Below, in pieces: positions 1-64,000 of a stretch of 64,000 nt of DNA (positions are counted from its first letter, which is position 1; each line of letters starts with the position of its first letter). Location: positions 20,709,331 through 20,773,330 of the forward strand of contig OY783210.1 of assembly GCA_963678705.1 (NCBI GenBank), read 5' to 3'. The translations under genes and the position numbers were made by a program. Under the pieces are notes generated by a model that made no database searches, was not told the DNA's origin, and saw only the letters and a program-made list of their open reading frames with translations. Source of the DNA: Panorpa germanica (Eukaryota; Arthropoda; Insecta; Mecoptera; Panorpidae).

Positions 1-1100
1 AATTAATAATACGACATCATAAATAGTGCCAACATTGTATGAGGTTATCGGTGATGGTGCTTATAAGATTTTGAATTAATTTGCTGATTGAATTAATTTT
101 GGATTTTGTTGTGTATGCATCAGAAAGGAGATGTAAAACAGATGTGAGTCATCTCCAGTTTTCTTGAAATCACATTAACTATTTTAAAGTATTAATTTGC
201 AACATTATTTATGAATGGGTTTCACAGTTGTTGAAAGGGATACCTACATATATAGTTGCAAAGTACATTAGTCTTACAATAACTCTTTATATGCAATTGT
301 ATATGTTTATATATTGTATATCACTAATGCACAAGCTTCGGTCTATGTTAGATTAAGTGAAATAAGTAAAGTGGCGTGAGAGTAAATAAGAACGTCAACA
401 ACGTAATAGTACGCATCGATTCTGTATACCCACCTGTTTTATATCTTGTACATCTCTGCCATATTCCATAGTTGTATAAAACTATTAACACCTTGTTGAA
501 ATTGAAATCCATGTGCAATAAACATTAAACAGTCAGCCGCGCCGCGTTTTACCACTGGTTTCAAGTTCGACCAATCGACTAATACAAGTATTAAATGTCG
601 GTAGATAAAATCTAAGACAGATTCTGATTAGATTCCTTATTCCTTCTAACAGATTATTATCTCATATGTCATGATTATTATCGTAGAATTCCGAATGTTT
701 ATCTATTGTTCTTACTACATGAAAACAGTTTTAGTGCAATTATTTACCTTAATCAAATAGAATATCAAATCTATGGAATCTTTAATGTAGTCGTAAATTT
801 AATGGTTGGAAATTCTTGTAAAAACTACCGGATCTGCTCGAGTTTTTTTTCTTTTAATTACTTAAATACTAACTGGGCATTCTTGGATATTAGAAAGCAG
901 GGGAGAGTATACAATTAACGTTGTGGTTACACCTGCACTGATTAGTGAGAACTGTGAGTGTCAGTACTTAAAATATGACTACTCGTTGTTACATTTAAGT
1001 AGTCTTACTTCTATTTATCCTTGCTAATCGGAGTCTTTATGTCTATATTTAATATCTTGCAAACGATGATCTTCTTTATTCCTGCTGGACTAAATTACTA
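1..1100. other. A+T-rich non-coding stretch
   Basis: No coding region, RNA gene or repeat that I recognise. The short open frame at 706-918 has no recognisable domain and is typical of chance frames in this base composition. A small G+C-richer patch near 535-590 has no assignable function. Confidence 0.5.
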
Positions 1101-1330
1101 CTATTCTAGACTTTTACTACTTCCAAAAGTACTTTCTGCTTCTTCTTCTCTTCATGTTCCCTACTCTTCCTTCATTCGCACCGTTTTCTGCTTCTTCTTC
1201 CTTCTTCCCTGTGCATTTGTCTCTTACCTCTTGCCTTCCTTGTCTCCTCTCGACAAACCCTCTATTAACTTTTCACTATCCTTCTTTCTTTCTGTGTTTA
1301 TTTTCACTTCTCCTGATTTTTACCTCTATC
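1101..1330 (-). mobile_element. Non-LTR retrotransposon 3' fragment (family A)
   Basis: The - strand is purine-rich and matches the + strand block at about 24110-24319 over most of its length. Shared segments include one encoding AENGxNE followed by GNMK, and a downstream block ending in AAAGTCTAGAAT. The family is identified from better copies elsewhere in the window, which carry the C-terminal end of a non-LTR reverse-transcriptase polyprotein. This copy is broken by stops and lacks the RT core. The + strand frames here (1021-1371) are shadows of a CT-rich antisense strand, not genes. It shows the uninterrupted form of the sequence that is split by another insertion at 24320. Confidence 0.6.
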
Positions 1331-1380
1331 ACTCTATTACAGACGTAAATCCTCTATCCAACAAAATTTAAATCATTATA

Positions 1381-3060
1381 TTAGCGCGTATAGTTTATGA
1401 AATATAAACGGGACATTATTTGTATTATTCTTTAATAATTTCTCCTGTAAGGACCTGTCTTATCTAATAGTAGTTTTTTGCTTTTAAAAATACAAATACA
1501 CGCATAGATCATAGAAAATAGGAAATTTATTAAGTGAGTATTTATAATTTAATACTGCACTTAAATTTTTCATAACATTATATGTATACAAGTATATCTT
1601 GTAATATAAAATGTATTTAGATATAAAATGGACATATTCGTGAAATATTAATCATTTCTTATAATGGAAAGGGCAGGAAACTTGGACTTAGGTATTCTGT
1701 ATTCTGTATTTTGTATCCCGTATGACCGTATCCCACATACCGCATAGAAATCCATTGACCCGTGAAACAAACAGACATGCTAATTACATATACAGTCTCT
1801 AGAGAAATGACTTGATTAAACTTTTGCAAAATCCTGTGACAACTGTTAAGTAAGCAAGGGACCATCCCATCAGCCAGTCACTCGCATCATAAGGTTTTAG
1901 AAATGCTAAATTTTCTCTTTCAAATATTTATTAAAATTACGAACTGTACGAACTCTAAAAGAGTTTATAATCGTGAAGCGTCTAAACTGAGTCAGTGATC
2001 TAGATTGCGGTCTATCTACAATATATCTTTTTTAATTAAAGAAAGAGTTCTACTTATTTTGCAGGTGTACACCATTTGCGGTTTGAAACACTTATTTAAA
2101 TTACTATCTAAAACATTTTACAATTTCACAATGGAATTAATATTTAAGTGTATGTATACATATACTATAGATCTATTGTTTTACCATAGCAAAATGATTG
2201 GGAACGCGACACAATTCTTGGTAAAAAGATGTCAAGCACAAAAACATTGTGACACTAAAATTTTGTAACAGTAATGTTTTAAAATAATGACGAATTGGTT
2301 TTCTAGTTATCTTGTTTGCTATTTCTCGATTGTAGCATATTTTAAAAGGTCGAATTGTCTTGCATTATTAGCTGCTTATAGATTCATAGAAAGAACAAAA
2401 TGTCGGGTATTAAAGGTTCTTTTCCTTTGTATATTATTAAATCGCTTCGCTTACTTAAGGAGTGTTTATTGAGAGATATTATGGAAATATTTTGCAATAC
2501 GTTTGCATGTCAAATGTCATTTTGTTTATTTTGAGGTAGTTATGGGTTGCACTTATAAGGAGCAAGTGTTAAAACATACGAATTTTAAACTTTGATTATT
2601 GAAGTTTTCTTGGGGCTACATCCCTGAGAGTGAACCATATAGGTAGCTCTACCTGGTTTGTACATTTCACGTTAGTCTGGTGGTTCTTCGCCACCGATAA
2701 CGCAACACCCAACTGAAGCTATAGAGGATAGTGCAGTTCGTTGGCGCGTGGGCTAATTGCTAATTATCTATTCATCAAGCGGTGAACACGACGAGTCGAG
2801 TGCCGTTGAATTACTAGTGAATCCATCGCTGTAGACCTGGTGCTGCTGCTGGAAGCCAAGTCCTAACGAGGATGTTACAAATACTCTATATTCTACACTT
2901 GTTTTTGTAGTTCTTTTTTTACCTAATGAATTTTTATAAACGAAAAAAACTATCGAAATTTTGTAATGCATTCTGATAGAGATAGAGTTGAACTAGGATG
3001 TCGATTGATATGACATTTCACTTCATTTTAGTTTTAGAGTCATCTCTAGTTAACTAATGA
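1381..3060. other. A+T-rich stretch with one G+C-richer islet
   Basis: No gene recognised. About 1692-1720 holds a short imperfect TATTCTG-type tandem repeat. At 2051-2064 there is a pyrimidine-rich run ending in TTTTGCAG|GTGTAC, a possible 3' splice site with a poor donor after it. From about 2620 to 2880 base composition rises and the - strand is open (2768-2971, including SLGLGFQQQHQVYSDG), but I do not recognise the product and there is no matching conserved start or donor. Confidence 0.45.
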
Positions 3061-3069
3061 AATATCTTC

Positions 3070-3340
3070 CTTCTTCTCTTCATATCGCTCTTTCTATGCT
3101 TTACTCCTCCACTTAACCATTTTAAACTCCTTTCTCCTCAGTTTACTATTTCTCCTTCATTCTTCTCTGTATCTCCGCCATCCACCTCCTTCCTTCTCTG
3201 TTTTATTCCTGTAGTTTCTTTATCTTCTTTTCTTTAACAATAGTTAAGTCGCATTCCTCTCTTATATGCTCCAGCGTCTCCTTTTTCGCTTACATATTCT
3301 GCAGACGCTTCCCTCTATTTCTTATCAATATCTGCTACCC
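3070..3340 (-). mobile_element. Non-LTR retrotransposon C-terminal fragment (family A)
   Basis: Read on the - strand, this encodes the remains of the C-terminal zinc-knuckle region seen in Jockey/I/R1-type non-LTR polyproteins. VCRICKRK in one frame continues after a frameshift as KETLEHIREECDL, giving CxxC...HxxxxC spacing, then REGRRWMAEIQRRMKEK. Stops and the frameshift make it a dead copy. The WMAEI block is shared with copies at 14.9, 24.0 and 32.1 kb. No poly-A tail or target duplication was identified, so both ends are approximate. The + strand CT-rich frames over it are shadows. Confidence 0.72.
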
Positions 3341-3756
3341 TCTTTCATTCAACAAGACATTCATTTCGATAAGAGTGTTTTAAGACACCTCTTGGGAACA
3401 TAAAAGAGACCCATTTACAGGAGTGCTTCTTCTTTAATTAGATGAATACTGCATACAAAATGAAAAACCAACAGTATACTTATAAAAATACATTTTTAAC
3501 CTTGAATATAATAGGGAACAAAATGAAAAAAAGGGTTGATTGTAATATGAATGTGTAATAAGTATATTTAATGGAATATATACAAATAGAAATGTGCAAC
3601 GTTTCGTAATTATAACATAGTCGAGATTTGCGGTTAGAGATGCTTTTTATATTAACGGAATTACAGTGAGTCGAGCGCCCCCTTGTGTGAACTGCGAGTA
3701 CCTCATAACAGGTACCGACGTACCTGCATGGTTACTTGTATGTGTGACATGGGTTA

Positions 3757-4115
3757 TCAACTTCTATGTAGCGTACTTTGCTGTTTAAATAAATTTTGGA
3801 CGACCCTCATCATTATACCTATTAGACACTTATGATAGCTTGAAACAAAATTAATTTCCTTTTCTGTATTTCTTCGTTCCATTCCTTTAAGGTACATATC
3901 TCTACGATTCTCTTCCAATTCGCAATACCCATTGTCTGTAACTCTTCCATCTCGTTCTATGTCTTCTTGTTCCTCTTTCACTTTCTATAAATTGTTAAAT
4001 AAATTTAACGTTCTGTTTCGGTTCATTCGTTCTACCTGTCCTACCCAGTGCAGTTCTTTCCTTCTAATTTCTGTCATGTCTTTCTATATTTGTTATTCTC
4101 TATTTTTCCTTACTG
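3757..4115 (-). mobile_element. Non-LTR retrotransposon C-terminal fragment (family B)
   Basis: The - strand carries MTEIRRKELHWVGQVERMNR, then after frameshifts RTRWKS and ELEENRRDMYLKGMERRN. The pattern (R-K-x-L-x-W-x-G-H/Q-V-x-R-M, later RPRxRWxE and a Trp/Arg-rich end) is the usual C-terminal end of RTE/Jockey-type insect non-LTR polyproteins downstream of the RT domain. Copies of the same family are at about 9780-10020 and 35645-35770. The RT core and the tail are missing, and stops interrupt the frame. The short + strand frames at 3932-4242 are shadows. Confidence 0.6.
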
Positions 4116-4348
4116 CATCATAAGTTTTTCGGTAATTTTTCCGCACAAGAGATCACAATTGCTCTTCCTCAAAGTCGAAGCTTCCTATTCAAGTAGTACA
4201 CCCAGTAAATTGTTTAGTTTTGAGTTGAGTGTTGAGCATTGAGAATTGAAAGAAAAATTCGAGTTTAAAGTTAAGATCGTATAGGCGTTTTTGTTTAGTA
4301 GGTTTTAAGATTCACGCTATATAGTAAAATCTGTCCAAGTTTTCACTT

Positions 4349-4389
4349 AGATCTCTATGCCATTAAACTATTTAGTGGCATAGAGATCT
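4349..4389. repeat. 41-nt near-perfect hairpin
   Basis: Inverted repeat: AGATCTCTATGCCA on the left arm pairs exactly with TGGCATAGAGATCT on the right. Between them are one T/G mismatch (a wobble in RNA) and a further TAAA/TTTA pairing around a CTA loop. The stem stops abruptly at both ends. It is too short for a normal animal pre-miRNA (about 60 nt or more), and no TIR or target duplication surrounds it. It may be a fold-back remnant or a structured regulatory site. Confidence 0.7.
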
Positions 4390-5150
4390 TCTATCGTGTA
4401 CGCTCGTTATCTTAAATTTTCAAAATTTTGTCACTTACATTCCTTTCAATTTACAAATGCAGATCTACTTAAATCTTGTATATTTCTGTAATGTATAATA
4501 ACGTTTATTTACGACTGTAATTCTTACTTAAATTTCAAGTTCCATATTGTTTGAATCATGCCTAATGCACCTAGATATCTAGGCTTCATATTAAAAACAT
4601 CTTTTGAAGTAAAACATACAAAATGTTGTCAGCGCCTGTTGTACACGATTCTCGCGATATTCTCTTCGTCATATGAATTTAAATATTAACAAGCAGCCGC
4701 AGGAGTTGATAGGTTGCCGTATTACAATTACAGGAAGGATACATTTATATTAAAATATGATTAGGGTGAAAGTTTAATTATATATTCTTTTATTTAAAAT
4801 AATCACCGACAATGTTATTATAATCAGATTTTTATAGCACGGTTCCATAAGTAAAGACAGCTTATGGAATTACAAATTATTTATGTGAATGCTTTTATTT
4901 TTATTCATTATAAAACAATAATTTGCATATTAATCTTAAACTGGAGAATGTTCTCTTGTAAATCCCTTTTACTCTCCTCACACACCATGCTAATTTATGA
5001 AACTTCTGAATGCACATATAGAAATAATTTTCATTTGAATTTGAAGATCTACAGATTAGTAATGTGGATTTTTTACTTGTATTTGTATTATGTTTCTTAT
5101 AATTGTTTTGACTTCCGCTTTAATATCAATTAAAGTAAACTTAATCTTTT
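4390..5150. other. A+T-rich non-coding stretch
   Basis: Nothing supported here. Short open frames (for example 4864-5133) have no recognisable domain. Confidence 0.4.
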
Positions 5151-5154
5151 TACA

Positions 5155-5310
5155 ACACGTAAACGATACTTCTAATTTCTTTCTCCATCCTTTTCTTCCA
5201 CTGTTTTTCTTTGTACTTCTTTTCCTCCATTTCTCTATACCTATTCCTTATTTCTACCATCCATATTCTTTCCTCCCTATCTTCTAGAAACACTTCTTTC
5301 ACGATCTACT
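5155..5310 (-). mobile_element. Non-LTR retrotransposon C-terminal fragment (family A-like)
   Basis: The - strand has an uninterrupted frame of about 43 codons containing FLEDREERIWMVEIRNRYRE and then EEKKYKEKQWKKRMEKEI. It matches the W-M-x-E-I-x-x-R block and basic/acidic tail of the family A C terminus (WMAEIQRRMKEK at 3.1 kb, WMAEIEKRNEERE at 15.0 kb). Purine-rich - strand sequence continues to about 5540 and may be more of the same element, but the frame is lost. No tail or target duplication was seen. Confidence 0.5.
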
Positions 5311-5897
5311 TGACACTTTCCCCTATTAATATTTTGTATAATGCTTTTCTCTTCCTCTCATATCCTGCATACTCTCTTCGTCTCCTCCTTTCAACAATTA
5401 CTTTCTCTCTATTCGTTTCCTAGCTTGAACCACCCGATCATTTTAATATCCTTGGCTATATTTTTTTCCAGGTTTTTTAATTAATCTCAATCACCGCCAT
5501 TCCTCTTCCTTCGTATACCCTCTTCTTTTTTCAATGCCAAATTTAGAAGTAGATATGATTTATGAATAAGATCCCTTATTACATAAATTTTTTGCAGTCA
5601 ATAGAATGGATTAATGTCAAATTTGCTAAAAGTAATAAAAAGTATTCCATCCCTTATCTTCCACTGATTCATCTCTCCTTTGATGGTCTCTACATACACC
5701 CCTGTACTGATGCAGGCAGGCATATGCTGCATGTTCGTCTCTAACCTCAATCTAGCGTTAAATGCATACGTTACAACACAACACGTATTAAGCATGAGCC
5801 GGACATCAACAAAAGCTGCAAACAACATTAAACTATACACACAGCTACCTACCACTCGTAATGTAAGAGAGTTAGAGGGTTAAAGCTCTGTAAAATA

Positions 5898-5923
5898 CAC
5901 GTGTTTGTTCAATGAGGCACGTG
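5898..5923. promoter_or_regulatory. Paired CACGTG E-boxes
   Basis: Two exact CACGTG palindromes begin 20 bp apart (5898-5903 and 5918-5923), about two helical turns. CACGTG is bound by bHLH/bHLH-PAS factors such as Clock-Cycle, Myc/Max or Usf. The spacing is suggestive, but two 6-mers can co-occur by chance and there is no nearby gene to tie them to. Confidence 0.3.
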
Positions 5924-6086
5924 TAACTATGTGTTTAATAATAAATGAGTGTGCTAAATGAGCTTCACAGCCTGAAACATCAACAAGCAACAACCACCAC
6001 TAACGTGATAACTACGAATAACTATCTGTACCTGCATCCAATTAGAAATCTGTGTTTAATTACATTGAAAATGAAACTTATTGCAG

Positions 6087-6177
6087 ATTGTTTCAAGCGA
6101 TGACGTCATTTTCAGTTGGATATTCCGTAGTCCGTGGACTGAGGAGAGTAGCTCTTGGTGTTACTTGGAAAAAGTCA
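6087..6177 (+). other. Possible small internal exon
   Basis: A candidate 3' splice site (ACTTATTGCAG, 6076-6086) is followed by 91 nt that are G+C-richer than the surroundings, then CA|GTAAAA at 6176-6183. One frame is open and reads VSSDDVIFSWIFRSPWTEES with further residues SSWCYLEKV. The polypyrimidine tract is weak and the donor only fair. The product is not recognised. It also contains the CRE at 6101, so a regulatory element is an equally good reading. Confidence 0.2.
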
Positions 6178-7544
6178 GTAAAATTTCGTATCATATCTAT
6201 TCAAATTTTCATTTTATTTTGAAATGCATATACTCCCTAGTGTTTACACCTGACTTAACTTGCATCATGCAACTCTTGTTATGAATAGTATTACCATATC
6301 TCACCGTGTTATGTTGTTACACACTCTGCAGTTAATTACTACGCGACAACACCATCTAGAGGGATTCCACTAGAGTATGATATTTGTATTTGTATTAATG
6401 TCATTTTGTTCGCTATTTTATTTTAACATTGTTTAGACATGTTATTACATGTTCTTGTTAACTTTTTTTTTGAATGACTCGCGAGGATGTTACATTGCAT
6501 TTATTCCTATCTCTTTGTTTTTATATAACTTTAAGTAGGCTTTTTAATTGGTAAATATGCACATCTACGTTGAGGAGGGAGGTTGGAGAGAAGGAAGTTA
6601 GCGAAGCCATTTGTTGAGCGACTTGTTACAGAAGAACTGTAACAGTTTTCGATTTTGTAGTGTAAAATAAAACTAATTTTTTCAATTATTCTTTTTTCTT
6701 TTTGCTCTACGATTTTTGGCCATTTGTCATTGGCTAATTTGTGGTCCTTATTGTTAAATGACTGAACCAAATTCTACGAAGATTTACTATTTAAAGAGTT
6801 TCGCAAATAAATGGTAATCTAATACTGCAAGATCAGTGGTATATGGGAGATACAAGCACTAACTGAGGGGCAGTTACCAAAGATTAGTGAGACCTTGGTG
6901 GAACACAATTCTGGTCATTTTTCTTTTATTACTTGCTTCAACTTCATTGTATACAATACCTTTGCAATGCCACTATTTGGAAATGCACAACCAAGATCGA
7001 ATTATCCGAAATTAGTTATCTTATATATTTTTATTATTAGTTACATGAATGTGGTTTAATTTTGTCAGTGTCCTAACATAGCATAACTGATGGTGACATT
7101 GCTCTGTGTAAAATAAATACCTTCAAGTGAACTGCATTTAACAAGTTGAAGGATGATGCATTGAGGCAATGTCACATGAAGTATATAACTGTCCGCGTCG
7201 TGTTCTCATCTCAGTTTGCAAGTGTGAGTCTTCATTCTTCAGCATCTTCAGCGTTTAGTGTGTTACTTGGTGTTGAATGTCATTTATTTTCACAGATAAC
7301 GATCCGTGGAGACACACAAACACAGAGATCATTGGTTCTTGTTGTCTTGGTGATGCTGTTTCAGATGTTTTCTCGTGATGGAACCTCGTCGCCGTAAATC
7401 GATGTGTCATGTTTAACTTTTGTTTAGACCCCATAGTAATTGACCGTAATAAACAAACATGGACAATAAATTTCAAAATACAGATATGTATAAATACACT
7501 TGTATATATATACTTATACCTATATATGTACTCTAAAATATATA

Positions 7545-7656
7545 CGGGGCGGGTTTTTTAAGTGAGTACCGTTTTGGAATTAAAAAAAGACGTGCAAAGA
7601 TATTGCAATAATTTTATTTTTACATGAAAGCCTGTACCTTAATCTACTTTTCTACA
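7545..7656. repeat. Mariner left terminal inverted repeat
   Basis: Pairs with 8020-8131. Its inner end contains the last transposase codons (YVEK and stop on the - strand, stop at 7644-7646), so the repeat includes coding sequence at this end. Confidence 0.9.
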
Positions 7657-7977
7657 TAATTTCCGTGAATATTGAGGCACTTGTCATAACGTGGCACCAG
7701 TTTTTGAATACCCTCCTCATAAAATTCTGCCGCCTGACTTGTTAACCACTGTATCACAACTGTTTTGACTTTTTTCATCATGCACATTTGTGCGGCCATC
7801 TTTAAATGCTCTCACCCACTTCCTTACCATTCCATCACTCATAATGTTTTGTCCGTAAACTTCACAGATCTCACGATGAATATCGATCAGTTTTACGCCT
7901 TTAGCACTAAGAAATCGTATAACAGCCCGTACTTCACAATCGGCGGGACACACGATTGTCGGAGGCATCTTAAACAC
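7644..7977 (-). pseudogene. Mariner transposase remnant (N and C ends joined out of frame)
   Basis: Starting at 7977, the - strand encodes a paired-type helix-turn-helix DNA-binding domain of mariner transposases (about residues 10-60): VRAVIRFLSAKGVKLIDIHR, then EICEVYGQNIMSDGMVRKWV and RAFKDGRTNVHDE. Right after HDE the sequence jumps to the C terminus. In another frame it reads QWLTSQAAEFYEEGIQKLVP followed by RYDKCLNIHGNYVEK and a stop at 7644-7646. A full-length protein of this family is about 340 residues; the deletion removes the whole catalytic domain and breaks the frame. The frame-1 product therefore ends at 7717. It could make at most a DNA-binding fragment. Confidence 0.9.
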
Positions 7978-8019
7978 TCAGTAAACAACGTATATAATGA
8001 AGAATCAGACTGTAATGGC

Positions 8020-8131
8020 TGTAGAAAAGTAGATTAAGGTACAGGCTTTCATGTAAAAATAAAATTATTGCGATATCTTTGCACGTCTTTTTTTAATTCC
8101 AAAACGGTACTTACTTAAAAAACACGCCTCG
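8020..8131. repeat. Mariner right terminal inverted repeat
   Basis: Mirror of 7545-7656. It includes a copy of the YVEK-stop segment upstream of the transposase start, where it cannot be coding for the transposase. The two arms differ at only a few positions. Confidence 0.9.
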
Positions 8132-9725
8132 TATATTCCCTTATAGATAAAATTGGCAATAGCTTAGTGTCTCCGTTCGTTCATTTTACCATTTTGTTGT
8201 TTGTTGTTTTATTACTGTACAAAATCTAACAGTGTTCTGTTTCATCGAATCTGTAAAGTAAAATTACTTCTTGGCTTTTGAAAAATAAGGAAATGAAAGT
8301 AATTTATATTAAATAAAGTATAGAAAACACTGTATTTTCAAAGACTTTGTCTAGGTGCGATTTTATTACTTAAGTAGGGTCAACAAAACACAAAAAGTAT
8401 TCGGTATATTACATCCGTGTATTATATTCCAACGGGCTCTCTTTTTTTTAATACTAATCCCCCTTGTTGAACTTATAGTTATCACAAAACTAAGTAATCT
8501 CTTACATACTATATATCCACGCATTGTCTCATTGATTACTGATGCACAGAGCATGCGCATTAAGTAAAACTAAAACTAAAACTCAATATTAAAACAGTAG
8601 GTCGAAATGGCAATTATTTTATATTTTTTTTACCGCTCCACCACTTTCTTTCTTAGTTGTCATCATGTATTTAGTATCTCTGCGCTTTAAAATTTTGTGT
8701 GTGTTGTAATTTAATAAGACAAGAAACAAATCTTCGTTTTTTGATAACTCGGTTCGATAATTGCCATTAAACATATCATTAACTACTTGGCAATTATAAC
8801 TTATTATAAGTCTACCTTCTGTTGTGTAGTTTGCGTCACAGTCAGCTTCAGCATATGCGCATGCGCATTGTGGTTGAATACAACGTGGACCTGGACCACG
8901 ACGAGGACCATCTTCATGGACACAACACCACTTTACAATTTGCAGACCTTGTTATTAATATTACTATAATATATTGTGTGCGTTGTACTCTATACTTACA
9001 TAAATCTTAAAGCGAGTTTTTAAGAAACGAGATTTCTTTGATTATATTTTTGTTTGAATTTTTATATCTATATATTTATTTATACAGGGTTGAACAACAA
9101 ATATTTAATATTTTATCTTGTTTTATTTGTTAAAATGTCTTTTAGTATTTTATTTGTAAAAGTATAATATTTTTGACATTAACAAATGTCAAATTTGACA
9201 TTAATGCTTCACATAATCACCGCTTGTGTGACGACGGCGCTGGTGTCAGAAAATTACGATCAGTGAAAAAAAAAAACGTGTTACAGAAGTGGTAAAATTT
9301 TGTAATAATACATGTAATTGATTTTTCTGAGATACAATTACAGTAAATGTACGTAAATTTGAATTTGTGAACGACTTAATTTTAATTACGATAGTCTTTT
9401 ATAAGGATAACAATTCTCTTTAGATTCTGAAATATTCTATTTAACCTATAACTTGTAGGCCTTTACCGCAATTAAATATTTATTTGACTGTGTGGTGAAG
9501 AATGTTAGCAATGTTTTTTTAAAACATTAAACATAAATTTAATCGCAGTAATAAAATATAATCAATTCACATAAACATCGCTGAAATTATATTCTGCGTG
9601 TAGATTCAAGAGGTCAAGATATGTCAACGTTATTTTAATATAAGGTTTCTATTGAATCTCTATTAAAAGCATTAGATTTATCATATGAAACGTGGAAGAA
9701 GAGGGAAGTAGGAGGAAGGCGTTTG
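8132..9725. other. A+T-rich stretch with NRF-1-like palindrome
   Basis: No gene recognised. About 8820-8950 is G+C-richer and open in one + strand frame (VVEYNVDLDHDEDHLHGH) without a recognised domain or good donor. At 9083 the sequence TACAGGGTTGAACAAC resembles one end of a TA-flanked MITE, but no partner end was found. Confidence 0.4.
8856..8867. promoter_or_regulatory. NRF-1/Erect-wing type site
   Basis: The exact palindrome TGCGCATGCGCA fits the consensus for NRF-1, whose insect homologue is Erect wing. Such sites are usually found in promoters of housekeeping and neuronal genes. It lies in a G+C-richer patch, but no transcription start or exon can be assigned, and CpG-containing palindromes can arise by chance. 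It also lies in an alternating purine-pyrimidine run (8853-8868). Confidence 0.35.
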
Positions 9726-9730
9726 TTTAA

Positions 9731-10020
9731 TCGTATAAATGTGTTACCATCAGCATTTTCAACGAGGTTGCTTTGAAGAGGAAGTTACGTTTTATCCAGT
9801 AGACTTTTACCTTTAGATTTAACGTAATCCTTCCTATTGGCCACTTCTTCTTCCCATTTCTAATTTCCTCTTTCCTTAGGTCTTCCCTCACTAACTCTTT
9901 CCATCTCACATTTCCTTCTTACACAGCCTGGGTTCGCTGCAATATCCTTACATGTCCTTGAAGTCTTTTCCTTCTAATTTCCGTCACAATATCTGCCATA
10001 TATTTCCTTATTTGACCAAA
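9731..10020 (-). mobile_element. Non-LTR retrotransposon C-terminal fragment and tail (family B)
   Basis: Read on the - strand: DIVTEIRRKRLQGHVRILQR, a stop, then VRWKELVREDLRKEEIRNGK and KKWPIGRITLNLK. This matches the RKxLxxxGHVxR ... RWKExV+EDL+ pattern at the C terminus of RTE/Jockey-like polyproteins and is related to the copies at 3757-4115 and 35645-35770. The downstream block 9731-9783 recurs at 49106-49158, which marks it as part of the repeat. The RT core is missing and a stop interrupts the frame. Confidence 0.65.
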
Positions 10021-10626
10021 TGATTATAAATTCTCAATTTTTTCTTTCTCAAAATGCCTGTAAAAGATCACACTCGCTATTTCAATAAGAGAATAATTAT
10101 ATATAAAATAAATTCGCTTTCTAATAAATTAATAGGTGATAAAACGTCCTGTTAACATGGACTTGTTGGAAATAGACTGCTCGGCCGTACTCGCGCATAA
10201 ATAAGTGTACTTGTTTAATATTTAATTGCTAGTACATTTGTCACTTACACAAACGTTAAAATAACCTTTGAACTTTTTAGAGTATAAACATAAATTTAAT
10301 TTAAAATAAAAGTAAATATATATCGTAATAATAAAATACAATTAAAAAATTTGAATACATAAATTTAATAAATTAAAAAATTTTAACATAAATTATTAGC
10401 GATGTTAACGAGCTTAAATTAAACATGTTTCAAAAAATTTTATAATCAATTTTCAATTTAAAATAATTTAAAACATATGAAATAAAATGATTAAAAAAAT
10501 TAATTGAATTCACAAGTTGTTTTGTATTTTGAAATGTCAGTGTAATAAAATACAAATTTAAGACAATGTTTATGTATATTAAAAATTAAATTTATTTCAA
10601 TTCGGTAATGAATTTAGTTTTATAGG
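10021..10626. other. A+T-rich non-coding stretch
   Basis: Extreme A+T content with many TTTAATTT-type runs. No feature supported. Confidence 0.4.
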
Positions 10627-10956
10627 GTGTTTGTAAATATGGTTCTCATTTCAAATAATAAAGAAAAATAGTTATTCTTATTCGTATATTTTTGGTACGA
10701 TTTTCATGAAAAAATGGCGCCCCAAAAACGGTTGTGTTTGTAATATATTCTTCAATCTAATAGATGACTTAATTTCGTACAATTTGTGCGTAAAGCATTA
10801 TTTTGTATGTCTCATAGATATTGAGCTGCACCGCTGTAAAGTAGAAAACTTCACTTTACAGATTTACTCATATTTCTTAAACCCGTTATAGCACATAAAC
10901 ATAATATATTTCCTTGTCGAAATCGTGTAATTTTTTTTCCATTATTTCGTGGCACC
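10627..10956. mobile_element. Possible MITE with AGGGTG ends
   Basis: The left end AGGGTGTTTGTAAATATGG and the inverted right end AGGGTGCCACGAAATAATGG (read on the - strand) share AGGGTG and AAAT-ATGG in register. This ending resembles a common insect MITE type. No target-site duplication is apparent and the middle is unremarkable A+T-rich DNA, so assignment and limits are tentative. Confidence 0.4.
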
Positions 10957-11260
10957 CTGTGCGATATTAAAGCACATGTGGAATATTGAGAACTGAGATA
11001 CATATATAATAGTAAGTGTGACATCTTAAATGTACGTACCATATAAATATCTTAAGAAATGCTATAATATTTAATTTATTTTTATTATCACCTAAATTTA
11101 GATTTCCCATTGATTTTTATAATAGTTAAATTTTAAAGTTATAATTTTTTTTTTCTGTGCTTTAAATTTTAACGTAAATATTCATATAACCGGAACCTAA
11201 TAAATATTAGGAACAAATTATTATTAAGCAAGCAGGGGACAAAAATAATTTTTATATAAA

Positions 11261-11595
11261 TCTTAATATATATAAATTACGTGTCACTGCATCTCACCGC
11301 GATGGACTCCTAAACTACTTAACCGATTTTAATCAAATTTGTACACCGTGTGCAGTTTGGTCCAACTTGAAAGATAGGATAGCTTAAATCTCAATTTATT
11401 TATCTTATTGCTAATTATTTGTCTATTAATTATCTGTATATGACATATGACATCGGGCGACGATGATGGCGACATCTGTTGACTAGATTGAGTAAATATT
11501 CTGTTGAGTAAATCGAAATCTGTTGACTAGATTGAGTAAATATTCAATAGATGGCGCTACGTTAGGCACAGCAACGCGTGGCCGGGACAGCTAGT
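11261..11595 (+). mobile_element. Non-autonomous Helitron, both ends present
   Basis: It begins with TC in a TCTTAATATATATAAATTAC context followed by CGTGTCACTGC, like many insect Helitron 5' ends, and finishes GTGGCCGGGACAGCTAGT, matching the CTRRT 3' terminus. There are no terminal inverted repeats and no target duplication, as expected for rolling-circle elements. The 5' flank is A as expected, but the 3' flank is A rather than the usual T. At about 335 bp it carries no Rep/helicase. A 44-bp internal tandem duplication is listed separately. The family assignment rests on recognising these ends and internal blocks from other insect genomes. Confidence 0.82.
11474..11545 (+). repeat. 44-bp tandem duplication inside the Helitron
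   Basis: The 28-bp block starting ATCTGTTGACTAGATTGAG occurs at 11474-11501 and again, unchanged, at 11518-11545, separated by 16 bp. It is probably a replication-slippage duplication within the element. Confidence 0.85.
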
Positions 11596-11988
11596 AGTAT
11601 ATATTACCTACTAATATAAATTTAACTTAATGTCACTTGCGTTCTTAATTACAAACTACGCTGACTGTTTCTATTCATGTTGTTCATAATAATAAAAATA
11701 TTAATTTTGACTTATGAGAAATAATTTAGTAATTTTTATTTTGTGGGAATTGAATAGGTTGTATGTTTTATTTTATCGTCATTCTTACTTAAATTTATGT
11801 GTTTGATTTTTTGATGAAATAAACAATTAAATATAATTTATATTTTATTAAAAACTGATATTTGTTAAACAGTTTTATTTAATTTATATTAAATGATCTC
11901 ATCGAACTTAATTAAGCGATAGTAAGTTAACTTTTTATTGGTTGAAGAGAATTGAGGTTATATTTTAGAAAGTAAAATGTAAGTGTTA

Positions 11989-12407
11989 TGTCGGTTTCAT
12001 ACCAGAGAGACAGTTCAATAAAACACGAACAAAAACTTGTTTTTCTGGAAAAAAAACACCAATATTTACACCAAAGAGACAGTTTTTAAAACATTTTTGT
12101 CTTTTATTGCTGTTTTTGTAAACAAAACACATTCCCATCTGGAGTCGGTAATATACAAAGGAAAACACGTTTATTTTTGTTTTTTAGTCTGCTTGGTTTG
12201 AACACGCAGTTCTGTTTTTTGTGAACATTTGCACTTGTCAGTTGTTGTTTATCATGTTTAAAATTTTTATGGGACACACAGAGAAATACTAAAAACAAAA
12301 CCAGTCTGTTCAGTGTGAACTGTCTGTTTTCGAAAAACAGAACTGTTTTGTTTTGATTTTGTTTTGTTTTCTGACAACAAAACTGTTTCTCTGCTGTGAA
12401 ACCGGCA
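11989..12407. mobile_element. MITE with TTA target duplication
   Basis: The left end TGTCGGTTTCATACCAGAGA and the inverted right end TGCCGGTTTCACAGCAGAGA match at most positions over about 27 bp, continuing into ACAGTT. TTA flanks both ends (11986-11988 and 12408-12410). A 3-bp TTA/TWA duplication with a CGGTTTCA terminus is typical of PIF/Harbinger-derived elements. The interior is rich in AAACA/TGTTT runs and partly self-complementary. It encodes no transposase. Confidence 0.8.
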
Positions 12408-12410
12408 TTA

Positions 12411-13119
12411 CTGGTACCAAATATATTAAACGAAATCTTTAAATTTCTATGGATCGGTTATATCCGTATAAATATGTCATAAGCCATCGTTTCTATCATT
12501 GTCATATCCGAAGAACAGATCCACCTATTCCTATTCGAAATGTCAAGTACCTGTCAATAAAAGCCGCGAAACCTACAACTCTACAAAGATATATCGATAA
12601 TTAATTCACCAGGTAAAATCCTGCCCATCTTTGTACCTTGTTCTACGAGTATATAACATACAATACTATACCTCTGAAATACATATGTATCTTACGTCAG
12701 ATAATAACTGTATAAAAACATACGACAGCCAGTGAAGTTAGTCACATATGCACATATATAAATACAAATCACATTAGAATCAGTGCAAAGCCTATAAACG
12801 ACCACGTTAGGATTTAAAAACGATATTTCAAAAGTGTAATTATTGGTAATTGTAAAACAGTATTGATAAAATAAAGTCGTCGTTGATTTTAAAGCAGCCA
12901 CCTACCGCAGTCTGTGATTTTATTCTATCAAAGTGAAAAACGTACAAAATTATTGCAGTTTATATATTGTTCTTACGCCCAAAACAAGCCAAGTTTAAGA
13001 ATTTTTCCTGAGAAGACTTTTAAATGTATTAATGTAAAAATTTGTACACATATTATGGTAACTTTTAACTGTATTTTAACAATTTTGTATTTGTAAAAAT
13101 AATAATTTTAAAGCTGCTA
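12411..13119. other. A+T-rich non-coding stretch
   Basis: No gene or repeat recognised. AATTCACCAG|GTAAAAT near 12612 resembles a splice junction but lacks a pyrimidine tract. Confidence 0.4.
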
Positions 13120-13490
13120 TACCTGATCTTCCGGAGCTCTTTTAAAAAACGGCTTCCTGCTGTGATCGCGATATCTCTGAACTGAATCATCTAAAATGGA
13201 AAAACCTTTCGGATTTCGTTAAAGTAATGTGCAATCTAGTAATAAATCGAAGGAATAATTAAAAAAATTTTTTTTTGACAAAATGGCTTTTGACCAAAAT
13301 TTTGGCCTTAATTGTTCATAAAAAAAAAATTTATCGGTGAGAAAAAAACCTTCGATTAATTACTAAAAATATACTTAAGAAACTTGTGTTAAAATTTGAG
13401 AGTGATCGGTTCAGCCGTTTCTGAGAAACCTTGGTCACCAATTTTACAAACACATTTTTCATAAAAACGCGAATCGATACAACGAATCGG
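13120..13490 (+). repeat. Dispersed insect repeat fragment
   Basis: This segment has a composition unlike its surroundings. Its phrases, such as GATCGGTTCAGCCGTTTCTG and GCGATATCTCTGAACTGA, resemble long dispersed DNA-transposon-derived repeats common in insect genomes. No terminal repeats or coding sequence could be defined, so the class is unknown and the limits are approximate. Confidence 0.4.
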
Positions 13491-14744
13491 AGCACAACTT
13501 GTACACCGGCTAGGGAATTTACAATTTATAATTGGCTGAACAACAAAATGTAATTAATCTTCTTTTTATCATTATAGTATTCATTCTTTTATAGTTTCTT
13601 CTTGTTTCTGATGTTGTCTTTTGCTGGGTCTGCTTGCAGAAAAATTCGTGAATAATGTATTTAAAAATGGCGCCACAACATGGATATTATTACCATTTAA
13701 TATTCTACCACATATCTCAGTCATACGTGAACACATAAATTAAATCACGTATAATAATATTAATTCTAATTGGATAATTGATTTTGTCGTATACATATCT
13801 CAGTAATAACAGTAATTATCGAATATCGCATTCATAAAGCAAAGTCCTGGTAGATATTCGCTGGTAGATTGAATATTACCATAGTGCTGTTCATAAATAT
13901 ATAGTTAGATATGCGTTAGCCTTCATACGAATACAAACCTATTACAGATTCATTGATTTGTGCTCAGAATCCATGGATGGCAGCCATAGAAATATCCATA
14001 GATCCGAAGCAGGTGGTAAAATAAGAAAATCCTTCAGGCAAACTAGTGCCTGGTCTCTACATCGCGCTCCCTACGCTATGGGATGGGAAATACTGCAGAA
14101 ATGGTTTACTGCACGTCCCGCTGATTGCAATAAATATATACGACTATTATAATTTAATGCAGTTAAAAAAAAAACTAACCTAAAACAACCATTTAGAAGA
14201 AAATGATGTATTATTTTTAAAATTGTCACTGTAAGTAATTTTATCGTTGAAATTGTTGCAGTTGTTTTATGTATGTTAGTTACTATTTAGTGGGTGTGAC
14301 TTTTATGGAATTTATTGTTGAATACCATACGTTAGAAAATATATGTTTACGTAATTTCAAATTCTTCTTCCATATATTACTATTTTTGCTCTTATTCTTC
14401 TCTCTCCACCATAAATATTTTGCAAAATTTTTGTTTCCGATAACACTTCTACTAGCTAATGGTAGATAGCATGTGTGAGCCTTGGATTCCAAGACAATTT
14501 CTAAATAAGAAGTTGAAAATTAATCTTGGAATTAGCTTGTAACAATGTGAATCTTCCACTGCAAAACAATTTTCCATCTGGGAAACTATGAAATATTTTG
14601 TTCAGTAACAAAAAATGAACTTGCCCCTCTTTCAGAATGCACAGCTCTTAAAATAAAGGAGTGTATCCAATGGAATACTATTGCAACAAGGTGGAAGGCA
14701 CTTTTCTAGGTAGTTGGCTAACCTGTAGCGCATTGGATTGCGTT
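13491..14744. other. Non-coding stretch
   Basis: Nothing firmly supported. The + frame at 13958-14152 is G+C-richer (containing KSFRQTSAWSLHRAPYAMGW) but has no recognised domain. Confidence 0.35.
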
Positions 14745-15230
14745 GCACTTACTTTATTATTATTTTATTTTTAATATTTTTGCCATTTGGCATTACATTC
14801 ATGTGCCTTAACTCATTTATTTACAATGCCATTGTGCTTAATTCAATTTTGATCCTTATTAAATCTAAACATTCTCACTCCATCCAAACGAAAAAAAAAT
14901 TAAAATTACCCTTATAGAAAGAAAAACAAAACTGTTTGTGCTACTCTCCCTCCTGTTTCTACTCTACCATTCCTTCTCTTTCCTCGTTCCTTTTCTCTAT
15001 CTCCGCCATCCACCTTTTCCGTTCACTGCCTCACTTTAATAACTGCCCAATATTCTTTTCGCTTATTACCTTTGTCTCACATGAAAACTATTTGCCCAGT
15101 ATCTGTTTCCTTTCTCCTCGTTTCCCAATCTAAATCTGGCAATCTTTCTCATGCTTTTTGTGTCTTTTTCTCTTAAGTATTGTGGACAAAGTCTCCCTTT
15201 TAAATTATGGGCCTTCTTCGCATAGAATTT
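14745..15230 (-). mobile_element. Non-LTR retrotransposon 3' end (family A, best copy)
   Basis: On the - strand this gives the clearest coding remnant of the family. It reads LCPQYLREKDTKSMRKIARF followed by RLGNEEKGNRYWA, the IARFRLGNE motif of insect Jockey/R1-like polyproteins. After a decayed zinc-knuckle part it continues as WMAEIEKRNEERE, then a stop and a 3' UTR. The UTR shares blocks with the copy at 32.3 kb (ATGTTTAGAT and AATAAGGATCA). It ends in an A-rich AATAAAATAATAATAAA-type tail around 14750-14770. The copy is 5'-truncated, lacks the RT core, and has no clear target duplication. Confidence 0.8.
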
Positions 15231-16960
15231 AGCGCATAGAATGTAAAGGATTGACCACCACTGGCAACATAAGGCGACCGCATATTAATAAAATATAGTT
15301 ACGCGGTAAAACGTATGTGACAGCTTCTGATAAGGTTATTTTTAATCTTATAAATAAAATAATCTTAACATGAATTTTCAATCGGCAATATATTACAAAT
15401 TCAATTATTCAACCGAATAACATAATAAAAATCAGATTAATATTTAAAGTGAAAGTTCTTAATGGTTAACCACTTTAATCTGAATTATATAAATGTGTTT
15501 GCTTGTATAAATGTATATGTATATATTTAATAGTTATAATATTCTAACTAATCCCCATGAAATTATCATTATGCGGAGACTCTCAGAGCCCTGACCGTTG
15601 AGTCGTGCAGGATCATCACCATAAGCTGACAGATGAAGTTGTGAGAGAGATTTTCTTCCCCCATTCCCTTATCCTTCTACCGTGGAGAGCTGTGGTCCAT
15701 CGAGGATTATAGTATCAAATACCACTAGAACTACCAGTATGTGTCTTTTCAATCTACATAATACCCTAGAGATTTTATTAAAGTGAAATCACGCACTGAG
15801 AAATTCAGAATTTGTTTTTAAGTATAAAATCTTGTTTAAGCAGATTTAACTGTCGTGATTATATTATTAATTAATAATAAATATTTATAATCGTTTGTGA
15901 AACAATTTATTGTTGATTTAAAAACAAAGGTACGTATAGATTTACCTCTTTAGATGTCCGTGCACACGATCCGCAGCCCTGTTCCTAAGTTTAGCCCATT
16001 ATAATATGATCTTCTTTAATTTTACAATTTCTCGTGTGCGGGACAAGCTCAATTTTCCAGTCACCAGCAAAAATGTGTTATCTAACAATTGCACAACCCT
16101 AAAAGTTTGCTTCTTAATTATTATTCCATAAGGTAGCCATTTTATTTATTTTATTAGGTGCTACTAACAAGATATGAGAACATACTTACCGTATGTGGAA
16201 ATCCATATCAAATAAGCGTAGAATATAAATCTCCGTTTACGCCAAACACAGCTGATTAGCTTGCAATTACGTAAGCCAATTAACAAACAAGAACTCCATC
16301 TGTCTGTCAGTATGTCTATGTCAGAATGTATGGTATTACTATTAGGCAAATGATTGAGTGGAATGCTTTGCAATGCACAGGCGTTAGATGTGAGCACTAG
16401 CAAATGCAAATGTTAAATACAGCTATCTAATAGGTCTAATATTGAAACGTGTTTATTTCAGTGAAAGTGCTTTCAATTAATCAAAAATCATGCCATCTCT
16501 CTTTCTCAATAGGTGTGTATATTACATGCTGTTGAGACAAACATATGTAAGGAATTTTGGCGGGAAAGTTTAAATTTCATTTAAAAATTATTTATTTGAA
16601 TTATGAAATTGAAGATACTAAAAAAACCAAAACAATTCTTAATAAAATTAATGTTGAAACGCAATTAAATAAAAAGAAAACAGTGGAGTAGGGTTTTTAA
16701 TTTTTTCTGCGGGGTCACATATAAAACATTTAATATAAATATATATTTAAGTCTCTATGACATGCTTTTGATAGGTAGCATTTGCAAAGGTGTTTGCAGA
16801 TTATAAACATAAATAAAATAATATTTAATCCAATTTATTTAAATATCTCAGCTGCAGTCGTTGATGACCATGAAGGTATCTTATTAGCAACGTTAAACGG
16901 ATTTGTTTTCGATGATTTCAAGCATTGTTATAAATTAAAACTACTTTAATATTAACAGCA
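15231..16960. other. A+T-rich non-coding stretch
   Basis: No gene supported. The - strand frame at 16164-16409 is followed by CATACG|GTAAGTATG read on the - strand, a fair donor. It has no recognised domain and no partner acceptor, so I do not call an exon. Confidence 0.35.
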
Positions 16961-16974
16961 TTATTTATTTTTAT

Positions 16975-17095
16975 TTTAGAATCTTATACGAAGATCACAC
17001 TTTTTTAAAATTTCATAATTTTTGTTAACGTCTTGTCACACATTACATACCCCCTCCTCCCCCATTTGCATGTGACGTAATTAATTAATAACGCT
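16975..17095 (-). repeat. Dispersed repeat with ACGTCAC...AATGTGTGAC blocks
   Basis: Read on the - strand, it has TTACGTCACATGCAAATGGG, then a G-rich GGAGGAGGGGG run, AATGTGTGAC and ACGTTAACAA. The same order (GACGTCACA, G-rich run, AATGTGTGACTGGACGTGACAA) occurs on the + strand at about 28308-28363. Two diverged copies indicate an interspersed repeat; class and boundaries are unknown. Confidence 0.5.
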
Positions 17096-18379
17096 TGTTA
17101 TAATTTTTTTTATTTTTTATTATTTTTAATGTGGTGCATTCTAAAATATCTTTTAACATTTTTTATAAAAAATGTGTAATTTTAAAAGATTATAAGAAAA
17201 ACGTTAGATATAATTATTAAACACATTAATTTCTCGTTTGGCATCTGTTGCTGATTCAATATTAAAGAAACGTGGCATCCCTCAAAGATAGCTGCTGCAA
17301 AAACTAGTCTGCCTGACCGAAGGGCGATCGTCCTATTTGCCAATTAGGAAATAGAAAAAAAATGAATAAAAAAACATGCGCTATATTTTGTAAGAAATAA
17401 TATTTCAATATTACTTAAATTGTTACTCTCGTACTGCAAAGAGTGTCTTTGAGTGACTGACGCAACGTACAAGTTTTTTCCTAGGATTACATTTTCATTA
17501 GTTTTAAAACCATCATGAATTCTCTACTGACCAAACTAAACCCCGAATTGTCAGTCTATGATAAATTTGATATTAAAGTGTCATGTATGCTATATATTTT
17601 ACAAAAAACTATTCCACCTAAATAATCTTCATATAAAAATAACAAATTTAATCAAAAATCCATCAAAATGTCAAACTAGTTTCATTAATATGTGACATAA
17701 TGAATAATGATTGACAACACCTGCAAAGTGAGGGGTTGTATATAGTATTTTTAATTATTTCGATACACTTGGGTACAAATTAATATGCAATTAGTTTGCT
17801 GCAATTTAATTTAACGTAAATACATACTTTTAAAATTACCGCTGTTAAAAATATTAATGGAATGTCAAACTGTTTAGAGTTTTGCATAATAGATGGCAGT
17901 CATTGTCAATGTCATAAGTGGAGTACTATCTTAAAATATAAAAATATAAATAAAAATTAATATAAATTAATAATAAATATATAAATAATAATAAAATATA
18001 AATTTTAATTAATTAAAAGAAAGTATTTCTTTTGTAAATTTTATAAATACATTTTGATTTTTTATGCGACGTGCCTTATTACGTGGCCAGCAGGACGGAC
18101 GTGTCTGATCATGTTAGTGTTCACATTGTTTCTTTCTCGGTGGTGTTATCGGAATTTTGTGCAATGTATAAATTAATTATAAATATTAATTAACATGTTA
18201 AAATTATACGATCTACTTTTATAAAGTGTTGTAACTATAGACATCAGTGTTAAAAGGTACTTCTGTTAAAAGGTTTATCTTTTTTTCATGAACTATAATG
18301 ACATATCGTTGAGTATACATAAAGGGTGACTGTACTAAAACCTTACTGAACTAAATAATACGTCGCAAATTCTTTACTG
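17096..18379. other. A+T-rich non-coding stretch
   Basis: No gene or element defined. A small G+C-richer patch at about 18064-18150 lies upstream of the candidate leader at 18380 and may belong with it. Confidence 0.35.
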
Positions 18380-18519
18380 TGAATCTTTTCGTGTGGACTT
18401 TGTATTGTGATAATTGTGTAACATTAGTGTAGTGTGTGAATAAGTGTTTTGTGCTTTGTGTGTGATATTGGGATTACTATCAACTGTACCAGTCTAACCT
18501 AAAATTGATGCTGTAAATG
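18380..18519 (+). other. Possible 5' leader exon ending in a donor
   Basis: The sequence is GT-rich and lacks the long A/T runs around it (for example GTGTAGTGTGTGAATAAGTG), which resembles insect 5' untranslated leaders. It ends at GTAAATG|GTACGTGCC, a fair 5' splice site with the GT at 18520-18521. It would be on the same strand as, and upstream of, the candidate ratchet points. No core promoter is convincing and composition alone is weak evidence. Confidence 0.22.
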
Positions 18520-18521
18520 GT

Positions 18522-21500
18522 ACGTGCCAAATGATTTTGCAACCTGACTTTCTTATAGAAAATATACTGTTATTAATTTTACAACACTTACTAGTTGTAA
18601 TATTCTGCAAATGTTAATGATATTTGATCCCATTTTTAAACAATGCTTGATGCTTTAGCCTATAGTGTATTGTTCTTTCACCATAATTCTTAATAGATTC
18701 CAATATCCACTTATCGTGTTTAGAGAAAGTTTTTTACTTTAAACTTTAACCTTTCTTTTAAAATATCAATCTTTATAAAATAGTGTTTCTATCGTAATTG
18801 AACCTGTAATTATCTTTACACGAACCTCTGGTTTCATGCAGCTACAAATGTTTTCAATGTTATGTCATATATGAGCTATGAAATGTCAAATACTCAAATG
18901 TATATCTTTGCAAAATCTATTTTTAAGTAATATTGTTGTTGGAATTTAACACTTGCATATAATATATTTCGAAACTGATCTAAACCTGTAGCTGTCGTCG
19001 AACCCTCGTGTTTTTGTTGGAGCAGGTCGTAGCATATGGTAAATAAACTAAAGCGCATGCCTCGCTGTCAGATCGTGTTATGGAATATGAACCACAGAAC
19101 TATTAAAAAATAGCAGTTAAAATAAGAATGCAAGCAAGCTGTTATATATTTTGATAACATATGAGTATATATGGGACTGCCAAACTGTTTGAATATAGAC
19201 ATGTTATAACTTGTAGAGTGATATCTGATAACATCTGCATTGCGTTCTAGTGATAGCCTTTTCTGTTTGGCAATTTCTAACCTTTTCAATAGCCAATTAA
19301 ATTAACCAACCTTATACAATCTTTACAATTTACCATCTTGAAACATTAATTCAAAATCAATTTTTTTTAAAAATAATATTAGCAGCTATCATTGAATTTA
19401 AGATTGTCAGGTGTAGGATTATATATTAATAAATTTGATTAAATGGAAAGGTACTAATCATAGACATAAGTGACCGCATATCTAAATGGGTTAAATCATA
19501 ACTTATCATTAAAATTAACCATGTGGTAAATAAAAAACCATCTATTTTAAAATTGAAATTTATTATACAAAATATTATTGATTTTAAACGGTAATTAATG
19601 TAAATACCGTCACTTGGATTCAATTTATAAACATTTTTAATGTAATATACTGTATACGGTATACGTACATCTCTTTGCCACATTTGTATTTTTTTTAATC
19701 CCAAAAATAATGTCGTTTTAAAAACATCAAAGCCGGAATATTTTTTTATGTAATAAAATTCTTGTTGTGGGAATGATATATTTGCCATAGAATATATCTA
19801 TAGAAGTCAGGGACGTATTGGGACATTAAACAGGTATTTGGAATGATTACTTTTAGAACGTGTGTTCACTTGTTTAAGTATGATACTACAATACACCGAA
19901 AAGCTGATTTATTATTAGCTAAATAGTGTTGTATTAGATTAATAATAAAAAGTCCAATGTCAGCAAACGTCTTAGTTAAAACAATTTTTAAACAAAATAA
20001 TATTTTTGTGAAAAAGTAATATTCTAATATACTGTTTTAATGTCAAACTAATTGTTATTATTCAATCAACGAAAATATGAACTCTCTTTTAACTTTACCG
20101 TATTTTTCATCAGCAGAAGAAGTAATTTTCTTAATTTCTTCTCTATTTTACATGCTTGGCGATTACTCCTTTTTTCTTAATTTTGCTGAAAATTGACCTA
20201 GAATGAAATCTGACAAATTTATTCCTGAGTAGATTGAAGTCTGTGACATATTTATACTAAAAAATATGGAATTGGAGAGTTAAATTTATTGAAAACAATA
20301 TTACGATTTAGGACAATAATAATTAATAATAATTTTGTCATAATAATAGATTTTGTATGGTTATGAGGTTTATCTAATGTCTAATTCACCCCTGATAAAA
20401 AGTTGTAATAGAAGTTGAAATTATGTAACCATTTTAAAAAATCCGAATATAAATATTGAATTAAAATGAGAATTTGACCTCTGTAGTCTTTGATATCCAA
20501 ATCGGATTATAAAGTTTTGGTATATTTGACGTTAATATAGCTAGGTTGTTAGCGGTCGACATACAGTACCGCTGTACCGCTACTATACGATGCTGTAACA
20601 ATTGTATCGTTATCTCTTTTACTCTAACCATCTCTCTTTTTCTCTTTATCTAGTATTTTTAATCCTTATTAATTTGGCTGGACTTTTCAGTAAGCTGATG
20701 CCGTTGTACCGTTTTTCTGTATAACGTACATCTATTATTTTAGTTGTATCTTTATTATTATTTAAATATTAAAACTTTATAGTGCTTTAATTTCCTGTAC
20801 AACGTAATTTAGAACCTTATAAACGTAAGATGATTAGTATACTTAACAGATTTTCTTGTTTAATTAGCAGTAAATAAATAATTACCTTGAAACTTAGTTC
20901 TACATTGAAATATTTCAAGTCACACGCAATTCTTCTAGTTCATTATATAAATATATTTTTTTAAAGTTCATAATAACATTAAAACTATAATTAAAAAAAC
21001 AACATTATAGATGACAATCACACATTTATGTTTACATAGTCAAACTAGCTAACAAATTTTATTACATTAATTACGGAAATAAAAATGATATTAAAAAATA
21101 TGTATACGAGTATAATGATGAAGTAATTATACAGAAATGTCACTGCGTAATGGCTTTATTACATTTTTTTGTTTATTTATATTTGTTTAACATTTCCTTT
21201 TATAGTTATTATAAAATTTATAAGTAGTTGTTTTTATGTTATTACTTTTCGTATACATCTGATTCTAATAATTATATGTTATATACAAAAAACTTAATTA
21301 GAATATACATCTAATACATTGTTATTTTTTTATACTTTCGTCATAAGTTACTCTGTTTTAAAGTAGTAAAATAAGCAGTTAGTTTGACCTTTGTACGTGG
21401 TGAACACAAAAAAATAATTACTAATTTTCACTCAATTTTCTTTTAGTGTGACGGTCGTACAAATTTTCCAACATTAACATAAATATAACTAAATTATTTT

Positions 21501-22529
21501 AATATTTAATATTTACATAGACTATTATTTTTATAACAGGTTTTTATTATATGTTCCAATAATTGATTATTAATTATATATTATTATTTATGATTGTGGT
21601 TAACAACTAACAAGGGTCTTGGAGTCTTGTTCTGCTACGATCACAAGTTGATCAACAATCAGCGCTTTAACCAAGTAGGCCTTTCTACTGGTTGTCGATG
21701 GTGATGGTGATGATGCTGACCGGCATTGAACCGGTCTGCTGATTAGTTTTATGTAAAATGATTGGAAATAATTAATATTTTTCTTAAATATTTTTATATT
21801 TAAAAACACACCCTAATCGGGTGCACATTAATGCCGATTCAACAGCAGAATTATTGTTATTCGTTGTGTTTTATATTTCTGAAATATTATGATTAAATTG
21901 GAAAGAATTTTTTTTTTTTACTTAATATACCTTTTGCTATTGATAATTGATTTTCATTATTTTATAATTGAGATAAGGTCTCGACCGTTAAGTGTCTTTT
22001 TAATTTCTTCGATGGGTGCTTTAGTCAACGAGTTCTAATTAGCATAAGTACTTCGAGAGATCTTCAATTGCTTTTCAATACGTAAAATAAAAAGTTTAAC
22101 AGTTTTTCACAACAAACTTAAGTCAAGTGTTCTTTGTAAATTGATAATTGTTTTTTTTATGTCGTCAAGTTTTTTATTAATTAGTTTTTTATACATTTGA
22201 TGAAGTTTTTAATTTAAAGGGATCGTTGAGTATAGTAATAATGTTTTTTGTTGTGGTTATACAAATTTTTAATCTTTTAACTTTTAACAAATCTTTATCA
22301 TTCATAAATTTCATTTAGCACGGATTTTAGTCACGAATTCATGTTAATATTATACATTTTTGCACCATGTCTATCGGCGAATAAAGTTATAAATTGCAAT
22401 ATTCATTGGAGAAGTCTTCTCCATAGATAACAAACCTGAAAACCTGTTGCCCCCTATTTCAAACGCCACTTACTATATTTTTAATCAATAATGTATTTAT
22501 TAACCATTTTCTACACCTATTTATTGTTA
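18522..22529. other. A+T-rich, probably intronic, stretch
   Basis: No feature supported over about 4 kb. It holds the longest open frame in the window (19426-19788, - strand, 120 codons). That frame is rich in Ile, Phe, Tyr and Lys, has no recognised domain, and is best taken as a chance frame. A small inverted GACCGG / CCGGTC pair lies near 21718-21734. Confidence 0.4.
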
Positions 22530-22662
22530 AGCTGCATACAGACGTGCAAAAGATCATTATAAAATAATAACATCACTTTCATTTCTTCAACTAAGCGAAC
22601 AACTTCGTATCCAACCGAGACTGAATATTATGACGTCATTTATTACAGATCTGTACGCGGCT
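22530..22662. mobile_element. Short MITE with TTA target duplication
   Basis: The left end AGCTGCATACAGACGTGCAA and inverted right end AGCCGCGTACAGATCTGTAA match at about 15 of 20 positions. TTA flanks both sides (22527-22529 and 22663-22665), as in PIF/Harbinger-type MITEs. It contains a perfect TGACGTCA at 22631-22638, which is therefore repeat-borne. No coding content. Confidence 0.6.
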
Positions 22663-22665
22663 TTA

Positions 22666-23418
22666 TACAGTCTTAAAGGAGTTTCTAACATGGCTTAAGG
22701 AATAGTGTGCTGAATAGTCGTAAATCCCTTTTGATTCTTAAGATAATATTTTATAATGAACGATTTCTGTAGACTTTCTGGTTTGACTTAATTCCACTTG
22801 CAGGGTTATAGCCTTTTATTCATATATTCGTGTGTGAATACTCACTCATTCGTATATTTAACTCGTTTCATTTTGCTTTGGTAATAACCATACTCGTAAG
22901 AACTCATAGATATATATAATAACATTTCGCGCGGTCAGTTAATAGGGCTGTGGTTGCTTAAGTCAGCAAAGAATAAAATAATTCTCGAAATATATTAGAA
23001 CTATAGTTTGAAATATTGAATTTTTTTTTTTAATATTATATTCAATTATTACACAATTCACAATTTGAGCTTTCTCCAAAGTTTTCCCCTAATTCTAAGG
23101 GCTCTACTATATTCTTAAATATAAATGCTAAAATAAAAATTTATATAGCTTATTGTACAATAAAGATTATAAAGTGGTCTGAGTTTAATATTACATCGAG
23201 CTTAAAGAATGAGTATAAAATAATAAAAAGAAATAAAAAATCGTTTTAAGAAAATGTCAGGCGATTTACGTATTCATATTAATTATAACTTGAACTTGAA
23301 TAAAAAGAATATTTAAATTAACAAAAGAATTCATTTATTTAATAAATTTTAATACTGACATATTGATCAGTGTTTAATCATATCCTTATATATACATACA
23401 TCCAAATATATACAAATA
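22666..23418. other. A+T-rich non-coding stretch
   Basis: No feature supported. Confidence 0.4.
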
Positions 23419-23492
23419 CAGTGTCGGATGCAGGAATAATTTAGCTATATGTGATAAGTATACTGTTAGGTATGTGCCTAAATACGCCACTG
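23419..23492. mobile_element. Very short hAT-type MITE (74 bp)
   Basis: The left end CAGTGTCGGATGCAGG and inverted right end CAGTGGCGTATTTAGG share the CAGTGNCG terminus of hAT elements. The 8-bp flanks TACAAATA (23411-23418) and TACACATG (23493-23500) agree at 6 of 8 positions, consistent with an old 8-bp target duplication. The element is little more than two ends joined together. Confidence 0.65.
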
Positions 23493-24019
23493 TACACATG
23501 AGATTTATCAGTAGCTATATAATAAATGCCAAGTCTCAAATTACTTTTTTTTTAATTTCAAATATTAAAATGATTAATTTTTCTTTTATTTAGTTAGAAG
23601 TTTAAATTAATATTAAGTTAGAAATAATAACCCCGGATTTAGGTAATAATAGAATTTCTTAAGGACTTAGTCATTAGCTTAGTATACATATGCAAATACG
23701 CGGTTGTAATTATTTATTCGCCTACGTAAAAACTGGTTAATTTTAATGTGGTATTTAAGCAGATAAATTGTTTTATCAACATTCAAATCTACAAAGTATA
23801 TATATACAGTAGCTTATTATTTTTTTTTCTTGCAATTTATGGCTGGTTTTACTACAGGTATATGCATATTCTTATTTCATGTTTTTTCGGAAGTTTGTCA
23901 GCTTATGTGATAATAAATTTAAGGAAAAGTACAAAATATAAATTCATTTTCATGCTACCACCCTGAGACTCCCGAATGGCGTTGTCCATTAAGGTTTAGT
24001 AAAGATCTTATTGAGTGAT
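23493..24019. other. A+T-rich non-coding stretch
   Basis: Nothing firm. ACTACAG|GTATAT at 23850-23862 was considered as a juxtaposed splice site and set aside for its weak pyrimidine tract and poor donor. Confidence 0.35.
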
Positions 24020-24319
24020 GTGATATTAGCCATGGTAAAAAGGATGGATGGCAGAAATAATTAGAAAAAGGAAGGCTGAAGCTAGTTAAATATGCTTAAA
24101 TGTGCAGAACCAGAGGGCAGGAGAAGTGAGAATGAAGGCAGAAGGGAGGAAGGATAGTGAAAAGATAATAGAGGATTTGTCGAGAGGAGCAGAGGAAGAC
24201 AAGAAGGAAGGAGAGGCAGAGAACGGTGAGAATGAAGTGGGAGTAGGGAACATGAAGAAAAAGAATCAAGGGAAGAAAATGAAGCAGAAAGTACTTTTAG
24301 AAGAGTAAAAGTCTAGAAT
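24020..24319 (+). mobile_element. Non-LTR retrotransposon 3' fragment (family A), left part
   Basis: On the + strand, about 24042-24085 encodes GWMAEIIRKRKAEAS followed by a stop. This is the WMAEI block at the C terminus of the family. A purine-rich 200-bp region follows and matches the - strand of 1101-1330. One frame there is open (24102-24308, Glu/Lys-rich), but it lies downstream of the family stop and is compositionally biased, so I do not call it a gene. The element is interrupted at 24320 by an antisense relative and appears to resume at about 24584. Confidence 0.65.
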
Positions 24320-24583
24320 TTATTTTATTTTTAAACTTTTTGGCATTCTTGTGTCTTAACTCATTTATTTACATGTCAATTCAATTTTCCTTTCAAAAGA
24401 AAAAAAAAATCCTTACTAAAATAAAAACAAAACTGCTACTGCTTCGCTGCTCCTGCTACTCTCCCTCCTGTTTCTACTCTGCCATTCCTTCTCTTTCCTC
24501 GTTCCTTTTCTCTATCTCCGCCATTGCTCTTCTCAATTTTTTCCATTCTTTCCTGTTGTTGTATCCCCTTGTCTCTTCTCCCT
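24320..24583 (-). mobile_element. Nested antisense non-LTR fragment (family A)
   Basis: The - strand carries MAEIEKRNEEREGMAE, a stop, KQEGE and a 3' region sharing several blocks with 14.9 kb, such as TAAATAAATGAGTTAAGACA. It ends in an A-rich tail at 24320-24345 (TTTATTTTATTTTTAAA on the + strand). It sits inside the sense fragment at 24020-24319. The host sequence next to the breakpoint, containing AAGTACTTTTRGAAGAGTAA, is repeated on the other side at 24587-24631. The 1101-1330 copy lacks the insert, which supports a nested insertion. Confidence 0.65.
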
Positions 24584-24720
24584 AGAGAAGAAGAAGCGGA
24601 AAGTACTTTTGGAAGAGTAAAAGTCTAAAATAGTTTAAGTTAAATTTCAAGTTTGAATTTATAAGAAATGTATTAGGAAATATATAAATTGTAAAGCCGA
24701 AAGGCACGCCATTAACACTC
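24584..24720 (+). mobile_element. Non-LTR 3' fragment (family A), right part after nested insertion
   Basis: It begins AGAAGAAGAAGCGGAAAGTA and repeats about 45 bp of the sequence to the left of the insert (24272-24319). It then runs into an A+T-rich 3' UTR ending near GCCGAAAGGC (24696-24705), a block resembling the GCCxAAxGGC found before the tails of this family. The duplicated 45 bp could be a long target-site duplication or two adjacent copies. Confidence 0.45.
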
Positions 24721-25325
24721 ATTGTTGATAATTGATTTTGAGGTGGTCACCAATAAAAATATTGTTCTTTCCATTAATTTTATTACAGTTATTTTCGTTT
24801 TAATGCTTTCTAAATTTTTCATTAAATTCATAATTTTTCTTATTAAGATTTCTCTGATTAAATCGACATAGCTAACAGTTATTACGTAGCTTGATCCTGC
24901 TATTAATTCATAGTTAGATAAATTAGAGTAGAAATATGCAATAATAAGACTTATTGCATAGCGTAAAGGTATTTGCCTTGAAGATATAGTAACTATTAGT
25001 AAAATATAAATTAAATAATAAATAATTAGATAATAGGTTCATAATATTAAATTGACATTTTAGATAAGTTGATAAATGATTAATATTAAGTGACATATTG
25101 TTAATTACATAATATGCATAAATTATTGATTATTGATTGCAGTGCACAAGACCAGTAGCGTGTGCAACTGTTTTATGATGTTAGAAAGTAATTGGGGCGG
25201 TTTATAGATAAATTAAATAGTGTTATGCAGTATAAGTTGTTTTAAGAATTGGTTACTTGCAAAGTCTTAAATTTATGACAGACACTTCGATTTATCTTCT
25301 TAAATGTATTTTCATCTATATATTT
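24721..25325. other. A+T-rich stretch upstream of the first juxtaposed splice site
   Basis: No feature supported until the branch-point and pyrimidine region at about 25330. Confidence 0.4.
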
Positions 25326-25335
25326 AAAACTTACT

Positions 25336-25366
25336 TTAACTTATGTTTTTTTGTTTTCAGGTGAGT
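25336..25366 (+). promoter_or_regulatory. Juxtaposed 3'/5' splice site (candidate ratchet point 1)
   Basis: A YTNAY branch candidate (TTAAC, 25336-25340) is followed by the pyrimidine-rich TTATGTTTTTTTGTTTTCAG. The very next base begins a strong donor, GTGAGT (25361-25366). An acceptor fused to a donor with no nucleotides between is the hallmark of zero-length exons used for recursive splicing in long insect introns. It is on the + strand, as are the sites at 45319 and 56422. The same junction would also fit an ordinary exon starting GTGAGT. See the RS-exon entry. Confidence 0.6.
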
Positions 25367-25411
25367 GCTTTTACACTAATTCTCATGGTCCTTCGCACGC
25401 CACGTCCAGTA
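25361..25411 (+). other. Candidate 51-nt RS-exon or cassette exon
   Basis: It lies between the acceptor ending at 25360 and a second strong donor, GTGAGTACC, starting at 25412. Length is 17 codons exactly. The segment is clearly G+C-richer than the intron on either side (it contains CTTCGCACGCCACGTCCAGT), which suggests constraint. One frame starting at the first base is open (VSAFTLILMVLRTPRPV). The frame reading ECFYTNSHGPSHATSS is also open; the third stops at once. In the recursive model this exon helps define the ratchet acceptor and is then removed using the regenerated donor. Otherwise it is a small alternative exon. The protein is not recognised. Confidence 0.45.
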
Positions 25412-28130
25412 GTGAGTACCAAATTCCTTGATTTTATTTTTATATTTTAATTACATCGTTATCAATCATATAGCGTGTTGTTCTTGTTGTTATCAAATCA
25501 AAACATTTTTTTCATGTTACAAAATCATTTTTCATCTTAAAATTAGATGATGATTTTTTTTTTGTTACTGTGAATATTATTATATTCATATAATTGAATT
25601 AATAATTTAATTTAAAAAATATCTAATTAAATATTAATTATTAATCTTATATTAAGATTTAGATTATTGATTTGATAATGATATATTATATTATATACTG
25701 GGTGATTCGAAATAATCACACTTAAAAAAGATAACACTAGTAAATATTACCTTCCATAGAATCTTCCATTATAAAAAGGAAAAAGAAGTCTTCATTAAAG
25801 AATCTAGAAGAAATGGAACACCGATTTTATTTAAAAAAAGAAAAGTACATATTTAGTTTCTTTGTTCTTCTTAAATAAACATAGCTTAAAATAATAATGA
25901 AATAACAAGTAATCTGGTTTGAAAATAGATCGCTTGTACTTGTAAGAACTTTAATGTGATCTAAAATATAACTCGCGTATAAGTTTCACTAGATGTTAAC
26001 TTTATTGTTGCCGGTTCGGCATTCGATTTGTGACTATAATAAGTATTAAGTTGCTATACGAATATATGTATCCATCTAACCCACTCAACACGCATACAAA
26101 AGGTTCTTGAAGTAGAATAAAGCTGGTATCATATTCATAATACAGTACCCCCTGTAGGGAATATATATGCGCGCTATTCGTCAAACGAACGCTATATTCA
26201 CTAGTACAGTGTATCTCACATATACCTCTAGTACTAATTTTAATTTTACACAACGGTATTTATTAATAAACAGATCTATTTAAAAAACATTACATTTCAT
26301 TTTTTATGTAATTGTAATCACATGAGAATTGTTTAGCCTGGAATTTAATTATTGAAATCAATTTAAACATTACGTCAATGTGTCATTGTGGGTTTCGTTG
26401 TATATTTAATAGTATTACGGGTGAGTTATAAAGGAATTTAATAAATGTCCTGGATGTTGTACAAGTTATGCGTACAAATTATTGCCATAGTAATACTGAC
26501 AGCATCTGCCTCATTATCTATTTTGAAATTTCTAATTTACATGCATATAACTTTTAATCGAACTTTATATATATTAGTTATGTTACATTAATTTTATGTT
26601 GATAATATATTAAGTATAAAACATAATTAATTATTACTTTGTCTGATATACTCGTATTTTCGATGTTGACTGTTAGGGTGCGTTTTTATTGGAGACAAGG
26701 CTCTCCTTAGAATGTCACAGAGTATAAGAAAAAAGGATTCCCTCAGCTTAAAAAGGGTTAGAATTGAGTATCGGCTAAAGGAATCTTCAAAGATGCTATC
26801 ACAAATAGTTAAAAGTAGTATTTAACTGAATTAGCATAAAATTGTAAATTCATTCTCCATTAATAAGAATAAAAAGCACTAAAAACTATCTGCTTCAGTT
26901 TATAATTTATATATCCGACTTTTATGTGGATATAACATTAGCAGTGTATGTATTTTTAATTTGAATTCTAATACTATTAACAGTGTGAACTCTCATAGTT
27001 CTTTTAGTATTGTTCTACTCAGTACTTTACGAAAATTATGTATTAAAATCATAGGCGTCCGCTGAGAGAATGTGAAACGTAAATGTACTTTTCTATTAAA
27101 AGGTTTTGCGGACGCTCATGGTATCCGTTATGTGGTGATCTAAAAATGGAAATGAACTTAAACTCCTTCTGCAACATTAATAATAGAACAAATAGATGAA
27201 CAGGAGAACAGGAGAACGGATGAATAGCAAGATTGATGAATGACGCTGCCTGTATGCACTTGATGCGGTCGGTGGCTGTTATAAATAAACAATTTAACAC
27301 TATTTGTTATTTAAATTAATGCATTAATATTTTCTAAAATGTTTGTTTTATCATTTTACTTACTGTAAACGTATAAATGATTTCTATTCATCGAATAGTT
27401 TAGAAAAAGTACAAGAGACTATAGTTTTGTCGTCTGGGTCACTCTCAATTGTTACTTTTAGAAGTAATTCATTTAAGTTTATACTAATAACAAATTCCAT
27501 TCCACAATATAAATTAAAATGTTAATCATAATCAATTATGATTGATTTCAAAGATTAACTCATTGATTCGTTAAATATTTTAAATTAAAAACCCGTTTGT
27601 GACATCTTTATTAATCCCATTTTCATTGATATACATTTTTTAAATTTCTTTATAAAAATTCTTTAAATGGTCTTTCGTTACAAGTTACTGTGAATCCCAA
27701 ATAACATTTTCCTAAACCTAAACATCAGCTTGAAATATTATAATGACTCCTATTATATTTAGAATGCAACAATAAGTTCTTGAATTACCAGAAACAATTA
27801 CATTTTTATTTTAATCCCTCCACTCTATTTCCATTCTATTCAAGTCACTTTTTAATTGTTATTTATAGCATTAACGTTTTATATAGAACAAACATTTGAA
27901 CATTTTTTTTACCAACAAAAAAATATTCACTGACAAGTTGCAGACAAAACAAGTCTTAACAAATATTAATTATATAAAATTAAAGTGTATATATTTTATG
28001 TGATAATTACCAGAATGCAAATAATTATCATAATTATACCACCAGGCAGGGCTCGTAAATATCAAAATGTTTCAAAATGTACACGTAAATAATATATACA
28101 AAGTTATACATGTTTTATAAGACTTAGGTA
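25412..28130. other. A+T-rich, probably intronic, stretch
   Basis: No gene supported. At 25698 ACTGGGTGATTCGAAATAAT resembles one MITE end but no partner was found. At 27190-27215 there is a short GAACAGGA tandem repeat. The - frames at 26002-26253 and 27049-27300 have no recognised domain. Confidence 0.4.
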
Positions 28131-28570
28131 CCATTCCCATCTACTGTTTCAGTTATAATGCATAAAAGCGTTTTAGTTTGTTTCATGCGTTAGTAATATA
28201 CTTTATTTGATAATAATCATAAATCCTAACAAGGTGTAACAAATGGGGAATACGCTTCACAAAAGAGTAGCATCTAATCTAAAATTTGACTTAAAGAAAA
28301 AACAATTTAGTGACGTCACAGAGTGAGGGTAGAGGGGAGCAAAATGTGTGACTGGACGTGACAACGAGATTATTTATTATTAATTTTGCAAATCGAAAAT
28401 TTATTTTACTTATGACAGATTCCAGATTATAAATAAGGCCCATAAAAAAGAATAGTGTACTATCATGTTTTAGGTCTTAGTTTTGCGAAGCTTGTAGTTT
28501 GCTAAACTATATTAAAACAATCTATTATTAAATTAAATTAAGTCACAAGTGAAACATTAGGTGGGAATGA
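28131..28570. mobile_element. MITE with CATTCCCA ends, copy 1
   Basis: The left end CCATTCCCATCTACTGTTTCA and inverted right end TCATTCCCACCTAATGTTTCA match at most positions, and TA flanks each side (28129-28130 and 28571-28572). The copy at 44809-45289 has the same ends, so this is a family. The interior at 28308-28363 contains the ACGTCAC...AATGTGTGAC repeat also seen at 16975-17095, possibly as a nested insertion. No coding sequence. Confidence 0.65.
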
Positions 28571-31500
28571 TACTTCATCCTTTTCAGATATATCATAATA
28601 ACATCGGTAATATATTTCTTTTAATTACATATATTTTTTAATTAAACGATATGAATATGTAGATATATTACAAGTTGTATACAATGCATAAAATGAAAGC
28701 CAATTATATTTATGTGACACAAATAATTAAACATATTACAGCTATTGATTTACGATCAAATGTTTTGCAGAAGAGGTATATGTACTCATAAGTGCAAGAG
28801 CACGAATAAAAGACGAGAATAACCACGACAGATAGATACTTATAACGCTGATTTATTTGTTATTTTTGATTGGATACTTTAACGCACGTATCAACATTAC
28901 ATATCGATTCTTTAACTGATCAAAGACAGTTCAAGGTTACAGAGTGACTAGTGTTACTGCGCGAACGTGAAAGTCTGATAGCCAAATTTATCAATATATA
29001 GTACATTTTTATAGAAATCCATTTATGGTTCCTATATGCGTAAATTTTTGAACATGAAAATCAAACTCACATTTTGAGAAGCATTGTTCTAGTATTTTAA
29101 TCCACGTCATTGAACCATTGTATGTGAATAAGATGACAGGGAAGATAAAAAAAAGTCTTGTACAACCAATGAAGGTACTAAGCTTACCAAATACCGCCTG
29201 ACCAAAATACGTCGGGTTCCTTGCTAACAAGATATGCGTATAAAACTGTTCGGTGGATAAAAAAGAGAACACAAAGCTTGTAATAATATGCAAATTGTTT
29301 TACGTTCCTTGTAAAAGTAAAATGAAAAAAAAAATGTAAGGAGATTAAATACACATTCATAATACAAAAATAATTTTAAAATTAATTTAAACGGAGAAGA
29401 AGTTATTAACGAATCAAATAAGTCATCGCGAGAAGCTGAACAGCTGAACAGCTTCACCATCAGCTATAGCGTGCAAATGAGATTAAGAAATTTGTTGCAG
29501 CTTTTAAGAAGTTGAAAAATGGTTTCAATTTGTATGTAGTATATTAGTAGTTGCAGCATATATTATGATTTCTTTATCTTGCTCATTTTAAAGGACATAG
29601 TTTTGAATTAAGATTATGTATAAGTCGTTTAGGTTGTAAAAGTTAAAACAATGTGTTTCATCACATCAAATATTCGTTTTAACTGCGGTTTAATTTGGCG
29701 AAAATTTACAGTGACCCTTATATATAAAATCTATATTGAAGATGTGGGAATTAAGTAAATTCTATACAATATATAATTATTATATAACAACAACAATAAA
29801 TATTGCACAATACATATCGCTCATTCAGACCACTTCAAGAACCTCTCTTTCCTTTCTCAACCTCCATCTTTGCGCCATTTTATTGTGTGTGAGCTACAGC
29901 TTCAGCATCCGTTCAAGATCAAGGTTTAGTTTCACATGTTACGTAGATATGCATGCATATAACACACATTGATTGAATAATACCTATTATTTATATATTA
30001 TGAAATATGATTGATTTTTATTATGACTATTATTTGCAATAATATTTGCGGTTTGCTTGTAAATGTAAAATAAGTATATATTGTGATGTAGCATATGTGT
30101 TGACATATGATAGATGCTAGTTTAACGTCAATTTTGTGAAATTTATATAAAGTCGCTAATATAAGGCTTATCTCATAGTGGAACAGACTGCTTGCTACGC
30201 CAACTATATTTAGTTGGGTGTATTGATGTTGTCCAGGCACGTTGCAAAGCTGTCCTTTTATCTACAAACCAGTGAAGTTTGCTCATGTGATAAAATATGT
30301 TTATACGACTCCAATACACCAAGAACATCCTAAATAGTATATCAACAATACACATATAACCTCTATATTCACCACAGCCACTGGACTAATAAAAACCGAA
30401 GTATATTCGTTCAAATATTAGAACAGAATATGAAATAAAATCAGCAAATAGTGCACTCATGTTAAAATGATTGTTATAGGCTTCAAAGAGACGATTTCAA
30501 TATAACAAACGTTTAACAAATACGCCGATAGATACCTGAAGCAATTTCATTTCGACATGATCGTTTAGATTGTTAAAACAATTAATTGTATTTCGTTTAC
30601 AAAGGTTTTAATTTGTATGGAATGAAACAATTGTAACACACATACAGAAAATACAAAAAAACACAAAAAAAAAACGACAATTTATTTTACATGCATACCA
30701 AACCAAAATCGTATGGTATTTTTTCATTACTACTTCTTATACGAGTAAACAAATTAAATATTGGTGAAATTGGTCATTGTACTCACAGTAATGTAATGTT
30801 CGCTTCTCTGTATCTGTATTTTGTTTATTTATTTAACTGTTGTTTTTATTTTAACATTTAAACATTGAACAACATATTGTTTTTGATACCTGTTTGTACG
30901 TATACGAGTTCGAGTATTTCCTGCTTTAATTATTCATTTTAATTTGTTTTTACAGTAGCACTACTATATGCAAATTTAATAAAAACGTTATCAATAATAT
31001 GGATCACAGTTGCCCAAAATATATTTGTTGTTTATGCTTCTTACTTTAACTTTTATATTTGAAATACTCCAAACTAGGCTGCAATTGAAACAGTCTATAC
31101 AATTTCAAAATCTAATTTGAACATGTCACCTATGACCCAATATAAAACATCAATTGATTGAGCCGTGATTACCAGCTGTTAACTTGTTTAAAACCGATAA
31201 TGCCAGCCACAACAACACTCTGTTTAAACTGTTCCCAACAAAATAAAATCTGTAATTATCCGCTGGTATTTTTCTTTTAAAACGAATTATTAAAATTTCC
31301 TCACCTTGTTAAAAATAAATATGTATTTACTATATAATATATGTAAAAGTAATATTTTATAATAACATTAGTCATTGCCTTTACTTCCTTTCTAACAGTG
31401 GTCGTTAATTTATTTATACAAAGGGCCTCATATACTCGTATTAAAAAGAGTAAAATCTTAAATATGAATAAAAATATTTATAAAATATAATCATGAAAAT

Positions 31501-31790
31501 ATTAAAGTAGTCCTAGCACTTTTTATATGCTACTGTTTATAATACAGGTATTCGATACCGTAGATAATAAGCTCCCACATCTCTCTAAGATGTTCGATTC
31601 TTTCATTTAACCTAGAAACATAATTTGAAAGCCTCCTGTGACCCTATAACCGCATCTTTAACATACCTGTTATGTAATATGTCGATGGGTATACGTTAAA
31701 TTGTTAGGTATGCCTATTCCCTCGTTACCTCATTGCCTTTCCTTGTACCTGTACAAGTCGCATCTTTGAAAGATTCGTTTTAAAACAATC
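28571..31790. other. A+T-rich, probably intronic, stretch
   Basis: No gene or element supported. Short frames (29009-29460, 29736-29972, 29998-30355) lack recognisable domains. Confidence 0.4.
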
Positions 31791-31797
31791 TTGTTGA

Positions 31798-31885
31798 AAA
31801 ATGTGCGCATCGCGTGCGTCGTGAATCGACTGAGTAGGTCTAGAACGCCGCACTGCGCCGTGCAGGTCCAAAACACGGCATGGTT
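31798..31885. other. CpG-rich islet, function unknown
   Basis: About 85 bp with many CpG dinucleotides (GCGCATCGCGTGCGTCG, ACGCCGCACTGCGCCGTGCA) in otherwise A+T-rich DNA. Both strands stay open through it (+ 31791-31985; - 31725-31919) because it lacks TA-containing stops. It could be a small exon, a regulatory element or an old repeat. No recognised protein. Confidence 0.35.
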
Positions 31886-32139
31886 GAATACACACACACA
31901 TATAAATACTTATAAACAAAGCCCTTCGACCTGTTCAACAAAAGATTGTATAGTACAGGTTTGTACTTACAAAATCTTGAGATAATTCAAATAAGAGGCG
32001 ATGATACTATTGGTAGTGATTGTCATTTAATTATCGCTTCTTATGACTTGAACTATTAAGTTTGATTCACACGGCATTGTATTGTACGTTTTTTTGCCGT
32101 ATAAATATTATCGAACAAATTGTGACGCATATATTTTAT

Positions 32140-32360
32140 ATGAAGGTAAGAGGTGGATGGCGAGGATAGAGAAAAGGAACGCGGAAAGAGAAGGAATGGA
32201 AGAGTAGAAACAGGAGGAAGATTAGCAGGAAGAGTGAAGCAGCAGAGGTTTAAATTTATATGTTTCGTTTTCATTTTTCTTTTTTCTTTTGGAAGGAGTG
32301 AGAATGTTTAGATATAATAAGGATCACAAAAGAAATTAAGCGCAATGATAATATAAAATG
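32140..32360 (+). mobile_element. Non-LTR retrotransposon 3' end (family A)
   Basis: The + strand encodes RWMARIEKRNAEREGMEE, a stop, then KQEED. This aligns with WMAEIEKRNEEREGM at 14.9 kb (- strand) and with the nested copy at 24.4 kb. The 3' UTR shares GGAGTGAGAATGTTTAGAT and AATAAGGATCA with the 14.9 kb copy. No coding capacity for RT. The upstream sequence GATTCACACGGCATTG (32061-32076) resembles the terminus of the MITE at 46323. Confidence 0.72.
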
Positions 32361-35300
32361 TGTGCACCACTGTTTTTTCCATAATATTTATATTGCAAAA
32401 AACGTGCAGTGCAATGCCTTTTGTGAACCCAGCCTAAAACCACTGATCTAATAAACTGAAATTCTGTTCACGACAAGACAAATAATAAAATGTGCCACAC
32501 CTGTTTGTGTCATTCTCGTACAGTTACTTAATGCACTTGATACACTTGCTAATTAAATTCATAATAAATACATCTATCAATCTTGGACAGTTTTAAGATC
32601 AGATTGATAAAAGACCAACCAACAAATTTAACAAGTAATAATGCATTTACTCTTTAACAGGTTATGCAAATCCCGTTTGCGTGCTGTCTGTGCAAAAACT
32701 TACGTAAATCGATTTGCAGATTTACTGCGTCTAATTTAACAAGCATTACAAATAATTAGACATTAGGTATATAGTTTTATTCAGTTGGTATTTTACCTGC
32801 AGCTTTTACATGTTTTCGTTGTTTTTATGGTGGTCGTAAATGACAAGTAGTTGACAAATCCAGGTTTAATTTTCTGATTTCTTGCATAGCTAATTGTTTC
32901 TTAAATGCCATTTTAAAGACACTTATAATTTACTATTAATAAGGTGTCCGTTATGATTTATTGATTGAATAATGGACGCCGCAAAGATAATGAAATTGTT
33001 AAACTACTGAAGGTATACGAGTACATTGAGGAAGGAATATATTTAAATTGGCATATTCAGCTTAAGTACAATTTTGATTTGTTGTCTATTTGACCTCAAG
33101 GAGCAAAAATGATGTAAAATAATAGTATTAAAGTAAAGGTAACAATCGTCAGGTTCGCATCGAATTTATCATATAAAACTGGGCAGAAAAGAGAAGCGGA
33201 CAATTAAAAAAGTCATTTTTTCTCTTTAATTATTAAAGGGATTCAACGTTGTACACATTCCAAATGCATGTGGCATCACAATCCTTGTGTAAGGTTACCA
33301 ACCGGTATTTATATATCAAAATATCAAATATTATTTACAGCTATTTCAAGGAACAATCAAATTTCAATATTATGTGTGCCTTAGCAGGGTTAAATAAAAT
33401 AAAAACTTATTATTCTTTGATTTGACTTGATTATTCACGACAAAACAATACCACAGCACTGACCTACTCAACAAATAACTGACGTTAAAATGCATTTCTC
33501 GTCATACAAATATGGCTGACCATTTCTAGCGCTAAATCTACAATTTAAACTTTTAATTGCTATATCTCCATCAATATTTAGATAATAACATCATTTATTA
33601 ACATCAATTTCAATCAACAATTGAAAAATCGACCACTTGATGATGAGGACACAAGCCCATTTTAACCTGTAATAGCAGTCCTCACAGCCAAACCTGTCAG
33701 ATAAACCTTTACGTGTTTGACCAGTATAAAACTGCACCGATATTAAACAAGTCTCAAGGACGCTCTCAAATAGCAGTCGTGCTCAATCTACAGAAACATT
33801 TCCCTATGTAAACTTACATATTTATAATATGTGTACAATGAAAAAATGGTTAATGCGCAGTCCTCTCTTTTGCGTTTCCCTATGACGTTATCAAGTCAAT
33901 AAAGTTGCTGTAATATTTATTATATTCTCTTCTAAGTTTTTCAAAAGAATTGTAAGAAAATTACCATTGTTTTTTTTATAAAACATCCGTTTCAACATAA
34001 ATTAAAAATTTAGTATCGCAAAGCGTATTAAAACTTTTTATACGTATAAATAATATTAATATACATATATATTTAAATTTTCAAGAGGATCGTAAGAAAA
34101 GTGATGATCTTGTGAACATCTTTAAGATTATATTTACTCTGATTCTCTAATATAATTAATGTATGTCGTCTAATTAAGTGGTAAAGCCATTGAAACCTCG
34201 TAACGTTTTAATTCCAATTCTAATTTAATTATAAAGTCGTAACCATTAACATTTATATTGTTAAAGTTTATTTTTTATTGTTTTTATTCTCTATAGTTTC
34301 TTATGCAACTATATTATTCTCTACGATGCATAAACATTCTATTCTATAAGGAAACTGTTCTCCAGCTTCTAGTTGCAATAGTCGTAGTCGTGATCTTATA
34401 AAAAGTCTTTACAATTACATTTGCGGGCACTATTATCACTTGTATATATAAAGAAGTTTCATGAGTTCTCTCCCAGTTCTCCATATTTTAGTTCCTAGTG
34501 AAAGCAAACGATCTCTTTTAAAAACGAATGTTTCTATTTTTGTTCAAATTTATTTCAAATCGTTTCTACATTGACATTTCGTTTTGTATGTCATTATTAT
34601 AATGTGTTTTGTTGTTAAGACTCGATTAGAATTACTTTAGTTTCTTGTTAAATAACACATTTACAGACAAAACAACAAATACTAGAGACTTGGGTTTGTT
34701 TATTTGTTGTTATAGACTTGGTATAGTTGTTGGCAACTTAATAACATTTTGTGAAATAGCGTGGTAGCTACTACTACATCAATCTATTTATTTTGTTATA
34801 TTACTGCGATTTCAATAGTTAGATTATACATCACATTTTTATAAATAAAAATTCAGCGTGCCAAAATTTCAAATTGACTTGAAACTTTGACACAACGTTA
34901 CACGTGTTTTCTATGTGCACGTCTGTGTTCGAGTGTGTGTATCTTTTATTTACTTTCCCATTTATTTCATATCAGAAAGACCCACAATAAAGCGTGTACA
35001 GGTTTAGCTAGTTGATTATAATATAATAAGTGTGCATTTTTGTATATAGCATTAGTATATTTGTTTAGTATTAGATGAGTTTCAAACATGAGTGCTTCAA
35101 GCTAGAGGCTATACTAATTACAGATAAAGAAAAAATATTATTTCTAAAATGTAAATTACGCAATTAAAAATAGTTTTAATTTTTTATCAAGCGTTATTAA
35201 ATACGACAATATTCAAATTTAGTAATAAACAATTCCGGCATAAATTGCAATTGCCACCTACGGACAACAAGCAACCGCTTTTTATTAGAACTGAAAACTT

Positions 35301-35644
35301 GAAAATATGTATAGGCATAAATATAAAATCAATACTTCGATAACATTTATTTATTCTGCAATACTGAGCGTTATACTGAAGTTACATGCACTGGATGCTG
35401 TACTGGTCCGGTAGATACTGATACACTGCTTTATTGCAGATTGCTGTATATTCAGAAGAGAATGCTGTTTGTGCAGCAACAGATATCAAATAGCATGAAG
35501 TTATAAGTTCTTCTGTTTATGTAATGTTAAAAACAAAATTGAAACATAAGAAAATACGTCATACAATTTGCAAATAATAATGTGTTTTACACTGTCCAAA
35601 CAGCTTCATAATGGCGCTGCAGCACTTGCAGAACCTTGTTTTTC
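32361..35644. other. A+T-rich, probably intronic, stretch
   Basis: Nothing supported. No continuous frame, RNA gene or paired terminal repeats were seen. Confidence 0.4.
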
Positions 35645-35770
35645 TTTAAGTTTTCTTCTCATTCTATGTTACTAGTCGCCTTTCTCTTCCAATTTGCAAT
35701 ACCCATCTTTCTTATTTCTTGCTCTTTCCATTTCACCTTGGGTCTTCCTTTCACCACCGAATTCCTATCC
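35645..35770 (-). mobile_element. Non-LTR retrotransposon C-terminal fragment (family B)
   Basis: Read on the - strand, an open segment encodes GRPKVKWKEQEIRKMGIANW followed by KRKATS. It fits the GRPKxRWxEQ...LGIxNWxxxA pattern at the end of RTE/Jockey-like polyproteins and is the cleanest piece of family B in the window. It is about 40 codons, truncated at both ends, with no tail or target duplication seen. Confidence 0.68.
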
Positions 35771-36651
35771 GAATCTTAACCGTTTCGGTCCAGAAACGTT
35801 GCTTACTTACATTATTGAAGTTTTAATTTACCTATAACTTCTTACGCTAACGAGAGCAGCTCTTTTGCTAAATGTACTGCGCCGCATAAATGCGATGTAT
35901 TCGAATATATTATATTATTCTATTTAATATGCAATAAAATGAATTGCATTCGATGTTAGTTGTATGACACTCAGCATATTGTATTTTTATCAACAAAACG
36001 TTTATTTCAATTTTATTACTTTAATTTGAATATTTTAAATATTAATTACGTTTGTTAATATTAATTATATTATTAATAATTCCATCATAAATGGACCAAC
36101 TTATGACTCTAAACGTTCGCTCAGTTCAATTTCAGTTTTCGCTGTGAACTGAAAGGAGTAGAGCCTTCGAGAAAATAGTAATTTAAAAGTTAATAAAAGA
36201 TCAAGGTAACTTTCAAGTAGAGAAGTACAAATACTTCATAGTATACCTAGCTTAGACAGCTCTTTACTTGCGTGACAAAAAAATACAATTGTAAATGCTC
36301 TGGTTGGAGAATGAAATTTACGAAAACAGGTGCATAATTGTGCTGCATCAATAATAATGCATATCCGCTTGTAATTATTTCATTTTTTATAATTCAATAA
36401 GTAATAAATCTATACTAATGTACATTTATGTGAAATTTAGTAAATGATGTTTTTATTTATTTTTGTAATTAATTTAGTTTTCTTGCTTTAATACATATTT
36501 ACAAAGGAAATTTTAATCAGTGTTATTAATTACAATATAAGAAACGTTTCAACTATAAAACAAATTCCAATTATGGAATGGAAATATCGTAGTATAAAAT
36601 TACTTTATGAAATTACCGAACTTTTTTTCTTCGTAAATTTACGATAGTAGT
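35771..36651. other. A+T-rich non-coding stretch
   Basis: No feature supported. Confidence 0.4.
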
Positions 36652-36838
36652 CAGGGCCGGCTTTCAAGGCTATATCATAGATACAAGGCATCCAGTTCTT
36701 CAAGGCATTCATACCTTCAAAAGATATGCGTCAGATAAATCCATACCTTCAAAAGATATGCCTCAAAATTTCCAGTTTCGTTTTACCTGATTCTTGTTTT
36801 AAATATATGCTTGCATTCGAATGTAAAATGCGGCACTG
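36652..36838. mobile_element. Old hAT-type MITE with internal tandem repeat
   Basis: The left end CAGGGCCGGCTTTCA and inverted right end CAGTGCCGCATTTTA share the CAGNGCCG hAT terminus. The 8-bp flanks match poorly, so age or misassignment is possible. Inside, CATACCTTCAAAAGATATGC occurs at 36710 and again 32 bp later at 36742. Confidence 0.5.
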
Positions 36839-38520
36839 GTAGCTTTATAATTGATATGTTTTTATACTCTAATTACTGATTATATTTTTTGAAGTAATTA
36901 ATATAAGATAATTAAAACATCATGCAAACTAATCGAATGAAATCAATGTTTTATTGAAAGGAAACCACTGAACGAACCACTGTATTTTGTTTTTCTAAAT
37001 AAATGAAATATTTGTAAGTTTACGAGTGCGCACTGCGCGTACAATCCACAGGTTGCTTAAGAATTTCAAGATACATTTACGAACATGTGCGATAACCTTT
37101 ATGTCATTACAAATAACTGACTTATAAACAATGTAAGAATTAAAATGTATACATATTCAACAAATGTAAAATAACTAACAAAGACGAAAGGAAGGAGTGT
37201 AGAGTATGTTAAATAAAATCATTAATATTTAAATGTAATTTGCAAGTACCTTCATTAATCAAAGATTATAATTATAACATTTACTGTGATTACTGACTTA
37301 AGATAAGTCATAAATATTCTTATAAGCTTAACATACTAAATATCTATACATAATATTTATATTTACATATTGTTTTATTGCGAAACGCAGTTGATAATAT
37401 TGAATTTTAATTGCTTAAAGGTAAAACGCTACAAAATTACAGCAAACTTCATATATTCCTGAAATGTACACTATTAAAAATTTGTTTTACTTTTGCAATG
37501 AAAGTATAGAGATAAATACGGAGTAAATACTGCAAAATTTAAATGTTACATAAAATATTTAATGAATTTGAAATAGTATATTACTTTAGAAACTAATCAC
37601 TAAATTTATAACTATAATAATATTACTTTAATGGTATTCTAAATGTAAAGAAATGATTCAAGTTGACTAGTTTTAATTTATAGATCTAATAAGATAATTT
37701 ACTGCATTTTGTGAGTAAGCGATTAAATTTATTGTTATACTTACTTTAAATGCAAGTAAACTACTTTGCGGTTTTCACGTTTATTACTTATTTATATCCG
37801 GCATAATATTGAAAGTTTAATCATTCATTAGTGGGCTTATTGTTAGGACTTAATTTGTTCTAAAATAAAATATGGCTAAGAAACATGGGCAAATTTGTAA
37901 GCGCATACAATTGCTGTAAAATGTCATCCGCTGTTTTGCTCTAATTTACAAGGTTGCTGTTAGACATTAAAAAAAATTATATACACTAAAATCGGTGGAA
38001 ATTTTATCCTCTATAAAATTGATAACAGCTTTATTTGTAGAAGGATCCTCTAGTAAGAAGATATTTAAAAACGGATATCGTCCGAAATTGAAATTTTGAT
38101 TATAGCCCAATTTTTAAAACATATCCAAAAATTAGAACTATCGGGCCTAACTCAAGATAAAAATACAAAGTTCCTGGGTGATAATATCTTAAACCCAAAC
38201 TGGTCTCTATTTGTTTAATATTTTCATCTGGTGTTGTCTCAGTCCATCTACTGCGACAAAGACAAATTTCTTTTAAGACAGTCGTGTTCCCAACTTATAT
38301 ATATTATTATAGTATTAACATATCTTGAGATTTCTAAAAACAGATGCAAATTATTTAGAAATGTCATTTGCTTGTCGCCAGAGGTTTAATAATATTTATA
38401 TAACTCTAGTAAGTGGTTTGCTGTTTCTAGTTTGCGTAACACTAAATCCAGAATAATAAAATATTATTTGAATGAGATACAGTAGTAAACTTACCAGGAA
38501 TTGTTTTCTAATGCTACGCC
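36839..38520. other. A+T-rich, probably intronic, stretch
   Basis: No feature supported. Confidence 0.4.
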
Positions 38521-38681
38521 CAGTGCCGGATTAAGATATTAAGAGGATTGTAATCTACAGATACTTTGAGACCCTCTATTATTTTGCTTCTTATTCGAAA
38601 ACACGTTAGTTTCACGCCGGATTCAATTGTAACTCTTTTCTTGAGCCCCATGGCCTATAGTCTGTGGTCTATCCGGCACTG
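38521..38681. mobile_element. hAT-type MITE (161 bp)
   Basis: Perfect 11-bp terminal inverted repeats (CAGTGCCGGAT...ATCCGGCACTG) are flanked by GCTACGCC (38513-38520) and GCAACGTC (38682-38689), which agree at 6 of 8 positions as expected for a hAT 8-bp target duplication. Non-coding; it would need a hAT transposase in trans. Confidence 0.8.
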
Positions 38682-39902
38682 GCAACGTCTACACCCACGG
38701 TCACTGCATATTATATAGTATAGCTATCCGGAACAAGCTATAGAAAGGACTTTATATTGTAATAATATTTAATTAACTGTGAGAGACAATAAAATTATTA
38801 TTGCACACAAATTGCTCCACTTTTAAAATATGTTTCATATCATTTATATCGTTAAATAAACAATCAAACGTAATTAATTACCGTATAGAAAATTGTTTAA
38901 TCATTTACGCCGTTCGAAGTTGACAGATACTCAAGGTTTTGTATTTTTAATGAAGTTTATTGTTTATTAACGAGAATTGCAAATACGTTATCGATAAATT
39001 AATATCGGGAATTAACAGTGTATAGAAACATGACAAATACAATTAAAAGATTGCGGGGGTGTTGTCTCTCAAAATGTTTTTTAACTCATTAATTTACATT
39101 ATTACTAACAAAGTAATAAAATAAATATTAATTTAAAATTATTTTATCTTATAAAAAGCTATAAAAGTCACATTCTTAAATATTAATTATGATATAAAAA
39201 ATATGAAATAAATATAAATGTCGCGTGGCAATAATGCTTAGTAATGTCTCTCTCTCTCACTCTCTAAAGTCTAAAGAGACCGCTACCGCTCCTTAATCGA
39301 TAAAATCAATTGCCCTTCGGTGATTCAATTGGCTCAGTTAACTAACTATTGTACTAAATGCATTATAATATTACCATTACTGAAAAGGTGAAAGTGAGAT
39401 ATTTAGAGAGTAACGAGAAAGAAGTGTAACAATCTTGTAATTTTGCACAATGCTCAAGTACCAGGAAGAAAGATTAGAAATACTGTCTTTGAAGTAATAG
39501 TGTTGCATAGAATTAGAATCAGAATTGAATTGGGATATTTCCATCTTGTTTATTTGTCACTGCATTATTAGCAAATGTATCTCAACCAAACTTTAATTAA
39601 TGGCGTGTTTTAATGTTATGTTATATATTTAGGTATACATTTTGATATAGGTCAGAGTAGAAAATCCAATGAAACTCCATAAACATTTAATTCTTTACTC
39701 TCTAGCGCACAAACCAATCAAAAACTAATTCATAGTTTTCTAATAAATAATTTAAAAGTATTTATGCTTTAGATTATAATGTTATACTTTTACAAATATA
39801 TTACAATTACAATCCAATTGTATTGTATAATAATATAATTTATTATTTAAGCTTTGTTAAGTAGAAACTACGTTTAATGTAATAACTATGCATTTATGTA
39901 TA
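38682..39902. other. A+T-rich non-coding stretch
   Basis: A short TC microsatellite lies at about 39247-39266. Otherwise nothing supported. Confidence 0.4.
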
Positions 39903-40150
39903 CAAAGGGTGTTCCAGTAAGACATAGTCGATTTTAGTTTTCTATAATTTTCTTAAAAAAAGAAAACAAAAGAAATATATATTATTATAATAGAACTGCT
40001 TCAAAAGAAGTGGACCATACCGATTAAAAATATGTATTTTAAGATTTAATTTGTATGTCAACAATATCATCTCAACTTCTTTCTTAAGCCAGAACCGTGT
40101 TGTTACTCTACTCAAATAAATTGCTTGGAAATTATTGTTTCAACACCCTG
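39903..40150. mobile_element. TA-flanked MITE
   Basis: The left end CAAAGGGTGTTCC and inverted right end CAGGGTGTTGAAAC share GGGTGTT, and TA flanks both sides (39901-39902 and 40151-40152). This is the common Tc1/mariner-type insect MITE ending. About 248 bp, no coding sequence. Confidence 0.6.
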
Positions 40151-42916
40151 TACTTAGGCAAGCAAGTTTGTAACATATGCAAGAAAATATCTCTTATTCT
40201 ATTTAGGGCATTGTAGTCAAGCAGCTATCTTTCTTTAATCAGATGTATAATGGATAATGAGATATGGTATTACTCTTATAGTATCGATAGCGCACGATTA
40301 AGTGTGCTTGTATTAGCTTGTTGCATTGCTAAATCGAGTACCGGAGTACTTTCTTCATAAATATACTTATACGACATTAAATGCCATTAGCCAGTAGCGG
40401 AACAATGTGCAATATATTAAATTAACACTAATTTAAAATTAGGATTGGTTATTATTTTATAAGAAAAAGGATTGTGTTGCTAAAGTTATCACCATTTTAA
40501 TTTTCTTTGGCTAATTTATGAGTTATCTGACTAGAGGATTAAATTTCACAGACAGCTGCAAGTGTAATAAATGACGTTTAATTATGGATATTACGTAACC
40601 TCTACTTTTTAGCAGAGATGGCAATTCATATTAGGGAATAGGGTAGGAAAAGGATGTACGTCAATAATTTTGAAATTTCTTGTAAGTTTAACCTTTATCT
40701 ATATATAGTAATACACTATAGTATGCACTAAGATTCGGAAAAAAGAAGATTTTGCAAAATTTGTATCAATCACCATTTTTTTGTATTATGGCTTTTGTTT
40801 CTTATTCTGTTCTCATTCCTACGCCTATGCATATATTGATTCATTGAGTCTGTAAAATTAATGACAATAAATTTCTAATTGTTGTATTATTATAAAGCTA
40901 CCGACAATAGACAAATTATACACAAGTTTCGTGGAAGTGTTCCATTCATTTAATTTTATCATTTAGTAATCGTATCTATGATTGTTTATGTACCTATTGC
41001 ATTTGCATATGCACTTTTGCATAAAGCAATGCCTATATACTAGAATATGTAGATGTAATTACTTCTATAGGTTAGTAAATAAAATTGCAAATTGAGACAA
41101 ATTTATAAACAATGGTAAATATTTTGATTTGTAATAACTAACGCATTATTTGTTTAATATCCGCGAAGGTATGTTAATTTAGTTCTCATAAGAAGACCAC
41201 ACAGACAATATGAGAACTAAAGTATTTGATGAAGTTTTACGTGTGTTAGGATGCTCTCACAGTAGAACAGACTTTACCATTTTACTGCATCATAAATGGT
41301 AAATTAAAATTTTGAAAATATATTTTATTATTATTATTATTATATTATTAAAAAATGTTTTAAAATCAAATAAGGGGCGTGAAGAAAATCTAAGTTTGTT
41401 GTTAATTTAACTAAACGATTAATGTAAAATCATAAATGTACAATAATTACGATTTATTCTATTAATCAATAGGTAACGAATCATCTAGATAAATTTACTA
41501 TAAGTTTATTACATATGTATAAGCACACACCCGTCATTTAATTTCTCTTCGCATGTGCGGCAATGTTTTTACTAGTGCAACATTTATGAGTTTCTTCCTA
41601 ATGAAGTAAATCTGATTATAAGCTACTATCCCTTTTTATAGTTACTGGCTAGACTGAAGTGTGTAACTGAATTAAGTGTAAAACAGTCTGCAAATATTTA
41701 ATAGCGTTTGCAAATAAATTTCAAGACCATAACCATGATATGTAATACATATACAAACAGTCAAGTCAAGGCTGAAGAGAATAGAGAATAACAAACTGCG
41801 TGGGAGTGCTAGAATAATATTATTTACATTAAATGCAAATTTTATTGTTCTTTACCACGTTGTAAACTTGGAAATAAGTTTTAACTAAAATTTTCTATAT
41901 ACAATACATGTAGAAATTGGTTGTGTAAAAGAATTACATGTATAGAAAATGATGTCTTAAATATTCAACGATTGTTATCACCTGATTTATACCTTAGCCA
42001 GTATATATACAGCATCAGGCGCACCACCAAACGGGCGCTAAATATACGGAACAGGCCAACAATAACAAGAAATAAAAGCGATACTTAGAGCCCAAAAACA
42101 AGAAATAAAAGCGACACAATTTTGTTTCTTGACTGTACACTGATTGCATTAGCACCGTTATTTATCCTTTTAAAATATGGAACAGGTAGCTAGCACAGTG
42201 CAAAACTTCATATTGACATGATGTGACATAAATTTCGCCACAGCAGCAACAACTATTACTGCCAAACATAAATCCTTATTAAAATTTCAATCCACGTATT
42301 TATGTCAAAACTATGCACGATTATTTTTTTAAAAACAACAAATACTTTTTCACAGAACACTTGTTATTTTTTTAATAGACCTCTTAGCTTGCAACTAACG
42401 TAAGAGACTTGCATTTTTGTTTCACTATTTCTTTAAATGTATGAATTCAATCACGATATTCATGAAGAGGTTTCAACGGTTCAAGGTTTCCAATAGCAAA
42501 AAGTGAATGATAGTAGTTTTTATTTTATGGATTTGTCCTTGATACACTTGCAGTTACATTAACGACAAGTAAGATATGTATATTTATAAAATTGTTATGT
42601 AATCACTTTAAATGAATTCAATTACTGACAGTGCATATTATTATAGTGCAACAAAGTCATGTGGAAAAGTTTTGAGTGGCTTCTAATTTGACATTTGGTT
42701 TTATTATTTGTGACAGTATAAAATCGCAGAATAGCATCTTTTCAAAGAGTTCATTTAGGTTAGAAATGGTGGGATTCTACTAAGGTTTAGCACACATTTG
42801 CTGAAGGTCTGTTTGTTTTTAAGACCAATTTCTTAGCGTCGTCTCTCTTTGTTCACTGGGTTCATATTGACAAAGGTTGAGACAGCAACGTTCAACGACA
42901 AAGACAATCGTGTCTC
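40151..42916. other. A+T-rich, probably intronic, stretch
   Basis: Nothing coding. CAGAGATGGCAATTC at 40613 resembles a lone hAT terminus. A TTA microsatellite is listed separately. Confidence 0.4.
41323..41351 (+). repeat. (TTA)n microsatellite
   Basis: About nine TTA units, with one TATTA variation near the end. Confidence 0.8.
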
Positions 42917-42927
42917 CAGTGTACTCT

Positions 42928-43479
42928 TTTTTTTTTTATTACTAAAGATTATTACAATCTGTCCTGCTTATAGGACATTCAGTGATAGTTATGTCAAAAT
43001 AAAATGTCTTGCGCGGGATGTGCCCTCAACTCGACTCATCCCTCAATTTTAATAGATCCTAGATTCTGTTTATTTGGCTAGTAGGTCCTGAGGTACCTTC
43101 TTTTTCAGTCTGCGTACTGTGGAAATATTGGACATTAGATAGCTGGCCAAATTGTTTGGATGTTCTATTATTCTCTCCTTGTATACTTTGGTTCTAAGCA
43201 CTATTTCTTCTTTTACTGTAGGTATATCCAGGTCACGATGTATTATGTGATTAGGTATAAACCATGGTGCATTCGTGACAATCCTTAGCATTTTAGACTG
43301 AAATCTTTGGATTATCTCAATATTTGAGGTAGATGCAGTACCCCATAGTTGGATACCATATAGAACAGAAGTTTGTTTTCTGTGCTAAGTTGTGACTTCC
43401 GTCCTATCAGCCAGTACATCTTCCGAAATTGTAGACCTAGTTGCTTTCGTTTAGTAAATATGTGCTTCTTCCGACTAAG
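42928..43479 (-). mobile_element. 5'-truncated Jockey retrotransposon insertion
   Basis: A - strand insertion ending in an A-tail (the T-run at 42927-42937 on the + strand). It is flanked by a perfect 11-bp target duplication, CAGTGTACTCT, at 42917-42927 and 43480-43490. The 3' UTR contains GTCCTATAAGCAGGACAG, able to form a hairpin. The coding part is the C-terminal end of the Jockey reverse-transcriptase polyprotein. Severe 5' truncation is typical of target-primed reverse transcription. This is the best-defined retrotransposition event in the window. Confidence 0.93.
43070..43479 (-). pseudogene. Jockey reverse-transcriptase C-terminal remnant
   Basis: Reading frame order on the - strand: KKHIFTKRKQLGLQFRKMYW, LIGRKSQLSTENKLLFYMV, then after a frameshift near 43370 LYGIQLWGTASTSNIEIIQR, FQSKMLRIVTNAPWFIPNHI, IHRDLDIPTVKEEI and a basic end LLAK with the stop at 43070-43072. 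The YGIQLWGTAS, QSKxLRxxTNAPW and DLxIPTVKEEI motifs are diagnostic of insect Jockey elements downstream of the RT catalytic YxDD region, which is absent here. The last 74 codons are uninterrupted. Confidence 0.92.
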
Positions 43480-43490
43480 CAGTGTACTCT

Positions 43491-44808
43491 AAGGTTTTTT
43501 TTATTGATTTTAGCTCTTACCAAATTTTCATCTGGCTAATAATCGCACAGTTTCTTCTACTTACGCTATACTCTTCTTTTCTTCTCTCCGTATTTTTGTC
43601 TTTATCATTAGCAAACATCATCCTGATAGGCAATCTACTTCCGTGATAGATTTTGCTTTCCAATAGGTTAGTCATCATCAAATACATCTAACTATTACTT
43701 AGTTAATTAGAAAGACACATTAAGTGTAGACGCGTAGGTGTTATTTAGATTTCAATAGACTTTTTCATTGCAGAATTCAATCTTCGTTTGAAGGAGTGTT
43801 TTGTTTATTCATTTAACAACCATTCCCTTTAAATAACACGGTAATCTTATACTAAGATTATTTTTAATACGTAAAACGGTACATATACATAACAATTTAC
43901 TTGCATAAATTTTACCGCTCCTCTCTGATGTCCTATATACTGTACTGTAATCTCTATCGCTACTAGGTAACATTTTTTATCAATTTGTGATCTTAAATCT
44001 AAGATATTGTATAGGGTAATACATGTTACAAAATACTGGAAGACTATTATAAAATAAAAACAAGTTTACTTAAAATACTAGTGTTGTAGAAGACAGAAGG
44101 AGAACAAATTCAATCACATCATATGATCAAGTATTGGTCGTAGTTTATTGATCGGTTCGGTTATAAAACAGGACTTTGATCGCTATAATTACGTCATGGT
44201 GTACTTACGGATGTTGGTAGTGTGCAGTTTCTAATAAGTATAGATTACAGTAGTCATGATATATACCTACCTCTCTTCTTCTGTCGAAAATTAACTAATT
44301 TTAAAATTAGAAAACTTGTATATTTTTTTGACATGGCATTATTAATTGAATTTGATATTTCAATTTCTTATACCCTAGTGTAAGATTGCCATTTGGACTG
44401 GCTGTACACTGGAAATTTGAGCTGTTCCTTCTCTTCACTAGCTTGAAGAGGAACGGATTACAACGTTATGCATTATACTGATATTAACTCTTATCATTAT
44501 GACATTAATTAATTCATATATATATATTTTAAATTTATAGTGCATAAATTTTTTAGTGCACTTAAGTTAAAGAAATCTACAATGCATCTATGTAAATTTG
44601 TCATCATCAATCTGTCAACCGTTTAAAAATATTGAAACAACCTTTAAATGTATTTTAGAATATAGCGCTTATATAGGGGATGGTAATGAATATTATAACA
44701 AAATAATCCTTATGTATACCTGTCATAAGATACACTTATGAATTACATTTTATCCCATTTAGTATCTTACTAAAATTTGAGAAATTTAACTTTTTAAAAA
44801 CTAAAGTA
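43491..44808. other. A+T-rich non-coding stretch
   Basis: No feature supported. The - strand purine content rises at 43550-43610 without a readable frame. Confidence 0.4.
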
Positions 44809-45289
44809 TCATTCCCACTCACTGCTTTAATTTAATTTTGTATTTTATATTTAATTTAAATTGTTTAGCATATGGCATATTTAATTTATTTTTTAAGTTT
44901 TCTTAGTTTTTTTTAGAACCTTACAAGGTTCAATGTTTTAAATTAAGAAAAACTATATTATATTATAACCTCCAAAATGTGACAATCTGTCAAAATGCTG
45001 TAGAATTTATTTTTAAAAGAAGTTTAATGTCAGTTTGTCAAAAATAAAGAAAGAAAAACAATTTATATTACTAATTGTTATTAAAAACAGCAATTTTAAT
45101 TATTTCACATATAATTTTGTCTAACTGTTAAAATTTATATTACTAACGATGCATACTCTCCAACAAAATTAACTAAACTTAAATTAAAACACAAATGTGA
45201 AAAGGAATGCTTAAACGAAAACCTGAAATCTAGATTACAATATTAAATAAAAACAGTAAATTAAATATCAAAACTGTCAGTGGGAATGA
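44809..45289. mobile_element. MITE with CATTCCCA ends, copy 2
   Basis: The left end TCATTCCCACTCACTGCTTT and inverted right end TCATTCCCACTGACAGTTTT match well and resemble the ends at 28131-28570. TA precedes the left end, but no TA follows the right end. The interior is A+T-rich with no transposase. The right end lies only about 28 bp upstream of the AG|GTAAGT junction at 45318/45319. Confidence 0.6.
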
Positions 45290-45292
45290 GGC

Positions 45293-45324
45293 TTAATAGA
45301 TTATTATTTTGGTTTTAGGTAAGT
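45293..45324 (+). promoter_or_regulatory. Juxtaposed 3'/5' splice site (candidate ratchet point 2)
   Basis: TTAAT (45293-45297) could serve as branch point, then ATTATTATTTTGGTTTTAG and immediately GTAAGT (45319-45324). The donor is the classical GTAAGT, but the acceptor has TAG rather than CAG and a G-interrupted pyrimidine tract. No second donor lies close downstream. It fits between the sites at 25361 and 56422 on the same strand, but alone it would be only suggestive. Confidence 0.38.
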
Positions 45325-46322
45325 CAATTTTTCTGGTTGTTTTTTTATTAATAAAATAAAACTATAGCCTATACATAATCATTTTAATTACATACTCATT
45401 GCAATTTGCAATACTTTCAGTTTCCACTTGTTGGCCAATTCACATCAGGCCCCCTGTACTCATTGTTTAACATGCAGTCAGCACTGTAATATTCCTGGCT
45501 CTTTGTATTGCAGCCTCAGGCTTCAAGGGTTGATACAGCTGGCTCTCGTTTGCTACTCACTGTTCAGCATTTGCTCTTGTTAGTTGCTAGTACCAGAACT
45601 GGTACTAAGAGACAAGCTAACTTGCTTGTTTATATTGTTTTATGAATGTTGTTATTAACTTTACAAAAATAACAATATGGTAATTGTCCAAATGACTAAA
45701 GTTGAAGTCTTTATTTACATCGTTACATTGTTATGCTTTAGTATTTAACGGTAAAGCTATTAAAAATATCTTCTCTTAGTTATTTACGTAATGTTACAAA
45801 AATCAGTAAATAATAGTTTCGACCCATTCCTAAAAATCGGTAATTTTGTAGTTGTAACTATACTGCCTGACTCATATACACAATTACGAAAATATATAAT
45901 TAATAAATTAACTAATTACAAATGCATTTATATGATACACAAGTATATTATTCATATATAAGAAATTCACATGCATTTTTTAGAAAAGGAATTTTAAATA
46001 TTTTTTACGTATTATTTTATACACCGTTTCTAATTTCTGTGAAATTTAAAAGTCGTATAATGAAGATTACCACACAAGCACAAAGAATATTAAGAGTGAA
46101 GATAAATAAACACAAAGGGTTAGATGACACTTTGCACCTTTTACCCTTTTTGAAAGTTTTTTTTTTTTTTTTTGTTTACGCATTAAATACATACATGCTA
46201 TGGAGACTTCGGTTGGTCATAAAAACAGCCGGTAGTGAATATCACTACATTAAGAATGGCCGGAGAAACTGAATATTAAATTTACGGTAAGGTATGTTCT
46301 CTTACTACTATATTTTAAAGTA
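45325..46322. other. Non-coding stretch below candidate ratchet 2
   Basis: About 45430-45620 is G+C-richer and contains a second acceptor-like CTTTGTATTGCAG (45503-45515), but no good donor follows. The + frame at 45922-46272 includes a 16-T run and has no recognised domain. Confidence 0.35.
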
Positions 46323-47186
46323 AATTCACACGTCAGATAGATGTACGTTTTCATTATGGTATATGTTGTATATTATCTTCAACTTTATAAAGTTAATTTA
46401 TTTATTTCTTGTTTATTTGATTTCAGTTATTATACTGTTTTGTTTTACAGTAGCAGATTGTACTGACATACCGTAGTCCGAATAACACTTGTTTTGCATT
46501 GATTTTTTCCATTAAAAAGCAACACGAAATTCATATTTTTCCATGATTTGTACAAAAACTATAAAGAAAAAAACATTTCTTTCTATTCTTGTCATCCTTC
46601 TTTATCTTTTTTATCTATTCGCTTTTGTTCTTTGGCTTGCTATATTATTCTATACACTTCGCTTTCTCTTTCATTTTCTCCTAACAACAATTCTTCCACG
46701 TTCCTTTCACTTTTCCTTTACATCTAGTCACACTTTTTATGTATTTTTTTCTTGCATTTGGATACAATAAGTTAAATGAATGCTGTAGTACAGCAGGGGC
46801 GGCCTTGGCCATTGCGAGGCACTTGTTTTTTGTATAATTTATGTAAATTGTAAGTAAGTATTTTTAATGATATTTAACGAGAAATAACATTTTATATTGG
46901 AAGTCTAACGTTTCTAACGTAATTTAAACATAATAGTTTGTATATAAAAGGTACACTTTTTTACGTTAAATAAACTTTAAACGCATGTAACTGTATTTAG
47001 CGGTTGTATGTCATGTTTCATAACTATGAAATACTAAAAATCTTTTAACAGAAAGAATGCATTTACACCTTTTTCACATTCAACACGTTTATTTAAAAAA
47101 ACAACATAGTAAAAAAGGTGTCAACGTAATAGCCTCATTTGTAACTTACAAGTAACTATTAAAGATGTTGATCTGACGTGTGAATT
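46323..47186. mobile_element. Inverted-repeat element with AATTCACACGTCAGAT ends
   Basis: The 16-bp AATTCACACGTCAGAT at 46323-46338 is repeated exactly in inverted orientation at 47171-47186. A 16-bp perfect match 864 bp apart is unlikely by chance and suggests a MITE or a larger deleted DNA transposon. No target duplication was found, and the interior has no readable transposase. CAGGGGCGGCCTTGG at 46793 inside it resembles a hAT terminus, possibly a nested insertion. Confidence 0.55.
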
Positions 47187-49105
47187 CCCATTGGGCGGTA
47201 TGCATTTCTTTATACCTGGTTTTACCTGACAATTGGCTGGTAATCTGCCCACCGACCCACCGTTATTGTCTGTTATAGCTTCGAGGTGTTAGTTCACGTC
47301 CTACTGAAATCATTGTTCCTCGGACAGCACTTATCATATTGTCGATAAATATCTCAATGGGTAAACCAATGCCAAAGCCAAAGCCAAACGGTACTCGTAT
47401 CTTTAACATTATATTTTACTACTTTTATATACATTTTTTTTCTTCTTTGTTATCTTCTATATGATTTTGCATATAATTTCCGGTTCTGCTGATCTTATCG
47501 AACCGATTTATTGATAAATTTTGTAAATGAATTACCAAGCATCTGTTTACCATCATATTCTATATCAAATAACATGGATTATTTCATTTACATAGTTTTA
47601 AACGGATGTTGAGTGCAAATAATTGTTACTACGAGTAAATCGTTTTATTTACTGTAGTAATATGTTACTAGATCTGTTATCTATCGATCCACTGGGTCTC
47701 AAATAACTAAGTAAACTATAAGTTATACCAATTGAAATTCATAGACGGAAGTGTTTAACAGGATTTAACATAAGCGAATATAATAGTGTTACAAATTCAT
47801 TTAGGCGAAATTAATATCTATCAATAGTATGCCCGTCCATAAATACTGCTTTGTCCATTTGTTCTATATGCCTTACTTCTTACGTACTGATTCCAACAAA
47901 ATTTAACTTATCTAATTTGTTTCCCTTTCTATCAATTATTTAGGTCTTCATCTTCAACCTTTTCCACCATAAAATTATCTTCATTATATGTTGCTTGTCT
48001 CTTTCTTCTATTTTACTTTCATTTTCTATTTCTGCATTCTTGTTTTTCTTCTTATCCCGTTACTCTTCAATAACAATTTCTTTATTTAAATATCCCCTTT
48101 TCTTATAATATCTATACTTAATTTCGTCAGTGTCTAGAAATTTCAGACTTCAGATACAATTAGAATTACATACGGATGCAATTGCATTTTTGGTTTTGTT
48201 TGGAAGCTAAATTAAAATATTTCAAATATTCAAACTAGTTCCATTTACAAATACTAGTATAAATCATTAGTATTCATTTTGCATGCCAGTCTATTTCATC
48301 ACTAAATTGAAGTTATAAAATATATCATATTTCCTATCAAACTATGTCATTTACAAAGTTCCATAAAGTTAGTTAATATTACCTTGCTTCTATGGTAATT
48401 GATAGTAAATAATGCAGTAATACCAGTACTGATACGAGTATGATATAGTTTCGTAAGTAGTGAACACTAAGCACGATGTTGCACTCAGTAACCATGATAG
48501 GTAAATAATTTCTCTCCAGTTTCAAAGTATCCACTTCTTTCTGGAGTCCTGACTCTTACTACATCGAGAGGATCGAGGATCGAGGATCGAGGATGGAGCA
48601 TAGAGGAGGACCCCACAAGTTGATATGCATTAGCGAGTTAAATGTCTCTCGTGTATTATGGATGTAGATGTACTCTTCTTCGTATAGTTGCTCTAAGTTT
48701 GTTACAATACAATAAGATCATGGAGGATACTATTATTTACATGGACATGGTATTTCTACGTTTACTTTTTTTTTTTTTGTTTTTTTCTAATGAGCAAACA
48801 ACGATAGATTTGAAATACTTTGTTGATGTCGTAAATGTATTACTTATTACGTACTTATTTTATTTGAGACAGAATAACGGTTTCTTACAAACCAATAAAT
48901 TTCTAATTCAAACCAACATTTCAAATTAAAAGCACGAACAACCAATGGCGTCTGTAGAAAGTGAAAGATATCGAATCAGTGATATTTCTCTGTTAATTTC
49001 CCGAAGATTCCAATCTTTCTGTGATCAAATGTAGTATTCTAAGGAAGAAAAATTTCTCTCTTTGTTACTACTCATGCAGACGCCATACGTCGATTGGTTT
49101 GAATG
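47187..49105. other. Non-coding stretch
   Basis: No gene supported. The - strand is purine-rich at 47920-48110, like decayed non-LTR coding ends, but I could not read a family motif. Confidence 0.35.
48568..48594 (+). repeat. Short (GAGGATC)n tandem repeat
   Basis: Nearly four perfect copies of the 7-bp unit GAGGATC, followed by degenerate GGATGGA. Confidence 0.85.
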
Positions 49106-49158
49106 TCGTATAAATGTGTTACCTTCGATATTTTCAATGAGGCTGCTTTTAAGAGCAA
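49106..49158 (-). mobile_element. Fragment shared with family B tail at 9.7 kb
   Basis: TCGTATAAATGTGTTACC and the following 35 bp (ATTTTCAAYGAGGYTGCTTT core) match 9731-9783 in the same orientation on the + strand. At 9.7 kb the block lies directly downstream of the family B coding remnant. The long + strand frame crossing it (49062-49418) is therefore most likely not a gene. Confidence 0.5.
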
Positions 49159-52100
49159 CCCGATCCAAGGTATTCGATCGGAAACCGATCTCTGGTGATA
49201 TCTTTCTTCTTGCTTCACTTCTCTTTCACTTTCCTTATGACAAATTCAAAGCGTTTGAAGCGAGTCATGCGGATATGTATTATAAACATTTGCCATATAT
49301 GTGCTTCTTTGTAAATACATTATTTATCCATGAGATCGCAAAAATTACAAGAGTTTCCTACATGGCAGATTTAAGTTTGTGCTGTGTACCAAGAAATCTC
49401 TTATTCCATTCTATCTAGTATAACTTTGTATAGTATAATATTAATTTGTAATGATAATAGTGCGCCGCTGGAATAGCACATAGTGAATGTAAAAGATTTA
49501 AGACAATTCCAAATAAAATATCGTTTGAAATAATATATATTTAGACAATATATGAGTCATATGTCACTCCACGAGATAATTATATATACTCCATGATTAA
49601 AATGAAATATCTCTATGTAAAAAAAGATGTTCTTCTACCCAAGCTCGCTGGGAGTGTTATGTTGAATGTTTTAATTATCATTGCTCAGTGAAAATGTTGC
49701 GCTGTTTATTGTTCATTTTCACTTCGTTCGTTGCTTGTAGTCTGTCTCTTCGTTTCTGTCGTACTACGAGTATAATTGATAATTTTATGACTTTAGAAGC
49801 TTCTTTATAAATTGTATATATAGTATAATACTAATGCTGAATATTAATTCTGTGCATTTTATATGTATTTTTTTATTAACGAAAAAAAGGATGTTAGAAT
49901 TATATTTACATAATGTAACATCCTTACATAAATGCGTTCAAGTTAACACGTCTTATTGAGAGACTGATAGCACCAGTTTTTAAATTGTGTAATATTTTAA
50001 GACGATTTTATATCCAAGCTTTCAAATTTAAGGGTGTGTCATTAAGTTGATACAGAGAGAAAAGCAAAAAAGTGACTGACAATTTTTTAATCGACTTTCT
50101 TTTGTGTTAACACTAACACTAGCACTAACACATATTCGCAAAGTACACGAATATAATAAACACAATAGTGACAATGTAAACTAATTCAATTCAGTAATAA
50201 TATTCCAGTACATGCATTCAGACTTTAAAAGTAATTCGATTCGCAGACACAATAGACTGTCAGTCTGTCACATTTTGCGGGCAACGCGACGTTGAGACAT
50301 GGCTTGGGCTTGTACTGGTACTCAGTTTCACCACCGGTACATAGTGGATGTGCTAGAGCCCTTAGTATTGCGTATTTAGTGTCAGGAAGAATTAGGATTT
50401 GCTAATTTCAAATCATAACCTTATTTATTAACAAATATAGCAACTGTTTATAGTGAAAGACTAGATGTAACTTTATTGATTGTTATATAATGAATGCGAG
50501 GACCATCGAATTACCCAGGTCTGTGAAACACAGTTTTAATCAGGTCCAGAGTTGTACTGGAACATTTAGTGCGAAATGTTGATGATGTTATAGGAAAAAA
50601 TATCTTTGAGACACTATTTGGCTTATCATAGTTTTCAGATATCTGAAGCTACCCGCAAAGACTCATTGAGAGATAAATATAGTTCAAATTACGAGAGTTG
50701 GGCGGCGTTTCATACTTAAAACAAGTTGTGCGGTATAAACTGTCGATATAACTAAAAAGCACTGACTCACTTATTTTTCTATAATGTATATAGTAACGAA
50801 TAAGCTCCTAACACCTCTTTTAAGTGTAAGTCGCCGCCGAACTATCGCAATTTTAAAAATTCTAGCCCTGTTTATCACAAAGAGATTCTCTACAACTAGA
50901 CAAAACTCTACTATTTGAAATTCGGTTTAATTCTTTGAGTACAATGGTTCTTCCTTTAGCAAACCTTAATTTTCTGGTGTTCAATTGTTATATTTGAAAA
51001 TAACTTCATGCAAAAGTACTGCTCATCAAAGGAGCGAAAGTAAGCAGTTGTTCAAGAGGCTAACTTCGCTGTAAGAACTCTAGGTAAATACAATTAAATC
51101 GATGCAAGATTAAGACCCCTACTTTGCAATTATTTAACTAGCACTCATTAATTTCTGGCGAATTAGGCTATGTAAGTTTACTCAAAACTATCAGCCGATT
51201 TTAAATAAATAGCAAAATTAATTCCATACCTTTGAGCGGACTTAATTTACTAATATAGGCTTTGGAAATTAGTCAGATGGGAACGGATGTGAAAAGAAAC
51301 TAAAATATTGACTAGACTCAATTCAATTTTCGATGGGTGAAAATTTTGTGCCTAGACTCGGCACCTCCACTAAAAGTTACGGGTTGACAATTGTTCTCCG
51401 CTATCCTGATCCGCACTCTTTAAAGAGTGGGTGGTGGGTGCCTCATGTGTTTATGTGTCTGGTGTGATATATGATATAAATGCATACGCGACAACAAAAA
51501 CAAAAATAAAAAAAGAACAACAACAACAAACAGCAACAACAAAAAAAAAACCATATGTTTTTAAAGAAAAATAACTGCAGCTATTGTTATTACACTGTTA
51601 ATACAAAATTGAAATAATTATAATAATTTACAATGTTAAGGAGTTTTATGATTTACATATCTATTAGCTGATATTTTTATTATTTTAATAATTATTTAAA
51701 TTCATTCAGTTATGAGTCAGAGTTGTTCGCAGAATGGAAGACATTATGAGATTGCAGTTGATGATAATAAAGACTGACATTTGACAATGAAATATTTTCT
51801 TCATTTTTAACTTTGATTTAGGAACGTATTGCCATTAACATTTTACATGGTTTTTTTTTTGTATTAATAAATATTTATAGGTGTTTATTTTTAATCCAAC
51901 TTTTTAAAAATGCTTTTGAGCCATCATCTATGCACGCTTATTTCCAAACTAACTGCAACGCACATCTTTCATTTACGCCAGTAATTAACGTTGACAGCAA
52001 ACATAAAAAAAAAAACATTTCTAAAAAATCGTATAATCGATAATGTATTTGAAACTCGTTATGAGTTCATGAGGTTCATTATTCCCTAAACAAATGCTCA

Positions 52101-52667
52101 TTATAACAATGTCAAACAAACATACAAGCTTACAAACATGTGTCATTTATAAAGACGCTCGCTGTGAACAAAACACAATTACTTACAATGTGGCACCCAC
52201 GGCACAACAATACATTAGTAATGTGTAACCTATAGATCCAATAACTATTAATTTTTTACAATACCATTGTGTAATTTACATTTACATATTACATTAGACG
52301 TTACATTCATTCATCATTACATCATTTTGATTTTTAGAGTGTGGGTGTTGTGTTTAATTCATCATTATTATGAAATGATTCTTATAACTAACCAATATAT
52401 TACCTAATCTATGATTTGCAATCAATGCCAGTATTCTCATTAATTTTATACTTCCTTAATAAAGTATTTGAACGAACTAATAAATCTACGTCTTTCTCGG
52501 GATTGAATGTATCGATAGTATAGTTCATTATATAGATCTGGTGTGTTCTGAAAACATGGGAGAATTCGCTTCTAGATTTTCCTCGCTTGCACCCACGAAT
52601 TTGTAATATTTGGCGTCAAAGAAGGTTCGAGAACTAGGTTGCCTTCATCGCCTACACGCTATCACGC
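49159..52667. other. A+T-rich, probably intronic, stretch
   Basis: No gene supported. A 16-bp perfect palindrome, CACTCTTTAAAGAGTG, lies at 51414-51429. About 50280-50360 and 51340-51460 are G+C-richer without a readable frame. Confidence 0.35.
51491..51550 (+). repeat. A-rich (CAA)n simple repeat
   Basis: Alternating ACAACAA, AAACAAAAATAAAAAAAG and CAACAACAA blocks ending in a 10-A run. Confidence 0.8.
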
Positions 52668-53060
52668 TAGTGATGGCGATTTTTCTTAAAAAAGATTGAT
52701 TTTTTAATCGATTCGAATTGAAGTCCAAAGAATCGAAGTCAAAAATCAAAAATCTCAAAAATCTAGCCTAAAAGCCTTTCTTATAATTAAAGAATAAGTG
52801 AAGAGTGATTTTTGATTAATCAATAAAATCATGTACGTTATATATTATAGAATAAAATAATTATATTTCCCAATATTCCTTGTCCAAGCGCTAGCTTTTA
52901 ATAAATAATGTAAATAATTGTATACTTGCATTCTTACAAAAAAAAAGAATCGCATCTCGATGTTCTAATGTTTGAGATCGGTTCACGAGATCGATCCATT
53001 GTTTAAAATCGATTTAAAAAATTGATTCTTCGATTATTCGATCTCAGTTCGCCATTCCTA
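52668..53060. mobile_element. hAT-like MITE with TAGNGATGGCGA ends
   Basis: The left end TAGTGATGGCGA and inverted right end TAGGAATGGCGA match at 10 of 12 positions. Both sub-terminal regions are rich in ATCGATT/AATCGAT motifs that can pair across the element. The 8-mer CTACACGC follows the right end (53061-53068) and also occurs 8 bp before the left end (52652-52659). Directly adjoining the left end is TATCACGC, which shares five bases with it, so the exact duplication is uncertain. No coding sequence. Confidence 0.6.
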
Positions 53061-53068
53061 CTACACGC

Positions 53069-53749
53069 CCTTACAAGGTGGTGTTAGGAGCTTGAAAGAT
53101 AGCTGCGACCCCGCCAAAATTGTAGCAATATATATATTTATAAATGTACTTTATACACAGTAAAAGCTTTAATACTCCATGGTGATACTCAATTTTTAAA
53201 ATTCGTATTTTTAACATATGAACCCTACGATCTATGTTGACACGGTAATGCTTTAGAATTATTAATTAAAAATATGACAAATATTGTTCTGTAAAGAAAA
53301 TTAAAGCAAGCGGTCCTTAAGAAACCAATTGTTTTTTAATCAATTACTTTTACAGTGTATATTTAACATAAATATGCCATTATTGATGAGTTATGACATT
53401 ATCGCACTAAATTATTAATTAACTGTGAAATTTAATTGTCAATAAATAACTTAATTCGTTATAGTTTGTTTACACAATTCCTTTACAACAGTTTGATTAT
53501 TTTCAAATAAAAATCACAATTTCATTGAAATCTTTTTAATATCAACACTCATTTGCATAAATTAAAACATGTTTTTTTTTCTATTCCTTAAGTAATTTGG
53601 AATTAATTTAGTTAGTTGATACTTATAGAGTGAGTAGATACAATCACTGAAAACATCCTGAAATAAATAACGCAATTCAAATTACAAATTTATCGTAAAA
53701 TCTGCTTTATTGCGTTATTATGATAATGGCGGTGTGAATGTTAGATATG
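53069..53749. other. A+T-rich non-coding stretch
   Basis: No feature supported. Confidence 0.4.
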
Positions 53750-54136
53750 AAGACGGATTTACACAGGAGTATTAAAGTCTACAGTTCATCCTAAATTATT
53801 TCTAATCGTGAAACGTGAAAGAGAGAATCCGAAAGAAATTTACTAAGGTCGCAACAATTGCAAACTGTCTCTAAGAATCGTACGCGTTTCGACTAGTCAG
53901 ATTCTGATTCGATTTTAGTTGCACATTTAAACTAAATCAGACTTTCAAGAGTACTGACAGTGTGTGATCGATTGTATCAACGCGTTTGTTTACACATCAG
54001 ATATTTATTACCTATACAATTTTCAACGAAAGCAACGAAAAACAAGAATCTGATACTCTCACGGCCATTTCAAGATTCTATTTCAGGTAAAAGTAGTACA
54101 TTCGTAGTATTTTTATATATCTTGTAAATCCGTCTT
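53750..54136. mobile_element. Inverted-repeat element with AAGACGGATTTACA ends
   Basis: AAGACGGATTTACA at 53750-53763 is repeated exactly in inverted orientation at 54123-54136, and weaker similarity continues inward. This looks like a MITE of about 387 bp; no target duplication is clear. The TTTCAG|GTAAAAG junction at 54081-54093 lies inside it, which weakens its case as a functional splice site. Confidence 0.55.
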
Positions 54137-56392
54137 ACAATTACTCGTCATTTTACATAAATCAGACAAATTAAAACTAAAAACGAATAAATACGACTTT
54201 ATGATAAAAATCCATTAGTTTTAACATCAAAATTTCGATATAATTATAAAATAAAATATATATCACCTTGTAGAACATATATTGTTTATCGAATATTATA
54301 TAAATATGCTTAATTAATTATAATAAATATATATATAGGTATACAAATACATGAATTATTAATTTACATGACTATTGGAATTCTCTAAAGATATATGATA
54401 CATAGAGTTATGGGTATGTGTTAGATATGTGGTATATTTTATACTTTATAGGCTCGTTTATAGATATAATTTGAATTTATTTCATTTTACGATCCTATTA
54501 CATTTTATTATTGTTCAAACACCTACGTTTCACACTTCATTTCAACTAATTATTTATAATAATTATGTTATTTAGCGCATGCTTACATAGTTTTGCGAAA
54601 TACTAATTGAAAATCAACATTTACTTCTGGCTTGCTTTCTATTACGTACTATTTGCAGTTAGTATACACACGTTTATATTCTAATAACTCGGCTATAGTG
54701 CATAAATTTTCTGGAAGACGCATTGAATTTGTCGAATCAATCATGGAAGAAGAGGGAAACGAGAGAGACAACAAATTTGTAGTATTAAGCACACAGATGC
54801 CATTAAAAATCGTAGTGCTTTCTGCATATAAATCTATTTAGTGTTCGCTTATTTGGGTGCTTTTCGCATGGTTCCTTCATTTATCTAAATCTTGAACATT
54901 CGTCTAAATAAAATAAAATGAACAAAAGATAATTTATTTGTTTACTATAACATAAATATATACTCGGAAATAATCGTAAATTATGGGAAATTTGGAGGTC
55001 AACGTATATGTGTTTATACACGAAAGCCAAACATTCGTACATGAACTCCGAATTAGAAGGAGCATTAACATTTAACGCATAACAAATAACTTGATATTGG
55101 TGAAAATACAGTACCATATTTTTTAGTTTTTCGTTGGAATTTTTAAAATGTTATTTCTATTTATTTTCAAGCACACATTGTGCTGGTTGTGCACAATTTC
55201 ATGTAGTAGTTGAACGCAATGGAATAATGTCCGCACGACCAGACTCAACAAAGGTATGTTTCCTGTTTAAAAAATAACCAACACCCACTGAAAATAAAGA
55301 CAACCTTTATCTTTTTTTTACATCGCTCTCTGTGTTAGTTCTTGAAGGAGTCACACCTAGGGTTGTGAAAACCATCGTAAAATTCTTTAGACGGATATGT
55401 TTATAGTAGTATTCTGTATAACAGTTCGATTGTAATGAGATTAAAGGTTTGTTATTTATCTGTTATATCGTATTAAACATACATATATGTATGAGAGTTA
55501 TTTTCTTACTAAAACATAACCTATAAATTATCATATTTTGAAGGTAGGTGTTACAGTAAGTATAAATTCGAATACTCCTAAGTGATTTATAGGAAGCTGT
55601 TGGATAAAATAAATTAACATATCAACTTATATGACTTTTGCATATACGTAGTTCAAATTTCTTCCACATAACGGTTTACCTGACAGGTTTGTCCGTGCGA
55701 ATTGCGTGGAGAGGTAAACCGGAGCGTGATTGTTGCCCTAGTGGACACGTCCCATAATATATGCAAATTTAGGTAAATAACACTTACAAATGTTGACTAA
55801 AAATTAACCGACAAAGATTTTTAGAGTCTCTAGACTATAACACAAACAAGGATCACCAAATTTGGTAACTACAATAAATATTTTTCTTACTTCAATGTCG
55901 CGAACCAAATGTATGCAAACACAAGAGAAAAGAAACATATTATGTACAAAAAAAATTAGCATAAAAGTACAATGCCTGTATAGATGAAGTAAACAAGGGA
56001 TGTGTAGGTATGTTCACAGTCTAAACAGCCTTGTGTAGAGTGCAGACAGTGGAGAATGGAGGAAATATCGTTTAAAACGTTGCAGTGGTGTATTACGAAC
56101 ATACATTTCTATAAAAGTTATATATTTTTAGTGCTGTATTATGATTTAAAATGATAATAATATTGGAAACATTAAGACCTCAATGTCTCGCAGCAAATGC
56201 ATTTGTAAATATATTATCAATTAAACAACCGAACCCAAAAGACGGTCCGAGAATCAATCCTGAAGACATAGAAGTTCGACATTAAGAATAAATGGTCCAG
56301 ACCCCTGCGTCTTAAATAAAATTACCGTTATTAAATGAGTAACAGCGTAAAACGCAATTAACAGATATTTTGAAAACATGTAATATATTGTA
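54137..56392. other. A+T-rich, probably intronic, stretch
   Basis: No gene supported. CGGTTTACCT at 55672-55681 and AGGTAAACCG at 55713-55722 form a 10-bp inverted pair. Short frames have no recognised domains. Confidence 0.4.
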
Positions 56393-56427
56393 TACTAATA
56401 TAATTTTTTCTTTTGTTCCAGGTGAGT
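56393..56427 (+). promoter_or_regulatory. Juxtaposed 3'/5' splice site (candidate ratchet point 3)
   Basis: A near-ideal branch site TACTAAT (56393-56399) is followed by the pyrimidine run AATTTTTTCTTTTGTTCCAG. The next base starts GTGAGT (56422-56427). The branch A lies about 23 nt before the acceptor. Of the three junctions this has the best acceptor. The bases after the donor (GTGAGTGTTT) closely resemble those at 25361 (GTGAGTGCTT). Confidence 0.62.
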
Positions 56428-56484
56428 GTTTCATAATTTTCCAACCCAAAGCATTCGTAGTTTTCCACATGTCTAGTCAGATGA
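56422..56484 (+). other. Candidate 63-nt RS-exon or cassette exon
   Basis: Bounded by the acceptor ending at 56421 and by a second donor, GTGAGTACA, at 56485. Length is 21 codons exactly. Two frames stop early; the third is open and reads ECFIIFQPKAFVVFHMSSQM. The architecture (acceptor, GTGAGTG, short multiple-of-three spacer, GTGAGTAC) is the same as at 25361-25411. If included in an mRNA in the other phases it would introduce a stop, as RS-exons often do. An ordinary alternative exon is the competing explanation. Protein not recognised. Confidence 0.42.
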
Positions 56485-57949
56485 GTGAGTACAATTTCAG
56501 TATTTATTACGACTTTAATTACTGCGTTATCCATCTTGTCGCGTGTTCGTCTGCTTTTACTTTTTCCAACAACAACAAGCAGTTTTCATGTTTTACGAAA
56601 ATGATATTTCACTTCCAAATAAGAAAAACAATTTATTGTTTAACATTTTATATATTATACGACTCGACTTGTAAAATATTATTTTTAATTATTGTTGTTA
56701 TATTTTATTCCTCGTAGTTTTATTAATGCGCAGTAGCTTATAAATTAGTAATCTTGGCTACAACGTCGATGTATCGTTTGATATTTATTATTGGTGTATC
56801 TCGTAGTACAGTAGTTGTTTATATTTCATACATGGATCGCGTACGGGTGATATATATGTTAGACGATGATCTACTAACAATTTAACTTATTGCTTACATG
56901 AAAATGGCGAACCGAGTGGTTTTGTTCTTATTCTTTTCAGTCTCTTATACCAGAGGCGCCACTAGACAGATTGTGATCTTATAACAATAATAGAAAAAAT
57001 ACCTTCAAACTCATGATAGGTCTATATGCATCCTATCATTTCAATCATAAAAATCAGTACATTGTATTGATAAACTTTTTAAAAATGAATTTGCTTTAAA
57101 ATTTAAATAGTTTAAAAGTTGATTGCAAAGTTTTGACCCCGGCAAACACTATCGTATAATTATAGAAGTATTCACAGAGTATCCATCAGATGATACAGAC
57201 CAGATTATCCGTTCCTATAAGGTAGGATATATCACCTCCTGTCCACTGTATATCAGTATCCTTTAACTTGTCCCTTATCGTGTCCCGCTTGTCGGTTAGA
57301 TGTTAAATTACCAGTTCACTTAGCTGTAAAAGCTTCAGGTTTACATTTCCACAACAATCTTTTAAAGTTAACTTCACTTTGTAGATTATTTTATTTTACG
57401 ACTATCTTACATGCTTACAATTTACTAGTGATCAAAAGGTGATTCGATCAAATAGTTTTCTTTTAAATTCAAATAGGAATATGATATTGGTTTTAGTTAA
57501 ACTACGTTTTGTGATAACAGCGCCATCGTCACACATACGGTAATTTTCTGAAACAATATTTATTTGTTTTAGAATTACAAGTAGTGCTTTAAGATAAACA
57601 TATCGTTCTTTGAGGTTGCTTTTGCTTTTATCTTTATAAGGATGAAGATTGTTTAACAGTGCTATGTGATCTTAACATGAGCCATAATGTACAATGTTCT
57701 GAACATGTGCAACATAAAGTATGCGCGTCGGTCGGCTTGTATCATTCTCTGTGCTTTGGTGTTCATCGTTTGGATGTTACTACCTCTCTGTACTCTCTCT
57801 CTCTCACTCGGTTACCCTGTTATGCTGTTCATATTCAATGTGAACTATATACATTTGTTGCATGTGTATTTCAAATGCTAAAACAAAAGTTGTAAGGTTG
57901 TTAATATTTTCCTCCATGCGATTCCAATGAAAACACGTATTTAAACTTA
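56485..57949. other. Non-coding stretch
   Basis: No gene supported. Short TC-rich microsatellite near 57786-57806. The + frames at 57659-57895 are not recognised. Confidence 0.4.
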
Positions 57950-58523
57950 CACCCTCTGTCCCATAATAAACCGGAATGGCTATGTAAACCATAGAACACG
58001 TAACGCAATTTTTTTAGTTCAAGTATTCAGTTAAAATGCGATGAATTATTGTTTTAGATAAACCTAGTTCAATTTTTATTAACCTCACCTAAGATTTCTT
58101 GCTAACTTTTACTAAATCACTTACTTTTTCAATGTTTTCTTTAGTAATGACTTCACATGATCGACCCGAATGTTCATCATTATTACCATCTTCTTTAACA
58201 TCTTTCAATCTTCGATACCACTCAAAAACTTGTGTTTTAAATAGACAATTATTACCATAAGCAATTTTAAGCGTTTCTGTAGCTGTTTTTCCGTTCTTAA
58301 AACAGAATTTAATATATATTCTTTGTACATTTATCGACCAACACACAAAAAGAGCTGTTACTATATGTGTTGTATTTTTGTTTATACTAAAGTTAATGTC
58401 ATGACATTTTTACAGATTGTTAGAAAGTTTCAAAGAACATAATTACAAAAAAAAACTAAAAAATTGCGCTATGTGGTTCTATGCTTTACATAGCCATTTC
58501 TGATTATTATGGGTCAGAGGGTG
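57950..58523 (-). mobile_element. Internally deleted mariner element (second family)
   Basis: TA flanks both sides (57948-57949 and 58524-58525). The inverted repeats start CACCCTCTGTCCCATAATAA on the left and, read from the right, CACCCTCTGACCCATAATAA. They stay alignable for about 65 bp through ATGGCTATGTAAA and GCAATTTTTTA. The interior holds only the N-terminal part of a transposase on the - strand. It differs from the mariner at 7545 in both ends and protein, so it is a separate lineage. Confidence 0.92.
58089..58346 (-). pseudogene. Mariner transposase N-terminal fragment
   Basis: An open frame of 85 codons: IYIKFCFKNGKTATETLKIA, YGNNCLFKTQVFEWYRRLKD, then EDGNNDEHSGRS and KENIEKVSDLVK before a stop. 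This is the first HTH of the mariner DNA-binding domain (IKFCFKLGKTATET...VFEWxxRFKDGREDxxDxxRxGR pattern), followed by the linker toward the second HTH. The catalytic domain (about 250 residues) is absent. Some residues have drifted (KDVKED for KDGRED, RSC for RP), and the frame ends inside the deletion derivative. Confidence 0.88.
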
Positions 58524-60984
58524 TATTTACATTATTTGACATTATTATAAGTTGTAAACTATAATTGGTCTGGTCTAGATTCCATGCTCTATTGGTTCCA
58601 CTAAGTCATGCCCATATATCTGGGAATGCGATTTATGATGCACTGTTAACTCCAGTTCCTTCCTTCAAAATTTTCCTTAATTCAAATCGTTCCTTAGTAT
58701 AGTCTTGGAAGTGTCTTTAGTTTCCTTTGTCAGGTATTCCAAAGTTCTAAGGCCTCTCTATTTTGTGTTCTTCTTTAGAAACTTTCTTATCTGGTGTAGT
58801 CTACAGGTTTCGATGTGATACCTCACATCTTCTTCTTTCTTTTCACCGCAAAGTCAACTACTTTTTTCAGATAAATATATTGTTTAATAATAAAACACCT
58901 GAATTTGTTTTAAGTCATTACATTACAACTTTTATGATCTTTTTATCACATATGGGAATATAATGTAACTGTATGCTGTATGCTTTATGTTTTATGTTTT
59001 ATGTAGACATGGTAGTGTGTGTTCACTAGTCCGCCCGCCAGAGCTTGTTCTATCTTGTCTGCTGTTTTCTGTACGACCACTGTATCATAAATACATCCTC
59101 TGAATTAATAATGCACACACATTCAAACAAACCTGCACATACTAACACAGAAATTGTAATATTTGTATTATGATATCCCGATTTTATACCTCCCTGCCCC
59201 ATTGTACATAACGACCCACACCCCTAACTTCTGTGCACACTTTGCGAATCAAATCAAATAGTATTCATTCTTATTGATGTTAGTTTTATTTTATTTGCAT
59301 TAAAATCAATTGCTTATTAATAGTCTAGCATAAGGTCTTTTTAGACGATCAGATTTTAGTTTCACTTCCTGACTTTCGCTCTAGTAATATGATTGAAACC
59401 TCTTCTTCTTTTCTTCAAAATCTGTAGACATTGTTTTGTATCAATTTCGATCTATGTTCAATCACAATTCTTTATTATTTTTGTCACATTACTGGTAAAT
59501 GAAACTCAGTAATCCCTGATGAGATCTCTGTCTTCATTAAGAGATGTTAACTCATACAATATATATATAGTTTGACTTGACTATAGCAAATATTTTAAAG
59601 ATTATCAGTTTTCAAATTCAGTAGTACTTAGTAACAAATTATTTCCACAAAGCTTTCTATTTGATCGAGAATTATGGTCTACAATCCATGTATGCTCTTT
59701 GGATGCCGTAATTCAAATGACAATAACATATTTCGATGTTTCTAAGTAGCTAAAACTATTAACCATTTTTTGATTAATAGGTAACAATGAAGTTACAAAT
59801 AAATGTAAAATCATTTAACAAACAAACGATATACAAGTTCCATCTAATTTTTCGCAAATTACAGCTTTCAAAACATCTTTTCTTTGACATTCAATTCAAG
59901 CAACTTTGTAGCTCATATTCCTTTATCAATTTATTCGATGAACGACTCGGCTCGTGTAAGCATTTATTTACCTCATCTTAGTATACAAAGCCACAATGGC
60001 CTGTTGCCTGGAGGCTCGCATTATTTCACCTTGTTACTGCACTTACTTTAGATACTGTACCACTATGTACATACAAAAAGAAAAAGCCGTTCTCGGTCTT
60101 ACATCTATCTACCGTTCAATGCAATCAAATTTATTTATTATATTATTTGATGGGTTAATAATGTATTTGATTTTATAGACTTCCAAAGTAACTAAAGAGA
60201 AGAATTTGTATGTAGATTTTAAAACTATTTACTTAAGATAACATTTTAAACATTTCTTATATGTTGTTGTAATGGGTTTTTAGGAAGTGTTGTCAATTAT
60301 TAACAACTATTGTAAGGGGCCTGACAATTTCTTTGTTATGTTATACGTAAATGCTACATTAATAATATATCACATCACTCAATAAGCTCGTTGGATGACA
60401 TATAGATAGAACCAACCTTCATACGATATATGTCCAAATTTCATAATATTTCGAGCATTACTTTACGAGTTACAGTAGTTCTAATTTTCGCATGTAGCAC
60501 CTGCATCACATAAGAAACAAACATTTTATCTTATTTCTTATGTTAAAGCATGTTTTAGTCAAAGTTATACTGTATATTGAATCATATAATGAGAGTGATT
60601 GTTTATAATATTTTAGGTCACATTAACAGAATCGTGAATGTTATATAAATTGATAAAAATCAATATTTCATTGGCAAAGTCTACTAATTACATAAAGAAA
60701 CAATGGTCGCTTTGTTTAATGAATTAATAAAAGTCGTTGTCATTAAATGCTGATTCATATGCATGGGTAGCCGGCTCGGTTACAAAATTAGACACCAATT
60801 TAGAAAGGAATTATTTAATTATGTACTTATATAAAGTCATAGTTTGTTCAAATATTAACGGAGTAAGCAAAAAAGAAACAGCTTTTCTTTTCTTCTTATT
60901 TATTAAGCTCAAAGAGGTTGTCTGGAAAATCGCGTCATAAGCTTTGTACAACTATCTTTGTCATAGGTAGGATTATTGTATAAG
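58524..60984. other. A+T-rich non-coding stretch
   Basis: A TTTATG/TATGC microsatellite lies at about 58974-59004. About 58570-58865 reads weakly on the - strand (YHIETCRLHQIRKFLKKNTK) with stops and may be decayed coding sequence of unknown origin. Frames at 59787-60178 and 60737-60940 are not recognised. Confidence 0.35.
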
Positions 60985-61320
60985 CAGTGACGCATTTAGG
61001 TCCCAAATTTTAAAATAATATAGTTTTCTTTACTCTTTTTAGACAAGAAATTGAATGTTATCCATATCAATGAATTATTAAACACAAAGTAATGCGAAAT
61101 ATATATAATTACATAAATTAAAAGAATTAGAATATAATGATTTATGAATTGGTTTTATCATCTCTCATTTAAGCTGTATTCTTCGTTGTTTTTTCAAATT
61201 GAGAAGCACGTTGTCATCTTCTTACTTCATTAATCTTTTGTAAACTTTATTGCAAGCTTCTAAAGTTAGTTAAGGTTTTGCGGAGCCCAAGATGCACTCC
61301 TGTTGTTAAATCCGCCACTG
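60985..61320. mobile_element. hAT-type MITE (336 bp)
   Basis: The left end CAGTGACGCATTTAGG and inverted right end CAGTGGCGGATTTAAC share CAGTGRCGSATTTA. The 8-bp flanks TGTATAAG (60977-60984) and TGTACAAT (61321-61328) agree at 6 of 8 positions, as for an old 8-bp target duplication. The terminus resembles that of the 74-bp element at 23419, so both may belong to one family. Confidence 0.75.
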
Positions 61321-61328
61321 TGTACAAT

Positions 61329-62160
61329 CCAGAGTGACAAAAGAAACAAAGCTATTAACAAACTTGTACTTTCTTACAAAGAAAACGATTTATCATTTAA
61401 ATTTATGTCATCAATTTTTAATATACTTGTTTTAAAGATGGTGATGCTGTTCTTCATTTACAAATCCTCAGCTCAGACAAAACCAGAATATAGACTTCGT
61501 ATGCACCAGGAGGGTACTCGGTACAAGTACTCGGATAAAGCAAGCTACTGTTGTTGTCTTATTTATAATAAATGTATTCTTTGCGTATGCATTATTACTC
61601 CCACGCTCTCCAATAAATAACAGTTAACATTCTTCCGCGACTGACAGATATACTTTAATTGATATTTATTTGTTTAACACAATTAAAAGTAATATATTAT
61701 ATTGAAATAACACGTTTTTAAATGTATAAAACCTTTTTTTTGTTTTAACATATATAAATGTTTATTCTTATAGTTTTTCTATATAAATCACTATTTTTGT
61801 TTTAGTAATTTATTAATATTGAGGTTTTAATATTCGAGTATTCACAATGCTGTTCTAATTAGTTAGATTTTGTAGCTAAGTGAAATACATATTGAAATTT
61901 TTAGTGACGCCGCACAGCTAGACCTTAAAGTTAATTTATACATTCTTACATATGTACCATCTTATTAAAATTAATTTATAAATGTAACTTTTAAATTTAC
62001 ACAGATTGAAAGAAACGTTTTCGAAATAATGTTTTTTTTAAATTATTCTTTAGAGGTTGACACAATTTCAAGAACATTACTTGATTAATTGTTCTTGTTT
62101 TTTTCTTTCATTTTATTTATTCTTACTTAAATTTAACTAACCTAGAACACGTAAAAATAT
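61329..62160. other. A+T-rich non-coding stretch
   Basis: No gene supported. The + frame reaching 61620 starts inside the adjoining hAT end and has no recognised domain. Confidence 0.4.
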
Positions 62161-62164
62161 TCAC

Positions 62165-62490
62165 AATTTCACAGTTTTCCTTTCTGTTTTCTATTTCTTC
62201 CTTTTGCGCTCCTGATTCTTTCCTTTTTATTTGTACTTCACCTTCTTTCTTCTGCCTCCCTTCAGCAATTCCTCTACCTTACACTGTATAATTAATGCGC
62301 ATGTTCCCTTTTTTATATCACAAGGTCTCTTCTGTTTCTTTGTACACTCTGCAGACTCTCCCCTAAACTTCTTTGCAGATCTGTTTCTCTTCTCCTCGCT
62401 GCTTATTCTGAATCTCGTTATTCTATTCTGTCCAAATCCTTTTGTCCTCTTATAATTTACCTGCTCGACTTTCTTCATATTTCCCTGACA
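62165..62490 (-). mobile_element. Non-LTR retrotransposon C-terminal fragment (family A)
   Basis: The - strand reads GFGQNRITRFRISSEEKRNR, matching IARFRLGNEEKGNRYW at 15.1 kb. In a neighbouring frame VCRVYKETEETL follows, the CxxC knuckle with its second Cys changed to Tyr. The long frame at 62227-62478 crosses these by frameshift, so it is not a functional product. No tail or target duplication was seen. The opposite + strand frame is a CT-rich shadow. Confidence 0.65.
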
Positions 62491-64000
62491 CTATTTTCTT
62501 TTAAGATTAATTTGGATAAATATTTTTATATTAATTAGGAACTCGAAATAACGTATTAGTTAACGAAATTTAGACATAAGCGTTACCTAGAGGAGTTTAC
62601 CTGCTAAACGCATCGCTGCATACGTCTTCCATCCCGCTACCTTACTTTTCCATGCTTATTCAATATAACCTATGCGTTTGAAGCAGTATAAGTCTGACAT
62701 CTCTCACCTAAAGAGCCTATTTTTATGAAACGTTATTATCTCAAATTAATTTCTATATCATACCCTCTTAATAGAATTAGTTAAGTATTAAACAATAACA
62801 AATAAATAATACAAATTACATAAACGTAATGTAAACGAGATCGATTATTCCTCCTGCATCACAATTCTGCAACACAGTAGTGAGATCTCATTTCATTCCA
62901 GTCACATAGGAGATAAACGTTCTTTAAAACATATATCAATTTGCATTAGCATCTTGTTACCAATACTCGCGTATGTTTCGGTCGAGCATTATGTATTATT
63001 AGACTGAATTAATAGTTAATGCTGTTGTACACCATGTGAACCTAAAACCGTTATATTTAGTCTTGGAATCAACAGTGCAGGTCAAAGGTTAAACACAAAA
63101 TAAATTTACATTTCATTATAAAATTATAGATACATCATTTTACTTTTGAAAATTTTAAATAATAAGATTAATTCTTGTTTAATATTTGATATATGTTATT
63201 TAAATCATCTATCATATTTTTTTTAATATACTTATATAATGAAAATCATTTTAATATATGCAAATCTTGAATTTATTATTAATAATGTTAAATAATTAAA
63301 TTCAATTTTTTATTCCTAAATATTTGATAATCAAAAAGTGGAGTATATTACGCTAGGTGCAGCCTACATGCTAGAACATACATATATCTATTTCTTTGAA
63401 TATTGTAGTTCATATTTTTATTATAATACCTTTGATTATAATGTCATGCAGTATAATACAATTCTTGTCGTTGAACATATAAATATTATAGAATAATAAT
63501 AATATGACCAATTTTGAGGATACTGCACATTTCGATTGTCCAATAATTTCAGATAACGACGAAAACCATATTCAAGTTTCAAGTATTTTGGATTATCTGA
63601 GTATTAAATCAGAAAGAGGGTACAATTTTATATACAACTGCATTCTCAGTAATTGTAAAAGTCTGGTCAATAATCTCAGAAATATGTTTCTAAAAACTTT
63701 TCGGACTAATTTCTGGAGGTGATTGCGAATAAATTGTTTACCAGTCTGAATTTTGATGGCTTAGGCTTTGCTATTTAAAAAAATGGTTACTAAAGACGGT
63801 GCTCCTTCAATATCTTCTTACTAGTTTGATAGAGAATACAATTTCCTCCGATTTCTGTATCTCGATAGATATGATTCAAAGCAGCGGATGACATTCAAGA
63901 ACGCGTTCTAATTTTGCTCACATTTCTTAAACCTAAAACTAATATGTGAGGGTAGCTTATTTATATTTTTAACTATTCCTATTTTATTCTATTTCTACAT
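62491..64000. other. A+T-rich non-coding stretch
   Basis: No feature supported. The + frame 63504-63722 (starting MTNFEDTAHFDCPIISDNDE) is less A+T-biased in its amino acids than most chance frames, but it has no recognised domain. Confidence 0.35.

Follow-up and report, generated by a model that had tools for sequence, protein, structure and literature searches.

Stepwise removal of long introns is a process known from fruit flies. In the available part of a Drosophila study (PMC8605326), a ratchet point is described as an acceptor and a donor that are joined, with an RS-exon of ca. 50 nt that is closed by its own donor, and the ~73 kb intron of Ubx is described as harboring two RS-exons of 51 nt each (i.e., m1 and m2). 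For introns longer than 40 kb in fly cells, the accessible text of another report mentions a high-confidence recursive site in 63% and a medium-confidence one in a further 7%, with recursive segments in flies typically spanning 9–15 kb (PMC6110457). Moreover, according to an excerpt of PMC2773006, the ratchet consensus reads (y)nncag/gtaagt (the slash marking the junction), and mosquito, bee and beetle show an enrichment of such sites in their large introns.

Two junctions on the plus strand of the window (i.e., the whole 64-kb stretch of Panorpa germanica DNA that was analysed), located at 56422 and 25361, quite probably constitute two such recursive-splicing sites (ratchet points) of a long intron, each with a short putative RS-exon. 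This reading rests on their top two ranks among the 341 junctions scored, on the GTGAGT that recurs 51 or 63 nt further on, and on splice octamers that are intact at two sites with homologous flanks.

The junction at 56422 is preceded by a TACTAAT branch-site match (56393–56399), whose branch A at 56398 lies 23 nt ahead of the final base of the acceptor AG, and by a pyrimidine tract ending in CAG (56400–56421; acceptor score of 11.2 bits). Direct reading of the plus strand places the start of GTGAGTGTTT at 56422, immediately after the CAG ending at 56421, and the GTGAGTG at 56422–56428 (donor score of 9.8 bits) would serve as the ratchet-point donor that is re-formed after a first splice. The candidate RS-exon 2 that starts here is 63 nt long (56422–56484), has phase 1 as its sole open phase (i.e., (x)ECFIIFQPKAFVVFHMSSQM), and is closed by the donor GTGAGTACA (56485–56493; 5.8 bits), which is preceded by TGA. 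The TACTAAT, the pyrimidine tract, the AG/GTGAGTG and the second donor at exactly 63 nt, as reported in the first-pass annotation of this DNA, were in this way all confirmed by direct reading.

The junction at 25361 lacks a TACTAAT, unlike the one at 56422, and carries a pyrimidine tract with CAG at 25340–25360 (acceptor score of 10.9 bits), after which GTGAGTGCTT begins at 25361 and GTGAGTACC at 25412, i.e., with a spacing of 51 nt by direct reading of the plus strand. The corresponding candidate RS-exon 1 (25361–25411; 51 nt) has the ratchet donor GTGAGTG at its start, is open in phase 1 (i.e., (x)ECFYTNSHGPSHATSS) as well as in phase 0, and is followed by its own donor GTGAGTAC (25412–25419; 7.1 bits), with GTA before it. 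Both junctions fit a ratchet consensus of (y)nncag/gtragt, and at both sites a short segment of about 50 nt (51 and 63 nt) is closed by a second donor, as in the description of RS-exons above.

To rank the junctions, a 26-nt acceptor–donor weight matrix, built from general splice-site frequencies, was applied to all 341 occurrences of AGGT on the two strands. The junctions at 56422 (21.0 bits) and 25361 (20.7 bits) came first and second, with the third-best AGGT (15.5 bits) more than 5 bits below them. Under an order-3 Markov null (200 simulations of 64 kb), the maxima had a 5th percentile of 12.1 bits and a 95th percentile of 18.1 bits, and a cut-off of at least 20.7 bits, which was chosen post hoc and set by the two sites themselves, was reached by 1 site in the 200 simulations (0.005 sites per simulation; highest simulated maximum of 20.7 bits), with 0/200 simulations holding two such sites. 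Two weaker AG/GT junctions on the plus strand, at 16513 (15.5 bits) and 45319 (13.3 bits), fell inside the range of the null maxima and were rejected as extra ratchet points. The second donors were compared with the surroundings of the 339 other AGGT sites: a GTGAGT ca. 40–80 nt 3′ of the AGGT was present at one of them, a donor scoring 5.7 bits or more (the strength of the weaker RS-exon donor) at 40–80 nt downstream was present at 9.7%, and one of at least 7.1 bits at 5.0%. Moreover, CAGGTGAGT has two occurrences in the window, both at these two sites. Since TACTAAT is common in the window (14 times on the plus and 8 times on the minus strand) and is missing at 25361, this motif contributes position, not rarity.

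The flanks downstream of both units were found to be homologous. Specifically, the stretches following the RS-exon donors (25420–25600 vs. 56493–56680) aligned with a local score of 54, which was reached by 0/2000 dinucleotide shuffles (maximum of 47) and by 0/2442 other windows on both strands (maximum of 38), and lax scoring yielded 92 vs. at most 77 in the 2442 other windows. Depending on the scoring, the homologous stretch measures ~115–165 nt on the plus strand, with the presumed intronic segment downstream of RS-exon 1 covering 25435–25547 (strict) or 25431–25584 (lax), that downstream of RS-exon 2 covering 56501–56624 (strict) or 56494–56659 (lax), and the best block located at 25446–25479 and 56514–56547, respectively. 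No alignment beyond chance was found between the upstream flanks of the two sites (score of 20, equalled in 718/2000 shuffles) or between the RS-exon interiors at the DNA level (score of 11 vs. a shuffle mean of 11.7, equalled in 1372/2000 shuffles), and the outer flanks were not homologous on the left or right, with 46% and 27% of other windows scoring equally well. Within the 64-kb window, a profile of the pair retrieved no further copy that passed the inclusion threshold.

Pairwise alignment of the units revealed complete identity of the ratchet donor (7/7) and of the exon donor octamer (8/8), next to 12/21 identities in the pyrimidine tract plus CAG, 21/44 identical aligned columns (and 12 gap columns) in the exon interior, and 10/21, 32/40, 46/75 and 22/40 identities in the downstream blocks. 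Splice octamers kept amid drifted flanks and interior form a pattern that would be expected from constraint on the splice signals. Because of the homology of the downstream flanks, the shared layout does not count as two independent events; one unit was probably derived from the other by copying, two independent inventions being unneeded, and the pair probably goes back to an old duplication. The earlier claim that the layout shared with 25361 is hard to put down to chance was therefore borne out by the junction scores, the Markov null and the flank homology. The repeated splice-site design proposed along with it stands insofar as the two top acceptor–donor junctions match the anatomy of ratchet points and RS-exons, but the flank homology makes descent the better explanation of their likeness. 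As for both segments being copies of one transposon, which the first-pass annotation had named as an outcome that would speak against it, the flanks do point to copies of one sequence, but nothing in this window showed the copied unit to be a transposon.

Regarding the choice between donors, an upstream exon ending in CAG would give the ratchet donor 14.3 bits vs. 7.1 (site 1) and 5.8 bits (site 2) for the RS-exon donors, and the ratchet donor beats the RS-exon donor for 46/64 and 55/64 of the possible last trinucleotides of the upstream exon. As the comparison varies with the end of the upstream exon, this advantage of the ratchet donor is conditional, and the RS-exon donors are probably the weaker ones. 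Our best guess is that the RS-exons are skipped by default and optionally included. In the part of PMC8605326 at hand, Drosophila ratchet donors are generally stronger than RS-exon donors (with hth as the exception), and reporters of the Ubx-m1 type were mostly included though their donors were weaker, so that inclusion may also occur here.

Both RS-exons preserve the frame (51 and 63 nt) and are open in a common phase 1. The chance of both lengths being a multiple of three with a common open frame amounts to ~1.7% if independent (i.e., 15.1% of random interiors times 1/9 for the lengths), a coincidence whose weight is reduced by the relatedness of the two units. Both phase-1 peptides begin with ECF, the donor letters supplying the E and the greater part of the C codon, and beyond ECF their likeness was no better than that of shuffles (658/2000 as good). 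Given this shuffle-level likeness, both a cryptic and an expressed RS-exon are kept as readings. A coding role of the open frame at 56343–56714 was rejected, as a Pfam search up to E 1 returned nothing for it.

In mechanistic terms, the acceptor would be recognised by exon definition together with the GTGAGTAC donor located 63 or 51 nt 3′ of it. Joining of the upstream exon to the RS-exon would then let the end of the former meet GTGAGTG and re-form a donor, and this ratchet donor, usually the stronger one, would be used for onward splicing, the RS-exon leaving with the next segment in a zero-nucleotide step. The segment between the two ratchet sites would span ~31 kb. Should the RS-exon donor win instead, the mRNA would retain 17 or 21 additional codons without a change of frame.

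The coding and repeat content of the window was surveyed as well, with 142 of 171 ORFs (stop-free, 57 aa or longer) being scanned against Pfam. In these 142 ORFs, a mariner HTH alone was seen to exceed the curated Pfam cut-off (six families at E 0.004 to 0.046 being listed without cut-off comparison). This outcome is in keeping with a long intron; a window that lacks coding domains may also lie between genes. Twelve Pfam families were listed at E up to 0.05, and besides the Mos1-type HTH, 10 of the 11 others had an E of 0.004 or worse. The DUF1091 match (33237–33422, plus strand; E 0.00056) scored 20.7 vs. a cut-off of 25 bits and is plausibly a chance hit among 142 ORFs, and DUF5445, DUF3566, Spo16_N and DUF7865 all stayed under their Pfam cut-offs. 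The Mos1-type HTH was present in 2/142 ORFs, both on the minus strand (7720–7977 and 58092–58409, the latter below the curated cut-off); each sits between inverted-repeat arms, neither overlaps the ratchet sites, and Pfam yielded no transposase match at these sites among the scanned ORFs. The mariner-like element at 7540–8136 contains the first HTH (E 9.4e-09; minus strand, 7720–7977) and has arms of 117 nt that are 97% complementary, and a second mariner-like piece at 57948–58525, with arms of 50 nt that are 90% complementary, lies ~1.5 kb from the unit at 56422. These mariner pieces suggest animal DNA, with an arthropod as the probable source.

AT-rich inverted arms (25007–25049 and 25598–25640; 71–88%) bracket site 1 with a score of 39, which was equalled or exceeded at 0.8% of 1417 random positions, as opposed to 36% for the score of 22 at site 2. 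For a MITE-like unit bracketed by arms, this is one notable result of two, and the site-1 copy may be of mobile origin. Further repeats in the window comprise a pyrimidine-rich dispersed repeat at 14842–15028, 24430–24543 and 32141–32334 (two copies in direct orientation, 95% alike across 78 nt; the third is inverted, with 87%), with weaker relatives near 1168 and 3153, and a pair of 53-nt direct repeats (9731–9783 and 49106–49158) that are 85% alike and 39 kb apart. Finally, the minus-strand open frame at 43073–43384, which resembles the tail end of insect non-LTR retrotransposons, had no counterpart in Pfam up to an E of 1.

The two segments might instead be conventional alternative microexons of the cassette type, or a mutually exclusive pair that arose by duplication, in which the GTGAGT start would be coding sequence for x-Glu-Cys-Phe and recursive use would be unneeded. 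Lengths that are both a multiple of three with a common open phase 1 (the ~1.7% coincidence), peptides that both start with ECF, and flanks that are homologous as for duplicated exons would all suit this explanation. We nevertheless consider it improbable, as past the ratchet donor the exons, unlike paralogous coding exons, show no alignment beyond chance (11 vs. 11.7 for DNA, 658/2000 for peptide), a complete GTGAGTG donor straight after the acceptor is unneeded for coding, and the exons are 31 kb apart.

Decayed copies of an unrecognised repeat, with incidental splice-like motifs and neither copy used in splicing, would account for the homologous downstream flanks, in a window that holds several repeats and mariner pieces and in which the AT-rich inverted arms around site 1 have a score reached by only 0.8% of the 1417 random positions. 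Such decay, however, sits poorly with splice octamers that are intact (7/7 and 8/8) vs. flanks at 10/21, 32/40, 46/75 and 22/40 and an interior at 21/44; moreover, the profile yielded no further above-threshold copy in the window, the arms of site 2 are ordinary (equalled by 36% of random positions), and the outer flanks are not homologous (46% and 27%), and this explanation appears distinctly improbable to us. That the splice-like motifs arose by chance is hardly credible: YAGGTRAGT alone is indeed unremarkable (3 seen vs. 1.18 expected, with at least 3 in 11/100 shuffles), but the junction score, the pairing with GTGAGTAC and the flank homology all argue against it.

Within the preferred reading of two putative ratchet points with RS-exons, the unusual feature of the pair is its paralogy together with the common downstream block. 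As a tentative and rather doubtful extension, the design might have spread in modular fashion, with the junction, the RS-exon and the ~115–165 nt of downstream intron being copied within one growing intron, and with the shared block (25446–25479 and 56514–56547) acting as a splicing control element that sets skipping or inclusion of the RS-exon. A limited literature search (titles and starts of abstracts) met no report of copied ratchet points, which does not prove their absence. The homologous flanks provide a handle on the origin of ratchet points, which may involve copying of whole units rather than point mutation, and the block common to both downstream flanks is a concrete, testable candidate for an extra-exonic control element. 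As the recursive-splicing studies consulted here mostly concern Drosophila and mammals, a well-formed putative pair in another animal genome also widens the catalogue.

Other searches of the locus covered RNA families, motifs and relatives elsewhere. No Rfam family reached its gathering score in the window, so that Rfam provides no landmark for the locus, and a tRNA scan of the window returned 0 hits. Structured RNA downstream of the donors was unsupported (z of -0.89 and -0.04), and in a consensus fold of the pair the exon was linked to the downstream block by 6 pairs, of which 3 were changed on one side and 0 on both, these counts standing without a chance estimate. The homeobox/Ubx motifs YPWM, WFQNR, RRGRQ, GECPED and KIRSDL were absent from the six frames of the window, making Ubx as the gene an unproved guess, and the loose pattern NRR.K had one match, on the minus strand (57286 in reverse-complement numbering). 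A docking site, sought as the reverse complement of the shared block, was rejected, with only a 22-nt partial match (32550–32571 to 56500–56521; E 0.004) among the BLAST matches listed. Exact-pattern searches for relatives returned 1 match in viral contigs, which was judged to be chance (GC of ~46–55%, without a pyrimidine tract), 0 matches in viral contigs for the downstream block, and 0 in prokaryote genomes.

When set against known systems, the RS-exon peptides found here presumably differ in sequence from those of Ubx m1 and m2. The locus resembles Drosophila Ubx m1/m2, as portrayed in the available part of PMC8605326, in that there are two short frame-preserving exons, presumably within one long intron, each of which would open with a donor that is re-formed (twice 51 nt in Ubx, 51 and 63 nt here); unlike in Ubx m1/m2, the downstream flanks of the present pair are homologous. 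Its acceptor–donor junctions, and its exon interiors that do not align between the two copies (the published criterion being conservation between species), are likewise reminiscent of the cryptic RS-exons of kuz, Bx, chinmo and Ubx-RP in Drosophila, with their weakly conserved interiors, but such cryptic RS-exons, in the same part of that study, strongly tend to be out of frame (53 nt in Ubx-RP and 56 nt in chinmo; PMC8605326), whereas both are in frame here. The 31-kb segment is longer than the 9–15 kb that is typical of flies in the accessible text of PMC6110457, which counts against the reading as ratchet points. Finally, the order of events proposed here, with exon definition followed by use of a re-formed donor, is shared with the RS-exons of vertebrates, a distant host group for which the available portion of PMC6224609 reports hundreds of annotated and mainly constitutive RS-exons.
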